DNA from: a virus
IMG/VR virus record: IMGVR_UViG_3300020462_000015
Span: 1-41,078 of that record
DNA: 41,078 bases
Direction: 5' to 3' (one strand)
The position numbers were made by a program, and so were the translations under genes. Below, piece by piece: positions 1 to 41,078 of this stretch. The notes beneath the pieces are model-generated. The model was not told the origin of the DNA. It ran no database searches and saw nothing but the letters and a program-made list of their open reading frames with translations. The number at the start of each line of letters is the position of its first letter. Position 1 is the stretch's first letter.

Positions 1-447
1 ATTCACGGTTTCATCCATGTTGTAGAGCATCCCAGGTATCTGACGCATATCCTTATCAGGACTAACGATAATGTTACCAGGATATTTAGTAGCGTAGATA
101 CCCATACTATCATCAGCTTCAAGAGTTGGGAGTATTACTACTTCATACTCATCTTTGAGAGCATTGATGACACGTTTGTATCCACAAGGTTTCTTACGAT
201 TACGGTGACCTTTATAAGCAGGCATGATTTCCTTACGAAAGTTAGTACTATCACTAAAGAAAAGAACTACTTCAGGTACATCCCACATGAACTTGGTTTT
301 AATTTTATTTAGTTCACGTTTAACAGCTGAATAGGCTTCACTGAATTTGCTGACAACTACAATTACATCGTCACCAAAGTCTAGGTCAGACTCTGCACCA
401 GCGCAAGCTTTATAAACAATGTAATCGGCGTCAACATTTAGCTTCAT
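1..447 (-). CDS. T7 gp6-type 5'-3' exonuclease, 3' end outside window
   Basis: The first 149 residues are present and the frame is open to the window edge. T7 gp6 is a FEN-like nuclease that removes RNA primers and degrades host DNA for nucleotide recycling. Visible family features are an N-terminal acidic strand (NVDADYIVYKA), FFSDSTNFRKE, the block PAYKGHRNRKKPCGY, then EADDSMG and SPDKDMRQIPG, whose aspartates are the expected metal ligands. These line up with T7 gp6 (DGDWLVFQA, FTDSVNWRKE, YKANRKAVKKPVGY, EGDDVMG, SCDKDFKTIP). The ATG overlaps the stop of the preceding small gene (ATGA). It is the last gene of the replication block inside the window. The family call is secure; the missing C-terminal half cannot be judged. 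Confidence 0.9.
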   Translation of the reverse strand, partial: MKLNVDADYIVYKACAGAESDLDFGDDVIVVVSKFSEAYSAVKRELNKIKTKFMWDVPEVVLFFSDSTNFRKEIMPAYKGHRNRKKPCGYKRVINALKDEYEVVILPTLEADDSMGIYATKYPGNIIVSPDKDMRQIPGMLYNMDETVN

Positions 448-572
448 TTACCTTGTCCTCTATATTTCTTTTTACCCTTTCGTGGTTTACTATGCAAACC
501 GTTACCCTGACGTGTTTTCTTCGATGTAAAAGGTACTACGGTAATTACCCCCATCAATGACTTACTTCTCAT
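444..572 (-). CDS. Small basic hypothetical protein (42 aa)
   Basis: A 42-residue frame sits between the DNA polymerase and the gp6-like exonuclease. Its ATG overlaps the polymerase stop (TAATG) and its stop overlaps the exonuclease ATG (ATGA), the coupling seen throughout this genome. The C-terminal half is strongly basic (SKPRKGKKKYRGQGK), so it may bind nucleic acid. I do not recognise a family. The tight overlaps at both ends are the main evidence that it is real. Confidence 0.6.
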   Translation of the reverse strand: MRSKSLMGVITVVPFTSKKTRQGNGLHSKPRKGKKKYRGQGK

Positions 573-1843
573 TAGTGTGTTTCACTCCAGTTTTTTCCTT
601 GTTTTGCTTCCGCGTCGATTCTAACTCTGAGGTTGTAGTATTCTCCAGCTGCGAGACTGCTAAATACCAAGGATGTTGATAAGTCAGCTGCGTGTTCAGG
701 GGAACACTCGAATTGTAATTCGTCATGTATGAAAGCTAGTTGAGAACAATTTAAATTTAATTTTTTTATGTTTTGTTGGTTGATAACCATCCAACGTTTT
801 GCCAAGATTGCAGAGTTACCTTGAAGGCAGTAGTTCAACGCTTTATGCGGGCTATCCACCATAATTTTTCTGCCATCGATAGACTTGAGAAAACCTCGCT
901 CCGCTGCTTTCTTGATAGCCTCAAGTAATTTATCCAGCCCATCAATCGCTTGAATGTAGGCTTCTCTGATCTCTTTTCCTTTCTTCTTGGCTTTCGCGGA
1001 TGAAAGAAGTTTGTCATAGCTGTGTCCAATTTTTTCGTCACCTGCACCATACAAAAATGCGTATGAAATTGTCTTGATTTGTTTGCGAGAAACGCCCACC
1101 TTATCTGCATTTACTTGGTGTATATCTCCATTGAGGAGGATGTCTCTGTACCTATTTCCATCGTATCGGGATAGGAAATGGCTAAGCATACGAAGCTCAA
1201 TCCCAGACAAATCAGCAGCGACCATGATTTTACCCGGAGATGGTATAAAAAGTTCTCTAAATCTAGGGTCACTTGGCACTTGGGCGAGATTTGGATTTCT
1301 GTGTGCACAGCGAAAAGTGGAAGTAGCAACGGAACAATGATGATGTATTCTATTAGCAGTCGTAGATAGCTTCAGCCACGCGTTCGCGCCTTCTGATATC
1401 ATTCCAAGCATCTTCGTTATCGTCAAAATCCGCAGGAATGCAAGGGCAGTCGATGTCCCTATCTCCTTCAGTATCGGTTCGTCGATGATGGGCTTCCCAG
1501 TAGGTGTCGTCTGGGTTGGAATCCAACCATGAAATGTTTGCAGGATCCATGCTATATGATCTCTTGATGTAGGATTTAATTCTTTAAGGCGTGTAAGTGC
1601 AGCACCTTTGACATAGCCTTGGGTCCGATTATCTCGTTTAGGAGTAAATACTGGTCCGGCAACGTAAGGATGCCTGTTACGTAGTAGTTGATAAGTTTCT
1701 TCAAGCTCTTGTCTGAGAGTTGATGCAAGTTGCCATGCAGAGCGTTCATCAAAGCACCATCCATGTAATTCTTGTTTTGTGAGGATTTCCGCTGCTTCAT
1801 GTTCTAGCGCAACCCATTCAGGTATGGTTGGAAGTGTGTCCAA
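572..1843 (-). CDS. T7-type DNA polymerase, polymerase-domain polypeptide (split gene)
   Basis: This 423-residue frame carries the thumb, palm and fingers of a family A polymerase without the exonuclease. Motif A is DLSGIELR (Asp211), the O-helix is KTISYAFLYGAGDEKIG (Lys257, Tyr261, Tyr265) and motif C is FIHDELQFEC (His373, Asp374). Tyr261 matches T7 Tyr526, the residue-762 position used to classify phage polymerases. The start is a TTG with no Shine-Dalgarno sequence, and the frame begins 40 bases before the exonuclease frame ends, in the -1 frame. Translation therefore probably depends on coupling or frameshifting. The thumb segment that binds thioredoxin in T7 is only about 33 residues here (about 57-89), against roughly 70 in T7. 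Function is clear; how it is expressed is not. Confidence 0.92.
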   Translation of the reverse strand: MDTLPTIPEWVALEHEAAEILTKQELHGWCFDERSAWQLASTLRQELEETYQLLRNRHPYVAGPVFTPKRDNRTQGYVKGAALTRLKELNPTSRDHIAWILQTFHGWIPTQTTPTGKPIIDEPILKEIGTSTALAFLRILTITKMLGMISEGANAWLKLSTTANRIHHHCSVATSTFRCAHRNPNLAQVPSDPRFRELFIPSPGKIMVAADLSGIELRMLSHFLSRYDGNRYRDILLNGDIHQVNADKVGVSRKQIKTISYAFLYGAGDEKIGHSYDKLLSSAKAKKKGKEIREAYIQAIDGLDKLLEAIKKAAERGFLKSIDGRKIMVDSPHKALNYCLQGNSAILAKRWMVINQQNIKKLNLNCSQLAFIHDELQFECSPEHAADLSTSLVFSSLAAGEYYNLRVRIDAEAKQGKNWSETH

Positions 1844-2343
1844 AGTTTTTTAGTTACAGTAACGTCTTGTATCATGTAATTTTCCATTTCTGGTGTCCAT
1901 TCTTTCCAATCGGTATCTTCGCAGTAATCACCTTTATGTTCATTAAGACGGTAACCCCAAGATGCTAGTGAATGTGATCCATAAAGTTTAAGTGGCATAC
2001 CCTCCCATGTTTTTTGTTTGTCAATTTCTGTCAAGTTCGGGTGATAAAGACGGCTAAGCAAAAGAGTATCCAAGCAATCACCAATACGTCTAAACCAGGG
2101 GTAAAACTTATTGATGATAGGAATATCGTACCCAATAATGTTATGACCGATAATGTAATCAGCGTCTTCGAGTAATTGGATACCGCGTACGATAGGTTCC
2201 GTTGCTTTTCTCTCCGTTGCTGACTGAAACGATTGGTCATTAAATACCATTGTTTTTTCAGTTTGAGTGTCATAAATACAAAGGCAGTGGATTTTGGTAG
2301 CATCACGTAATAAACCGTCAGTTTCTAAATCAAAGATTAGCAT
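1804..2343 (-). CDS. T7-type DNA polymerase, 3'-5' exonuclease polypeptide (split gene)
   Basis: This 179-residue protein is the proofreading domain of a T7-type DNA polymerase. ExoI is FDLETDG, with Asp5 and Glu7 at the T7 positions. ExoII is GHNIIGYDIP, and ExoIII is YMIQDVTVTKKLW near the end. The block SHSLASWGYRL matches T7 SHALEAWGYRL. The frame stops just past ExoIII, where T7 continues into the polymerase; that continuation is in the -1 frame (572-1843). A run of six A on the coding strand (1846-1851) lies in the overlap. The start has a good ribosome site (AAGGAC, seven bases from ATG) and follows directly on the stop of the 63-aa gene upstream. Confidence 0.9.
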   Translation of the reverse strand: MLIFDLETDGLLRDATKIHCLCIYDTQTEKTMVFNDQSFQSATERKATEPIVRGIQLLEDADYIIGHNIIGYDIPIINKFYPWFRRIGDCLDTLLLSRLYHPNLTEIDKQKTWEGMPLKLYGSHSLASWGYRLNEHKGDYCEDTDWKEWTPEMENYMIQDVTVTKKLWTHFQPYLNGLR

Positions 2344-2535
2344 TCAACGTCCTTGCCAGTGATAGGTTTTATCAACAAACTTAGCACGTTTCACTTCTTC
2401 TTCAGTAGGAGGATTAGGCTTATGTAATGATAAATCAATACGAAACGGTACATTTTCTTTAATAAATTCTTCGTTCATGGCTTCGTATTCAGAAATCTGT
2501 TTCTGCGTTAAATTCTGCTGGTTCTGTAGTTTCAT
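2344..2535 (-). CDS. Hypothetical protein (63 aa) between primase-helicase and DNA polymerase
   Basis: I do not recognise a family. The protein is hydrophilic and charged (EYEAMNEEFIKENVPFRIDL, then PPTEEEVKRAKFVDKTYHWQGR). It overlaps the last 47 bases of the primase-helicase gene, and its TGA is followed directly by the exonuclease ATG. I chose the ATG at 2535 over a GTG three codons upstream; neither has a clear ribosome site. The position suggests a small replication accessory protein, but this is context only. Confidence 0.65.
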   Translation of the reverse strand: MKLQNQQNLTQKQISEYEAMNEEFIKENVPFRIDLSLHKPNPPTEEEVKRAKFVDKTYHWQGR

Positions 2536-4105
2536 TATATTCACAGGTAGATAAGTTAAACTTTAGTCTGCAAGCGACACCATCTTCGCCAGAATTTCTA
2601 TTTTTAAGGACTCTAACAATCGTTGTATTTCTATCAGATTCACTCTGCTGATCTCTTTCGAGTGCAATAACATTGTCACTGAGCTGACCAATGCTTCTAC
2701 TTCCTCGAAGGTTTCGCAGTTGCACCCTGCCGCCTTCTTCATGTGATTGTCCATTTGTGGGTGTTGTTGTGTGACATACTAAGAAAAGTGCTATACCTGT
2801 GCGTTCTACAAGTGAGCGTAACCGAGTCATAGTAACGTCAATCATTCGACGTTCATCTCCCTCAAGACCACTCATTAAGATTGATAGGTGGTCAAGGAAA
2901 ATAACTTTACAATCAAGTCCTGAGGCTAGGTATTCAATCCTGTTATAGATAATATCAGGTTCATATGAACCAAAACCGTCAAATAAGAATAAATCCCAAT
3001 CTTTTACTGTTTTATCAAATGCTTCTGTCAATTCTTCATTAGTACGTTGTTCCAAATGTAATGATTTACGTACTCCAACTGACATTAAACCTAGACCTGT
3101 TCTTCTGACACTTTCTTCAAGCGCCAGGTAACCGATCCTGACCTTTTGCTGCAATAGGTGAGCTGCAATTTCACGACAGAAGCTGGATTTTCCGATACCA
3201 GAACCTGCTGTAATCGTTGTAAGCTCCCCCAGCCTGATCCCTCGTAGTTCCTTTTCAAGTCCTTGGAATGGGTAGTCATAATCTGCTGGTGGTTGTGGTG
3301 TAGTTAATACTTCGAGTAAAGATTTTGCGTCTACAATACCATCAGGTCTGAATTCCTTACGTTTAAAGAATGCATCATCGATAGCCTTGTTATCGCCAGC
3401 TTGTAAGGCGTCTGAAAGGTCTTTGTAAGCCTCTAGACGGGCGATGTAAGCCTTGCCAGGTGGTAGTACACCTGCAGCGTCCTCAGCAGCCTTCTGACCC
3501 GGTTCATCAGAATCAAACCAAAGCAATATTTCTTCATAACCTTGAAGAAACTCTAGGTTTTTCTGTACTGCTTTCTTGGCTCCTGCCGCACCACTAGGTA
3601 ATGATACTACAGGCCAACTTGGAAATAGCTCTGCATAAGACACACAATCAAGCTCACCTTCAGTGATGATTATACGCTTACCACTGTTACTCCATAAATG
3701 TTGTCCAAAGAATGTACCAGGAGATTCTCCTTCATAAGTAAACTGCTTGTCTTTAGTTTTTATCTTAGCACCTTTTACAATGCCAGATGGATCGTGATAG
3801 TAAAACCTTAACTTGTCTCCATCACGATATATTTTAAATTTCTCACATGTTGCTTGGCTTATCTTACGTTTCTGCAGCCGTTCGGCTGAGCCTTTGATTT
3901 CCAATTTGTTATTATTGTGAATGTGTACAGGTTCCTCATCACCTTGAGTATAAGTATGACATACAAAACAATAACTGTGGTCAGTATAGATAGCATTGCC
4001 ATCTGATGATCCACAATTATCGCAAGGTCCGTGTCTTATAAACTCAGATGAGCCAGTCGATTGGTATGTTGTGGAATGATGTCCACGGTATGTTGTGTTT
4101 GTCAC
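2489..4105 (-). CDS. T7 gp4-type primase-helicase
   Basis: This protein makes RNA primers and unwinds the fork ahead of the DNA polymerase. An N-terminal zinc finger (CDNC..CFVC, Cys28, 31, 46, 49) matches T7 gp4 CDNCGSSDG. A TOPRIM primase core follows (ITEGELDC near 147, WFDSDEPG near 197). The RecA-like helicase has Walker A TAGSGIGKSS (Lys306), Walker B VIFLDHLS and the motif RGSRSIGQLSDNVIALERDQ. The C-terminus is acidic and ends in Phe (ETDF), as in T7 gp4, where that tail contacts the polymerase. There is no in-frame ATG near the 5' end. I chose GTG at 4105 (538 aa); a TTG at 4180 would add 25 residues. The 5' end overlaps endonuclease I by 62 bases or more. Confidence 0.93.
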   Translation of the reverse strand: MTNTTYRGHHSTTYQSTGSSEFIRHGPCDNCGSSDGNAIYTDHSYCFVCHTYTQGDEEPVHIHNNNKLEIKGSAERLQKRKISQATCEKFKIYRDGDKLRFYYHDPSGIVKGAKIKTKDKQFTYEGESPGTFFGQHLWSNSGKRIIITEGELDCVSYAELFPSWPVVSLPSGAAGAKKAVQKNLEFLQGYEEILLWFDSDEPGQKAAEDAAGVLPPGKAYIARLEAYKDLSDALQAGDNKAIDDAFFKRKEFRPDGIVDAKSLLEVLTTPQPPADYDYPFQGLEKELRGIRLGELTTITAGSGIGKSSFCREIAAHLLQQKVRIGYLALEESVRRTGLGLMSVGVRKSLHLEQRTNEELTEAFDKTVKDWDLFLFDGFGSYEPDIIYNRIEYLASGLDCKVIFLDHLSILMSGLEGDERRMIDVTMTRLRSLVERTGIALFLVCHTTTPTNGQSHEEGGRVQLRNLRGSRSIGQLSDNVIALERDQQSESDRNTTIVRVLKNRNSGEDGVACRLKFNLSTCEYNETTEPAEFNAETDF

Positions 4106-4397
4106 ACCATTTTGCGTATGTTGTTTTTGATCCTTTACTAATTTTATTATATGGAGACTGGAAGACCATACGTAAATCAAGTTCAGGGTGTTGTTCTTTT
4201 ACATTCTTGATCTTACGTCTATCTTCAGCTTCCCAATAACCTTTACATTCTAAATATACACCATTAGGTAATAGAAAATCAGGAGTGTAGATATGCTGAA
4301 TGATATAAGGAACCTTTGTTGATTCATACTCATATTTAACACCCAGCTCACACATAAGATCAGCAACTCGTTCTTCGAGACCTGATCGAAATGCCAT
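4044..4397 (-). CDS. T7 gp3-type endonuclease I (Holliday junction resolvase)
   Basis: The 117-residue protein matches T7 endonuclease I, which cuts branched DNA and helps break down host DNA. FRSGLEE holds the first catalytic Glu. YTPDFLLPNGVYLECKG supplies Asp40, Glu50 and Lys52 of the PD-(D/E)XK site, and EQHPELDLRMVFQSP follows as in T7. It ends at IPIDWLI and lacks the basic tail of the T7 enzyme (149 aa). The start overlaps the SSB stop (TAATG) and the 3' end overlaps the primase gene in another frame. Confidence 0.93.
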   Translation of the reverse strand: MAFRSGLEERVADLMCELGVKYEYESTKVPYIIQHIYTPDFLLPNGVYLECKGYWEAEDRRKIKNVKEQHPELDLRMVFQSPYNKISKGSKTTYAKWCDKHNIPWTSFHNIPIDWLI

Positions 4398-4969
4398 TAG
4401 AAGTCGTCTTCAACCTCCTCTTCAACAACAGTAGGTGTAACATTTGGTGCACTTTGCTTGAAACCTTTAGTAGTTCCAAATAGTGCAGCTACATCTTCAG
4501 TACTCATATCTCCTGCATCCACTCCAGCAGCACCGCTAAGTGCAACGATCTGTACTCCAAGTAGTTTAAGACTTGTACCGTAAGTAACGCCATCACGCAT
4601 CACATAAGGTTTCTGATAGAACGCTAGGTTTACCTTTGTTCCACTATAAGCAGGGATGTTTGTATCAGTAATAATTGTCCCTTCAGTGTCAACTACAGGG
4701 GGCTTTTCATCCTCAGGCCAGCTGAACTTAATTGTGTATTGTCCTTCAGATACCTCTTCCCATGGTTCAGGTCGTAGTGTTGAACGCTTAGGGTTTTTTA
4801 GTTTGGATTCGCACCATTTTAAGTTTTCTGTACGTTCTTCTTCGAGACTTTCTACTACATCTTCAGACACTAAAGCTTTTAGGCTATAGCCAAACTTAGA
4901 TGGTTTCAGTATAGCTTGGAATCCTTCAAGGACTACAGGCTGTTCAGTTTTGTGGATTGTACGTGGCAT
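4397..4969 (-). CDS. T7 gp2.5-type single-stranded DNA-binding protein
   Basis: The 190-residue protein lies directly after the RNA polymerase gene, where cyanopodoviruses carry their SSB. A mixed beta domain is followed by a disordered linker and a strongly acidic C-terminus ending in an aromatic residue (EEEVEDDF). That is the gp2.5 signature through which the protein contacts polymerase and helicase. Its primary sequence is diverged from T7, so the call rests on size, position and tail. The ATG follows one base after the RNA polymerase stop codon. Confidence 0.85.
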   Translation of the reverse strand: MPRTIHKTEQPVVLEGFQAILKPSKFGYSLKALVSEDVVESLEEERTENLKWCESKLKNPKRSTLRPEPWEEVSEGQYTIKFSWPEDEKPPVVDTEGTIITDTNIPAYSGTKVNLAFYQKPYVMRDGVTYGTSLKLLGVQIVALSGAAGVDAGDMSTEDVAALFGTTKGFKQSAPNVTPTVVEEEVEDDF

Positions 4970-7309
4970 TTAACAAAAGAAGTAAGTGGATTCAATTACG
5001 GATTCCGGTTCAAGGTCTCCAATAATCGGTGGTTCAGTCTTTGCGCCTATTTGGTCAGCAAAGTCTTGTAAGTAATTGTGTTCGGCAAATAGGTGCATAT
5101 ATGTCTCTCGTACAATTGCACTGAGAGCAGACATGTCGGTAGCACGACACAATACAGAATCATGGATGAGAGCGATCGGTGCATTGAAAGCTAATGCACT
5201 GAAGTGGAGCAAGGAAGCATCGAGTGAATGTATTAAGTTAGGTGCTGTTGCATTCTTGTGGTGTTGTTTGTCAACTTCGTCACTATCTTGTGTAGCAACT
5301 TCTAACTCACAACGACCAAGCAGTTGTAATTTAACTGTTACAACTTCTTTTTTCATAAGTTTTTGATTAACAACAAAACCTGATGGTGTAGACCAAGTTA
5401 GTTCTGTTTTACCCAAGTCAATTGCTTTAGCAACCTCCTCTTCAATCCAACTCATGACAGCCATAGGACCAGGTACGACCTCATCCATAGCATTTCTAAC
5501 AGCCTCAACAGTTTTTGTCAAGTCATCTTTATCAATCTCAATACCCTTTTCTTTTAGTGCGTCCTTGATGTACCCACGATTTGAGAAAGGTTTTGCATTA
5601 TAAGGTACGGTCATCACTACTCTTTTGACTACCTTTCTATCCATATAATTACGAATAGAATTAGGGCAGAAAGGAGTAGCAGTACGAGCGACGACAGCAT
5701 AAGCATCCTGTGGTTTATCAGATGGTATAACATTAACAAGACTAGCAGTATTCTTATCTTTAGCAAGACCTGCTAGTATCTGTAACCCGCTACAAGTAGC
5801 ATCTGTGGCTACAGGCAAACTTGTAAAATTACGATCACACTTAAGCACACAATGATAATACTCATCACATGCTGCCAAAAACTGCCATGGCTCATCAGCT
5901 ACTTCCCAGTCGTGAATGTGTAAGATAGGATCACTAGCGACACAAGATATAAGATGAGTATTATCCTTTACCCAATCTAATCTTTCTTGCATTGTAGCTT
6001 TATCTAGACCATACGTAGTTGCTACTTGAAATGCTAACCAATCTTCAGCTTCAGGAGTCATGTAAGACGGTTCAGCAAAAGACAATAAACTTTTTCCAAA
6101 GTCTGTGTCTTGTGGTGTTAAGAATGAAGGGATTGGGTAAGCTCTACCTCTGTAATCAAAAGACCAAGGAATAAAGAATTTATCTTTACTCTTAAATCTT
6201 TGTACAGCTTCCATTGTCATTCTTGTTCTACATGACTTCTTAAACTCTTGAGCTTGTAAATTGTAAACAGCAGCAGCTTGTCTGTTATAACTATGACGAG
6301 CTTCTTTATTATCTGCTATATCTACAGGCTTAGGAGGTAAGTCATGCTGAATAATAGGGAGAAACTTACCGACAGCTCGTTCCAATCTATCTAGTTCTTC
6401 CGCTACACCCACAGTGAATGGGTTTAGACGATAAGCAACCTTCTGAATTCGGTTCAAAAACTCAATAGGTCTCTCTCCCTGTATACATCCGCCCGTACCG
6501 CGTCTAACCATATCATGGCCTCTCATCACCTCATTTAGGATGTAACCGCCACATTTTTCATGTGTCCAGTCATTAGGTTCAATAAGCATTGGCCATGCAA
6601 GTGGGCTGAATAACTCAGCATCACGCATTACTGCGTCCTTGATCTCAAGAAATTCTGCAGTCGGTACAACATATTGAACACGTTTACGTCCTTCTTGTTG
6701 CATGTCTTTTGTGAACCACCCGATGCTTTGCATGATGCAGTCAAGTAACCAGCCTCCAAGTTTAATGCGATTAGCTCTGCCCCATGCATCCCATTGTTTA
6801 ACGTCATAACGATTCATCAAAGTACGGATCACAACTATTTTTTGTTGTGTACCTATTGAACGATGCCAATAGTTCTCTTTTAATACATGTAGAAGTCCTG
6901 GTGCATGTTTTTCGTAGTGTCTCATTTGACACTCTTGCTCAACAGCAATACCTATGGCATCACACACATTTACTGCTTGATTACTTTTATCTTTATATGA
7001 AAAGACTTTATCAAAAGTTAATTTAACAGCTAAAGCAGCAGCAGCAAGAGGCTCAACATCAGCAAGATACCGTTGAATCTCTTTGAATGTTTTACCTGCT
7101 TCACCTTTAGTCAACCTAGTTGTAGTATTTTCAATACGTCTAACCACAAGAGGCAACAAGGTATCAATAGAAGCAGCCCCATATACAGTAGCAGACGCAT
7201 AAGATTTACTCTCTAAATCGTAGGTGTTCTTATGTAAACGCTTGAGACCTTGTGAAATAGCATCACGCTCAAATTGGATCTGTTCGTCTATTTGTGCTGG
7301 TGTTGGCAA
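4970..7309 (-). CDS. T7-type single-subunit DNA-directed RNA polymerase
   Basis: The 779-residue enzyme transcribes the middle and late genes from phage promoters. Catalytic features are present: TDATCSGLQ (palm Asp503), VKRVVMTVPYNAKPF (Lys562, Tyr570, matching T7 Lys631 and Tyr639), NLIHSLDAS and ALIHDS (Asp717, matching T7 Asp812). It is about 100 residues shorter than T7 RNAP (883), mainly in the N-terminal part. The start is TTG, but with the best ribosome site in the window (AGAGGAGGA, spacing about six), so 7309 is well supported. The gene overlaps the end of the preceding small frame by 41 bases. One CACATTCAC repeat lies 30 bases upstream of the start. Confidence 0.96.
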   Translation of the reverse strand: MPTPAQIDEQIQFERDAISQGLKRLHKNTYDLESKSYASATVYGAASIDTLLPLVVRRIENTTTRLTKGEAGKTFKEIQRYLADVEPLAAAALAVKLTFDKVFSYKDKSNQAVNVCDAIGIAVEQECQMRHYEKHAPGLLHVLKENYWHRSIGTQQKIVVIRTLMNRYDVKQWDAWGRANRIKLGGWLLDCIMQSIGWFTKDMQQEGRKRVQYVVPTAEFLEIKDAVMRDAELFSPLAWPMLIEPNDWTHEKCGGYILNEVMRGHDMVRRGTGGCIQGERPIEFLNRIQKVAYRLNPFTVGVAEELDRLERAVGKFLPIIQHDLPPKPVDIADNKEARHSYNRQAAAVYNLQAQEFKKSCRTRMTMEAVQRFKSKDKFFIPWSFDYRGRAYPIPSFLTPQDTDFGKSLLSFAEPSYMTPEAEDWLAFQVATTYGLDKATMQERLDWVKDNTHLISCVASDPILHIHDWEVADEPWQFLAACDEYYHCVLKCDRNFTSLPVATDATCSGLQILAGLAKDKNTASLVNVIPSDKPQDAYAVVARTATPFCPNSIRNYMDRKVVKRVVMTVPYNAKPFSNRGYIKDALKEKGIEIDKDDLTKTVEAVRNAMDEVVPGPMAVMSWIEEEVAKAIDLGKTELTWSTPSGFVVNQKLMKKEVVTVKLQLLGRCELEVATQDSDEVDKQHHKNATAPNLIHSLDASLLHFSALAFNAPIALIHDSVLCRATDMSALSAIVRETYMHLFAEHNYLQDFADQIGAKTEPPIIGDLEPESVIESTYFFC

Positions 7310-7415
7310 ATAAATCCTCCTCTGCGTCCTTGTGATCGGTGAATGTGTAGCATTGAGCTAGTTCAGGATAGTCCTCACTAAACTCTTCAAACTGTTCAAT
7401 CGTAATCAGGCTCAT
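7269..7415 (-). CDS. Hypothetical acidic protein (48 aa) overlapping RNA polymerase start
   Basis: An ATG at 7415, inside the last codons of the 103-aa gene, opens a 48-residue acidic frame (TIEQFEEFSEDYPELAQCYTF) that ends 41 bases inside the RNA polymerase gene. I do not recognise a family. Overlaps at both ends suggest translational coupling to the polymerase. The extended start at 7460 would overlap its neighbour fully and is less likely. Confidence 0.5.
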   Translation of the reverse strand: MSLITIEQFEEFSEDYPELAQCYTFTDHKDAEEDLFANTSTNRRTDPI

Positions 7416-7707
7416 AATTAGGGGTGATAAAGTGTAAACTGTTTTCAGTGCAGACAACAATCTCGCTGCCTTTTAACATTAGCTTTTTAATCTTGTTATC
7501 AGCAGCATGACGTTTTTGATAGACATATTCTTTTACTTTGCCTTTAGGTGTTGTTTCTCGGATAATACAACATACAGAACTAGGTAGCTCCCAACCACTT
7601 AACTTCCAATCACAAAACTCACCATAAGTTGGTGCATAAAGGAACTCATCAGGTATTTCCTTCCATTGTTGCCAATTATTCGGCAAATAAGGTTTCTTGT
7701 TATTCAT
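7396..7707 (-). CDS. Hypothetical protein (103 aa), early region
   Basis: No family recognised. The protein is soluble and rich in aromatic residues (NNWQQWKEIPDEFLYAPTYGEF, CDWKLSGWELP), with two adjacent cysteines (VCCI) and a basic centre (KEYVYQKRHAADNKIKKLML). The ATG lies just inside the 3' end of the 53-aa gene. Length, unbroken frame and small overlaps support a real early gene, perhaps a host-takeover protein. Confidence 0.7.
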   Translation of the reverse strand: MNNKKPYLPNNWQQWKEIPDEFLYAPTYGEFCDWKLSGWELPSSVCCIIRETTPKGKVKEYVYQKRHAADNKIKKLMLKGSEIVVCTENSLHFITPNYEPDYD

Positions 7708-7861
7708 TTAGCTCTAAATAAACATCTCTTAAGTATTGTGATCCACCGGACAATTCAACTGCAGTCCATATGGCTACATCTGAATCGGGTGCTAATAAAT
7801 ATCGCACCTGACCATCTGTTGTAGTATAGCACCACGTCTTAAGATTCTGTTTCTTTAGCAT
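7700..7861 (-). CDS. Hypothetical protein (53 aa), early region
   Basis: The frame begins with ATG at 7861 inside the end of the 64-aa gene and ends 8 bases inside the next one. The product starts MLKKQNLKTWCYTTTDGQV and continues as a probable small beta protein (RYLLAPDSDVAIWTAVELSG). No family recognised. It fills a gap that would otherwise be noncoding and has the usual overlaps. Confidence 0.6.
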   Translation of the reverse strand: MLKKQNLKTWCYTTTDGQVRYLLAPDSDVAIWTAVELSGGSQYLRDVYLELNE

Positions 7862-8033
7862 TAGATTTACGTGCTTTGGTTGTTCGTTGCGTCCTTGGTT
7901 TAGGAGTTGTGAATGTGTCGCGTTCTGCTAACTCTTCATAAATTGCTGTCCATTTATGATTAGGATAGTGATGAAGAAAACATAAGATAGCGTTCTTGAT
8001 GAAGTAATCATCATCATAAGATTTAGATTGCAT
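7839..8033 (-). CDS. Hypothetical protein (64 aa), early region
   Basis: The N-terminal half looks helical (NAILCFLHHYPNHKWTAIYEEL); the C-terminal half is basic and Thr/Arg/Lys-rich (PKPRTQRTTKARKS), suggesting nucleic-acid contact. No family recognised. The gene contains one CACATTCAC repeat and one CAAGGACGC repeat, which probably act at the DNA or RNA level. Confidence 0.6.
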   Translation of the reverse strand: MQSKSYDDDYFIKNAILCFLHHYPNHKWTAIYEELAERDTFTTPKPRTQRTTKARKSNAKETES

Positions 8034-8035
8034 AG

Positions 8036-8170
8036 TTAAATGATGTCGTCTGGTTTAATGTACTGTGCCTTGAGAGCCTCTGCACGCTCCCTTAGTCTCT
8101 TTAGTTGTCTTTGTACCCACAGCGTTTGAAAGCCTGCTGTGGGCGCTTGTGGACGTGTCTCAGGTGTCAT
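8036..8170 (-). CDS. Hypothetical basic protein (44 aa)
   Basis: The ATG at 8170 overlaps the end of the 49-aa gene and the stop lies two bases before the next ATG. The sequence has a charged helix (VQRQLKRLRERAEALKAQY) ending in KPDDII. No family recognised. The tight packing is the main support. Confidence 0.5.
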   Translation of the reverse strand: MTPETRPQAPTAGFQTLWVQRQLKRLRERAEALKAQYIKPDDII

Positions 8171-8309
8171 CTGATGCTATCTCGATAGAATGAATTGTAT
8201 AATCTAGTTTGTTGAGACGTTCTACTTCTTTGTCCATTACTTTTTCAGAACCGACAAACAATGAACGCATCTCATTTAAAAAATTACAGTAGTAGTTAAT
8301 CCTGATCAT
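8160..8309 (-). CDS. Hypothetical protein (49 aa)
   Basis: The start overlaps the stop of the preceding gene (TAATG) and the end overlaps the next ATG by 11 bases. The protein is mostly helical and charged (EKVMDKEVERLNKLDYTIHS). No family recognised. Confidence 0.5.
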   Translation of the reverse strand: MIRINYYCNFLNEMRSLFVGSEKVMDKEVERLNKLDYTIHSIEIASDDT

Positions 8310-8503
8310 TAATTTATCTTATCAAAGAATGGATGGTTAAAGAATTCAGGATATAGTTTAGAGTTATCCATAATTTGATTGGCAATTGCATCAATGTCAT
8401 GCCTTTCACCCTCTCCAATGAGTTGTTCAACAATCAATTGATAAGCATACTGAGCTGCAAACTTATCCAAACCATAGACATATTCTGCTGACATAGTGTT
8501 CAT
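8309..8503 (-). CDS. Hypothetical protein (64 aa), early region
   Basis: A good ribosome site (CAGGAGAACTAA, then ATG) marks the start, and the ATG overlaps the stop of the upstream membrane protein (ATGA). The product is helical and acidic (FAAQYAYQLIVEQLIGEG), ending PEFFNHPFFDKIN. No family recognised. A second in-frame ATG three codons in is a possible alternative start. Confidence 0.65.
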   Translation of the reverse strand: MNTMSAEYVYGLDKFAAQYAYQLIVEQLIGEGERHDIDAIANQIMDNSKLYPEFFNHPFFDKIN

Positions 8504-8619
8504 TTAGTTCTCCTGTAGTAGTTAGAGCTAACACGATTAGCTCGTTGATACACTGTTGCTGTGGCAAATAAGCCTACCATTCCAATAATGGCAAGGATGA
8601 TTGTTGTTTCAGTTGGCAT
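8500..8619 (-). CDS. Small single-pass membrane protein (39 aa)
   Basis: The product has a short polar N-terminus, one hydrophobic segment (IILAIIGMVGLFATATVY, residues about 7-24) and a basic tail (RVSSNYYRRTK), so the N-terminus should face out and the tail the cytoplasm. It is coupled to the next gene through ATGA. A CACATTCAC repeat followed by CAAGGACGC lies upstream. It could act on the host membrane early in infection, but no family is recognised. Confidence 0.55.
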   Translation of the reverse strand: MPTETTIILAIIGMVGLFATATVYQRANRVSSNYYRRTK

Positions 8620-8671
8620 AAGTCGTTGCTGCGTCCTTGTAATGCGAAGTGAATGTGTTGAATGTGAAATT

Positions 8672-8701
8672 CCCCCAGTATTGTATTATTAATACTGAGG
8701 G
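8672..8701 (-). terminator. Stem-loop between early genes, possible terminator or processing site
   Basis: On the minus strand CCCTCAGTATT pairs with AATACTGGGGG (11 pairs including one U-G) around an 8-base loop. It lies 29 bases after the stop of the 113-aa gene and upstream of the membrane-protein gene. The sequence after the stem has only three T, so strong intrinsic termination is doubtful and RNA processing or 3'-end protection is equally possible. Confidence 0.5.
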
Positions 8702-8729
8702 ATTACGATTAGTTAATAATAATAATTAA

Positions 8730-9071
8730 TTAAAAGTTACGATTGAAGAAATAGTATTCACTATCATGATAGATTTCAAAGTAATCATATTGCATTGATT
8801 GATGCCATACTAATTCCCAATCAATTGCAGTCTGTAGGAATACTGGCATCGCATCGATTGCTTCACTGTAGCAGTCACTTAACAAGTCCTCACAAAATGT
8901 TGACTCGTCACGATAACAGCCAGAGTAAGCATCATCTAACGTTTCTTCGTTGTCGATACCATAGCCTTCAAGTTCTTGAATGATGGTATCAACCTTAGAC
9001 ACACTGTCGATGCTAAACAACTCGCTTACACGTTGTTGTAAATCAGTCAAATCAGAAGTAGTAGTCATCAT
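8730..9071 (-). CDS. Acidic hypothetical protein (113 aa), early region
   Basis: The product is strongly acidic with many Tyr (DAYSGCYRDESTFCEDLLSD, then YDYFEIYHDSEYYFFNRNF). Small acidic early proteins of phages often inhibit host enzymes or mimic DNA, but no family is recognised here. I chose the ATG pair at 9071; a TTG at 9119 would add 16 residues. A CACATTCAC repeat ends seven bases before the ATG and there is no Shine-Dalgarno sequence. Confidence 0.65.
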   Translation of the reverse strand: MMTTTSDLTDLQQRVSELFSIDSVSKVDTIIQELEGYGIDNEETLDDAYSGCYRDESTFCEDLLSDCYSEAIDAMPVFLQTAIDWELVWHQSMQYDYFEIYHDSEYYFFNRNF

Positions 9072-9108
9072 AGTGTTGTGAATGTGTTGTTTGATTAAAG
9101 ACAATAAA

Positions 9109-9333
9109 TCAACCGACAACCGTTGTTAAATTACCCTTGCAATAAGCATTTACAAACTTACCGAATGATGTGATACTTCCAAAGAATACATCAATGATTG
9201 CTTCTTCGTTAACATTATCATAGAGATAAGTTTTATCATTGTTTTTGAATTGTACCATCACTTGATTAGTAGATGGGTTGAGCAAGATGTTACGAACAGT
9301 TGAAGACTCGATGGTGTTAGGCTTGAAAAACAT
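9109..9333 (-). CDS. KTSC-like small protein A (74 aa)
   Basis: The order of features (S-S-T-V-R-N-I, V-Q-F-K-N-N-D-K-T-Y-L-Y-D-N-V, then F-G-K-F-V-N) resembles the KTSC domain, a short beta-rich fold common in phages. Its biochemical role is not established. The neighbour at 9376-9612 has the same plan, so the two look like paralogues. It has no clear ribosome site. The domain call is from pattern memory and needs a profile search. Confidence 0.6.
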   Translation of the reverse strand: MFFKPNTIESSTVRNILLNPSTNQVMVQFKNNDKTYLYDNVNEEAIIDVFFGSITSFGKFVNAYCKGNLTTVVG

Positions 9334-9375
9334 GGTGATAATTAGGTGAATGAATAGTTAGTTGGAAGTGTTGAA

Positions 9376-9612
9376 TCAAGCAGCATTAAGCTGAAGCTTG
9401 AACTCTTGCTTTGTACGTGTAGCGTTTACACAGTTACGATTGAACCACAAACCCAAAGAGATTGAAGGGTTGTAATCAAGGTTAAGCAGTGCACGACGTG
9501 ACACGTTAGTGTAACGATACCATGAACCGTTCTTCATTTGAACGTTACAAGTACCACGCAATACATCAGTGAAGATGTAGCTGATGAATGCAGATGATTG
9601 ATAGGTAAACAT
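9376..9612 (-). CDS. KTSC-like small protein B (78 aa)
   Basis: This protein shares the layout of its neighbour A: an N-terminal S-S stretch, V-Q-M-K-N-G-S-W-Y-R-Y-T-N-V in the middle, then G-L-W-F-N and a conserved N-x-C. It probably arose by duplication of the same small domain. Function unknown. Two hairpins lie in its leader (9639-9674). Confidence 0.6.
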   Translation of the reverse strand: MFTYQSSAFISYIFTDVLRGTCNVQMKNGSWYRYTNVSRRALLNLDYNPSISLGLWFNRNCVNATRTKQEFKLQLNAA

Positions 9613-9638
9613 GTGTATGTGAAATAAGGTGAATAGTG

Positions 9639-9674
9639 GTAGACTTGAAGTCTACATCCAACCGCAAAGGCTGG
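9639..9674 (-). other. Two adjacent hairpins in an early intergenic gap
   Basis: The first is a near-perfect inverted repeat, GTAGACTT(c)AAGTCTAC on the minus strand (9639-9655). The second pairs CCAGCC with GGTTGG, with one mismatch (9658-9674). They lie between the stop of the 72-aa gene and the start of KTSC-like protein B. No T-run follows, so this is more likely an operator-like dyad or mRNA-stability element than a terminator. Confidence 0.45.
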
Positions 9675-9683
9675 AGGTAAACA

Positions 9684-9902
9684 TCAACCGTAAGTGTACA
9701 TAAACTCAGACAAAGGATTCTCTTCGTCTGTACAGGTTTCTTCTATTAATTGAGCATGAGTCAAAGATTGAAGATAAACAAGATATTCTTTTGGTGTAAA
9801 CTCACCATCCTCAAGTGTTGAGTCATGGCACAAGTTGTCGTACTCTTTATAAAGAGCATCAACCAGTTGTTGATGAGAATAGTCAGTTGGAAGTGTTTTC
9901 AT
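9684..9902 (-). CDS. Acidic hypothetical protein (72 aa), leaderless early gene
   Basis: The protein is acidic and soluble (YSHQQLVDALYKEYDNL, EETCTDEENPLSEF). No family recognised. Its ATG lies six bases after a TATTAT -10 box (9909-9914), so transcription should begin at or next to the start codon and the mRNA would be leaderless. No ribosome site is present, which fits. Confidence 0.65.
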   Translation of the reverse strand: MKTLPTDYSHQQLVDALYKEYDNLCHDSTLEDGEFTPKEYLVYLQSLTHAQLIEETCTDEENPLSEFMYTYG

Positions 9903-9908
9903 GAATTA

Positions 9909-9953
9909 ATAATAGCAGATGAAAGAGAGTAAGTCAAGCGGTAGTGGACAGTT
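9909..9953 (-). promoter_or_regulatory. Sigma70-type early promoter with conserved upstream block (copy 2)
   Basis: On the minus strand TTGACT (9932-9937) and TATTAT (9909-9914) are separated by exactly 17 bases. The block AACTGTCCACTACCGC directly upstream is shared, with two differences, with the promoter at 10130-10174. It overlaps the stop codon of the preceding gene. The host RNA polymerase should use it right after infection. Confidence 0.75.
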
Positions 9954-10123
9954 TACATACCGCACATGAACTCGCTAAGTTCATCGTTGTACTGTTCTTC
10001 AGTATCAAACTGTCTGCCATGAATAACACATGGAAATGTTTTCTTTGTAGCTTTAGTTTGTGTATCTTTTATATCGTAACCCATCTCAAGTAGGTTGTTC
10101 ACGTAAGGGTTGTTTGTTTTCAT
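9953..10123 (-). CDS. Hypothetical protein (56 aa), leaderless early gene
   Basis: I chose the ATG at 10123 (MKTNNPYVNNLLEMGYDIKD) because it sits six bases after the CATACT -10 box, the same geometry as the next gene; an ATG at 10129 is directly upstream in frame. The product has one His/Cys-containing strand (FPCVIHGRQF) and an acidic end (EEQYNDELSEF). No family recognised. Confidence 0.6.
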   Translation of the reverse strand: MKTNNPYVNNLLEMGYDIKDTQTKATKKTFPCVIHGRQFDTEEQYNDELSEFMCGM

Positions 10124-10129
10124 ACTCAT

Positions 10130-10174
10130 AGTATGGCACGGATTGGCGGGAAAGTCAAGCGATGGTGGACAGTT
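10130..10174 (-). promoter_or_regulatory. Sigma70-type early promoter with conserved upstream block (copy 1)
   Basis: TTGACT (10153-10158) and CATACT (10130-10135) are spaced by 17 bases on the minus strand. The upstream block AACTGTCCACCATCGC matches copy 2. Both copies start at the TAA of the preceding gene and are followed, six bases after the -10 box, by ATGAAAAC. The repeated design suggests a duplicated promoter cassette or a bound regulator. Confidence 0.7.
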
Positions 10175-10343
10175 AATTGAGTGGCTGATAGTACACATGT
10201 TTTACACTCTCGCTTATTTCATGATGTTGAATCCCGTTAATCTTTGCTGGTTTGTTACGCTTACCTCTTGGCACCTTGTTACACCATAACAATGTCTTCA
10301 TAGGTTTACTACCAAGCGTGAATGTGGTTTCTTTTAGTTTCAT
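10173..10343 (-). CDS. Hypothetical basic protein (56 aa)
   Basis: The ATG overlaps the stop of the 48-aa gene (ATGA). The product is basic in the middle (WCNKVPRGKRNKPAKINGIQ). No family recognised. One CACATTCAC repeat lies within its first codons (ETTFTLG). The stop codon is the first part of promoter copy 1. Confidence 0.55.
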   Translation of the reverse strand: MKLKETTFTLGSKPMKTLLWCNKVPRGKRNKPAKINGIQHHEISESVKHVYYQPLN

Positions 10344-10486
10344 TTAGTTGTGATCTGTTCGATAATGTGAGATGGGAAATGTTCATGGATATGGTTGATA
10401 CAATCGTCCATATCTATACACTCTTCAATAGTAACAAACGTTAATTTGTTTGTCCAGCTATCTTCAAGAATTACAGAAAATGTCAT
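10340..10486 (-). CDS. Hypothetical acidic protein (48 aa)
   Basis: The frame starts three bases after the previous stop and ends in an ATGA overlap. The product is acidic with several His and Cys (EECIDMDDCINHIHEHFPSH), which could bind a metal. No family recognised. Confidence 0.5.
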   Translation of the reverse strand: MTFSVILEDSWTNKLTFVTIEECIDMDDCINHIHEHFPSHIIEQITTK

Positions 10487-10489
10487 TAA

Positions 10490-10732
10490 TTAGTTAAAGA
10501 TGAAGGTTGAACAATCACAAGCTTTCACACCATAATCTACTAAATCATGATACTTCTCAAAACGATTGTCATCCTTTACTTCATAACAGAATAAACCTTC
10601 GTTATCAAGATCAAGTAGGAATTGAGCGATGATTCTATCATACTCTTTATCCCCAATGTAATCAAGAATACTCCAATCATCATTGATTAATCCTGACGCA
10701 AGTTCAGTTGGTAGTGTGTACTCTGTTCTCAT
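10490..10732 (-). CDS. Hypothetical acidic protein (80 aa), early region
   Basis: The product is acidic throughout (INDDWSILDYIGDKEYDRII, VKDDNRFEKYHDLVDY) and ends KACDCSTFIFN. No family recognised. A CACATTCAC repeat lies 26 bases upstream of the ATG. Confidence 0.65.
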   Translation of the reverse strand: MRTEYTLPTELASGLINDDWSILDYIGDKEYDRIIAQFLLDLDNEGLFCYEVKDDNRFEKYHDLVDYGVKACDCSTFIFN

Positions 10733-10773
10733 TAGTTTGTGTTAGTGAAAGGTTTGCGTGAATGTGTAAAGAA

Positions 10774-11115
10774 TTAAACTCCCATAAGTTCAGACTTAGC
10801 GTCATCTTTAATTAACTCTAACTCATCCACAACATCATCAACATAATGTTCTGCAATATCTCGGAAGTCAATCTCACTAACTGCAGAGTTCAACATGTCA
10901 TTAATGAAACCATTTTGATCACTTGGTGATAGTGAATACTCCACAACTTCTTCGACAGTAGATTTAATATATTCTTCGATGATATCTAAAACGTCACAGT
11001 TATCTTCACAATCCTCGAACAAATGCATTTGATCAGTGAACTCAAAGTTCTCAAACCAAAGATTACATAACCATGTCTCATAGTTAGTCCAACCGTTGTA
11101 CTTCTGAATGTTCAT
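10774..11115 (-). CDS. First early gene: NGWTNYETW-type phage protein (113 aa)
   Basis: The N-terminus carries NGWTNYETWLCNLWFEN, a motif I have seen repeatedly in short phage and plasmid proteins of unknown function. The rest is very acidic (EDCEDNCDVLDIIEEY, VDDVVDELELIKDDA). The ATG at 11115 has a usable ribosome site (AAAGGGAGAA) and lies about 25 bases after the predicted transcription start. As the first gene after the leading host-type promoter it is a good candidate for a host-takeover function. Confidence 0.75.
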   Translation of the reverse strand: MNIQKYNGWTNYETWLCNLWFENFEFTDQMHLFEDCEDNCDVLDIIEEYIKSTVEEVVEYSLSPSDQNGFINDMLNSAVSEIDFRDIAEHYVDDVVDELELIKDDAKSELMGV

Positions 11116-11145
11116 TAGGGTTTCTCCCTTTGTTTGTATGAATAC

Positions 11146-11174
11146 AATATAGCACAGCTTCAAGGAATAGTCAA
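11146..11174 (-). promoter_or_regulatory. Leading sigma70-type early promoter
   Basis: TTGACT (11169-11174) and TATATT (11146-11151) are spaced by 17 bases on the minus strand, close to the bacterial consensus. It is the first promoter after the gene-free stretch and points into the early block. Its upstream sequence differs from the two downstream copies. Confidence 0.8.
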
Positions 11175-11595
11175 CCCCTTATTGCACCAATCTCAATGAA
11201 CTCATCATTACCTACGATTTAATTAGATATACTTATTTCACACGATTAACACACGTCAATGATGCAAACCCGTAACGAGTTAGTGTTACTTAGCAATTCG
11301 CAGACAGATGTTTTGAGAATCATTATCATTACCGTTATTTAATACTGATACGGATTCGTATCGTGCACTATTTAACACTAACCCGCTCGCACTTCGTGCT
11401 CGCTTTCCCCGCACGATTTACCCGGTACAATATATTTTACACGGGCAATCCGGCGGGCGGAGTGAGCGTAGCGAACGGAGCTAATTAATTGTTTATACTT
11501 TATATTTAAATTAATTCTTAATTCTTAGACCCCCTATGGGGGATTAATTGTTAATTCTTATTAAAAACTACTGCTGAGACATTTTTGTCATTTTT
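11175..11595 (-). other. Gene-free stretch, probable genome-end or terminal-repeat region
   Basis: I found no convincing frame here. It holds an AT-rich part, then an unusually GC-rich part (about 11380-11480) with the dyad GCACTTCGTGC, then CCCCCTATGGGGG (11530-11542) flanked by direct repeats TTAATTCTTA (11511-11520 and 11551-11560). The stretch separates the thyX end from the leading early promoter. In T7-like phages the direct terminal repeats lie between the last late gene and the early promoters, so an end or junction here is likely. That is inference; no duplicated segment can be seen because the assembly would merge the two repeats. Confidence 0.55.
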
Positions 11596-12222
11596 TTACG
11601 ACCACATAGCTGCATAAGTAAGGGGGAACTGTTCTTTAAGTAAGGTTTTGACCCCTTCTGCGATCAATTGATGTTCATATTGAGTACCGTTTGCGCCTCT
11701 TAGGGCAGTATAATGAAGCCAGGAGCGTAAACTACCTTTCATATAAAGTTTAGTAGGTGTTGAGAGGGGGAGAACATCTCTTGCACATTCTTTAGCGACA
11801 CCAGCAGCGAGCATTTCATTATAAAGCTGACGGGATTGATCAAAAAGGTCTTGAGTACGAATTTGGAACTCTTGCTGAGTAAATTCATTAAGATCATCAA
11901 TACTATTTTGTCTATTTGAAGTATCTTGTCTTCTAAAGTTAGGAAGTATGGGAGTATCAATTACTTGAGCGTATCTTTGGGAGAATTCTTGAAAACTAAA
12001 GGATCTATGTCTTAATATTTGACTAGCAACACTTCGGGTTGTGTCTATTTGTACACACATATCAACCATTTCAAAGGGTGACCAATGTTTATGTTTAATG
12101 AGGTACTTAATTAATTTAACATAATCAGGATTATCTTGATTATTAGGATTAGATACTCTAGCCATATAAGCTAGTAATTGTTCAGCATCGGGTGTTACGT
12201 GAACAAGTTCTACGTTATGCAT
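11596..12222 (-). CDS. thyX: Flavin-dependent thymidylate synthase ThyX
   Basis: ThyX makes dTMP from dUMP using FAD, NADPH and methylene-tetrahydrofolate. The 208-residue protein carries the signature [14 protein letters not shown] (residues 71-84). [21 protein letters not shown] and [17 protein letters not shown] are typical C-terminal parts. It would raise thymidine supply for phage DNA made from recycled host nucleotides. It lies between terL and the gene-free stretch, so it is either the last late gene or the first gene after the genome end. There is no Shine-Dalgarno sequence; a weak promoter-like pair lies upstream. Confidence 0.95.
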
Positions 12223-12284
12223 ACAGTGGTATAGGGTGTGTAATAATTAATAAGGTAATGTATTGAAGATATAATAAGTACTCT

Positions 12285-12314
12285 ATAATACCTTAAGTAA
12301 GGGTGTCTTTTAAA
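12285..12314 (-). promoter_or_regulatory. Possible weak host-type promoter for thyX
   Basis: On the minus strand TTTAAA (12309-12314) and TATTAT (12285-12290) are 18 bases apart, about 60 bases before the thyX start. The -10 box is strong and the -35 box matches only four of six positions. The spot follows a long hairpin, which would isolate it from terL transcription. Confidence 0.35.
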
Positions 12315-12326
12315 GTTTAAAGAAAG

Positions 12327-12359
12327 AGGAGTAATGAGAGCTTGTCTCGAATTACTCCT
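12327..12359 (-). terminator. 13-bp stem-loop after terL
   Basis: AGGAGTAAT pairs with ATTACTCCT and, past a two-base bulge, GAGA pairs with TCTC around a five-base loop. On the minus strand the stem is followed by CTTTCTTTAAACTTT, a loose T-rich tail. It should end or process the late transcript after terL. A G-rich tract (minus strand GGGGGGAAGGGAAGGG, about 12380-12394) lies just before it. A role in concatemer cutting is possible given the position. Confidence 0.55.
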
Positions 12360-12423
12360 TTTCGGGGAGTTGGGTCCACCCTTCCCTTCCCCCCTATACA
12401 TCCGCCCATAAAAAAGTAATAAT

Positions 12424-14148
12424 TTATACCCAAGTAGGGATAGAATTTTTACCGTTACCTTTAGCTTGTTGTCTTTGTTCTAAGTTCATACCAAAGACCA
12501 TATGATTAGCAGAAGCTTGAGGATCATCAAAGAATTCTTCTAGCATTGAATTCCATTCAGTACGTTTACGATCTTTAATAGCTTCAAGAGCAGAGATACC
12601 CATTGCATCTGTGTAATATTGTACACCTTGAGCTAACGCATCTAATCTATCATCGTGACGGATTGCACCTTTTTCACGGCACATGCGACTCATCTGATAG
12701 AAGAGCATGTAGAGGAGTCGTTCTTCAGGAGCTGCATCTGGATTCGACTTGAAATCCCACTCAATAACATTACGATCAATGATAAGACGATGCTGATTAA
12801 GAACAGGTTCCAAGCTATCAATGATTCGGTCTTCTTTTCTAACATTAGCGCGTACTTCTTCGATGTCTATACCTTGTTTAGTTTGTTGCATATGTTTTTT
12901 AAACAACTCAGAGACAATACCATCACCAAAGTTAGTTTCAATAAGAAGTTTAGTAACACCAAACTTTTTACAACCTTTTAGAATATCGAGTAATGTATTG
13001 TCGGAGTATCCGTCCCTATAAGCACGCATGTCGTGCAAGTACAAATAACCGTTGCGTTGAGAGATATAAGCCGCTGCCGTTTCATCCGATCCACGACCCG
13101 ACGGATCAACAGAGCAGATTGTTTCTTGGTAAGGATCCCATGTTCCTTGTAACTGCATTGGAGAGTAGAAATAATCTCCAGGGAGTCCAACAATGGGGAG
13201 GTCTTTGATAACGTTTTGTGGATCGGAACACCATACGATGGATTCGGGAGCAGTAGTGGGGTTAACGCTAGTGACGATAAGGTCAGAGCATTTAAGAGGA
13301 AACTTTTCAGCATCGGATAAACTCGTGTCTAACATGAACTGCAACATAAAGTTGCTACGACCCATTGAAGCTTCACGTTCAATCAGGTCATCATTATCAA
13401 ATCTATCATCTGTTACATCCCATTGTTCAGCACCAGCATCAATATCTTCTACCAGTTGAGGCGCTAGAAGACCTTCGTATTGAGTTACCTTCCTAGGATA
13501 CCTAGCAGGCCAAACAAAGGGCTTGTAGCTCCTCTCAGCTAGCTTACGGTAGACAGTAAATGTTGTCTGAGGTGTACCTAGAAACATAATACGACTATCA
13601 TTTTTGGGAGTAAGGATAGATTCAGCTTCAGTACATAATTGTAGAAGCTTTTCCCTCATAAATTCTGTCATTGAGTTACCAGGAACTTCAATATCGTCAA
13701 GGATCATTAGATCAGCACGAGAACCTGTAAGCTGACCAGTAATACCCACTGATTTAACAGAAGGGGCTTGGTGAGGGGAACAAGCCACATCAAATGAGAT
13801 ACGACTCCAACGGGAGTCATCAGATTTAGGGCGCAAATGAACCAACCAAGGTGTTTCAATGATTAATTTCTGTAGGAAGATTGACATGTTATCTGCTCGT
13901 TCTTTAGAAGCAGATATGATCATTATTTTCTTTTCGGGGTTATTAAATAAAGTCCAAAGAACAAAAGCACCAGTAATCCAGCTCTTACCAACTCCCCTAA
14001 ATGCTTGGATTTGTAAACGCTTTGGACCATGTTGAAGGTAATCAGCAATTGCATATTGAGCACGTGTAGGGTTTGGTAGATCTAATTGACTCCATAATGC
14101 TTGTAGGAATAGCTTAAAATCGTCTTTAAGGAGGTCTAAAGTGTTCAT
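12424..14148 (-). CDS. terL: Terminase large subunit (T7 gp19-like)
   Basis: This ATPase-nuclease pumps DNA into the procapsid and cuts concatemers. The 574 residues compare with 586 in T7. Walker A is QAFRGVGKSWITG (near 48-60) and Walker B is ADLMILDDIE (near 145-154), with the coupling motif FLGTPQT further on. The nuclease part includes CSVDPSGRGSDETA (metal-binding Asp) and DRLDALAQGVQYY near the end. It follows the small terminase with two genes in between and has no clear ribosome site. Confidence 0.96.
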   Translation of the reverse strand: MNTLDLLKDDFKLFLQALWSQLDLPNPTRAQYAIADYLQHGPKRLQIQAFRGVGKSWITGAFVLWTLFNNPEKKIMIISASKERADNMSIFLQKLIIETPWLVHLRPKSDDSRWSRISFDVACSPHQAPSVKSVGITGQLTGSRADLMILDDIEVPGNSMTEFMREKLLQLCTEAESILTPKNDSRIMFLGTPQTTFTVYRKLAERSYKPFVWPARYPRKVTQYEGLLAPQLVEDIDAGAEQWDVTDDRFDNDDLIEREASMGRSNFMLQFMLDTSLSDAEKFPLKCSDLIVTSVNPTTAPESIVWCSDPQNVIKDLPIVGLPGDYFYSPMQLQGTWDPYQETICSVDPSGRGSDETAAAYISQRNGYLYLHDMRAYRDGYSDNTLLDILKGCKKFGVTKLLIETNFGDGIVSELFKKHMQQTKQGIDIEEVRANVRKEDRIIDSLEPVLNQHRLIIDRNVIEWDFKSNPDAAPEERLLYMLFYQMSRMCREKGAIRHDDRLDALAQGVQYYTDAMGISALEAIKDRKRTEWNSMLEEFFDDPQASANHMVFGMNLEQRQQAKGNGKNSIPTWV

Positions 14149-14182
14149 AGGTAGAATCTAGCGTGTAGGGGGTTAGGAGGGC

Positions 14183-15340
14183 TTACAGACCCAATGGAGA
14201 GGCCATACGAAGAGCACCACCGAAGAAACTTAACGCTTGTTTGCCAAGGTATTCTAATTCGTTAAGTGGATCTTTAATAATTTTATCAGCTACAGTAGGG
14301 TTAGCTTGGCGTTCTAGTATAGCTTGCTGTTGTCTAGGGGCATCAGTTAGAGTACCACTAGCAACAGGTGTACTATCAAGACCTACTTCACCAACAGCTT
14401 CATCAAGTAAAGTACCACCAGCACCTACCAAATCACCAGCCATAGCCTGTCCACCTGCAACATAAGCTGTAACTCCAAGACCAATTAAAGGTAAAGCTCT
14501 AGCTGCTTTCATTCGCATAGAACCACCTTTAAATTCTGGCAATGGTCTATAAGTTTGTATAATATTTTCTTCAGGTATATTTTTAATTACACCTTTCATT
14601 TCAGCAATATCTTCTGCTGTATTAGTAGCTTTATAAGCATCCTTAAGTCTAGGATCTAATGCTCTAATAGCTTCAACCCGTGGTGAATCAGTTTGAATAC
14701 CAACTTTTACATCTTCTAATTGATCCGTAATACGAGGTGCTAAGGCTTCTACTAAGGCATCAGCATCAGCGGTTTCAGCTGCAGTTAATGTTTTAGAATA
14801 ACCTGCAGTACCATAACGATGCGCTGTTGTAGATGGGTCAGTATTTTTACCAATACCTGAAAGTTTTTCTAAACCTGTAGCCCTATCATCAGCTTTATGT
14901 GCAAAGTTAGAGAAGGCCGTATCACCACGTACAGTACCAGTAGGGCCTGAGTATTGCCCAAACCGCATTTGGAAGCGATCTTGTAATCTTGCTACAGCAT
15001 TACGTACAGTATCACCAGACACATTTAAACTAAAATCACCACCAGTACGTTGCTGTACTAAATGATGTATAGTATCATCAGGTAATAGCTCAAAAGCCCT
15101 CATAACACGAGTCTCTTGATTTCTAATGGCTTTCATCAAACCTTTTGGATTATTGACATTTTTTTCCATAATGTCACCATAAGATTCTGTATCAAAATCT
15201 AAGTTACTTAAAGCTTTCCTTACCTTTTTTAAATCGGAAGGTGCAAAACCTGGTACAGGTTGCTTGGCAAGTAACTTCTGTTGTACATCGATTAACATAT
15301 TTCTTGTTATATCGTGTAACTGAGCCAACTCTTTATCCAT
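14183..15340 (-). CDS. Unknown protein (385 aa) between HNH nuclease and large terminase
   Basis: I do not recognise a family. The N-terminal two-thirds is soluble and charged. The C-terminal third has a hydrophobic, small-residue segment (ALPLIGLGVTAYVAGGQAMAG, shortened here) followed by Gly/Ala-rich sequence that could cross or perturb a membrane. The start overlaps the HNH stop (TAATG). The layout is compatible with a virion or ejected protein, though its place next to terL is odd for one. A packaging accessory role is equally open. Confidence 0.7.
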   Translation of the reverse strand: MDKELAQLHDITRNMLIDVQQKLLAKQPVPGFAPSDLKKVRKALSNLDFDTESYGDIMEKNVNNPKGLMKAIRNQETRVMRAFELLPDDTIHHLVQQRTGGDFSLNVSGDTVRNAVARLQDRFQMRFGQYSGPTGTVRGDTAFSNFAHKADDRATGLEKLSGIGKNTDPSTTAHRYGTAGYSKTLTAAETADADALVEALAPRITDQLEDVKVGIQTDSPRVEAIRALDPRLKDAYKATNTAEDIAEMKGVIKNIPEENIIQTYRPLPEFKGGSMRMKAARALPLIGLGVTAYVAGGQAMAGDLVGAGGTLLDEAVGEVGLDSTPVASGTLTDAPRQQQAILERQANPTVADKIIKDPLNELEYLGKQALSFFGGALRMASPLGL

Positions 15341-15669
15341 TAATTAATATACTCCATAATTAGTTTTTCACGGAGTCTATTAACTCCAAATTTGTCTCTC
15401 ATCCAACTAAGGACGGGTGTACTTCCTTTATCCTGATTACATCTGGTACAGGCGCATACAACATTTGTTGCAATATCTTCACCCCCACGAGAACGAGGGT
15501 GTACATGGTCAATAGATAATTGACTGAGGTCATAAGATTTTCCGCAATAAATACAAGTATGGTCAAAGTGTTCCTTAATAGAGCGCCTCCATAGGCGCTT
15601 AGCTTCTGGTGAGGTCATGGCTATTAAGTTGTATAGGTAATCGTTAGGTGTAGGAAGTAGTGGGGTCAT
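15340..15669 (-). CDS. HNH endonuclease next to terminase genes
   Basis: The 109-residue protein holds a zinc-bound HNH fold: CIYCGKSYDL, then SIDHVHPRSRGGED with the catalytic His, then NVVCACTRCNQDKGS, so two CxxC pairs frame the active site. HNH proteins beside terminases can assist DNA cutting during packaging in several phages; alternatively this is a free-standing mobile nuclease. It overlaps both neighbours (ATGA and TAATG), so it is built into the operon rather than inserted at random. Confidence 0.88.
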   Translation of the reverse strand: MTPLLPTPNDYLYNLIAMTSPEAKRLWRRSIKEHFDHTCIYCGKSYDLSQLSIDHVHPRSRGGEDIATNVVCACTRCNQDKGSTPVLSWMRDKFGVNRLREKLIMEYIN

Positions 15670-15902
15670 GCGCGTCCTTTACGTGCTCTGTTTTTTGATG
15701 CTTTTTCGAGGAATGTTTTACCATTTTTCTTATGGGATACATCCTTGCCATCACCGTTACCGTAAGTACCACGTTTACGGTTTTCTTTATTTAATTCAGA
15801 CCGTTTAGAAATCTGTAATTTAGAGCTATCATATTTCTTTTGATATGATTTATAGTTACCATTAGCGTATTTAGCGCCACTATAGTTAGACTTTCGAGCC
15901 AT
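15666..15902 (-). CDS. Small Lys/Arg/Asn-rich protein (78 aa)
   Basis: The product is very basic with Tyr, Asn and Gly (ARKSNYSGAKYANGNYKSYQ, KRGTYGNGDGKD, KASKNRARKGRA) and is probably disordered. I chose ATG 15902 because GGAGAC stands five bases before it; an upstream ATG at 15920 lacks this. It lies between the small terminase and the HNH nuclease. It may bind DNA, but no family is recognised. Confidence 0.65.
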   Translation of the reverse strand: MARKSNYSGAKYANGNYKSYQKKYDSSKLQISKRSELNKENRKRGTYGNGDGKDVSHKKNGKTFLEKASKNRARKGRA

Positions 15903-16134
15903 AAAGTCTCCGTTGTACAAGTTCAGGATTAACTTTCGGGATAAGATTTGATAGTTGCTCTAGTTGGTTACCTTCTAAAGCAACACCACTGATATCATTC
16001 TTGGCTAACCAATCACAAGCTGCTTTTAGATCTTGTGTGGAAGCCTCACCCGATTTAATACGGGCAAGGAATTCCTTTGTGACAAGATTATGCAACTCGT
16101 TAAATTGGTCTTCAGTTGCTTTCTTTTTTGTCAT
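15886..16134 (-). CDS. terS: Terminase small subunit (T7 gp18-like)
   Basis: The 82-residue, mostly helical protein (EDQFNELHNLVTKEFLARIK, STQDLKAACDWLAKNDIS) has the size and context of cyanopodovirus small terminases, which recognise the concatemer and recruit the large subunit. The motif of a short helix, K-S-G-E-A-S-T-x-D-L-K-A-A and W-L-x-x-N-x-I is typical of phage small terminases. I chose ATG 16134. Similarity to T7 gp18 itself is weak, so the call leans on motif memory and position. Confidence 0.7.
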   Translation of the reverse strand: MTKKKATEDQFNELHNLVTKEFLARIKSGEASTQDLKAACDWLAKNDISGVALEGNQLEQLSNLIPKVNPELVQRRLYGSKV

Positions 16135-16300
16135 TAGTTCTTTCAACTTTTTTAGCTGCTGGTGCTACAAGAGGTTGGATAGCATAACGAGTTTGGTTAG
16201 GTTCATGTACAAGATGAGTAAGACCACGTTCTGCTTTTTCCTTATTTAAATAAGTACCAACTAAGTTACCTGTGTACAAATCAATAATTTTGTAAGTCAT
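16112..16300 (-). CDS. Hypothetical protein (62 aa)
   Basis: The start IDLYTGNLVGTYLNKEKAER suggests a small beta-alpha protein, with a basic, Ala/Pro-rich tail. It overlaps the small terminase by 23 bases and the preceding 52-aa gene by an ATGA. No family recognised. Confidence 0.6.
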   Translation of the reverse strand: MTYKIIDLYTGNLVGTYLNKEKAERGLTHLVHEPNQTRYAIQPLVAPAAKKVERTNDKKESN

Positions 16301-16455
16301 GTTTCGTTTACTTTGTTTGGACCTTGAGCTTTTTTTGGTAACTGATAACGATAAGGGTTTTCAGGATTACCTTTTTTATTTTTATCACCACGGCGTTGTT
16401 TTAGTGTTTCTTCTTTCATCTGTTGGATGTAAGATTTTTGTCCACCACTTGGCAT
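16297..16455 (-). CDS. Small basic, polar protein (52 aa)
   Basis: The product is short and rich in Gln, Lys and Asn (GGQKSYIQQMKEETLKQRRG, NPENPYRYQLPKKA). It begins two bases after the stop of the 83-aa gene and ends with an ATGA overlap. No family recognised. The start follows GAGGAGTTC on the minus strand, a good ribosome site. Confidence 0.6.
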   Translation of the reverse strand: MPSGGQKSYIQQMKEETLKQRRGDKNKKGNPENPYRYQLPKKAQGPNKVNET

Positions 16456-16456
16456 T

Positions 16457-16708
16457 TTAAGAACTCCTCAATGCAATTTGATCTAATTTGTTTTCAATAC
16501 GTACCATATGATCCTCCATTCTGGAAACAAGAGCGGCTAAATCAGTTTTAGATACGTATTCTTGAGCTACTGTTAACTCTAAGTTGTCAATGCGACGGTC
16601 TAGACCACTAATGCGATCATGTACGTTGCCTATTCTGTTATGAATTCTATTATTCAATGCTGCGCCACCGGCAATGATTGCAATTACAGCAGCTACTATC
16701 GATTCCAT
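16457..16708 (-). CDS. Holin-like or spanin-like membrane protein (83 aa)
   Basis: The N-terminus is a short hydrophobic segment (SIVAAVIAIIAGGAAL, residues about 3-18). The rest is a coiled coil with clear heptads (DRISGLDRRIDNLELTV, SRMEDHMVRIENKLDQIAL). A single membrane anchor plus coiled coil in the slot occupied by T7 holin 17.5 and spanin 18.5 suggests a lysis role. The protein is not recognisably similar to either, so holin, spanin-like tether or other membrane protein all remain possible. Confidence 0.6.
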   Translation of the reverse strand: MESIVAAVIAIIAGGAALNNRIHNRIGNVHDRISGLDRRIDNLELTVAQEYVSKTDLAALVSRMEDHMVRIENKLDQIALRSS

Positions 16709-16710
16709 TG

Positions 16711-16872
16711 TTACTTAGCTGGGAATAGACCGTTTTTAATGAACTCAACTGCTTTATCATCGATATCATTATCAGTTGATTCAGCAAGTTTAGTTAGAAG
16801 ATCAATAATCAGTGTTTTTACTTTTTCTGAGTTAAGGAATGAAAATAGGATTGGTCGGATTAGTGTAATCAT
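16711..16872 (-). CDS. Small hydrophobic-amphipathic protein (53 aa), cyanophage type
   Basis: The sequence starts MITLIRPILFSFLNSEKVKT and continues with LIIDLLTKLAESTDNDIDDK. I recall similar short IRPILF-type proteins next to lysis genes in cyanophages. The N-terminal stretch is amphipathic rather than a full membrane span. It ends two bases before the holin-like gene, so they are co-translated and may act together. Function unknown. Confidence 0.6.
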   Translation of the reverse strand: MITLIRPILFSFLNSEKVKTLIIDLLTKLAESTDNDIDDKAVEFIKNGLFPAK

Positions 16873-16877
16873 GATAG

Positions 16878-17057
16878 TTAGTTAGCGGGTAATGGTGTGT
16901 TGCCTTCATCTAGCCATTCTAGATACTGTCTTTTTTCAGTACTGTTTACATCCAGATTAATCCAAAATATTTCATTTGGATCATTAGGATTTAATTTCAG
17001 TATAGCGTTTGGCTGGATGTTTTCTAGGTCATCAAATGGTACATTTTTATATTGCAT
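16878..17057 (-). CDS. Small protein after tail fibre gene (59 aa)
   Basis: The C-terminus (YLEWLDEGNTPLPAN) is a pattern common in small proteins encoded after phage tail fibres, some of which help fibre assembly. The rest is polar and Asn/Asp-rich. It begins two bases after the fibre gene stop. The role is inferred from position and motif only. Confidence 0.6.
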   Translation of the reverse strand: MQYKNVPFDDLENIQPNAILKLNPNDPNEIFWINLDVNSTEKRQYLEWLDEGNTPLPAN

Positions 17058-17059
17058 GT

Positions 17060-18262
17060 TTAAAGCTCCGCGTCAATTTGAATGTCATTAAGAGCATAAC
17101 TAACGTCTGAGTGATACGCAGTACAAACATGTCTATTAATGTAGTTTGCTATAAAACTGCCATTCATGCCCGAAACAGTGTAAACAAAAGAGCTCGGTGT
17201 GTCTCTCATAGTTACTGGCATGTGGACTAGGGCCATAGCATTGTTGGAACCGTACCGACTGGAGTACATAAAGTTTTCATTGCGATAGTAATACCTTTGG
17301 CACTTAGCAAGTTCAGTAGTCAAATCTGTGTGCTCAAAAGGTGTAGCAGTAGAACCCATTTCTAGTTGAACGCCAGTCATTTCAAATGTATTCCCTGTAG
17401 TGTCAGCCCAAGTATTAGCGGCAGTTGCAAGTCCAAATTTGGATGGGCTTGTAACCCAAGTGTCGGCTGAAGAAGCATGATAATCAGTACCAACATCAAG
17501 TCCAAACATAAGTTCTAGGCCGGGCAGAATGCTAAAACCATTCCAATCTCCGTTAGCTGTGCCAGGACCAGCTATTGTCACTGTAATATAATTCCAATCG
17601 GTATTAGGTATATTATATTGAGTAGTATATGAAGTAGCGGTGTCGTTTGCTACATCGTTTCTTATAGTTAATGAATAATTACCAGTAACACTAGATTTTA
17701 CCCAAAAGGAAATAGTAATAGGTTTTGCATTAGCCTTGCCATAATCTAATTGATAGGAATTAACTCCTTCAATTTTTTGAGCAATTAACAAATAATCATC
17801 TACACCCACAGCACTTCCTGTAGTTCTTGTCCATTTCAGTGATGTGTTAAAACCAGGCAATCCGCTTGCTGTGCCACGCTCAATAGTTAGAGCGCTCTTA
17901 GTAGAATAATTAATCCATCTATCCAAAATAAATGAACCATTGGTTGGAGTTGATAAAGTAGTACCTCTTTGTGCAACCCTCATGTCACCGTTGATAAGCA
18001 GGTTTCGATGACCTAATTTATCAGTAAGATCATTTGCAATTTTGGGTAATGTTACAGCATCATCAGCAATCTTAGCTGTAGTGACGTTAGCGTCAGCAAT
18101 CTTAGCTGTAGTTACAGCACCGTCTTGAATAGCACCAGTTGAAAAATCACCACCTACAAGTTTAACAAATACCCACTTCTCTCCGTCATATTCATAAATA
18201 TAATTATTCGAGCCTGTAAATTGATCACCACTTGATGGTGAGTTTGGGAAATTTAATGTCAT
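17060..18262 (-). CDS. Tail fibre or receptor-binding protein (400 aa)
   Basis: The N-terminal part has the repeat GAVTTAKIADANVTTAKIAD shared with the upstream fibre gene, followed by NLLINGDMRVAQRGTT, a motif of phage tail proteins that starts a carbohydrate-binding-like beta sandwich. Residues about 110-300 look like a lectin-type jelly roll (FWVKSSVTGNYSLTIRN). The C-terminal 60 residues are distinct and may set host range. The ATG overlaps the upstream stop (ATGA). Host receptor binding is likely but the receptor cannot be read from sequence. Confidence 0.75.
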   Translation of the reverse strand: MTLNFPNSPSSGDQFTGSNNYIYEYDGEKWVFVKLVGGDFSTGAIQDGAVTTAKIADANVTTAKIADDAVTLPKIANDLTDKLGHRNLLINGDMRVAQRGTTLSTPTNGSFILDRWINYSTKSALTIERGTASGLPGFNTSLKWTRTTGSAVGVDDYLLIAQKIEGVNSYQLDYGKANAKPITISFWVKSSVTGNYSLTIRNDVANDTATSYTTQYNIPNTDWNYITVTIAGPGTANGDWNGFSILPGLELMFGLDVGTDYHASSADTWVTSPSKFGLATAANTWADTTGNTFEMTGVQLEMGSTATPFEHTDLTTELAKCQRYYYRNENFMYSSRYGSNNAMALVHMPVTMRDTPSSFVYTVSGMNGSFIANYINRHVCTAYHSDVSYALNDIQIDAEL

Positions 18263-19929
18263 GATGTAGTTTGTATTGTGCTTTCTAGAGTTTCAACTTT
18301 TACCTTTAGCTCCTTAATTGCTTCAATAAGTGCAGGTACAAGTTTACCGTAGTCTACACTTATAGTAGTACCAAGCTGTTCGTTTAAGGTTTCGGGGTTT
18401 TCACCAGCAATTTCGTTATGCACGTTTTCAGTAATTACTTCAGGGAAAACTGCTTGAACTTCTTGAGCTGATAATCCTAGATTAACGCCAGGACCATTAG
18501 CTCTAAGCTCTTGACTGTTATCTTTCCATGTGTAGTAATAACCATTAAGTGTTGATAGTTTATCTAAACAATTTTCTGGTGTACCTTGTAAGTCCTTTAG
18601 ACGTTCATCAGAAACATTAGGGAATGAGGTTCCAGCTACAGCACCGTTAGTGTATAAACCATAATAAGCTGATGTAGACCAATAACCCATCAGCGCATAA
18701 ACACTATTATTGATGCTGTAGGCTAAAGCTCCAGCGGAAGCATTACTAGATGATTGTTGCGATCTAGCATATAGTGCATAACAGCTATCGGAACCGGTAT
18801 GCCCGTAAGCATTACAGTATAATGCACCATAATGTTGTCTAGCTTCAAAGTAACCAGCGTAACTAGTACTTGAAACACTGTAGAGGTTACCGCCGGTCGA
18901 ACTAAGCCCGTTGAGCGATGAATCACCAATGTTTATTTTATTACTAATCCATACATCACCATCTTCCATTTGGATTTTGTCAGTACCAGAATCTTTACCA
19001 GTAAGACGACCACTAAAGTTAATATCACCTGTTGAAGTTAATGAAGATACAGTATTAGCTGCTGTAGATTCAACATAAGTACGGTCTAGTTTTGCAGGAG
19101 TTACATTAGCATCTAGAATCTTAGCTGTAGTAACTGCATTATCTGCAACCTTAGGTGTAGTGACAGCACCATCTAGAAGCTTAACTGTAGTTACACCATC
19201 ATCTGCAATACCACCAGTCCAGCTTGGGTTTAATTCTACCCATTGAGAACTATTAGTATCAACATAGTAAACAAAAGATTTACCAGAATCAGAGTCATAC
19301 CAAATCAAACCATCAGTAGGATTTGATGGTGGTGAATCTCCTGAACTTGTTGTTGGTAATACTTCTGACCAAGTATCATTTTTTCTTGCGTATTGTTTAC
19401 CATCAGATGGTGCTTCCTCTGTATAATCAATAGACAGCTTAGCAGGAGTAATTGCTGCATCAGCTACTTTTGCTGTAGTAACATTTGCGTCTACTATTTT
19501 AGCTGTAGTTACACTATTATCAGCTAATTTAGATGTAACGACAGCGCCATCAAGTATTTTTGAAGTAGTAACTGAGTCGTCAACAACACCAGTCGCTACA
19601 AATTCAGCAAATTCATTTAATAGCTCTTGGTTAATAAATAACGCTTGGTCAAAATTATCATTTAAATCTGGTGCAGGTATGGATGAACCTGAGAAAAATC
19701 TTGATAAAGTAGTGTCAGGATCTGTTTCCCTAAAGATTCTTACTGCTGTACCATTAGCAGGTGCTGTATTAAATGTAATAAGTGTTGGTGTAGACTCAGT
19801 TACAGTAAATGCAGTAGTAAGTACTTGGTTTAAAGATACTTTAATATCTGAAACAGCTAAAAACGGGAATGTAAATACAAATTGAGTATCACTCCCGTTT
19901 GCTGTATATTTGTTTTCAGTTGTTGCCAT
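18259..19929 (-). CDS. Tail fibre: T7 gp17 N-terminal domain plus S74 chaperone
   Basis: The first 110 residues (NKYTANGSDTQFVFTFPFLA through ILTINQ-like DNFDQALFINQELLNEF) match the T7 gp17 domain that attaches fibres to the tail. Two sets of VTTAKI repeats follow, then a beta-rich shaft. The C-terminal 110 residues form an S74 intramolecular chaperone: SDERLKDL contains the self-cleavage Ser and Lys, followed by NLGLSAQEVQAVFPEV and a coiled-coil end. The chaperone trimerises the fibre and is then cut off. Length is 556 aa, close to T7 gp17 (553). Confidence 0.9.
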   Translation of the reverse strand: MATTENKYTANGSDTQFVFTFPFLAVSDIKVSLNQVLTTAFTVTESTPTLITFNTAPANGTAVRIFRETDPDTTLSRFFSGSSIPAPDLNDNFDQALFINQELLNEFAEFVATGVVDDSVTTSKILDGAVVTSKLADNSVTTAKIVDANVTTAKVADAAITPAKLSIDYTEEAPSDGKQYARKNDTWSEVLPTTSSGDSPPSNPTDGLIWYDSDSGKSFVYYVDTNSSQWVELNPSWTGGIADDGVTTVKLLDGAVTTPKVADNAVTTAKILDANVTPAKLDRTYVESTAANTVSSLTSTGDINFSGRLTGKDSGTDKIQMEDGDVWISNKINIGDSSLNGLSSTGGNLYSVSSTSYAGYFEARQHYGALYCNAYGHTGSDSCYALYARSQQSSSNASAGALAYSINNSVYALMGYWSTSAYYGLYTNGAVAGTSFPNVSDERLKDLQGTPENCLDKLSTLNGYYYTWKDNSQELRANGPGVNLGLSAQEVQAVFPEVITENVHNEIAGENPETLNEQLGTTISVDYGKLVPALIEAIKELKVKVETLESTIQTTS

Positions 19930-19931
19930 AG

Positions 19932-22900
19932 TTAGTTACGAATATTTAGAATTGAATCATCAAAAGTTTCACCAACTATATTGGCTTCTTCTGTTAGTTC
20001 TTTTTGAACTTGACGTAGCTCCAGTGCAGCATACATATCTGCATCCATATCAGCAAAAGCAAAGTCCTCTGCAGCACGTCTAGCTTCAGATAACCTAGCA
20101 TGTATATCATGCCATTTCTTTAGAGATACTTCATCTGATTTATATCCTTGGTTACGTAGTTCACGTAGTTTTTCAATACTCTTCCAGTCACCAGCATCAC
20201 GCATAATTTCTTGAATAGCTTCTTTAAAGAATCCACGCTCACCCATCAACCGGAATAGTTCAGAACGTTCAGTAGCAAGTAGTTTTACACCATTTTTAGA
20301 TCTAAAGTTAGTGTTTATATCAAACTCCATTTCTTGTAAGAACTTCTCTTCAGGTGATTGTTCTGCATGTATTTTAATAGGACTATAAGCATTCCATACA
20401 CGTTGTAAGAAGCTATAACCATTAGGTTTTTCACCAGTTACTGGACTATAAACATAAGGTTGTCTATTGGAAGAATCTAGTTCACCAGCAAACCTATTAC
20501 GGTTTTCAAGTTGTGACATAAAATCATTTTCAACTTCCTTTAAACCTTCACTTAAGATACGACTCCATTCTCCACGTTGTGAAGCAAGAGGACCAAGACT
20601 ATTAATAAAACCAGCAGACCAACGTGTCATTGCACCTTCGTTACCACTAAGAATATCAAGTAACGGTTTGATAGTAGATAAACCAGTACGATCAGTAACA
20701 GCAGCACCAAAGACAAAACCTATTTTAGATAAGAAGTTTTCTACAGCTGCTTCACCAAGCATATCAAAGTTATCAACAACATTGACTGTAAGTGCTATCC
20801 AATCAGCAACCGGTCCCATCCAATCATATGAGTATCGTTTGCCGTCAAGTCCCTTAACAGTACGTTTTTGCCAATCAGAGTTCTTTACTCTAGACATTTG
20901 TGTTTCTTTATCGTAAAGACCATCACCAGTAATACGGTCATTCATAATAAGACCAACAGTACCTGTTACGGCTAATGCACCAATAGCTTTACGACCACGT
21001 GTCATATACTTAAGATCAGCAATTTTATTTTGCTTAGCAATAGTATCCATACTTTCAATATCGATATTACGTGCCTTAAGTAATTGATCGATACGTTCTT
21101 CGTTACCAAGCAGATCATCTAGTTTAGTATAAGCTAGTTCATTGATATCACGTTGAAATGGTGTCCAAGGACCATACTTACCCATCATATCAATCATGTT
21201 CATACCAGTTGTGGGGAACATAAGAAATGGACGCATACCAGGTACTGTGTTTACAAGATCACCAACACCTTGTGCTAATGGTGTGTCTAGGTTAAGAGCC
21301 ATTTCACTATTGGCATATTTAACAGCTTCGTCTTTTAACAAGCCATTATCACCAAACATCTCTTTATAATATTTATCAGCAATAGGTTTGACGTTTTCTT
21401 TAGTAATGGGTTTACCAGATGCTACCAGTTCATCCATTGCACGGAATCTAGCTTCAGCTGATGCATTAAATACACCAGTAAATCCATCCAATGCTGTCAT
21501 AGCATTAGGTCCAAATCTAAGTACAGGGTCTTTACCTAGATCATTTAGCATTTCAATTTGATTTACAATATACTGTAAACCATCATCACCATCAGCAGCC
21601 TGTGCACGTGCTGCTTGTTTAAGGAAATCTAACTCACGTTCTGATTGTAGTAACAAATCAGTACGAGTAACAGAACGAATTGAATCAGGTTCACGAGAAG
21701 CTTTTAAGAAAACATCACCAGCATAAGGTAATGCTTTACGCATAGTTTCTCCAACAGAACTATAAGCAATCCAACCACGTTGCAGAGCTTTTAGACCTTT
21801 ACCAGATAATGCTGCACCAGCAAAATAAGAAATAGGTTGACTAACAATACCACCAAAGTTACCAGTAAGTGCTTGGATAGGAGTTTTAAATGCAGATAGA
21901 ATGCTATTATAAACATTAGACCATACACCAGCAACTAACTTATTCTGTATTTCAGGATTAAGGTTAATAATCGCCTTACCTAAATCAGTGGTCATTCCAG
22001 CGATGTAGTTATTCATCTTAGTGATAGTATCAATACTACCATCAGTAAGTTCATAAGCCATCAAGAATTGATCCATTAGCCGTGGCTGATTAGCTGCGAT
22101 CTGACGCATTGTATTACCAAACCTTTGAGCATCTTCAAAGATACGTTTAGCAGTTTCACCAGCTCCAAGTACAGTAGCTTCATTATAACCTTCGATATTC
22201 TTAAATCCATTCTGTACTTGTTGGATAAGATTCATCTTACGGTTTTTGTAGTACTTAGCAGAAGCAGATAATTGAGTGACATATTGCATCATATCAATGA
22301 TCTTTTCTTGTGCTACTTCTACAGCAGCTGTACCTTCCATTAACCTTGCACCTTCAGAAAGGTCTGAGATGCGTCCAGAAAGGCTTCCAGCAAGGATGGA
22401 CTGTGCCCTTGCTACATCCATACTGGTAAGGTCACTTCCGAAGCCTCTGAGAGCCTTAGCGGCCATAGCAAAACCACCTTCTGCTAGGATCTCCTTACCG
22501 TCATCAGTACGAGTAATAAATGGTTCTAATACTTTCCTTACATCTGCCTTACTCATACGTGGATCAAATAACTGAATTGCAAGGTTTTCACCTTCATCAA
22601 TTACCTCATCAAAAGTAACCTTCCAACCGTTACCTTCCATACCAATACGACCAGCTTGATTCAGCTGATCAGCAAGACCAAGAACAACATCTTGTGCATT
22701 ATCACCACTTGTTAGGCTATACTTTAATGCAGGTTCAGAGATTACATTACCAAGTCTACCATAAACAGTATCTAAGTTTTTAGCAACACGAACTGCATCT
22801 ACACTAGCACCAACAACACCAAAGTCATCAACAGTACGGATACCAATTTCAGTGTAATCATACATATCATGAATACCTTTGATTGGTTGATCCATAGCAG

Positions 22901-23915
22901 GATTCATAGAATAACCATACATCCCCATCTCATCAAGAGCTTCCTCTTGTTTAATAGCAGATTGAATGACAGCTTCTTCTGGATCAGCAGAACTAGCAGG
23001 TGGTTTATTTGTATCTAACCATTTACGTGATTGAGGTGTTTCACCAACAAGTTTATTAGATTTACGTAATGCACCAGTAGTACCGACAATAGAATCAATA
23101 AATTTAACACTACCTAATGCTAAGTCAGTAACAAAACCAAGACCAATATCTTCACGTATATTCTTCTGACGTTTCATGTCAGGAGTATCACTATCCAAAG
23201 TAGCCATGCTATCAGGGATAAAGTCAAACGTTTTAGGAAACGCTTTCTTTAAAGTACCTGTAGCATTATCTTCTTCGTATTCACTACTAACAAGCCCTAC
23301 ACCTAAACCAGTTAGAGCTTCTACACCACGATCACCCATAAACTGGACAAACTTATTCTGTCCTACGGACCAACCCACACGTGTGTTAGCAGCAGTACCA
23401 GCAGATTTTAGTGCACTACCACCAATCAACATCGGTGTAACAACAGAAGAAATTTGTCTTACTGCTTGTGCTGTTTCGTTTTCAAATTTAGTAAGCTTAG
23501 GTATATTAACACCAGGAAGGACATTAAGAACGTCTACACCAAAGTCAAGTAAACTTGTAGGTACAGCTGCAGCAAGTTCAGCAGCATACCTAGGGTCTTC
23601 AGCAAACCCTTCTAGTTCACCACCTGTACCTGTAGCCATTTGCCTGCGGTTCCATTCACCACGACTCATTCCTTGGGCTTCGTAAAAAGAAAAGTCTTTT
23701 GTTTTGTCGAAGGGTTCTTCTTCTTGAGACTCCGTAGATATCTCTGCTTGTGGAGCTTGTTCAGGCTGTTCTCCCGTAGGAGTAGAGGTTTCATCTAGTT
23801 GAGTATCTTCAAGCTGTGCAGCCTCTTCTTGAAGCTGCATTTCAGCGTTGAATTCTGGAGATAACTCCATCTCACCTGGATCCTCCCTAAACCTCTCGTT
23901 AGGATCGTATTCCAT
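19932..23915 (-). CDS. Internal virion protein, T7 gp16-like (1327 aa)
   Basis: The length is almost that of T7 gp16 (1318) and the position after the gp15-like gene is the same. T7 gp16 is ejected and spans the cell envelope to form the DNA channel. The first 75 residues are acidic and Gln/Glu-rich; then come Gly/Ala-rich hydrophobic segments (PTSLLDFGVDVLNVLPGV, AIGALAVTGTVGLIM) among long helical stretches. I see no lytic transglycosylase motif at the N-terminus, where T7 gp16 carries one. Cell-wall cutting must therefore come from another protein, perhaps the gp15-like neighbour. Confidence 0.85.
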   Translation of the reverse strand: MEYDPNERFREDPGEMELSPEFNAEMQLQEEAAQLEDTQLDETSTPTGEQPEQAPQAEISTESQEEEPFDKTKDFSFYEAQGMSRGEWNRRQMATGTGGELEGFAEDPRYAAELAAAVPTSLLDFGVDVLNVLPGVNIPKLTKFENETAQAVRQISSVVTPMLIGGSALKSAGTAANTRVGWSVGQNKFVQFMGDRGVEALTGLGVGLVSSEYEEDNATGTLKKAFPKTFDFIPDSMATLDSDTPDMKRQKNIREDIGLGFVTDLALGSVKFIDSIVGTTGALRKSNKLVGETPQSRKWLDTNKPPASSADPEEAVIQSAIKQEEALDEMGMYGYSMNPAMDQPIKGIHDMYDYTEIGIRTVDDFGVVGASVDAVRVAKNLDTVYGRLGNVISEPALKYSLTSGDNAQDVVLGLADQLNQAGRIGMEGNGWKVTFDEVIDEGENLAIQLFDPRMSKADVRKVLEPFITRTDDGKEILAEGGFAMAAKALRGFGSDLTSMDVARAQSILAGSLSGRISDLSEGARLMEGTAAVEVAQEKIIDMMQYVTQLSASAKYYKNRKMNLIQQVQNGFKNIEGYNEATVLGAGETAKRIFEDAQRFGNTMRQIAANQPRLMDQFLMAYELTDGSIDTITKMNNYIAGMTTDLGKAIINLNPEIQNKLVAGVWSNVYNSILSAFKTPIQALTGNFGGIVSQPISYFAGAALSGKGLKALQRGWIAYSSVGETMRKALPYAGDVFLKASREPDSIRSVTRTDLLLQSERELDFLKQAARAQAADGDDGLQYIVNQIEMLNDLGKDPVLRFGPNAMTALDGFTGVFNASAEARFRAMDELVASGKPITKENVKPIADKYYKEMFGDNGLLKDEAVKYANSEMALNLDTPLAQGVGDLVNTVPGMRPFLMFPTTGMNMIDMMGKYGPWTPFQRDINELAYTKLDDLLGNEERIDQLLKARNIDIESMDTIAKQNKIADLKYMTRGRKAIGALAVTGTVGLIMNDRITGDGLYDKETQMSRVKNSDWQKRTVKGLDGKRYSYDWMGPVADWIALTVNVVDNFDMLGEAAVENFLSKIGFVFGAAVTDRTGLSTIKPLLDILSGNEGAMTRWSAGFINSLGPLASQRGEWSRILSEGLKEVENDFMSQLENRNRFAGELDSSNRQPYVYSPVTGEKPNGYSFLQRVWNAYSPIKIHAEQSPEEKFLQEMEFDINTNFRSKNGVKLLATERSELFRLMGERGFFKEAIQEIMRDAGDWKSIEKLRELRNQGYKSDEVSLKKWHDIHARLSEARRAAEDFAFADMDADMYAALELRQVQKELTEEANIVGETFDDSILNIRN

Positions 23916-23918
23916 AGT

Positions 23919-26585
23919 TTAATTTAATTGAGAAGCGATTCTTCTTCTTAAAGAATCGTAGTTACTGTAAGGTGTCATTGACCCACTACCAGCAGGAGCA
24001 GGTGCTAAGAAATCAATTGAAGCAATTGTACCATCATAACTCTGTACACTACCAGTACCACCTTGTTTACCAATAATCTGTCCTAATTGGATATTTTGCC
24101 CTATAGATTGTGAAGGTTTAGTTGGTAAGTGTCCGTATAAAACATCTACAGGTTTTCCAGTATCAGGGTCAATAGATTCAATGACTAAATAATGACCATA
24201 ACCAGATCCATTAGCATTTACTTGGTATCCCCTATCTTTTACGATACCTGGTAATACTGCGGGAAAGTTATGATCTTCAAAAAACACATCAATACCAGGT
24301 TGGCCTGTATCATATGTTATAGAAGATACTTGGGAAGCGTAAGTTTTTAAAGGTCTAGAAACTGGAATAGACATAGGACTGCCAGCTCTCATTGATTCTG
24401 GTTGTCTAAAAACACTCGTATCACCAGACGTTTGAGACACACCTTGCTTTATTGCACGTATCCTAGCTTGTTCTCTTGCACGTGCATCAAACACCAACGC
24501 CCTTGATTCAGGGGTCATTTGTGATCTAACATCTTTAATTATTTGTGGTGGATCTAATGGGTCAAGATCTAAAGCTTCAAGTTGTGCATTAATAATTGTA
24601 AAAGGATCAGCACCATTACTAAAACCAGCAACAGCTACAACATCAAGAGGAATAGTAAAACCAGGTTTACCATAACCATTCATAATTGCTACTGCTTCTT
24701 CTTTAGTGATAATGCTTTCAGGTGTTTGTAAAACAGCGGGTAATCCTCTATCGTAAATATCTTTCTTTAGTGCAGCGTATCTACGGTTTGCTTTTTCTAG
24801 TGCTGGTAAGTTGCCTTTGTTAAGGTTAGGAAATTCTGAACTACCTCCAGCTTGATTAGGTTTACGATACCACAAACTTTGTGGATCACGTGCACCATTC
24901 TTTACTTCGTCAGCTAACTGCATACCAATTGTCTCAGCTGCAGTATTAAAGTCCATACCACCGGCTACAGCAAGATCAACACGCTTACGATATTCAGCTC
25001 GCATACGTCCCTGTAGGAATACACTAGCAGGTGTATTAGGTTTGTTTGAACCAAAACTGGTTACACCATTAGCAGCAGTTTTAAAGGAATCAGATTGATC
25101 TTTAAAGACACCTGTAGTGTATTTTCTATCTTGTGCTGCCTTACGTTCAGCTAAAGCTCTTCCGGCAGTAGGATCCAGAAAACTTAAAGCATCAACATCT
25201 TCGTTTTTAATAAAACCATCAGGAATAGCTTCAAGTTCTTCAATCCTTTTAGCTTTTGCTACTGCGTCATAAGTATAACTATTTGCAAATTTTTGAATTG
25301 ATTGTGGTACTTTACCGTAAGCCTTTTGAAAAAATAGAAGAGCTTCCTCTGCAAACTCTTTGCTGTTATCTTGAGTTAAACCTTGTAAAAATCTTTTTTC
25401 ATCTTCTTTATAACGTAAGTCATCAGCTTGAATCTGAGCATTACGATACTGTGTATCACCACGCTCCCGTGCCATCTTAATAGCACCCATTCTACCAGGG
25501 TTACTAACAGCAAAAGGTTGTCCTTTATTTACAGTAGCATTGGCGATCTGGTCAAGGGTGAATAAATACTCACCGTTAAGATCTCTTTGAAGTGCTAAAT
25601 TTTCAAACCATTCATAAGCTTTTCCATAATCACCGTTGTTATTTCTTACAATTGTATTGAAAGAAGAAACAATATTTTGATTAAAGGCAGTGGGGTTTTG
25701 AGTTAGAATTGTAGTAGCATTATCTGTTCTAATCCCCTGCTCTATTTGTATCTCACGCTTTCTGGCTTGTGTCTGGATACCTTGGTTAACTTTATTAACA
25801 GCTGCTAACCCATCACGTATCATCTCAGGTTTAAGATTTAAGATACCAGATTTTTGTACGAAATCCCTTTTGAAATTAGTAATAAATGCTGCAGTACCAG
25901 CAGAGTCTAGACCCTCTGCTTCTAATAAAGCTTTGTTTAGTTGTTGTGGGTAGAGATTAGTTAGGATATAATTAGCCCTAGCTTGGTCTAATTTATAACG
26001 ACCATTACTATCCAAAGATCTTGCTTTAGAAATAGCAAGGGGGTTACCATTTTTAGCTTCAGCTACATCTAATGCACTTTGACGTACTTCTTCTGTAGCT
26101 GCTAGTTCATACTCACCTAAAAGTTGTTGGATTACTGGGTCAGAAGTGGGGTCAAGGTCAAACTCATTAAGTGCTTGTTGAGCAAGTTCATCAGACTTTG
26201 CCTTTTGTATCTCTTCGTATTTTTTAGTTGCTGTTTCACTAAATTCAGAAATACTCTCAAAGATTTTAGATTGTGTTCTTTGGTCTATTTCTAATTGGTT
26301 CCTAGCAGTTTGTGCATCCAACTGCATTTGACGCATCTCAGTGTTTTGATTCTGAGTTTGAATCTCAAAATTTCTTTGGCGATCTGATCTTTCTGCTTTT
26401 TGGTTTGCTCTTACTTCTCGACTAATACGTTCTCTTTGAGAAATATCAGCTTCAGCAGCAGTACGCATACCTTGTACGACACGATTACTATCTTCACGCA
26501 TACGTGAGATAGCAGCATCGCTTACTTGTTGAGGGGAGAACCCTCTAGATCTAGCGGCTCCCCTGTATTGTACTTGTTTAGCCAT
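23919..26585 (-). CDS. Internal virion protein, gp15-like, with degenerate M23-like C-terminal domain (888 aa)
   Basis: The first 250 residues are a long Gln/Arg/Glu-rich coiled coil (ERISREVRANQKAERSDRQR), and the middle is helical, as in T7 gp15 (747 aa). The last 150 residues look like an M23 metallopeptidase fold: PGIDVFF, then GYGHYLVIESID, VLYGHLP, GQNIQLGQIIGKQGGTGS. However, the HxGxD ligand His is replaced (QPGID) and the final HLHFE motif reads ASIDFL. Two of the usual zinc ligands are thus missing, so the domain may be inactive, use other ligands, or only bind peptidoglycan. It would be ejected into the periplasm at infection. Confidence 0.8.
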   Translation of the reverse strand: MAKQVQYRGAARSRGFSPQQVSDAAISRMREDSNRVVQGMRTAAEADISQRERISREVRANQKAERSDRQRNFEIQTQNQNTEMRQMQLDAQTARNQLEIDQRTQSKIFESISEFSETATKKYEEIQKAKSDELAQQALNEFDLDPTSDPVIQQLLGEYELAATEEVRQSALDVAEAKNGNPLAISKARSLDSNGRYKLDQARANYILTNLYPQQLNKALLEAEGLDSAGTAAFITNFKRDFVQKSGILNLKPEMIRDGLAAVNKVNQGIQTQARKREIQIEQGIRTDNATTILTQNPTAFNQNIVSSFNTIVRNNNGDYGKAYEWFENLALQRDLNGEYLFTLDQIANATVNKGQPFAVSNPGRMGAIKMARERGDTQYRNAQIQADDLRYKEDEKRFLQGLTQDNSKEFAEEALLFFQKAYGKVPQSIQKFANSYTYDAVAKAKRIEELEAIPDGFIKNEDVDALSFLDPTAGRALAERKAAQDRKYTTGVFKDQSDSFKTAANGVTSFGSNKPNTPASVFLQGRMRAEYRKRVDLAVAGGMDFNTAAETIGMQLADEVKNGARDPQSLWYRKPNQAGGSSEFPNLNKGNLPALEKANRRYAALKKDIYDRGLPAVLQTPESIITKEEAVAIMNGYGKPGFTIPLDVVAVAGFSNGADPFTIINAQLEALDLDPLDPPQIIKDVRSQMTPESRALVFDARAREQARIRAIKQGVSQTSGDTSVFRQPESMRAGSPMSIPVSRPLKTYASQVSSITYDTGQPGIDVFFEDHNFPAVLPGIVKDRGYQVNANGSGYGHYLVIESIDPDTGKPVDVLYGHLPTKPSQSIGQNIQLGQIIGKQGGTGSVQSYDGTIASIDFLAPAPAGSGSMTPYSNYDSLRRRIASQLN

Positions 26586-26610
26586 GGTTATTAAGTTACA
26601 TTTTTATGTA

Positions 26611-27627
26611 TTAGAAAGATGCAGGTACATTAAAGGCACCTCCAAATGCACCAGTATTAGATCCGAACGAACTGAAGCTCATACCGGAACCGATACTACC
26701 AGTACCGCCCCATGGACTTTGATAACCTCCTCCACCAATGCCACCTGCAATTGCTGTCGCAGCTGAAGTTAAGCCAGAAAATAGTGGAGCACTAACACTC
26801 TGTCTTGTAGGTGCTTGTACAGCTCCTGGTAATACTTTTTGAGGTTTAATAAAGATACGTTCAGGTGCTTGTTCAGGTTTCAATACTGCAGGCGGTCTTT
26901 CTGGTCTAATCATCATTGATGCTTTAGCACCCATATCAGCAGCATAACGCTGCATACCAATTTGTCTTAAGTTACGTTGTGATTGCTCAACAGAACTAGA
27001 TAAACTAGCATCCATAATAGCAGCGTTACGTCCTAAAGATGCAATAGTAGATTGTAATGCTTTACCACGTGAATTACCAGATTGCCCTAATGCAGCTCTA
27101 CCTTCATTCTGAAGTTGATCGACAAGCATACCCTGCCTGCTAAAAGCATCTTCAGTATAAAGCTCATTTAATGCTGATTGTTCAGATTCATAAGCCTGCT
27201 GTGCTGCAATATTGTTGTATGCCAGCCGACTTTCAGTATTTTCTACAGACTTACCGTACTGTTTTATTGCAGATAAATACTGATAATCTTGGATTTCAGT
27301 CTGATACCTCCAATTTCTTAGAGCAGTATCGTATTCATATTCTCTTTGTCGTTGATAGTTTGCTATATCAACTTTGAAGGCTTCCTTATTATATTCATTG
27401 GTAGCATCAGCTGCATCTTCTGCAGCTTCCATCTGGTCTTTGTAAGCTTTTTCAGCTTTTCTATTAGCTTTATCAGCTTGGTTGCTTCCAAAAATGCCAC
27501 CAGCAATAGCAGAAATACCACTAACAATAGCCCCAGCACCAATTACAATGTTCATCTCTAGCCCAGATTCAGCTAGTTGTTCGTCTAATAGACTCCACCC
27601 TTTGGGATTAAATTCAGTGTCAAACAT
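26611..27627 (-). CDS. Internal virion protein, T7 gp14-like (338 aa)
   Basis: The order nozzle, gp14-like, gp15-like, gp16-like is that of T7. The N-terminus has a hydrophobic Gly/Ala-rich segment (NIVIGAGAIVSGISAIAGGI, residues about 25-44) able to enter the outer membrane, then a long coiled coil with Tyr-rich heptads, and a Gly/Ser-rich C-terminus. T7 gp14 forms the outer-membrane part of the ejection channel. The ATG overlaps the nozzle stop and has a ribosome site (AGAGGAC, six bases before). It is larger than T7 gp14 (196 aa). Confidence 0.8.
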   Translation of the reverse strand: MFDTEFNPKGWSLLDEQLAESGLEMNIVIGAGAIVSGISAIAGGIFGSNQADKANRKAEKAYKDQMEAAEDAADATNEYNKEAFKVDIANYQRQREYEYDTALRNWRYQTEIQDYQYLSAIKQYGKSVENTESRLAYNNIAAQQAYESEQSALNELYTEDAFSRQGMLVDQLQNEGRAALGQSGNSRGKALQSTIASLGRNAAIMDASLSSSVEQSQRNLRQIGMQRYAADMGAKASMMIRPERPPAVLKPEQAPERIFIKPQKVLPGAVQAPTRQSVSAPLFSGLTSAATAIAGGIGGGGYQSPWGGTGSIGSGMSFSSFGSNTGAFGGAFNVPASF

Positions 27628-30143
27628 TAAGTCCTCTTATAAAAACGTGGGGAATAGTTACCTTCCCACATCATTGACACCAACGATACAGGGTATGGGA
27701 AATCACTTGTCACTTTTAATTCAAAATTAGTGTTACGTTGATGGATAGGTACAGTAAATATGTATTCAGGTTTTACTGGATTAGTTGATGCTTCATAATT
27801 ATCAGAAACAGTTACAGACTTAAGAGCTATCCACTCTTGGGTACTGTTTAACTTTGTTTTAAAAGTTAATGCACCATTTCTATTAGCAGATAGTTTTATT
27901 CTAGCAATAGTTGTTACTGCTGTATAATCTGTAGTAACAGCATCACGTCTGTAATAAAGTTTAGGTAATACAACCTCAAAGTTAAAAGGATAACCTACGA
28001 TAATACCATCAGCAAGGTTTGACTGATCTTTTTGTACTTCAAAATAATAATAAGAACCGTCATACTTAGGTTTACCTTCTAAAGCTGTACCTTCTTCTGC
28101 ACCAGGTTTACCGATTAGTACAGTAGAATCCTTTTCAGTAATAGGTTTAAATGGAACATACACTTTTGTTACATCATTCACTGCATCATAACTAACAGCA
28201 GTACCTCCACCATTATGTTTTGGCCTACAAGCAAAATCTAAACAAGGACTACCAGAAACACTACTAGCATTAGCTGTAACTTCTCCAGTTGGAATTTCGT
28301 CTAGTGTTATGGTTTGTAGTGTATATTCATCTTCATGCTGTATAATTAATGTTACATCATCATTTAGAATATAAGCAGATTGAATAGTACCATTTACTTG
28401 CCATTTAGTCCAAGCTTGGAACTGATTTTTTTCTCCATCATTATAGTATCTAAATAGATACATATAAGATGAATGCTTATCTACTAGAATACTTAATGAA
28501 TTTTGTGGACTTACAATTAAATCGTCTACAGTATTGGGGATCCATTCTAACACCTGTTGACTGATATCAACAACCTGAGGGTTCTCCTCATCACCGCGTA
28601 ATTGTAGAGAAAACACCTTACTATAAGATGAAACTTTGCTAACAAATACAGCAGTTGTTCCTACATCACGTGGTTCTATGTTACGATCCATCTCATAATT
28701 AGATATGGATCTGATAATAGTAGTTGATGGTGTTAAGATACTTGTGTCTGGCGAGAATACTATAAACTGCTGACGTTCACCAAATAAGGTTAAACCTTGT
28801 GGTGATGGTAGTACACTAAATAATTTGACAGGGCGTACACTGGCTACACTAAGATCAATAGGATCTGAGTCAATTTGTGTTAAGGCAGATTTTACAAAAA
28901 AGTTATAGGGGTCATTAGCAACACCAAGGATAATGTTATCGTCTGCCAATATACCAAATCTATTGTTATAAAAGAACGTTGATGTAATTTTATTACCAAT
29001 AAAAGAGGGTATAGGGCTGGTTGTATCGTCTCCTGCAAAACGGTCTTTCCAAGCAATAGGGCCAAATGTAAATGTAGTTGGTCCTGTATTAGCCAACTCA
29101 TGTGGCATAGAAGTAGCAAGAAGACCAGGACTAGCATCGCGAGCAATCGTCTCTTTCCAAAAACCACGACCTCTATTTAGATTAGTATCATAAGCGATGA
29201 ATTTAACATGATAATCATCTTCAGCACTATCACTGTTTAAGATTTTTACGTTATGACCTGTAAAAGATTCAAGGGGTAGTTTAGATACTTCAGTTACATC
29301 ATCTTCAAACGCTTCTAGTGCATTGTTATTAAGACCACCTTTAGCATCGATTGTAAATCCTACAGGAGTACCTGTGACTGCACTATAATCAGTTACCACT
29401 GCATTAGAACCAGTACCACGTTTAATAACAATACTATTGTTGTAACCTTCTAAGTACCATATGCCATCAAAATCTGAGTTAGATGCTGTATGTTGTGCTT
29501 CAATAACACTTTTAATTTTATCGATAAGATGGTTGTTTGTATTTACACTACCAGAATCATACAACAACATATCATCAAATGTTGTGCTTGATTGTGCTGT
29601 TACCTTAGCTTCAACACCTTGAATATTAACAGTATATTCAAATGTATCAACAAGTGTAAGTAGTTTAAGCGTAGCAACTGAACTAGCAACAAATGTACCA
29701 GCTGCCTGCATAGTAGTTGTTACAGTTTTGTTTGTAATAATTGTTGTATCTTGAATACTACGGAAATGATAATCGTCCTCATTAGTGCCAGTAAGGTAAG
29801 AAGTAGCAATAGCGCCACCACCTGGTGCCGTCACCGTACACCACGTACCTGTATTGGTCCAGACATAAATGTTAGTACCTTTAATAGCACCTACATATGA
29901 CTGAGCAGATGATCTATCAATAAAAAACCATGTAGCATTATCTAATTCAGTTTTGGTGAAAGCTGTTCCATTTTGTTTCTTCAGATGATCAGTAAACTTC
30001 ATACCAGGTCTTTTTAATAGACCATAGGTAGCATCAGGATATCCGTTAATACACTCCGATACCTGACCTTCTAGTTTTTTGTCATCATTTTGTTTAGAGA
30101 CACCACCAAGAAAATTAGGTGTCAGTTGTGTTACTACTGGCAT
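27627..30143 (-). CDS. Tail nozzle protein (tail tubular protein B, T7 gp12-like)
   Basis: The N-terminus LTPNFLGGVSKQNDDKKLEGQ, followed by ECINGYPDATYGLLKRPGM, matches the start of T7 gp12 (LKGGISQQPD, then NGWSSETEGLQKRPP). The 838 residues compare with 794 in T7. Six copies form the nozzle that closes the tail until DNA release. The sequence is beta-rich throughout, as expected for a propeller-like fold. Start and stop overlap the neighbouring genes. Confidence 0.93.
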   Translation of the reverse strand: MPVVTQLTPNFLGGVSKQNDDKKLEGQVSECINGYPDATYGLLKRPGMKFTDHLKKQNGTAFTKTELDNATWFFIDRSSAQSYVGAIKGTNIYVWTNTGTWCTVTAPGGGAIATSYLTGTNEDDYHFRSIQDTTIITNKTVTTTMQAAGTFVASSVATLKLLTLVDTFEYTVNIQGVEAKVTAQSSTTFDDMLLYDSGSVNTNNHLIDKIKSVIEAQHTASNSDFDGIWYLEGYNNSIVIKRGTGSNAVVTDYSAVTGTPVGFTIDAKGGLNNNALEAFEDDVTEVSKLPLESFTGHNVKILNSDSAEDDYHVKFIAYDTNLNRGRGFWKETIARDASPGLLATSMPHELANTGPTTFTFGPIAWKDRFAGDDTTSPIPSFIGNKITSTFFYNNRFGILADDNIILGVANDPYNFFVKSALTQIDSDPIDLSVASVRPVKLFSVLPSPQGLTLFGERQQFIVFSPDTSILTPSTTIIRSISNYEMDRNIEPRDVGTTAVFVSKVSSYSKVFSLQLRGDEENPQVVDISQQVLEWIPNTVDDLIVSPQNSLSILVDKHSSYMYLFRYYNDGEKNQFQAWTKWQVNGTIQSAYILNDDVTLIIQHEDEYTLQTITLDEIPTGEVTANASSVSGSPCLDFACRPKHNGGGTAVSYDAVNDVTKVYVPFKPITEKDSTVLIGKPGAEEGTALEGKPKYDGSYYYFEVQKDQSNLADGIIVGYPFNFEVVLPKLYYRRDAVTTDYTAVTTIARIKLSANRNGALTFKTKLNSTQEWIALKSVTVSDNYEASTNPVKPEYIFTVPIHQRNTNFELKVTSDFPYPVSLVSMMWEGNYSPRFYKRT

Positions 30144-31030
30144 TAGCGAATCAATGTATTAAAAGGACTGTAGCTTTTGTAAAAATTACCTTCTTGAGGA
30201 GCACCAAAGAAACTATGATTGCCTTGATTACATTCATATTCTAGTGCCATAGCTCTAGTAAAAGCTTCTTTTTGTTGTAGCATTTGGTATTGATTTGAAT
30301 CACCTAGTACTCTACTGCAAAATACTACTGCAGCACGTGCTACAATATAATCTTGAATAGGTTTAGGTAGGTATTGATATTCCCAATTCCAAACAATATC
30401 TAAGTAAAAAGTTTCATCGCTATCCCATACATCAGTATGTTCAATTGTATCATAAAGATACCCACCACGATTAACAGCATGACGCCCTAGATTTGCTACG
30501 TAGTCTTGGCTTAGATCAACTTGCAACGCATTATTAGGAATAGCAATTTTCTTAGTACTAGCGTCTGGTTGTATGTTTTTGTAATTTCGTTCGATATTAA
30601 ATGTCCAGCCTTCGGACTGTACTTCACGTGAAACTTCAGTTAAAGTATTATATGCAATCGCAACTTCCGGGTTGGTTTGTGTTTCTACTTTATAAGAAAC
30701 AACTGATTTAACTAGGTTTGTGCTAGATACGGTTTGAGAAATATTAACAGTATAGTTATATGTCTCAGGGTTTGTACCTTGAGCAACACCAGCAACAGCA
30801 ATAGATGTATTAAGAGTTACACCAGTACCTGAAATATAAGTACCAACAGGAATAGAAGCCTCTTCAGTGGTCAATGTAGTGCCACTAATGGAGCCTAAAA
30901 AGTTCCCTTGTGGTTCAAGTACATAAGTAGATTCAGTTGTTAAAGTGTTCACGGGAGCCTGACCAACTGACGCCAGGATCTGATTAACAGCTTGTAGCTC
31001 AGTATTGGAGCCAGTAGTAGGAGAAGGCAT
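30143..31030 (-). CDS. Tail adaptor (tail tubular protein A, T7 gp11-like) with inserted beta domain
   Basis: The ends match T7 gp11: ELQAVNQILASVGQAPVNTL at the start, then EVQSEGWTFNIERN and the C-terminal helices with EYEC. T7 gp11 has 196 residues and this one 295. The extra residues, about 35-115, form a Gly/Thr-rich beta segment (ISGTTLTTEEASIPVGTYIS, SGTGVTLNTSI) inserted after the first helix. The adaptor joins portal to nozzle, and the insert probably projects outward from the tail. It is the first gene after the capsid terminator. Confidence 0.9.
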   Translation of the reverse strand: MPSPTTGSNTELQAVNQILASVGQAPVNTLTTESTYVLEPQGNFLGSISGTTLTTEEASIPVGTYISGTGVTLNTSIAVAGVAQGTNPETYNYTVNISQTVSSTNLVKSVVSYKVETQTNPEVAIAYNTLTEVSREVQSEGWTFNIERNYKNIQPDASTKKIAIPNNALQVDLSQDYVANLGRHAVNRGGYLYDTIEHTDVWDSDETFYLDIVWNWEYQYLPKPIQDYIVARAAVVFCSRVLGDSNQYQMLQQKEAFTRAMALEYECNQGNHSFFGAPQEGNFYKSYSPFNTLIR

Positions 31031-31064
31031 AATTGATAATGAGTATTATTCTCAATAAATAGTT

Positions 31065-31093
31065 AAAAAAAAGGAGACTCCGAAGAGACTCCC
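31065..31093 (-). terminator. Intrinsic terminator after the major capsid gene
   Basis: On the minus strand GGAG-T-CTC-TTCG-GAG-T-CTCC forms a hairpin with a T-T mismatch and a C(UUCG)G tetraloop, followed by eight T. It lies 15 bases after the capsid stop and before the tail adaptor gene, the position of the T7 T-phi terminator. Partial read-through would give high capsid and lower tail expression. Confidence 0.9.
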
Positions 31094-31107
31094 ATATGAC
31101 ATAAAAA

Positions 31108-32232
31108 TCAGAATGCAGAAGGAGCACTAGCACCAACATACAGTTCAACAGCTGCAGCGGGGTTAAGATAATCAGCGCCACATGCCAAACGTCCGAGCAT
31201 AACATCACCTTGATAAATCACGGAGACGTCGCCAGAAGTTACTTGTACTTGAGGACCAATTGCTTCAACCATACCGGCTGCTTCTTTTTGGAAGATAAGA
31301 CCACAGGACTTAGCACCGAATTGGGTTGCAGTACCATAATCATTGTTGATTCCAGTTTGTGCATCAGAAGCATCTTCAAGGGTTTCACCCACGAAGTCAC
31401 CCACATTAGTAGGTGAGGTTACTCCCGTAGTACCACCGTAAGCAGTACCATACTTGCCAAGGAATGGGATATTCATTGACTTGTAAATCTTGATACCAGC
31501 AATTTCAACAATACCTTGACCGGACTGCAAGGTAGAACCTTGTACGTCACGGTTAACAAGACCATTAGTACCAACAGCTTGGATCAGTTCATAGTACTGA
31601 CGGGGGTTCAGGACAGCAACACGGCCATCAGAAGATACACCCTTTTCATCCATAGCTGATGCAGCATCATAGAATGCAGTTACCAGGTTAGCAGCAACAT
31701 AAGCATCAGAATCGTTAGTAGTAGCACCAACACGAATCTGAGTACCACCGGGCTCTTCATAGTTAGTAGCACTAACAGGAGAAGCCTTACGTGCACCACG
31801 TGCAATAGCACGGAATACAAGGCGGTCATACTTTTCTGCCAAAGCGTAGCCGATTTTACGACTAATTTCTGAGCGCAGATCGTAGTGAGCAAGAACTTCA
31901 TCAAGCTCATAAACAAATGCTGAGCTGATCAACAAATCATCACATGTGATTGTCTTCTCAGCTACTGGAGGAGCATTGTTGCTATCTCCAAGAATAGAAT
32001 TACCAGGAGTATGGAATTCACTTTTTGTACGTCCAGTGAAAATGAACTGCATTGATTTGCCGTTCCTAAGCGTACGCTTCATGATCAAATCACGAGCGAT
32101 CGTATTTCGCTGGAAGCCTTTGAACATCTCACCTGAAAATAATTTCAAGTAAAGAGCGCGGGTATCACCCGACAAGTTAGACTGACCCAGCTGAGTTAGC
32201 TGAGCCGGGTTAACAGAAGATTGAAAAGCCAT
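31108..32232 (-). CDS. Major capsid protein (T7 gp10-like)
   Basis: The 374-residue protein begins FQSSVNPAQLTQLGQSNLSG and continues ALYLKLFSGEMFKGFQRNTI, matching the HK97-fold capsid proteins of T7-like phages (T7 gp10A has 345). EKYDRLVFRAIARGARKAS corresponds to the spine helix region. Its gene stands alone after psbA and a structured leader of about 170 bases, and is followed by a strong terminator. There is no Shine-Dalgarno sequence at the ATG, which is unexpected for the most abundant virion protein. No obvious capsid frameshift product is seen. Confidence 0.95.
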   Translation of the reverse strand: MAFQSSVNPAQLTQLGQSNLSGDTRALYLKLFSGEMFKGFQRNTIARDLIMKRTLRNGKSMQFIFTGRTKSEFHTPGNSILGDSNNAPPVAEKTITCDDLLISSAFVYELDEVLAHYDLRSEISRKIGYALAEKYDRLVFRAIARGARKASPVSATNYEEPGGTQIRVGATTNDSDAYVAANLVTAFYDAASAMDEKGVSSDGRVAVLNPRQYYELIQAVGTNGLVNRDVQGSTLQSGQGIVEIAGIKIYKSMNIPFLGKYGTAYGGTTGVTSPTNVGDFVGETLEDASDAQTGINNDYGTATQFGAKSCGLIFQKEAAGMVEAIGPQVQVTSGDVSVIYQGDVMLGRLACGADYLNPAAAVELYVGASAPSAF

Positions 32233-32259
32233 TTTAAAGAGAGTAGTAATATATCAACT

Positions 32260-32316
32260 CTCAAAGATCTTTGAGTTATTTAATTTGTATTGTGGTCTAT
32301 CCCACCGTCTAGACGG
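32260..32316 (-). promoter_or_regulatory. Two perfect palindromes in the capsid-gene leader
   Basis: CTCAAAGATCTTTGAG (32260-32275) is a 16-base perfect palindrome starting 28 bases before the capsid ATG. CCGTCTAGACGG (32305-32316) is a 12-base one further upstream. Both can fold as RNA hairpins or act as protein-binding dyads. Together with the element at 32349-32390 they make the leader highly structured. Confidence 0.5.
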
Positions 32317-32348
32317 CAAAGGGTATCCGCGTACGGGCCAATGCCAAT

Positions 32349-32390
32349 AGTGAAGAGGGGAATTGCACCCCTCATTAGATCTATCTCACT
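32349..32390 (-). ncRNA. psbA-leader-type structured RNA, copy before the capsid gene
   Basis: On the minus strand AGTGA pairs with TCACT, a 12-base left-side internal loop (GATAGATCTAAT) faces a single T, GAGGGG pairs with CCCCTC, and the loop is TGCAATT. The copy before psbA (33796-33835) has the same plan with changed but still paired stems. I recall PhotoRC motifs described in psbA leaders of cyanobacteria and cyanophages and think this may belong to PhotoRC-II, but I cannot check the covariance model. The left outer stem contains the stop codon of the 15-aa frame. Confidence 0.65.
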
Positions 32391-32433
32391 TAGTGTACTT
32401 TACACCGCGATAGCAATAAGTCTTGCCTTGCAT
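32386..32433 (-). CDS. Fifteen-residue peptide with strong ribosome site
   Basis: The frame reads MQGKTYCYRGVKYTK. It is preceded by AAAAGGAGAATACT, one of the best ribosome sites in the window, so translation is likely despite the length. YRGVKY resembles the start of DUF4278 proteins of cyanobacteria. The stop codon lies in the first stem of the structured RNA, so ribosomes finishing this peptide would disturb that fold. It may be a regulatory leader peptide for the capsid gene. Confidence 0.5.
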   Translation of the reverse strand: MQGKTYCYRGVKYTK

Positions 32434-32483
32434 AGTATTCTCCTTTTAAGAAGATCTAACTGTCCCGTTCCATACAGCTAGTG

Positions 32484-32666
32484 TCATGCGTCCATTGATT
32501 TATTAAAAGATACTTCTAATACCATTCTATCTAAATCAGATTTTAATCTTATTAAAGCCTCTTGTTCTGATGGATCACCACCAGGCCAAGTTTCTAGATA
32601 TTTAGATACTGCTTTATGTGTTAAAACAATCCAAGTATCATTAACTGTTATTTGAAAGAATTCCAT
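32484..32666 (-). CDS. Small picocyanobacteria/cyanophage-type protein (60 aa)
   Basis: The sequence ITVNDTWIVLTHKAVSKYLE, then WPGGDPSEQEALIRLKSDLD, resembles short uncharacterised proteins I recall from marine picocyanobacteria, so it may be another host-derived gene next to psbA. One domain, helical, no membrane segment. It follows psbA by 26 bases. Function unknown. Confidence 0.65.
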   Translation of the reverse strand: MEFFQITVNDTWIVLTHKAVSKYLETWPGGDPSEQEALIRLKSDLDRMVLEVSFNKSMDA

Positions 32667-32692
32667 AAATCAATGAATGAACGGACGTATGT

Positions 32693-33727
32693 TTATGCAA
32701 GGTCTAGTGGGAAATTGTGTGCATTACGTTCATGCATAACTTCCATACCCAATCCTGCTCTGTTGAGTACATCTGCCCAGGTATTAATAACGTGAGTGTT
32801 ATTATCAACAATAGACTGATTAAAGTTAAAGCCATTTAAGTTGAACGCCATTGTAGAGACACCAAGAGCGGTAAACCAAATGCCAACAACAGGCCAAGCG
32901 GCAAGGAAAAAGTGGAGACTACGGCTGTTGTTAAAGCTAGCGTACTGGAAAATAAGCCTACCAAAATAGCCGTGCGCTGCAACGATGTTGTACGTCTCTT
33001 CTTCTTGCCCAAATTTGTAGCCATTGTTATGAGATTCATTTTCTGTTGTTTCACGTACGAGAGAAGATGTGACCAAAGATCCATGCATAGCTGAAAACAG
33101 TGAGCCACCAAAAACACCAGCAACTCCCAACATGTGGAAGGGGTGCATGAGGATGTTGTGCTCGGCTTGGAATACCAACATATAATTAAAAGTACCGGAA
33201 ATGCCAAGAGGCATAGCGTCTGAAAAGCTACCTTGTCCAAAGGGATAAACAAGGAATACAGCGGATGCCGCTGCCACGGGTGCGGAGTATGCAACACAAA
33301 TCCAAGGGCGCATGCCCAGGCGATAGGACAATTCCCATTCCCTACCAAGGTATGCATAGATACCAATAAGGAAATGAAAGATGACAAGTTGAAAAGGTCC
33401 ACCATTATAGAGCCACTCGTCGAGTGAGGCAGCTTCCCAAATGGGGTAGAAATGTAGACCAATGGCGTTGCTGGAAGGAACAACAGCACCAGAAATGATG
33501 TTGTTGCCATACATCAGTGAACCTGCAACAGGCTCGCGGATGCCGTCGATATCAACCGGAGGTGCGGCGATGAAAGCGACGATGAAGCAAATGGTAGCGG
33601 CAAGCAGTGTGGGGATCATTAGTACTCCGAACCAACCAACATAAAGACGGTTGTTAGTACTGGTTACCCAGTCACAGAAGTTCTCCCAAAGATTATTTTG
33701 TTGTTGTTGTGAAATTGTAGCTGACAT
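32693..33727 (-). CDS. psbA: Photosystem II D1 protein, phage copy
   Basis: D1 carries the water-splitting and quinone chemistry of photosystem II and is the subunit damaged by light. The 344 residues follow cyanobacterial numbering without gaps: Glu130 (high-light form), Tyr161, Asp170, Glu189, His190, His198, His215, Ser264, His272, His332, Glu333, His337, Asp342, Ala344. All manganese and quinone ligands are kept, so the protein should work. It ends at Ala344, exactly where the host protease CtpA normally cuts, and lacks the usual C-terminal extension. Infected cells would keep making D1 to power replication. No Shine-Dalgarno sequence; a structured RNA lies about 70 bases upstream. Confidence 0.99.
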
Positions 33728-33795
33728 TAAATTAGTAGTGCATTGTGTGTTTTGTTCAAAGTAAGTAAGACCAGTTTAAAGACTTGGCTGTCTAG

Positions 33796-33835
33796 AGCTA
33801 TGCAGGGAATTGCACCCTGCTTATTCTATTTAGCT
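33796..33835 (-). ncRNA. psbA-leader structured RNA (PhotoRC-II-like)
   Basis: On the minus strand AGCTA pairs with TAGCT, AATAGAATAA forms the left side of an internal loop facing one A, GCAGGG pairs with CCCTGC, and the loop is TGCAATT. It overlaps the stop codon of the upstream gene and ends 68 bases before the psbA ATG. Family assignment to the PhotoRC motifs of psbA leaders is from memory. It may control psbA translation or mRNA processing. Confidence 0.65.
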
Positions 33836-34537
33836 TGGCCTAAAATAAGTAACCGAGGAATGCCACTCATCACTACCATTCGTATTGAAACTGTTTCCAG
33901 CTCCGGCAGGTGTGGTAGTACCTGAATTTGGTATGACTGCGTAGGCAATCATCACTGAACTTCTTCGAGTAAAGAATCCGTCTTGACGTGATCCACCAGC
34001 AAATCCCACAAGCGTAAGACCACTTGGAGCTGTGCAGCTTGTGATCGTATCATCATCTAGATAACCGCCTGCAATTTGCAACGAATAGTTCTCAGCAGTT
34101 CCTGTGCCATTCTGATTGCTCGATGGTACAACCGGATCACCTGAGTTACCACTAGTAAATGCATAAGGATCATTATTAAAATCAACACTGACTGTGCCTG
34201 TTGAGCATCTAAAGATCACCAACGCCCCTGCTTCTGTATCGCTGTCAGAAGTGACAGAAACAGTTCCTTCGTTGCTTGTGGCAATCCTGACTTGCTCTTT
34301 ATAACTCGGATCGTTATCTGTTCTGAAAAAATTATTGTCCCAACCAGTCAAGGTGGTAATTGATCCAGCATTATCTCCACTTTGAGTGAATAGCAGCAAA
34401 TCACCTGTCTGTACCCCGTCAACGCTAAAGCTTGCGCCAGCTGCTTGCTTAAACTCTGAATCGGGAACTGACCATGTTGCAGTGCTAGGAGCACTTGATG
34501 TTGGATAACCACCAAAAACTGCTTGATGTATTCCCAT
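33830..34537 (-). CDS. Probable virion surface protein (235 aa)
   Basis: The protein is rich in Ser, Thr, Gly and Asn with alternating beta strands (VDGVQTGDLLLFTQSG, GSITTLTGWDN), resembling jelly-roll decoration proteins of marine phages that start with a GD-L-L-L strand. It directly follows the collagen-like gene (TAATG), so the two are probably parts of one surface structure. No catalytic motif seen. Confidence 0.65.
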   Translation of the reverse strand: MGIHQAVFGGYPTSSAPSTATWSVPDSEFKQAAGASFSVDGVQTGDLLLFTQSGDNAGSITTLTGWDNNFFRTDNDPSYKEQVRIATSNEGTVSVTSDSDTEAGALVIFRCSTGTVSVDFNNDPYAFTSGNSGDPVVPSSNQNGTGTAENYSLQIAGGYLDDDTITSCTAPSGLTLVGFAGGSRQDGFFTRRSSVMIAYAVIPNSGTTTPAGAGNSFNTNGSDEWHSSVTYFRPS

Positions 34538-36159
34538 TAGGTTAACCCTGCTCCACTAATTACAAATTCATTGCTTCCCACCGCCAGCACTGAGCACAAA
34601 CCATATTGAGCCAGCACCCTGTTACCCGTAGTTGCAGATCCAGCAAGTCTCAATGTGACGCTTCCACCTTGAGTAATTGTTTGATTGCTGCCGCTATCGT
34701 TGAAGATAGAGACCACATTGCCCGCACTAAATACACCACTTGGAATGGTGACTCCACCAGTGGTTATATTAATATGTTTACCGTTATCTCCTGCGACAAG
34801 AGTATATGCACTCGTCTGGCTGTTCTGCGGAATGTCGCTCGGGCCAGCAGCCCCGTCTGCGCCAGCAGCACCGGTTGGTCCTTGTGGACCAGAGCCTGAT
34901 AACGAAAATATCGAAAGTGCTGAAGTACCTAACTCTAGTGAAGTTGTAATACCAGCATCATTTTTCTGCGCTTGTACGCGGACTACATTATTTGCAGTTA
35001 AAACAGCGATACAAGAACCTACAGCAGTGAAATCACCATCAGCTGTGTTCCTTGAATAGACCGAACACTCTGAACCTGTTACAGCAGTTCCACCAACTTG
35101 TACTTCACCACTAACAATAACACGGTTATTTCCTGATGATTGGTCACCATCTAAAGAGTATTCAATGTAGTAAGTACCAGCATTAACAACTGTAATTTCA
35201 CCACCAGTTCCAACAGTAAAATCGGACGCATCCGATGTTACAATCGTCGTATCAAAATCAACGGTGGCTAGTGACGTAGTTAAAGCCTGTGAGCCGCTGC
35301 CATCAACATGTAAATAGCGACTAGGTGTACCACCACCACCACCAGATTGATTAACCCACTGAGTGTTGTAATTAGTACTATCAATTTTTGCTAGTACTTG
35401 GTTAGCAGTACCTCCAGTAGGTACACCTTGTCCAGCTGGACCCTGTGGACCTGTAGAGCCTGTTGCACCAGTAGCACCATCCGATCCATCAGCACCTGCC
35501 GGTCCAGTCGGTCCTGTCGGTCCTGTAGGCCCTGTAGAGCCCGTTGGACCTGCCGGACCTGTTGGACCTTCTGGTCCTGTGGCTCCGTCTGAACCGGCTG
35601 CACCTGCTGGTCCTGTTGGCCCTTGTGGTCCAGTTGGACCTGTAGCGCCTGTAGCTCCATCTGAACCATCAGCGCCGTCTGACCCTGCTGGACCTGTTGG
35701 ACCTGTTGGACCCTGTGGACCTGTCGCACCATCTGAACCATCATTACCGGCTGGTCCTTGTGAACCTGTTGGTCCTGCTGGTCCTGTAGCTCCGGTTGAT
35801 CCTGTATTACCTCTAGGTATATCAAAATCAAATACAGCAGCTGAAGATGTACCACTATTAGTTACAGCAGCATTGGCACCAGCTGCTAGCGTTGTTGTTG
35901 TACCAGCACTAAGAGTTGCTCCAGCTGGTCCTGTTGGTCCAGTCGGTCCTGTTGGTCCTGTTGCGCCTTGTGGACCTTGAGAACCAGTAGCTCCATCACT
36001 ACCAGACGGTCCTTGTGGTCCTTGTGCACCATCAGCTCCAGCTGAACCTGTTGCACCGGCTGGACCTTGTGGACCTTGTGGACCAGTGGGACCAGTCGGA
36101 CCAGGTTCAAGTACAACTAGATCTAACTCACCTGTAATAGGGTTGAACTGAAATGCCAT
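34537..36159 (-). CDS. Collagen-like fibre protein (540 aa)
   Basis: After a short N-terminal sequence the protein has long Gly-X-Y runs ([10 protein letters not shown] type) at about residues 18-80 and 115-245, interrupted by a beta segment at 80-112. A globular beta domain of about 150 residues follows, another short G-P-x stretch near 430, and a C-terminal domain ([20 protein letters not shown]) of a type seen in phage fibres. Collagen-like parts give trimeric, stiff rods, and the C-terminal domains probably trimerise and bind. It is likely a side fibre or capsid fibre. Confidence 0.8.
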
Positions 36160-36166
36160 TAGATCC

Positions 36167-36415
36167 TCACTTATTTACAACAGTGTAAACTTCTTTATAA
36201 GAACCATCCTGCCCTTCTTTAATTTCAGAAATCAGTTCCTGGTTAGATCCAATTTTATATTCTACCTCAGTACTTTGTACAGGATATACATTAAACTGAG
36301 CTAACACATGGTTAGTGATAGGTTCAGGAAAAGATACATGAGGATATTCTTCGTAGAGTGCTTGAAGATCGAAGGGATAATCTTGTACACCATTAAAAAC
36401 TTTTACGTACTTCAA
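36167..36415 (-). CDS. Small protein (82 aa) between two collagen-like genes
   Basis: The start is a TTG that shares bases with the stop of the preceding collagen-like gene, with GGGGGT upstream as a possible ribosome site. The protein is acidic and mostly beta ([36 protein letters not shown]). Its location suggests a fibre assembly or accessory protein. No family recognised with certainty. Confidence 0.65.
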
Positions 36416-37320
36416 AGTTTTACCCCCATTAATTGTCCATTAGATTTCCAAATTTCTACAACTGACAGGTTATTAAGTCTAGGTGCCGCGCCAGAAACCC
36501 AATGGATTTTTGGCCAAGTAATACTATAGCCATTTTTATTAGCAATAGTAACACGTACCATACTACCCTCTTTGAAATTAACTAATGAAAGAGTTTCACT
36601 TTTGGATAGTACAAGTGTTTGTAAAAATGCAGTAGAAGCATCAACAGAACCATCGACTACAGTACAACCATATGTTACATACTGAAGTGTCTTATTAAGT
36701 AATGTCTGTTCTTCTGCAGATCTAACTAAACTAGATAGTGGTAAACTTGTTTCCCAGCCATCTCCAGTTGATACAACAACACCAGGTTCAGGGTATTGAA
36801 TACCTGCATCACCCTTCTCACCTTTTTGTCCTTGTTCACCTTTTTGCCCTTGTGGACCAGGTTCACCTTGTGGACCAGGAATACCTTGTAAACCTGTTTC
36901 ACCATTAAGACCATCACGGCCTGGTGTACCATTAAGTCCATTTGTTCCGTCCTTACCAGCAGCACCAGGTGCACCATGTTTACCTTCTAAACCATCTAAG
37001 CCACGCTCACCACGTGCACCTTGTGATCCATCCTTACCTGCTGGACCCGCTGGACCCGTTTCACCTGTCGATCCTTGTGGACCTGTTTCACCGGGTTCAC
37101 CTTTAGCACCATCTTTACCAGGCAAACCTGAGATAGCAAATGCACCTGCAGACTTCCAAACTGTACCGTTATAAATGAAGACCTCGCCTTCTGCGCTGGT
37201 TACATAAACATCACCCTTAATAGCTTCTTCAGGTAAAGAAGCTTTATCAGCCACGATACCTTTAACAGAAATTTTGGCTGAAATTTTTTGAAGGCCACCA
37301 GCGGGATTTGTATTAAACAT
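36412..37320 (-). CDS. Collagen-like fibre protein (302 aa)
   Basis: A 65-residue N-terminal domain (GDVYVTSAEGEVFIYNGTVW) resembles small beta domains at the base of phage fibres. Residues about 68-175 are Gly-X-Y repeats with many charged positions (GKDGAKGEPGETGPQ), unlike the Thr-rich repeats of the 540-aa protein. A 125-residue C-terminal beta domain follows. It is likely a second fibre or a partner of the 540-aa protein. Confidence 0.8.
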   Translation of the reverse strand: MFNTNPAGGLQKISAKISVKGIVADKASLPEEAIKGDVYVTSAEGEVFIYNGTVWKSAGAFAISGLPGKDGAKGEPGETGPQGSTGETGPAGPAGKDGSQGARGERGLDGLEGKHGAPGAAGKDGTNGLNGTPGRDGLNGETGLQGIPGPQGEPGPQGQKGEQGQKGEKGDAGIQYPEPGVVVSTGDGWETSLPLSSLVRSAEEQTLLNKTLQYVTYGCTVVDGSVDASTAFLQTLVLSKSETLSLVNFKEGSMVRVTIANKNGYSITWPKIHWVSGAAPRLNNLSVVEIWKSNGQLMGVKL

Positions 37321-37323
37321 AGT

Positions 37324-37512
37324 CTAAGTTTTCACTACAGTTACAACATCGTCATTGACATTATATGTCATTGTAAGTGTAGCAACAACAGAACCAGTAG
37401 CTCCACCACGGCGGTACTCTACTTGAGTAAGATTGCTACCAGTATAAGTGTTGCCTACATAATCATGGTCAGGGATAAACATCCCTCCCGTTACTTGTAC
37501 TAATTCTCTCAT
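37324..37512 (-). CDS. Small beta-rich phage protein (62 aa)
   Basis: The short beta-rich sequence (GMFIPDHDYVGNTYTGSN, then TGSVVATLTMTYN) is of a type I recall from cyanophage structural regions. It ends three bases before the collagen-like gene. Probably a small virion or assembly component. Confidence 0.6.
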   Translation of the reverse strand: MRELVQVTGGMFIPDHDYVGNTYTGSNLTQVEYRRGGATGSVVATLTMTYNVNDDVVTVVKT

Positions 37513-37533
37513 TATGTTAAAGTGTTAAAGGAT

Positions 37534-37905
37534 TTAGAACGAATATTTAGCACCAAGTTTAGCTGATGCTTGGATTGGTTTACCGATATTAATTTGATCT
37601 TGGGTAATACCGCTTACTTCACCATATACATCTAGCTTTTGAGATACCGAGAATACTACACCAGCTTTAGCAGATGCTTCAGTTGTTACAGTACCTCCAT
37701 CAGGCAGTACCAAAGCAGGACCACCTTGAATATACCATGTAGATTTTTCACCAATTTTACCTTCATAACCTACATCGTTACGAATAACAGTACCTTCAGA
37801 ATTGAGACCATTAAAACCAGTTTCTGATTCAATATTTACATAAGGACCAGCAATTGCAGGAGCGGCAAGAATAGCAGCAGCGGGGAGGATAGCAAGAAAT
37901 TTCAT
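37534..37905 (-). CDS. Secreted outer-membrane barrel-like protein (123 aa)
   Basis: The N-terminus is a good signal peptide (MKFLAILPAAAILAAPAIAG, cleavage after AIA). The mature part is made of alternating strands (YVNIESETGFNG, WYIQGGPALVL, KAGVVFSVSQKLDVYGEV) and ends in Phe (KYSF), as outer-membrane barrel proteins do. It is short for a full barrel. It is probably exported to the outer membrane during infection. Proteins of this type are found in cyanophages; their role is unknown to me (superinfection exclusion is one guess). Confidence 0.7.
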   Translation of the reverse strand: MKFLAILPAAAILAAPAIAGPYVNIESETGFNGLNSEGTVIRNDVGYEGKIGEKSTWYIQGGPALVLPDGGTVTTEASAKAGVVFSVSQKLDVYGEVSGITQDQINIGKPIQASAKLGAKYSF

Positions 37906-38354
37906 TTTAGTTTGTTTAAAAAAGAATAAGTATATTTTGTACGGTTACCATGAATACCCCAACCTAACCAGTAGTATGCAGCATTCATGTAATAACCTAT
38001 TTGTTGATGATTAGTTTGAAAAGCATAAAGATCTCTTCTAAACCTCATCTCATGTATCATGTAATCAGTTTGACATTTAAGACCACTAGGGTCTTGCTTA
38101 CGTTTAGCACAATGGTTGCCAAGACCAATGTAACGGTTTTTAGAAGTCCATTGTATTAAACCATAACCACCACGAAGGCAGCTATCATAAGGAACGATAG
38201 CACCACCCTCGCAGATGTTAGATTTAAAATTAGACTCTTGCTGTATATTACCCAGAATGACTGCAAGTGCTGTACGATCTGTAACACCAGCAGTAGTCTG
38301 TAGTTGTTCTAGAACGTACTGCTGAGGTGCAGTACATTGTGGGCATTCAATCAT
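37902..38354 (-). CDS. Phage lysozyme-like peptidoglycan hydrolase (150 aa)
   Basis: The sequence AVILGNIQQESNFKSN, then GLIQWTSKNRYIGL, matches the phage tail lysozyme family, in which the Glu of QES acts as the acid. Six cysteines (CPQC, NICEGG, DSCLRGG, NHC, LKC) suggest disulfides and a periplasmic or extracellular place of action. No signal peptide is present. It could be the endolysin or a virion hydrolase; no other convincing lysin gene is seen in the window. Confidence 0.75.
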   Translation of the reverse strand: MIECPQCTAPQQYVLEQLQTTAGVTDRTALAVILGNIQQESNFKSNICEGGAIVPYDSCLRGGYGLIQWTSKNRYIGLGNHCAKRKQDPSGLKCQTDYMIHEMRFRRDLYAFQTNHQQIGYYMNAAYYWLGWGIHGNRTKYTYSFLNKLK

Positions 38355-38500
38355 GATTTTTTAGCAGTTTTAGCAGCTCGTTTAAAGTTTGCAGCAGTTG
38401 GAGAACCTTTGCTACCTGGCTTACGCATCTTCTCACCTGAGCCTTTTGCGATACGCATTTTCTTTGCGTGGATGTTAGCGTAAAGACCTTTTTTAGCCAT
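38351..38500 (-). CDS. Small basic cyanophage protein (49 aa)
   Basis: The sequence KKGLYANIHAKKMRIAKGSG, then KPGSKGSPTAANFKRAAKTA, is a conserved cyanophage type I recognise from both podoviruses and myoviruses. It is highly basic and probably binds DNA or RNA. Overlaps at both ends (TAATG before, ATGA after) confirm the start. Function unknown. Confidence 0.75.
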   Translation of the reverse strand: MAKKGLYANIHAKKMRIAKGSGEKMRKPGSKGSPTAANFKRAAKTAKKS

Positions 38501-38568
38501 TACTTTTTAGCACCTTTTTTAGGTGGTCTTCCTTTTTGTGATCCGTAAGTTCCTTTACCTTTTGGCAT
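38500..38568 (-). CDS. Tiny basic protein (22 aa)
   Basis: The frame reads MPKGKGTYGSQKGRPPKKGA followed by KK. Its ATG overlaps the hli stop (TAATG) and its stop overlaps the next ATG in the same way. GTYG and the Lys/Gly content recall the 78-aa protein near the terminase. Coupling at both ends supports translation. Confidence 0.6.
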   Translation of the reverse strand: MPKGKGTYGSQKGRPPKKGAKK

Positions 38569-38762
38569 TACCATACTCCTGGAATAAGTTGACCAGTTAA
38601 TACATATGCTCCAAACGCAGCCATCATACCTAGCATAGCCAGGCGTCCGTTAAGCATCTCAGCTTTTTCGTTATGAGTTACAGTATAATCTTTATCAGTG
38701 TACATGGTGGGTTCTTTAGCAAAGAGGTTTTGTTGTCCGTGTTCGTTGGTGGTAACAGTCAT
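38568..38762 (-). CDS. hli: High-light-inducible protein (Hli)
   Basis: Hli proteins are single-helix chlorophyll-binding relatives of plant light-harvesting proteins that protect photosystem II. The 64-residue protein has the signature EMLNGRLAMLGMMAAFGAYV with the chlorophyll-binding Glu-Asn-Arg set, and ends TGQLIPGVW, typical of phage Hli. A second ATG 19 codons in would give a 45-aa form. It is coupled to scaffold upstream (TAATG) and to tiny basic genes downstream. It would work with the phage D1 although psbA lies about 5 kb away. Confidence 0.95.
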   Translation of the reverse strand: MTVTTNEHGQQNLFAKEPTMYTDKDYTVTHNEKAEMLNGRLAMLGMMAAFGAYVLTGQLIPGVW

Positions 38763-39406
38763 TAGAATTTAAGATCAGTAGAGTTACTAAGTTTACGCAT
38801 AACATCCTCTCTATATGCAGGATCGCTATCGTAACGTGGATCATTCATTGCAGCTACAAGTTCTGGTTGACTACGATATACAGCAGTTGTTTCTGCAGCA
38901 CTGCGACCAGTCAAAAGCTGACCATCATTACCAACAGCATCAGTAAACTTACCGTTCAATGCTTGAACTGCAAAGTAAATAGAACTAGGGTTACCAGAAG
39001 ACATTACAGAATCATACATCTGAACTTCTTCTTTAGATAAATTCTGTCCAGCCCATTGAATCATTGATTGGTAAGCTTTTTCACCACCAACCATTTCAAA
39101 CAATTGGTTTGCTTGTTCTTCTGATAGCTGTTCATTAGAAGAATTATTTTCTTCTTCTTCATTGTTTTGTGGTGAAGCTTCTTCTGTTACTTCTTCAGAA
39201 GGCTCAGCTTCTTCACGTGGTTCTCCAAACTTCTTTTGTAAGGAAAGGTAAGCTTTTTCTAGTTCTCTAGGATCACTAAACTTACCTGCTAGTAACTGTT
39301 GCTGTTCCCCTTCAGCAGCCTCGGCAACAGCTAGTGAGTCTTGCTCATCAGCATTTAGTTCTGGCTGATCAGCGGGGGTTTCATTGCTTGTTAGTACTTC
39401 TGCCAT
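38762..39406 (-). CDS. Capsid assembly (scaffolding) protein
   Basis: Position after portal and the composition identify it: a Glu/Gln-rich, largely disordered or helical first half (DEQDSLAVAEAAEGEQQQLL, EEVTEEASPQNNEEEENN) and a compact C-terminal part (YREDVMRKLSNSTDLKF). Scaffolds guide capsid shell formation and then leave. The 214 residues are shorter than T7 gp9 (307). The capsid gene, normally next, is displaced by about 7 kb of accessory genes. Confidence 0.9.
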   Translation of the reverse strand: MAEVLTSNETPADQPELNADEQDSLAVAEAAEGEQQQLLAGKFSDPRELEKAYLSLQKKFGEPREEAEPSEEVTEEASPQNNEEEENNSSNEQLSEEQANQLFEMVGGEKAYQSMIQWAGQNLSKEEVQMYDSVMSSGNPSSIYFAVQALNGKFTDAVGNDGQLLTGRSAAETTAVYRSQPELVAAMNDPRYDSDPAYREDVMRKLSNSTDLKF

Positions 39407-39407
39407 A

Positions 39408-40973
39408 TTATTGTATTGGTGGTTGTTCTGGCTGCATCATTTCCATAGCAGCTTGTTCACGTTTCTGTTCAACAGCAGCCATTTGTGGTGCTTGTTGTTG
39501 TTCAGTCATCATCTGTTGTTGTTCCATAGCTTGTTGCTGCTCGCCCTGTTGTTCTTCCATACTCTTCACTAGGTTAAGTACATCGATACCAGAGGCAGCT
39601 GCAAGACGTTTAATAACTTCATCAGTATTGATAAACGTGCTGATAGCTTCAGGACCAATTGTTTGTGCAATTACCTGAAGGAACTGTCCTAAACTTTCTC
39701 GATCTTGACCACGACCAATCGCATTGATACCTGCTACAATAGTAGGTTTAACAATACCACCTTTAGGTAAGCGTGGGATCTCTCCAGTTTTTTGTGCAAC
39801 AGAAAGTTTACGGTTTAAATAAGGTACAAGGAACTCAACAGTTAGTAGACTAAACAATCCGCCAAGTTGTTGTTCCAGTTCCATTTGTGTCATTCGCACT
39901 TCTTCAGCAGTTGTGCGTTCTGATTGTCTTACATTAAGAACAAGAAATGCTTCATTAATTCGTTGACTTAAAGTACCTATCATTTGATAAGCAGTAGAGA
40001 AGTCAGCTGTCTTACCAACCTGTACTACACCAATATCATCAGGACGACCTTGGATAATAGCACCATTACCTGCTTTAGCAAGTGTAGCTGCTTTAGTAGT
40101 AGAGCTTGGTGAGACAGTAAACACTACCTTAGCAGCTGCAGCGCTGCCTTCAACCATTGCTTGTGACAGAGCTTCAAGTGACTTTAGATCACCAATGAAT
40201 TCTTCTACTCTGCCACGTCCATAGACTTCTCCGTCTACATGATTAAAACGTAAAACAAGCCAGGGGTTAGCATCAACAGGTGCTTTACCCATAGACTTAG
40301 TTAGAATCTGATCATATACTTCTTGATGCCACACCCAACGATTGTTATCTAAGGTGCAGTGTGTATAGATATCACATTCATCATTTGTGCTGTCATCAAC
40401 ATTTTCCCACTTGTTTTCTAGGTCAAATGCTGGATAATTTTTTTTAAGTAGTTTCTTTGATATTGTTTCTTTAGTTACAATTTCTATAACATTACCGTTA
40501 CCATCTCTGTCTACTACATATCGGTTTAACGGATAGAGTTTAAGCCCATCCTTACCCATAAAGACAAGAGCATTACCAGCTACTACAAGATGCTTTAATG
40601 CTTGATGAACAACAACACGATCACTGGAAGCTGCAATAGATTCCATGATGGTTCGTTCAATCTTAGCAAATGACAAGTCCATTTCTGATCTAATTTCTGG
40701 ACCCAATTCTTCTGGTAAGTTAATATCATTAACCTGTAGCTTAAAGAAACTTGTTTGTGGTGGTAGTAATGCAAGCATTAATTTACTTGCAAGTGTTACC
40801 ACACCTTTAGCTCCTTGTGATTGCCACGGTGTTTTGAGTTTAATTGAACCTTTAGAATAAGTCTCATCCTCGCGGATAAGATAAGGTAGTGTTAGATCTG
40901 CGGCTTGTCTAGCAGTGTTTAAGAACTGTGAACGGTCTGAAGACAATCTATCATAACGTTTCTTTGCAGTCAT
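39408..40973 (-). CDS. Portal protein (T7 gp8-like head-tail connector)
   Basis: The 521 residues compare with 536 in T7 gp8. Early sequence RQAADLTLPYLIREDETYSKG, then TPWQSQGAKGVVTLASKLML, is typical of podovirus portals. QSERTTAEEVRMTQMELEQQ forms the helix of the stem-wing region. The last 50 residues are Gln/Met-rich. Twelve copies form the ring through which DNA enters. The ATG overlaps the stop of the gp7.3-like gene. Confidence 0.95.
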   Translation of the reverse strand: MTAKKRYDRLSSDRSQFLNTARQAADLTLPYLIREDETYSKGSIKLKTPWQSQGAKGVVTLASKLMLALLPPQTSFFKLQVNDINLPEELGPEIRSEMDLSFAKIERTIMESIAASSDRVVVHQALKHLVVAGNALVFMGKDGLKLYPLNRYVVDRDGNGNVIEIVTKETISKKLLKKNYPAFDLENKWENVDDSTNDECDIYTHCTLDNNRWVWHQEVYDQILTKSMGKAPVDANPWLVLRFNHVDGEVYGRGRVEEFIGDLKSLEALSQAMVEGSAAAAKVVFTVSPSSTTKAATLAKAGNGAIIQGRPDDIGVVQVGKTADFSTAYQMIGTLSQRINEAFLVLNVRQSERTTAEEVRMTQMELEQQLGGLFSLLTVEFLVPYLNRKLSVAQKTGEIPRLPKGGIVKPTIVAGINAIGRGQDRESLGQFLQVIAQTIGPEAISTFINTDEVIKRLAAASGIDVLNLVKSMEEQQGEQQQAMEQQQMMTEQQQAPQMAAVEQKREQAAMEMMQPEQPPIQ

Positions 40974-41078
40974 TAGATGTTTACCATTCCACTGATACCG
41001 GACATAAATCTAGAAGCTGTGGTACCTCTCCTTTTAAATATTTTTGTACCACCTGCTCTTTCTGTTTGAGAAGCAGGT
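40973..41078 (-). CDS. gp7.3-like tail assembly protein, C-terminal part only
   Basis: The frame is open at the right edge and ends with TAA overlapping the portal ATG. The 34 visible residues (ERAGGTKIFKRRGTTASRFM, then SGISGMVNI) resemble the end of T7 gp7.3 (RAGGKKSLSVARSSGGGINI), a small virion protein needed for adsorption and tail assembly. The gene order gp7.3-gp8 is also that of T7. Confidence 0.65.
   Translation of the reverse strand, partial: PASQTERAGGTKIFKRRGTTASRFMSGISGMVNI

Follow-up and report, generated by a model that had tools for sequence, protein, structure and literature searches.

A predicted T7-type concatemer junction and a single coding-strand ATCTGT in a metagenomic relative of Synechococcus phage S-RIP1

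The window, that is, the whole stretch of DNA analysed here, is an entire IMG/VR virus record (IMGVR_UViG_3300020462_000015; 41,078 bases), the minus strand of which is the main coding strand. On this strand the large terminase subunit gene (terL) is followed by thyX, a gap, the early genes and the RNA polymerase gene (Table 1). The terminase showed 88% identity to that of Synechococcus phage S-RIP1 (Autographiviridae), and thyX, an HNH protein, a T7-type RNA polymerase and a primase-helicase were also found to be encoded. By its gene content the window is a metagenomic relative of S-RIP1 and a T7-like cyanopodovirus, and it encodes both a T7 gp19-type terminase and a single-subunit RNA polymerase, as expected of a phage with a T7-type junction. 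Repeats of 12–400 nt were sought at the two ends of the contig and none was found, so that the record is without end repeats. A weak ArdA-like anti-restriction protein is predicted among the early genes (8730–9119, minus strand), and G+C climbs locally to 56% at 35501–36000, within a 540-aa ORF (34537–36159), the genome elsewhere having 39%.

The gap covers 480 nt (11116–11595) when counted from the ATG that probably starts the first early gene. A sequence-only reading had singled it out as the only gene-free stretch of more than 300 bases, which was confirmed: with minus-strand ORFs counted from 50 aa upwards it extends over 11164–11595, and the runner-up measured 275 nt when the initial 561 nt of the contig were set aside. 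Searches for a gene (minus-strand ORFs of at least 50 aa) and for a tRNA or Rfam RNA within the gap gave no candidates. The sharp change in base composition that had been described was also found, with 40-nt windows spanning 7.5% to 72.5% G+C inside the predicted repeat; each of these extremes was matched by less than 0.05% of all 40-nt windows.

Table 1. Features in and near the gap that follows thyX, in the order in which they are read on the minus strand
Feature	Position	Strand	Remark
Terminase large subunit (T7 gp19-type)	12424..14148	-	Gene annotation
thyX, last late gene ahead of the junction	11596..12222	-	Gene annotation
Left-cut box, TGACAAAAATGTCTCAG...TA	11569..11594	-	Directly upstream of the repeat; conserved in relatives
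Predicted direct terminal repeat, 259 bp	11310..11568	-	Left boundary from box/palindrome spacing, right boundary from ATCTGT
AT-rich direct repeat, outer side of palindrome	11543..11560	-	18 nt
CCCCC-NNN-GGGGG palindrome (CCCCC-ATA-GGGGG)	11530..11542	.	About 26 nt inside the repeat; unique in the window
AT-rich direct repeat, inner side of palindrome	11510..11527	-	18 nt
GC-rich arm 1, GCTCCGTTCGCTACGCTCACTCC	11455..11482	-	Core conserved in an alignment of 8 sequences
Inner imperfect inverted repeat, CCCGTGTAAA...GTACCGGG	11421..11446	-	Similar element in S-RIP1
GC-rich arm 2, GCGAGCACGAAGTGCGAGCG	11384..11403 (about)	-	Core conserved in an alignment of 8 sequences
ATCTGT, right-cut flank and candidate pause hexamer	11304..11309	-	Only coding-strand copy in the window
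Early sigma-70-like promoter, TTGACT-17-TATATT, extended -10 (TG before -10)	11146..11174	-	Similar promoter in S-RIP1
First early gene, DUF7249 family	10774..11115	-	Likely ATG at 11115
Single-subunit phage RNA polymerase, proposed ATCTGT reader	4970..7309	-	Gene annotation

Within the gap, CCCCCTATGGGGG, noted earlier as being flanked by direct repeats, was shown to be the only C5N3G5 match in the window (0 in 100 shuffles), and the two 18-nt repeats alongside it are 94% alike. What had been called a GC-rich dyad consists of two imperfectly complementary GC-rich arms around a weaker inner inverted repeat, and it is better preserved in relatives than in the window itself. A word nearly identical to arm 2 is present in the NATL1A-7 junction, and a 20-nt word of this arm was found in 35 stretches of viral contigs. 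DNA folding of the 259-nt repeat gave a value of -37.1, calculated for the native sequence only. GC-rich REP-like words (GCGAGCRCGWAGYGCGAGCG) recur in the terminal repeats of the clade to which the window belongs; in one relative (G002, L277) such a word is also found once just outside the repeat, upstream of the box, as if mobile. Nine promoter-like sites were detected in the stretch compared with 6.5 in shuffles, and such sites are hence common; the promoter in Table 1 (read 11174–11146) scores jointly highest among the nine. A putative Fur-box-like stretch, AATGATAATGATTCTC (11315–11332, minus strand), adjoins the right end of the repeat on its inner side; similar stretches are TTGAGAAYGATTCTCA in a relative (L112) and TATTGAGAATC, present twice in the Syn5 repeat.

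The genome ends of T7 are well established, and exact end repeats were found in five records: T7 (160 bp), P-SSP7 (206 bp), Syn5 (237 bp), S-TIP37 (150 bp) and S-SBP1 (180 bp). The P-SSP7 repeat has been mapped on virion DNA (PMC3350473). A C5NNNG5 palindrome begins at repeat base 26 in T7, 27 in P-SSP7 and 26 in S-TIP37, and a box like TTTTGACAAAAATNTSTGAAG..TA directly precedes the repeat in the end-defined records, the T7 box being the least similar. The six bases right after the repeat are ATCTGT in four of the five records and ACCTGT in P-SSP7. In SP6, which has a 174-bp repeat, ATCTGTT begins at the last base of the repeat, so the SP6 boundary agrees within one base. The repeat_region annotated in S-B28 overlies terL and not the junction.

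The gap in the window lies between the last late genes, on the terL side, and the first early promoter, and it contains the left box, the palindrome at 26–27 and the ATCTGT after the repeat, as at the known ends. From these landmarks a terminal repeat is predicted that would be present as one copy in the contig and as two in the virion. The left cut is predicted at approximately 11568/11569 from the spacing of box and palindrome, with an uncertainty of about 3 nt, and the right cut at 11310/11309 from the sole minus-strand ATCTGT. Doubled read depth should be expected over about 11310–11568 only; the region of 11.1–12.4 kb suggested earlier is too wide. The proposal of the sequence-only reading that the genome ends lie between thyX and the early promoter is supported by synteny, by a box-and-palindrome model and by the position of the palindrome, which agree, and further by the single coding-strand ATCTGT at the junction and by the contigs of two relatives that stop at the predicted right end.

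The box-and-palindrome model was built from 50 sequences, leaving out the window and T7 and keeping P-SSP7. It matched the window at 11601–11528 only (40.5 bits, E=6.5e-12); elsewhere in the window no match exceeded 6.6 bits, and 100 random windows gave at most 13.9 bits. With a model from the five end-defined records alone the window site was not significant (7.1 bits, rank 2), and with four of these records it ranked fifth; the five-record model is too thin to find the site. For the position of the hexamer in relatives, two loci with palindrome matches and no box (L135 and L147) were dropped before counting, and 7 of the remaining 40 palindrome loci were excluded as having less than 300 nt downstream. 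ATCTGTY was found 60–300 nt past the palindrome in 25 of the 33 testable relatives; 500 Markov controls averaged 0.93 and did not exceed 4, and none of 1054 other stretches had it so placed. It was absent from the expected place in the other eight, several of which have ATCTGT with a different seventh base.

Among 80 terL relatives examined for contig ends, two had contigs that stop exactly at the predicted right cut. In the first of these (G001, locus L132; 44,137 bases), a 158-bp repeat stands at either end (157/158 identical). On the right the contig breaks off at the very base after which ATCTGT comes at the other end; the repeat ends just before the only coding-strand ATCTGT of this contig, and the left end closely follows the box. 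The second (L094), which has 95% terL identity to the window, stops at ...TTCTCAAAAC. In the alignment its last base directly precedes ATCTGT, into which the sequences of the window and of other relatives run on. The names of the two contigs suggest sister samples, and they are therefore not fully independent. The contigs of the remaining relatives end at scattered places, and repeat sizes estimated for the 36 of 80 that allow it ranged from 137 to 284 bp.

These contig ends also bear on the possibility that the gap is a regulatory region of the early genes, with promoters, operators and hairpins, in a genome that is either circularly permuted or has its ends at another place. The presence of an early promoter, the Fur-box-like stretch near the right boundary and the fact that the contig runs straight across the region are compatible with such a region. 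However, the P-SSP7 assembly was likewise circular before the ends had been sequenced (PMC3350473), relatives' contigs stop at the predicted base, one of them with repeats at both ends, and the box, the palindrome and the hexamer have counterparts at the ends of T7 and of cyanophages. We therefore consider a regulatory region without ends very improbable; going by its sequence, the gap is almost certainly a T7-type concatemer junction holding the genome ends.

Compared with T7, the junction of the window showed a similar organization. Both are located between the end of the terminase gene and the early promoters, and both have the C5NNNG5 palindrome at repeat position 26 and ATCTGT directly after the repeat. 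They differ in repeat size (259 bp predicted in the window, 160 bp in T7) and in the seventh base (ATCTGTC in the window, ATCTGTT in T7), and the window repeat contains a GC-rich inverted repeat, unlike that of T7. P-SSP7 shares the left box, the palindrome and the overall layout with the window, but has talC instead of thyX before the junction and ACCTGT instead of ATCTGT. The nearest isolate is S-RIP1 (Kajamvirus), in which the junction was located at 22846–23204 and which shares the box, the palindrome, the GC-rich arms, ATCTGT and the promoter with the window; its ends are unannotated, and its record begins inside the major head gene. S-TIP28 (MZ803112, L282) has no end repeats, and its only coding-strand ATCTGT is found at 948, where a box and a C-rich element precede it. 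Judged by these landmarks, its deposited start is probably not the physical end.

Counts across genomes showed that the coding strand of the window, like that of 25 out of 27 cyanopodovirus records, carries exactly one ATCTGT, the other strand of such genomes having 19–50 copies each. The exceptions were S-CBP3 with two copies, the record of which is a draft in unordered pieces, and P-SSP7 with none. The single copy was found 0.66–2.5 kb after terL in 14 of 14 records and then in 11 of 12, the position in S-CBP3 being ambiguous. In 15 cyanophage records taken together with the window (16 sequences, with T7 left out and P-SSP7 kept), 15 copies were present on the coding strand compared with 230 expected, and 442 on the other strand compared with 259 expected; none of the 18 one-letter neighbours of ATCTGT was depleted to a like degree in these sequences. 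Likewise, ATCTGT was the most depleted of 4007 hexamers when 483 kb of metagenomic relatives were counted outside the junction (0 compared with 87.6 expected). P-SSP7 (AY939843, L004) has ACCTGT at its junction (207–212), a base shared by a second P-SSP7 record. It has no coding-strand ATCTGT, yet it avoids this word (0 compared with 11 expected), and it does not avoid ACCTGT (11 compared with 8.7 expected). A literature search of titles and the opening parts of abstracts yielded no description of ATCTGT at cyanophage ends or of its loss; older papers on T7 packaging may state the part that concerns T7.

A conceivable origin of the strand bias is that the phages avoid a host restriction system whose site is non-palindromic. 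In its favour, the remaining words with strong depletion in these phages are palindromes, as is typical of restriction avoidance, and phages can keep non-palindromic restriction sites on one strand, as T7 does for EcoP15I. On the other hand, the rule holds in Synechococcus phages, Prochlorococcus phages and the T7 group, and the retained copy falls in the stretch following terL in 25 of the 27 records, which restriction would not predict. We regard restriction avoidance as a very improbable cause.

The strand bias is instead apparently connected with transcription, ATCTGT being single on the coding strand apparently because the phage RNA polymerase stops there. Lyakhov et al. in 1998 and Zhang and Studier in 2004 are said to have found that pausing of T7 polymerase at the junction helps packaging. 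According to a review, T7 RNA polymerase has ATCTGTT as its class II pause/termination signal, which is present at the T7 concatemer junction (PMC11617373), and the consensus is given elsewhere as well (PMC11347151). The hexamer of the window has the same core and the same junction location as this signal, and the core is on the transcribed-sense strand. Neither the seventh T nor the downstream run of T is found in the window (ATCTGTCTGCG); the junction of T7 itself has the seventh T but no T run (ATCTGTTAC).

T7 early DNA is transcribed mainly by the host polymerase. In 70 loci of the T7 group, coding-strand ATCTGT was found once in late DNA compared with 185 expected (137 on the other strand), and 14 times in early DNA compared with 28 expected (13 on the other strand); the late/early borders are approximate, since a default terL end (base 9755) was used for some loci. 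In VSW-3, ATCTGT was not depleted (7 compared with 8.4 expected), and the VSW-3 polymerase is reported to be insensitive to class II signals. The Syn5 polymerase is reported to give shortened transcripts on a cas9 template on which T7 polymerase stops 9 nt past ATCTGTT (PMC9624206). The late/early contrast in the T7 group, the absence of depletion in VSW-3 and the shortened Syn5 transcripts favour the polymerase as the cause. Four observations point against it. Unlike in T7, the loss extends into the early region of cyanophages (0 compared with 24 expected on the coding strand), which counts against the polymerase because host-transcribed DNA need not be purged. SP6 showed no strand bias (6 on the coding strand compared with 7). 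The hexamer is changed in P-SSP7. Finally, the R173C mutant of T7 polymerase is reported to be insensitive to the class II signal, and the column aligned with Arg173 of T7 is not Arg in any cyanophage polymerase.

Some of these observations would suit a purely terminase-related signal, in which ATCTGT marks the cut site, stray copies are avoided as cuttable during packaging and the polymerase has no role. ATCTGT is located exactly at the cut, SP6 has ATCTGTT at its end without a strand-biased loss, a directional motor could explain the strand bias, and the early region of cyanophages is purged as well. However, early DNA of the T7 group is packaged in the same way as late DNA and is not purged by strand, whereas late DNA is; VSW-3 shows no loss; and the hexamer is the core of a known polymerase pause signal at the T7 junction. 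A signal for the terminase alone is thus rather unlikely, though it deserves more weight than either of the other two alternatives.

The explanation as a whole, a T7-like concatemer junction with a 259-bp repeat at which pausing of the polymerase at ATCTGT marks the site of packaging, is considered highly probable. The position of the junction, its conserved landmarks, the ends of relatives at the same bases and the strand-specific loss of ATCTGT are features of the sequences themselves; the concatemers, the pausing, its coupling to packaging and the duplication of the repeat are carried over from T7. By this analogy, genomes would be joined head to tail during infection, with a single repeat separating thyX from the early genes. 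While transcribing the late genes, the phage RNA polymerase would cross the box, the palindrome and the repeat and then pause at ATCTGT just beyond the repeat, and the paused complex would show the packaging enzymes where the junction is. Cutting just before ATCTGT would then produce the right end, the repeat would be duplicated, and the left end would be cut just after the box, giving a repeat at both virion ends. As a guess, formation of the left end might involve the palindrome or the GC-rich inverted repeat, either as a protein site or as a hairpin.

Assembly often yields circular cyanopodovirus genomes, and to our knowledge few ends of these phages have been determined. The box, the palindrome at fixed spacing and the hexamer that occurs once per genome give the ends to the nucleotide from sequence, and ends read in this way call into question the start points of records such as that of S-TIP28. 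The presence of one strand-specific polymerase pause word per genome is a more interesting result than the junction itself. The strand-specific loss of the hexamer ties a polymerase pause site to packaging far outside T7, and this connection is testable in marine phages. It seems fairly likely that, in T7-like phages from those of enterobacteria to those of marine cyanobacteria, ATCTGT serves as a single-copy, strand-specific address at the packaging cut and has been purged from DNA transcribed by the phage polymerase. If so, transcription-cued packaging would be an ancient and general feature of these phages, and the ends of uncultivated cyanopodoviruses would be readable from sequence alone.
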